NCBI GenBank assembly: GCA_043817485.1
Contig: JBDRGX010000074.1
Span: 1-6,503, forward strand
Reading direction: 5' to 3'
Length of the DNA stretch: 6,503 nt
Source of the DNA: JBDRGX01 sp043817485 [NCBI: bacterium]
GTDB taxonomy: Bacteria; JBDRGX01
The translations under genes and the position numbers were made by a program. Below are positions 1-6,503 of the stretch, one piece after another (within the stretch, counting starts at the first letter, position 1; each line of letters opens with the position of its first letter). Below the pieces are notes generated by a model, which had not been told where the DNA came from, did no database searches, and worked only from the letters and a program-made list of their open reading frames with translations.

Positions 1-224
1 AACAAAGTGTTGCTATAGCAAGAGCTTTAATCAATAATCCATCTATAATACTTGCAGATGAACCCACTGGTAATTTAGATTCAAAAACAGGAATAGAAAT
101 TATGGAAATTTTTACAAAATTAAACGAAAAAGGACATACAATAATTGTAATAACGCATGAACATGATATTGCAAATTATTGTAAAAAAACTATTCATTTT
201 AGAGATGGAAAAATTGTAGAATAA
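1..224 (+). CDS. ABC transporter ATP-binding subunit, LolD/MacB type (3' end only)
   Basis: The gene enters from the left edge. Its reading frame starts with the codon at position 3 and ends with TAA at 222-224, leaving 73 codons. The fragment starts just after the ABC signature (QSVAIARAL), where most relatives have QRVAIARAL. It then carries the Walker B and D-loop string [12 protein letters not shown], which is typical of the LolD/MacB/FtsE branch, and the H-loop histidine in VITHEHDIA. It closes with the usual FRDGKIVE tail, so the C-terminus is complete and no permease is fused to it. The Walker A motif lies outside the window. The protein should hydrolyse ATP on the cytoplasmic side and energise the two permeases encoded at 2661-5069. 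It heads the visible part of the operon, 17 nt before the outer-membrane channel gene. Family assignment is firm; the substrate is unknown. Confidence 0.93.
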
Positions 225-241
225 TAAATAGGAGTAAAATT

Positions 242-1513
242 ATGCAAAAATTTATTATTATTTTAATTATTTTTTTTACTTCGTCTATTTTTGCAGAAAC
301 TTTAAATTTAGAAAATTGTATAAATTTAGCTTTAGAAAAAAATTCAGAAATTACTATTTTGAAAAATAATTATGAAATAAGTAAATCAAAAATTAAAGAA
401 AGTAAATCTAATTATTTTCCACGAATTATTGGAAATTTTTCTATTCTTAAACAAGAAACTTTTTTTGAGACATTAGATGAATCTTCTGTGGTTAATAGTT
501 CAATGGATAAAACTAATTGTAATATTAGCTTTTCTTTGAAACAAAATATTTGGGATTTTGGAAAAACATTTTCTGTGGTTAATCAAGCATTATTAAATGA
601 AAATCTTTCTTTATTACAATTAGAAAAGAAAAAAGAAAGTATATATTTTGAAGTTAAAAAATGTTATTTTATTTTATTGCAAGCAAAAGCAATAAATCAA
701 ATTGCAAATACAAATTTAAAATCACTTGAAAATTTATTAAATTCTATAAAAGCAAAAAAAGAACAAGGATTAGCTACTTCTCTTGATGTTTTGCAATTGG
801 AATTAGAATATACAAAACTTAAAGCAGAAATAAATAAAACAAATTATCAAATTGAATTAGCTAAAATGTCTTTATCTAATTTTATAAATAAAAATGATTT
901 TGAAATAGAAGAAAAAAAAATTATTTTAGATGAATTGGAATTTAAAAATTTTGAAGAATGTAAAGAAAAAGCATTATTAAATAGAATTGAATTTAAGAAA
1001 CTTATATTACAAGAAAATATTTATAAAACAAAGATTGTATCTATTCGTAGTGAATATTTCCCTAATATTGGAGGTTCTTTTTCTTATGGATTTCAAAATA
1101 ATAAGTTTGATTTTCCTTTTAAAAAAAATTGGTCTTGTGGTTTAAATATTTCTATTCCTTTATTTGATGGATTTTTTACTCGAGAAAAATTATTTTCTGC
1201 GAAACAAGAATTAAAAAATGTTGTTTCTGAAAAAGAACAATTGATTCAAAATATATCATTACAAATTAAAAAAAATTATTATAAAGTTTTGGAAGAAAAA
1301 GGGAATTTTGAAGTAGTTCAAAAAAAATTAGAATATTCTAATGCAAATTTAGAAAGCATCAAAGCTAAATATAAAGAAGAACTTGCAACTTTTACAGAAT
1401 TAATAGATGGGCAAACAAAAAAAATAAATTGTGATATAGAATATCAACAATTTTTTTATTCTTATCAAATAGCATTAAATGAATTATATCAATCTATAGG
1501 AGTTATAAAATGA
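242..1513 (+). CDS. TolC-family outer-membrane efflux protein
   Basis: A 423-residue protein with a signal peptide at about residues 1-18 (a hydrophobic run ending SSIFA, cleavage expected before ETL). It shows the internal duplication of TolC-type channels. Each half starts with a long helix and a YFP turn (59-60 and 272-273), followed by a beta-strand pair (about 61-105 and 276-310) that helps build the outer-membrane barrel. Helical hairpins then build the periplasmic tunnel. The helix-turn segments KEQGLATSLDVLQ (173-185) and KEELATFTELID (378-389) are the two equivalent periplasmic tip regions. The length is typical of shorter family members. Start choice: GGAG at 231-234 lies 7 nt before the ATG. 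The gene ends in TGA overlapping the adaptor start (ATGA), which implies translational coupling. Its role is the exit duct for the ABC exporter encoded around it. It is not obviously a lipoprotein, because there is no lipobox. Confidence 0.93.
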   Translation: MQKFIIILIIFFTSSIFAETLNLENCINLALEKNSEITILKNNYEISKSKIKESKSNYFPRIIGNFSILKQETFFETLDESSVVNSSMDKTNCNISFSLKQNIWDFGKTFSVVNQALLNENLSLLQLEKKKESIYFEVKKCYFILLQAKAINQIANTNLKSLENLLNSIKAKKEQGLATSLDVLQLELEYTKLKAEINKTNYQIELAKMSLSNFINKNDFEIEEKKIILDELEFKNFEECKEKALLNRIEFKKLILQENIYKTKIVSIRSEYFPNIGGSFSYGFQNNKFDFPFKKNWSCGLNISIPLFDGFFTREKLFSAKQELKNVVSEKEQLIQNISLQIKKNYYKVLEEKGNFEVVQKKLEYSNANLESIKAKYKEELATFTELIDGQTKKINCDIEYQQFFYSYQIALNELYQSIGVIK

Positions 1514-2526
1514 AAAAAACAATTATTTTTATTATAATTATAGTCATAGCAGTAGTTTTCTTTTTTTTAATTAAAGGAAAACGTAACAATGATTTGGAAG
1601 TAAAAGTTGTAGAAGTTAAATATGGTAATTTAATTGCAACAGTTTCTAATTCTGGAACTTTAAGATCAAATAAAGAAATAAATTTAACAACAGCAATTTT
1701 TGGAAAAATAAATAAAATAATGGTATCTGAAAATCAAACAGTAAATAAAGGAATGATTCTTTTAAAACTTGAAACATTTGATCAAGCAGAAAAAGATTAT
1801 AACCGAATGAAATCTTTAGGAGAAAAAGGATTTGTTTCTTTGCAACAAATTGAATTAGCAAAAAAACAATGGGAAAATACTTTTATTATAGCACCATTTT
1901 CTGGAACAATTGTTAAAAAATTTATTGAAGAAGGAGAAGTATTAAATGGGCCTGCTTTTTTAATAGCAGATTTAAATGATATGATTGTTGAAACAAATAT
2001 TGATGAAACTGAAATTGGAAAAGTGAAAACAGGACAAGTAGCAGAAGTTATTATAGATGCTTATAAAGATATTAAAAATTCAGGAAAAGTACAATTTATT
2101 GCTAAAACAAGTTTGGAAATTAAAGAAAAAGGAATTACATATCAAGTTAAAGTAAAACTTGATCCAACAAATATAATTTTAAGATTAGGTATGACTGCAG
2201 ATGTAAACATAAAAGTAATGGAAAAAAAGAATGTTTTAATTGTGCCTTATTCTGCTATAGGTGAAGAAAAAGAAGAATTTTTTGTTTTCGTAGTTGAAAA
2301 TGATAAAATTAAAAAAAGAATTATTAAAACAGGTATTGAAAATTATGAATATACAGAAGTTATTTCTGGGTTAAAAGAAAAAGAAATATTAGTTGAAACC
2401 AATACTTCGAAATTACAAAAAGGACAAAAAATTAAAAAAGAAAAAGAACAAAAGTTTGATTTTAAAAAATCAAAAAAATCAAAAATTGAAAGAATGCTTT
2501 TTAAATTCAAATCAAAAAAACATTAG
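1510..2526 (+). CDS. MacA/HlyD-type periplasmic adaptor (membrane fusion protein) with a shortened hairpin
   Basis: A 338-residue adaptor linking the inner-membrane permeases to the TolC-type channel. An N-terminal anchor (residues 4-21, all hydrophobic) is followed by the membrane-proximal strand, the first lipoyl half (about 55-88), a helical hairpin (about 89-125), the second lipoyl half (APFSGTIV, from about 127), a beta-barrel (about 157-235) and the C-terminal membrane-proximal domain (about 240-305). The hairpin is only about 36 residues. Compared with E. coli MacA recalled from memory, both helices look about 28 residues short. The channel-docking tip motif R-x3-L-x6-S is nevertheless intact as R99, L103 and S110. 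A lysine-rich tail (about 309-338) extends past the usual end. The ATG overlaps the upstream TGA, and AGGAG at 1498-1502 sits 7 nt before it. Family assignment is firm. The choice of MacA over other HlyD-like adaptors rests on the neighbouring ATPase and permeases. Confidence 0.92.
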   Translation: MKKTIIFIIIIVIAVVFFFLIKGKRNNDLEVKVVEVKYGNLIATVSNSGTLRSNKEINLTTAIFGKINKIMVSENQTVNKGMILLKLETFDQAEKDYNRMKSLGEKGFVSLQQIELAKKQWENTFIIAPFSGTIVKKFIEEGEVLNGPAFLIADLNDMIVETNIDETEIGKVKTGQVAEVIIDAYKDIKNSGKVQFIAKTSLEIKEKGITYQVKVKLDPTNIILRLGMTADVNIKVMEKKNVLIVPYSAIGEEKEEFFVFVVENDKIKKRIIKTGIENYEYTEVISGLKEKEILVETNTSKLQKGQKIKKEKEQKFDFKKSKKSKIERMLFKFKSKKH

Positions 2527-2660
2527 TTTTGAGTTTTTAACAATGTAATTATTTTATACTAATTTGCATTTAAAATGATAACAAGGCGGCGTGACAACAA
2601 AGCCAACACAATTTGTTTAAATGCTATTTGGTGTCTAATGAAATATTTAGAATAACAAAA
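2527..2660 (+). other. Spacer between adaptor and permease genes, with a GC-richer patch
   Basis: A 134-nt non-coding gap inside an otherwise tightly packed operon. The first half is AT-rich and contains a TATACT (2555-2560) that could act as a -10 element, but no convincing -35 box lies at the right distance. Positions 2584-2609 are clearly richer in G and C than anything nearby (GGCGGCGTGAC, then AAAGCCAACAC). Around 2606-2635, ACACAAT can pair with ATTGGTGT if one G bulges. I see no RNA-gene signature and no coding potential that aligns with either neighbour. The gap could hold a secondary promoter, an mRNA processing site or a small inserted relict. Confidence 0.4.
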
Positions 2661-3863
2661 ATGAATAATATAGAAAACATTTTAATATCTTTTAATAATT
2701 TAAAAACAAATAAAACAAGAACATTTCTTACAATGCTTGGTATTATTATTGGTGTTATGGTTATTATTCTTCTAATGTCTGTTATTTTTGGGACACAACA
2801 AGAAATTATAAGTGATATAAAATCAATGGGAAGTAATGTAATAATAATTATTCCTGGAAATATAGAAAAATTACACGGTCCCCCAGATCTTTTTTCTATA
2901 AATAAACTTAAATTAAGACATGTAAATATTATTGAAAAATGTAGTAGTTTTAATGCAAAAGTCTCTCCTGTTTCTATTATTAAAGGTATTCCCATTAAAT
3001 ATAAAAAAGAAAAAAGAAATACAACTATTGTTATGGGAACAAGTGTAAATTTTCCAAATGTGCGTAATTGGAATCTTGCTGAAGGAAAATTTTTCAATAA
3101 TAAAGATGTAGAATCTAATAAAAAACTTGCTGTTGTTGGAAAAATTATTGTTGAAGATCTTTATAAAAATACTAATCCTATTGGAAAAAAAATAAATGTT
3201 GGAGATAAAAAATTAACTATTATAGGAGTTTTACAGGAAAAAGGAATGTTTATGGGACAAAATATGGATGATTGCATTGTTATTCCTATTACTACAGCTC
3301 AAGATATATTAGGATTTTCTACAATAAATAGAATGCTTGTAAAAATTCCAAATTCTTGTGATGTTGAAAATGCAATTATTGAAATTAAAAAAATTTTAAG
3401 TAAAGAAATGGATAAAAAAGATTTTACAGTAAAAAGTCAAAGTGAACTTTTAAATATGGTTAATACTTTTGCTAATGTTTTAAATATTGTTATGAGTTTC
3501 ATAGCAAGCATTTCTTTGTTTGTTGGAGGAATTGGAATTATGAATATTATGATTGTTGTTGTTAAAGAAAGAACTAAAGAAATTGGTATAAGAAAAGCAA
3601 TTGGAGCAACTTTTCACAATATTTTATTCCAATTTATAACAGAATCAGCAATAATTTCTATTACTGGAGGACTTATTGGAATAATTTTATCTATGGCTAT
3701 AATTTTATTTATTGCTCCTTTTATTTCATTCCCTTTAAAAATATCTTTTAATAGTGTTATTTTAGGATTTAGTTTTTCAGTAATAATTGGAATTTTTTTT
3801 GGAACTTATCCAGCAATAAAAGCCGCAAAAACAGATCCTATTGTAGCTTTAAGACATGAATAG
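2661..3863 (+). CDS. MacB/FtsX-type ABC transporter permease, first of a tandem pair
   Basis: A 400-residue inner-membrane permease with the MacB layout. TM1 is at about 21-45, a large periplasmic domain runs over about 46-265, and three C-terminal helices lie at about 272-300, 328-352 and 364-384. The family hallmark GGIGIMNIM (289-297) followed by KERTKEIGIRKAIGA (302-316) is present, as is the C-terminal GTYPAIKAAKTDPI. There is no ATP-binding domain, unlike E. coli MacB where the ATPase is fused N-terminally; the ATPase encoded at 1-224 should serve instead. Start choice: this ATG aligns residue for residue with the start of the second permease (MNNIENILISF against MTIIESISLSF). The frame stays open upstream to a TTG at 2613, but those codons match nothing in the sister gene. 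No Shine-Dalgarno sequence is visible before this ATG, unlike the other operon genes. The stop is TAG. Confidence 0.9.
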   Translation: MNNIENILISFNNLKTNKTRTFLTMLGIIIGVMVIILLMSVIFGTQQEIISDIKSMGSNVIIIIPGNIEKLHGPPDLFSINKLKLRHVNIIEKCSSFNAKVSPVSIIKGIPIKYKKEKRNTTIVMGTSVNFPNVRNWNLAEGKFFNNKDVESNKKLAVVGKIIVEDLYKNTNPIGKKINVGDKKLTIIGVLQEKGMFMGQNMDDCIVIPITTAQDILGFSTINRMLVKIPNSCDVENAIIEIKKILSKEMDKKDFTVKSQSELLNMVNTFANVLNIVMSFIASISLFVGGIGIMNIMIVVVKERTKEIGIRKAIGATFHNILFQFITESAIISITGGLIGIILSMAIILFIAPFISFPLKISFNSVILGFSFSVIIGIFFGTYPAIKAAKTDPIVALRHE

Positions 3864-3868
3864 GGTGA
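3862..3868 (+). promoter_or_regulatory. Ribosome binding site of the second permease, overlapping the first permease's stop
   Basis: AGGGTGA starts inside the TAG stop of the first permease (3861-3863) and lies 7 nt before the ATG at 3876. This fixes the start of the second permease and implies that ribosomes finishing the first gene pass directly over the second gene's initiation site. Such coupling would help keep the two subunits at equal amounts. Confidence 0.75.
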
Positions 3869-3875
3869 AATATTT

Positions 3876-5069
3876 ATGACTATTATTGAAAGTATTAGTT
3901 TATCATTTAAAAATTTATGGATAAGTAAAATAAGAACTTTTTTAACTCTTTTTGGTATTATTATAGGAATAATGTCTATTATTTTACTTGTTTCTGTGAT
4001 TGTTGGGACAAAAACTAAAATAGAAAATGAAATGATGACAATGGGATCAAATTTAGTAATGATTTTCCCTGGAAATGATGAAACACCTACTGGTAGAATG
4101 TTTGCTATTAACAAATTACGATTAAAACATGTTGAAATTCTTGAAGTAAAAAATAATTATAATCTGAAAATTTGTCCAGAAGTTGATTTAATGGGTGTAA
4201 TTGTAAAATATAAAAAAGAAAGTAGAGATAATTGTAATTTAGTAGGTGCTGGAGCAAATTTTGAAGAAGTTTATAATTGGAAAATTAATAAAGGAAAATT
4301 TTTTAAAAAAGGAGATGTTAATTCTAAAAGAAAAGTTGCTATAATTGGAGAAACAATAGTAAATAGTTTTTTTAAAACAATTAATCCTATTGGAAAAGAA
4401 ATATTTATAAAAGGAGAAAAATTTAAAATTATAGGAGTAATGGAAAGTAAAGGAAAAATGTTTGATATTGATATGGATGATACAGTTTATATTCCTGTTA
4501 CAACCTCTCAAAATTTAAAAGGATCATTAAAAATCGACCAAATAAATGTAAAAATTCCTGATTCTTCTAATATTGATAAAGCAGTATTAGAAATAAAACG
4601 ACTTTTAGAAAAAGATTTGAATAAAGAAAATTTTAGTGTAAAAACTCAAGGTGAAATACTTACAAAATTTAATAAATTTACAAATATTTTAAGTATTGTC
4701 ACTTATATTATATCTGGAATTTCTTTATTGGTTGGAGGCATTGGAATTATGAATATTATGATAGCCACAGTAACAGAAAGAAAAAAAGAAATTGGCATTA
4801 GAAAGGCAGTAGGAGCAACTTTTGGAAATATTGTAACTCAATTTTTAATAGAATCATGTATATTGGCACTTATTGGAGGAATAATAGGGATTGTTTTATC
4901 TCTTGTTATTATAAAAGTAGCAAGTCCTTATATTCCATTTCCTTTAAAAGCATCTAAAGAATCCATTTTGCTTGCTTTTTCTTTTTCAAGTTTTGTTGGA
5001 ATTTTTTTTGGAACTTATCCTGCAATAAAAGCTGGAAAAGTAGATCCTATAACTGCTTTGAATGAATAA
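3876..5069 (+). CDS. MacB/FtsX-type ABC transporter permease, second of a tandem pair
   Basis: A 397-residue paralogue of the preceding gene, about half identical by eye and colinear except for small length differences near residue 70. It has TM1 at about 21-43, a periplasmic domain at about 44-265 and further helices at about 270-298, 319-348 and 362-382. The hallmark GGIGIMNIM (288-296) is followed by TERKKEIGIRKAVGA (300-314), and the end is GTYPAIKAGKVDPITAL. There is no ATP-binding domain. Having two non-identical permeases beside one free ATPase resembles LolC/LolE with LolD in gene layout. The TolC and MacA partners, however, point to export rather than lipoprotein release. A heterodimer of the two permeases is the simplest model. 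Two separate homodimers sharing one ATPase cannot be excluded. AGGGTGA lies 7 nt before the ATG. The stop is TAA, followed by a hairpin. Confidence 0.92.
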   Translation: MTIIESISLSFKNLWISKIRTFLTLFGIIIGIMSIILLVSVIVGTKTKIENEMMTMGSNLVMIFPGNDETPTGRMFAINKLRLKHVEILEVKNNYNLKICPEVDLMGVIVKYKKESRDNCNLVGAGANFEEVYNWKINKGKFFKKGDVNSKRKVAIIGETIVNSFFKTINPIGKEIFIKGEKFKIIGVMESKGKMFDIDMDDTVYIPVTTSQNLKGSLKIDQINVKIPDSSNIDKAVLEIKRLLEKDLNKENFSVKTQGEILTKFNKFTNILSIVTYIISGISLLVGGIGIMNIMIATVTERKKEIGIRKAVGATFGNIVTQFLIESCILALIGGIIGIVLSLVIIKVASPYIPFPLKASKESILLAFSFSSFVGIFFGTYPAIKAGKVDPITALNE

Positions 5070-5070
5070 C

Positions 5071-5108
5071 CAATAATCATAAAAAATATCTTTTATTAAC
5101 AATTATTG
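5071..5108 (+). terminator. Long AT-only hairpin after the export operon (possible terminator or 3' end structure)
   Basis: Starting 2 nt after the last permease's stop codon, CAATAAT (5071-5077) can pair with ATTATTG (5102-5108). Inside it, ATAAAA (5079-5084) pairs with TTTTAT (5091-5096) around a 6-nt loop. The stem contains almost no G-C pairs and is not followed by a clean U-run, so it is weak as a factor-independent terminator. In a genome this AT-rich such pairings also arise by chance. Position directly behind the operon is the main argument. Confidence 0.3.
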
Positions 5109-5243
5109 ATTTAAATATTTTAACATAAACTAAACCTTGTAAATTAATTTTTTCAACATTATGATTAAATTATAACCTAAATTTATGTCAAAATGTCAAG
5201 CACTATTTTGATTTTATTGATTTTTTTTGGGATAGTTATATTA
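5109..5243. other. AT-rich non-coding stretch between operon and transposase remnant
   Basis: No open frame or recognisable protein fragment is visible on either strand. It contains a copy of a 16-nt motif in inverted orientation (5169-5184), two tandem TGTCA words (5186-5190 and 5194-5198), of which the second may mark the left end of a mobile element, and a weak TCAAAAT/ATTTTGA stem (5188-5194 with 5205-5211). There are no RNA-gene features. Confidence 0.4.
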
Positions 5244-5623
5244 AATGCGGGAATTTAGGGTTAAACAAAACTCTTTTAGATGAATTTAGGTTTTAACTTT
5301 TAGAAAAAAATGTATAAGAGCATAAAGGAATTTTAATTTGATTTAAATGTATTTATGAACTATTATAACTACAAAAGGACTCATCAGGAGTATAAATTAA
5401 AGGAGAATGGTTATAGTATCCCAGCAGAAGCACATTTATCAACAAATTCAAAAAAAAAAATTGACAAAGGAATTGAGAAACGATAAGGTAAAAGTAACAA
5501 TGGTAAATGAGAAAAATGTGGTAAGAGAAAGAACAATTTTAGAAAATAATTTTATTAGAAAAGAAAGTAAAAAAGAAGAGGTTTTGGTATGTTATTTTGT
5601 AACCATCTTTTGAAGTCATGACA
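5194..5623 (+). mobile_element. Candidate remnant of an IS481-like insertion sequence, internally deleted
   Basis: The outer limits are proposed from TGTCA at 5194-5198 and TGACA at 5619-5623. Read inward, the left end begins TGTCAAGCACT and the right end, on the opposite strand, begins TGTCATGACT. They agree as TGTCA-w-G-(c)-ACT if one base is gapped, and agreement is poor further in. The right end lies 5 nt beyond the stop of the transposase tail (TGA 5611-5613), as expected for a compact IS. At about 430 bp it is less than half the size of a normal IS481-type element and lacks the transposase N-terminal half. No target-site duplication is evident. The ends are tentative; the transposase content between them is the stronger evidence. 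Confidence 0.4.
5244..5613 (+). pseudogene. Decayed transposase, integrase-core C-terminal part (IS481-like)
   Basis: This is only readable by changing frame. From 5310 the frame gives MYKSIKEF, a TAA (5334-5336), then FDLNVFMNYYNYKRTHQ, EYKLKENGYSIPAEAHLS and a stop at 5484-5486. The pattern YYNYxRTHQ-YKLKxxG--PAEAH is the characteristic end of an rve-type integrase core as in IS481 transposases. Upstream, in shifted frames, NKTLLDEF (5264-5287) and TFRKK (5296-5310) fit the residues expected just before it. The preceding N-G-x-x-E motif appears at 5244-5258 with TAG where the catalytic glutamate codon should be. Downstream, slipping at an A10 run (5451-5460) joins the frame to a tail ending VLVCYFVTIF and TGA at 5611-5613. 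With at least one in-frame stop and several frameshifts, no active enzyme can be made. The ATG at 5407 opens a frame that is mostly this tail and is not an independent gene. Confidence 0.7.
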
Positions 5624-5836
5624 TGTAAATCAGATAATTTATATGATAGATTTCAAAAACATCTTGATACTCAAAAAAAAATTAAACCAACTAAAGAAGG
5701 AAAAGCAATTTGGTTCTACTTTGAAATATATGATTCGAAGAATTTGCCTAAACTTGAAAGAACTTGGTTAAATCAATTTACATGTGAACATGGTAGACGA
5801 CCAATACTAAATAAAGTAGACTCGCCAGTAGGTTAA
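5618..5836 (+). pseudogene. N-terminally truncated GIY-YIG nuclease domain
   Basis: A 72-codon open frame reading CKSDNLYDRFQKHLDTQ near its start and LPKLERTWLNQF further on. This matches a GIY-YIG nuclease from just after the YIG motif. The string is normally YIGKSDNLYDRFxxH, with the arginine of YDRF as the catalytic arginine and the glutamate of LERTW as the metal-binding glutamate. Both are present, but the GIY strand and a proper YIG are missing, since MTCKS stands where YIGKS is expected. The frame closes upstream at a TAA (5600-5602). No Shine-Dalgarno sequence precedes the ATG. The break coincides with the proposed right end of the transposase remnant, so the gene was probably cut by that element or by a later deletion. 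It lies 136 nt before the methyltransferase gene. It could be an unrelated small GIY-YIG protein or a leftover nuclease of a restriction system; the sequence does not decide. Confidence 0.6.
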
Positions 5837-5878
5837 TAAGGTAATTAAAATATATATTATTGGTTTAAGTATTTTAAA

Positions 5879-5906
5879 TTGTTTAACATAATCATAATGT
5901 TATAAT
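5879..5906 (+). promoter_or_regulatory. Candidate promoter of the methyltransferase gene
   Basis: A perfect -10 box TATAAT lies at 5901-5906, with TTGTTT at 5879-5884 as a weak -35 box (spacer 16 nt, 3 of 6 matches to consensus). Transcription would start near 5913, giving a leader of about 60 nt before the methyltransferase ATG. TATAAT-like words are common in sequence this AT-rich. Its place just upstream of a gene that looks separately acquired supports it. Confidence 0.45.
5884..5902. promoter_or_regulatory. Inverted repeat within the candidate promoter (possible operator)
   Basis: TAACAT (5884-5889) and ATGTTA (5897-5902) form perfect 6-nt arms separated by 7 nt (AATCATA). The repeat spans the -35/-10 spacer and touches the -10 box, where a bound dimeric regulator would block RNA polymerase. 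Methyltransferase genes of restriction systems are often autoregulated or controlled by a C protein, but no regulator gene is visible here. The arms are short and AT-rich, so chance is a real alternative. Confidence 0.3.
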
Positions 5907-5929
5907 AGTAAATATTCACTGGTTATGTT

Positions 5930-5983
5930 ATGAAAGTTAAAAAGCCTAATCCATTAAAACAAGGATTGAAACATGGCAAATAA
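5930..5983 (+). CDS. Possible 17-residue leader peptide overlapping the methyltransferase start
   Basis: A short frame MKVKKPNPLKQGLKHGK ends in TAA at 5981-5983, overlapping the first 11 nt of the methyltransferase gene in another frame. It begins within the predicted mRNA leader, about 17 nt after the expected transcription start. It is basic and matches no family I recognise. No clear Shine-Dalgarno sequence precedes it. The overlap would allow translational coupling, but a frame this short occurs readily by chance. Confidence 0.2.
   Translation: MKVKKPNPLKQGLKHGK
5961..5965 (+). promoter_or_regulatory. Ribosome binding site of the methyltransferase gene
   Basis: AAGGA lies 7 nt before the ATG at 5973. 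It selects this start, from which the protein aligns with the EcoRI methyltransferase N-terminus (LHKA, then DEFYTQ). Confidence 0.65.
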
Positions 5984-6503
5984 ATCATCAAATAGATACT
6001 TACACAAGGCAAGTCAAGTAAAAAATGACGAGTTTTATACTCAACTTGCTGATATTGAAAGGGAGATGAGCCATTATAAAGATCATTTTAAAAACAAGAT
6101 TGTTTTTTGTAATTGTGACGACCCTCGCATAAGTAATTTTTTTCACTATTTTTCATATAATTTTGAATTTTTAAAGTTAAAAAAATTGATTACGACTTGC
6201 TATAAAAACCAGCAAGTTGATTTGTTCAGTCAAAATAATTCTGAAAAAGCAATCTATTTAGAATATACCGGCGACAAAAACGACGACAAAATTCCCGACC
6301 TAAACGAAATTGGCATAAAGCATCTAAAAGGTGATGGAGATTTTAGAAGTTCTGAATGTATTGAACTTTTAAAACAAGCCGATATTGTGGTTACCAATCC
6401 GCCATTTTCTTTGTTTCGCGAATATGTCGCCCAGTTAATGGAACACAAGAAAAAATTTGTAATAATTGGCAATTTAAACGCCATAACATACAAAGAAATT
6501 TTT
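5973..6503 (+). CDS. EcoRI-type adenine-specific DNA methyltransferase (5' part, runs off the right edge)
   Basis: The first 177 residues of a protein closely matching M.EcoRI, an N6-adenine methyltransferase that modifies GAATTC in the EcoRI system. Recognised segments in order are LHKASQVKNDEFYTQ (10-24), NKIVFCNCDDPRISNFFHYF (41-60), the KLITTCY strand (71-77), KGDGDFRS (119-126), and the catalytic motif in ADIVVTNPPFSLFREYV, with NPPF at 142-145. M.EcoRI is about 326 residues, so slightly over half is present. The AAGGA ribosome site and family alignment fix the start. Codons ending in C or G (GAC, GCC, CGC, ACC) are far more frequent than in the export operon, which points to separate origin. 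No partner endonuclease is visible in the window; it may lie downstream, or the enzyme may be an orphan. The target sequence is inferred from family and is not shown here. The minus-strand frame over 6254-6493 is only its shadow. Confidence 0.9.
   Translation, partial: MANKSSNRYLHKASQVKNDEFYTQLADIEREMSHYKDHFKNKIVFCNCDDPRISNFFHYFSYNFEFLKLKKLITTCYKNQQVDLFSQNNSEKAIYLEYTGDKNDDKIPDLNEIGIKHLKGDGDFRSSECIELLKQADIVVTNPPFSLFREYVAQLMEHKKKFVIIGNLNAITYKEIF

Follow-up and report, generated by a model that had tools for sequence, protein, structure and literature searches.

The window, by which we mean the whole stretch of 6,503 nucleotides of bacterial DNA analysed here, raises the question of whether a periplasmic adaptor whose hairpin is far shorter than that of E. 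coli MacA can be a working part of a pump, and how such an adaptor would then engage its outer membrane channel.

Organization of the pump locus

The pump genes all lie on the + strand, in a window whose GC content is 23.7%, and follow one another as listed:

3-224, + strand: gene for an ABC ATPase (MacB/DarD/FtsE-like), truncated at the window edge to its 3' end, upstream of the TolC gene
242-1513, + strand: TolC-like outer membrane channel, 423 aa (Pfam OEP, 205.3 bits, in two stretches)
1510-2526, + strand: MacA-like periplasmic adaptor, 338 aa (Pfam, TIGR01730, solved relatives and model)
2661-3863, + strand: MacB-type permease 1, 400 aa, ATG at 2661 (Pfam MacB_PCD 135.5 bits, FtsX 73.5 bits)
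3876-5069, + strand: MacB-type permease 2, 397 aa (same Pfam families, 134.7 and 66.6 bits)

With a separate ATPase, two MacB-type permeases and a TolC of its own, the locus has the make-up of a split MacAB-TolC-type pump. It has the MacA-type association of the adaptor with MacB-type permease, ATPase and TolC genes, the ATPase being represented in the window by its gene end only; E. coli MacB, in contrast, unites ATPase and permease in one chain. The ATPase fragment matches positions 151-222 of the NCBIfam profile NF007826 (MacB) at 84.9 bits; the profile's cut-off, 966, is meant for a whole MacB. The two permeases, of which the first was searched as 2658-3860 (one codon more than 2661-3863), are 51% identical to each other (203/399, BLASTP) and perhaps form a heterodimeric permease (2661-5069); among the matches listed, the identity of their relatives does not exceed 39%. 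A gap of about 130 bases (2527-2660) separates adaptor and permease 1 in this otherwise tight operon, and within it lies a patch of 40% GC (2581-2640; window 24%), whose folding is no more stable than that of shuffled sequences (z 0.02).

An intact adaptor of the MacA/RND superfamily

The adaptor is a member of the MacA/RND-adaptor superfamily and its gene is intact: the frame is open over 338 codons, and its start overlaps the TolC stop (1510-1513). Membership of the RND/MFP adaptor superfamily follows from a score of 134.3 bits against TIGR01730 (cut-off 94.9), and the Pfam families HlyD_D23 and HlyD_3 are matched at 58.8 bits (cut-off 30) and 53.1 bits (cut-off 22.2), respectively. The MacA equivalog NF008606 is matched at 93 bits, far below its cut-off of 342. 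By sequence, the best solved relatives are a MacA and a MacA-MexA chimera. The protein begins with a membrane helix:

1513-1575, + strand: N-terminal hydrophobic helix, residues 2-22 (sequence; predicted helix, block pLDDT 51-64)

Together with the absence of any cysteine from the adaptor sequence, this helix, predicted at low confidence, indicates a membrane anchor of the MacA type and not a lipoprotein. At its other end the adaptor carries a lysine-rich tail (2443-2523, residues 312-338) that is predicted to be disordered (pLDDT <50) and is absent from E. coli MacA and from the adaptors of loci L102 and L136.

Both arms of the hairpin are shorter by heptads

The stretch 1774-1899, which had drawn the attention of the first-pass annotation, encodes residues 89-130 of the adaptor, the hairpin proper comprising residues 89-127; T89, R99, L103, S110 and A128 stand in the translation exactly where they had been placed. 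We measured the hairpin from G81, close to where the first lipoyl half ends, to P129, which opens the second, both counted, and relied on alignments only, since differences in hit length are unreliable for this purpose (the hairpin of L100 appears short by hit and is actually 104 residues long). From anchor to anchor the window adaptor has 49 residues, as opposed to 104 in E. coli K-12 MacA (D86 to P189), and thus lacks the long hairpin of the MacA type. The ascending arm, from the equivalent of G81 (D86 in MacA) to the R of the tip, spans 18 residues in the window vs 45 in MacA, and the descending arm, from the S of the tip to P, 19 vs 47 (S142-P189), so that the arms are 27 and 28 residues shorter. 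This bears out the earlier estimate of about 28 residues, or four heptads, per arm; the MacA distances on which it was based, about 38 and 46, are 37 and 46 when measured in the K-12 protein. Against E. coli AcrA (S139-P179 = 40) the window arms are about 20 and 21 residues shorter, that is three heptads. When the adaptor is compared with solved structures by phmmer, the offset between the matched halves is +56 for MacA (5nik) and +28 for 4dk1, a MacA carrying the MexA hairpin. The hairpin is thus shorter by four heptads per arm than that of MacA (within one residue), by three than that of AcrA and by two than that of MexA. The seven residues by which the AcrA hairpin exceeds the MexA hairpin, according to the available text of a 2026 review (PMC13328181), are in line with this heptad series.

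We found no compensation by a longer channel or longer permeases. Residues 45-420 of the TolC-like protein align weakly (E 2.6e-4) with 47-427 of 8zar_G, a TolC of solved structure, and the channel shows no lengthening against E. coli TolC either, as had been supposed; nor are the permeases lengthened, their residues 6-401 and 5-396 aligning with the MacB profile over its positions 256-648 and 256-646, respectively.

The tip is canonical and the small hairpin is predicted to fold

1804-1839, + strand: R-x3-L-x6-S tip motif, R99-L103-S110 (sequence; shuffle test)
1777-1824, + strand: predicted ascending helix of the mini-hairpin, residues 90-105 (AlphaFold blocks 91-100 and 101-110, pLDDT 90 and 94)
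1840-1875, + strand: predicted descending helix of the mini-hairpin, residues 111-122 (AlphaFold block 111-120, pLDDT 90)

The R-x3-L-x6-S tip of the MacA type, found at R131-S142 in E. coli K-12 MacA, is intact in the window adaptor, as first read. According to the accessible text of PMC3391258, the tip binds TolC through R, L and S (or T), and the interface is borne by 12 residues. Origin of the R-L-S string by chance can be rejected, as it arose in 0.3% of 200,000 shuffles of residues 89-127. Moreover, the tip, AEKDYNRMKSLGEKGFVS, shares 14 of its 18 residues with the tip of the L001 adaptor. This relative is an RND adaptor with a 69-residue hairpin; it differs from the window adaptor in having arms 9 and 11 residues longer and in adjoining an RND transporter.

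An AlphaFold2 model of the adaptor, computed for the monomer from a four-row alignment, has a mean pLDDT of 80.3, with residues 91-120 at 90-94. The two predicted helices set the protein apart from the BesA type, in which a loop stands in place of the hairpin. In a Foldseek search with the model a MacA chain came first and BesA second, and VIA-align placed BesA (18.5), TMexC, MacA (18.0-18.2), AcrA and MexA at Z 17.5-18.5, in effect tied. As modelled, the protein is an otherwise regular adaptor with a hairpin that is tiny yet present.

Short hairpins recur beside MacB-type permeases

The adaptor was searched in 124 genomes from the phylum of L001 (Candidatus Cloacimonadota), 194 from that of L005, 296 from that of L002 and 398 from that of L004, the last of which yielded two genomes with an adaptor match at E 1e-20 or better; the lipoyl-hairpin-lipoyl piece was searched in 121 genomes from the phylum of L001 and 395 from that of L002. 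Because the loci fetched were the best-scoring ones of each search, up to 30, the counts below are neither frequencies nor a census. They derive from 121 adaptor ORFs, of which 18 were cut off at the locus end and dropped, leaving 103, the window included; a few genes are represented twice (L001 and L006), and the anchors were read by eye in aligned segments. The 103 measured ORFs fall into the following hairpin classes:

42 residues: 30 rows
49 residues: the window adaptor
58 residues: 1 row
69 residues: 14 rows
73-77 residues: 5 rows
92-94 residues: 18 rows
104 residues: 23 rows
longer than 104 residues: 11 rows

In this survey of the kind that had been proposed, short hairpins do recur, namely the 42-residue ones, and a length of 49 residues occurs among these 103 ORFs in the window alone. 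In the 42-residue class (L102-L131, phylum of L002, presumably resembling Chlorobium sequences) 29 of the 30 loci have a MacB-type permease adjoining the adaptor, and phmmer with the window proteins (E 1e-4) detected a TolC-like gene in 18 of 30, a missed match being no proof of absence in loci as short as these. Short hairpins beside MacB and TolC are therefore a recurrent arrangement, and MacB/TolC operons are evidently compatible with them. Two loci of this type on longer stretches, L134 and L136, have the order TolC-adaptor-MacB; by Pfam, MacB is fused to the ATPase in both of them, a difference from the window, and the channel was Pfam-checked in L134 only. The 42-residue hairpins further differ from that of the window in being 7 residues shorter and in bearing, in the ascending helix, R-x3-L-x6-G in place of R-x3-L-x6-S (30/30 rows).

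Indeed, neither R-x3-L-x6-S nor R-x3-L-x6-T occurs in any of 37 distinct short hairpins (<60 residues) other than the window's, which comprise the 30 of the 42-residue group together with L023, L174, L175, L138, L144, L141 and L142; several loci measured later are the same genes as earlier ones, and L138 and L144 were measured by span only. In this sample, biased as it is towards best scores, the window hairpin is the sole short one with a canonical tip. The string is carried by only 3 of the 14 rows with 69-residue hairpins. The adaptor with a 58-residue hairpin (L137) sits in a cluster with ABC ATPase, MacB-type permease and TolC-like genes; its locus (1-11398, phylum of L001) has two TolC-like genes and, between adaptor and ATPase, what by eye is an HtrA-like fragment, and it may be a foreign contig in its bin. 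Two adaptors with 54-residue hairpins (L141, 3085-4110; L142, 3019-4071) lie beside RND transporters and have no R-L-S tip.

No relative was confirmed among viral contigs, which were scanned with the adaptor, with permease 2 and with an alignment. Plasmid records contain no near match to the window: the lipoyl-hairpin piece gave five weak matches (E 0.003 to 0.009), and the whole adaptor matches 272 records, all at <60% identity.

Relation to known adaptors

E. coli MacA (3fpp, 5nik) shares with the window adaptor the N-terminal membrane helix, the lipoyl and barrel domains and the R-L-S tip, and is likewise paired with a MacB-type permease and TolC; it differs by the 27 and 28 additional residues in its hairpin arms. 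Shortened arms as such are of a kind already in print. In the available text of PMC4446572 the adaptor coiled coil is described as variable in length, extended or shortened by heptad repeats and dispensed with in BesA, and excerpts of PMC3807786 give BesA of Borrelia, part of a tripartite pump, a nine-residue loop in place of the hairpin. LitP, of the LitOPAI transporter, resembles the window adaptor in serving a MacAB-like ABC pump that is likewise split and has a channel of its own, and in that both its hairpin helices are reported to be shorter than those of MacA, but its hairpin bears two additional small, protruding helices (PMC11559062, in part). In the portions of the literature available to us, adaptors of this sort in MacB pumps are treated in no paper that we found other than those cited here. 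What is new is the pairing of an unusually short hairpin with a canonical tip in an ABC-type pump.

Origin of the short hairpin and alternative readings

The first-pass annotation had taken the short hairpin for a matched deletion that spared the tip and left a functional miniature. A functional miniature adaptor is indeed the best reading, given the intact gene, the shortening on both sides, the confident model and the operon, but the trees do not establish a deletion from MacA length. Instead, the hairpin may never have been shortened from that length: the window adaptor and the 42-residue group would both be part of an old branch of MacB-linked adaptors with short hairpins, and the tip would be either ancestral or regained; we consider this somewhat unlikely. 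Its full-length scores are highest to that group (E 1.6e-38 to 1.9e-31; among measured adaptors of the other classes the best value is 3.8e-27, for G351/L171, whose hairpin has 69 residues), and the order TolC-adaptor-permease is common to both. With the hairpin left out, however, the advantage vanishes: the C-terminal part scores 91.4 bits to the 42-residue group vs 93.2 to 94-residue adaptors, and the N-terminal part 24.4 vs 29.0 bits to the 69-residue class, so that we do not accept direct kinship from full-length scores. Three trees built without hairpin columns from thinned rows (54, 43 and 41) gave the window no starred place and did not join it to the 42-residue group. AU tests on the 43-row tree rejected neither its union with that group (p-AU 0.228) nor that with the 104-residue (0.183) or 69-residue group (0.080); the value of 0.0003 for the 94-residue group comes from an unfair test, in which the named set lacked a 92-residue row that lies inside the group. 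In the 41-row tree, with more RND-type rows, the window sides at 86/87 (not starred) with the 42-, 94-, 104- and 161-residue rows, opposite the 69- and 54-residue rows, which would suit an old short-hairpin branch, while its tip, resembling those of ordinary 69-residue hairpins, would not.

The tip could also be a relic. Since the 42-residue group does without the R-x3-L-x6-S string in 30/30 rows, a short hairpin can evidently dispense with it, and the pump might work as that of BesA does, with the lipoyl domains holding the channel and the mini-hairpin left without a docking role. The hairpin-less BesA (4kks-4kku) is among the tied best structural matches and serves a working tripartite pump according to the available part of PMC3807786. 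The window adaptor, however, keeps both hairpin and tip, the latter shared with L001 at the 14 positions noted above, and its mini-hairpin folds confidently in the model. Furthermore, an RND transporter, such as the partner of BesA, reaches further into the periplasm than MacB, and for these reasons we regard a BesA-like mode of action as improbable. Least credible of all, to the point of being very nearly dismissed, is the idea that a hairpin which is normally long has suffered a local deletion or decay or was misassembled. It is true that the same hairpin was found in no second genome, so that a single sequence represents it; but such an accident would require two in-frame losses of near-equal size flanking an intact tip, in a frame that stays open, starts within the TolC stop and yields a product predicted to fold. 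Decay or a frameshift is rejected on the same grounds, in agreement with the first-pass view.

A model for the pump

We therefore favor, with a probability of roughly 0.6, the reading in which the window encodes the adaptor of a split MacAB-TolC-type pump that would dock TolC by a minimal R-L-S hairpin, with a conduit some 40 Å shorter. Six adaptors would sit as a ring on the periplasmic domains of the two permeases, with the adaptors' lipoyl domains making a gate, as would accord with the hexamers described for MacA, including its gate ring (PMC5768738), and for its Gram-positive counterpart (PMC5985334) in the accessible text of these papers. The six mini-hairpins would then build a short collar, whose R-L-S tips would mesh with the mouth of TolC. 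A helix rises 1.5 Å per residue, and the 27-28 residues lacking from each arm would make the conduit about 40 Å shorter than that of MacAB-TolC, because neither the channel nor the permeases are longer. Such a pump could work where the two membranes lie closer together, or with the channel drawn inward.

A bolder version of this model, which we hold to be doubtful, would have TolC docked through an R-L-S cogwheel on the minimal hairpin in an envelope about 40 Å thinner than that of E. coli, with the hairpin acting as a ruler of periplasmic width in heptad steps. It would be consistent with the anchor-to-anchor series of 49 residues in the window, 76 in two of the adaptors fetched, 90 in AcrA and 104 in MacA, the steps of which (27, 14 and 14) are close to multiples of 14. 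Should tip docking hold on so short a hairpin, the jobs of docking and spanning would be separated and the window adaptor would represent a minimal docking module made by nature. The adaptor and the shorter, motif-less group would then make the dispute over tip-to-tip vs side-by-side contacts between adaptor and channel testable on a natural length series, and the length of a pump would be tied to the width of its envelope.

Sequences downstream of the pump genes

Beyond the permeases, the window holds a solitary CRISPR repeat (5936-5972, + strand; Rfam RF01320 CRISPR-DR7, 53.1 bits, gathering 37), present in one copy and ending exactly at the ATG of a gene for an EcoRI-type adenine methyltransferase, of which the 5' part lies in the window (5973-6503, + strand; Pfam, 266.8 bits). 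The repeat may mark a junction of segments, either natural or arising from assembly. The methyltransferase gene has a third-position GC of 0.29, as compared with 0.07-0.09 in the pump genes, shares up to 72.7% identity with genes from mycobacteriophage records and was probably acquired separately.
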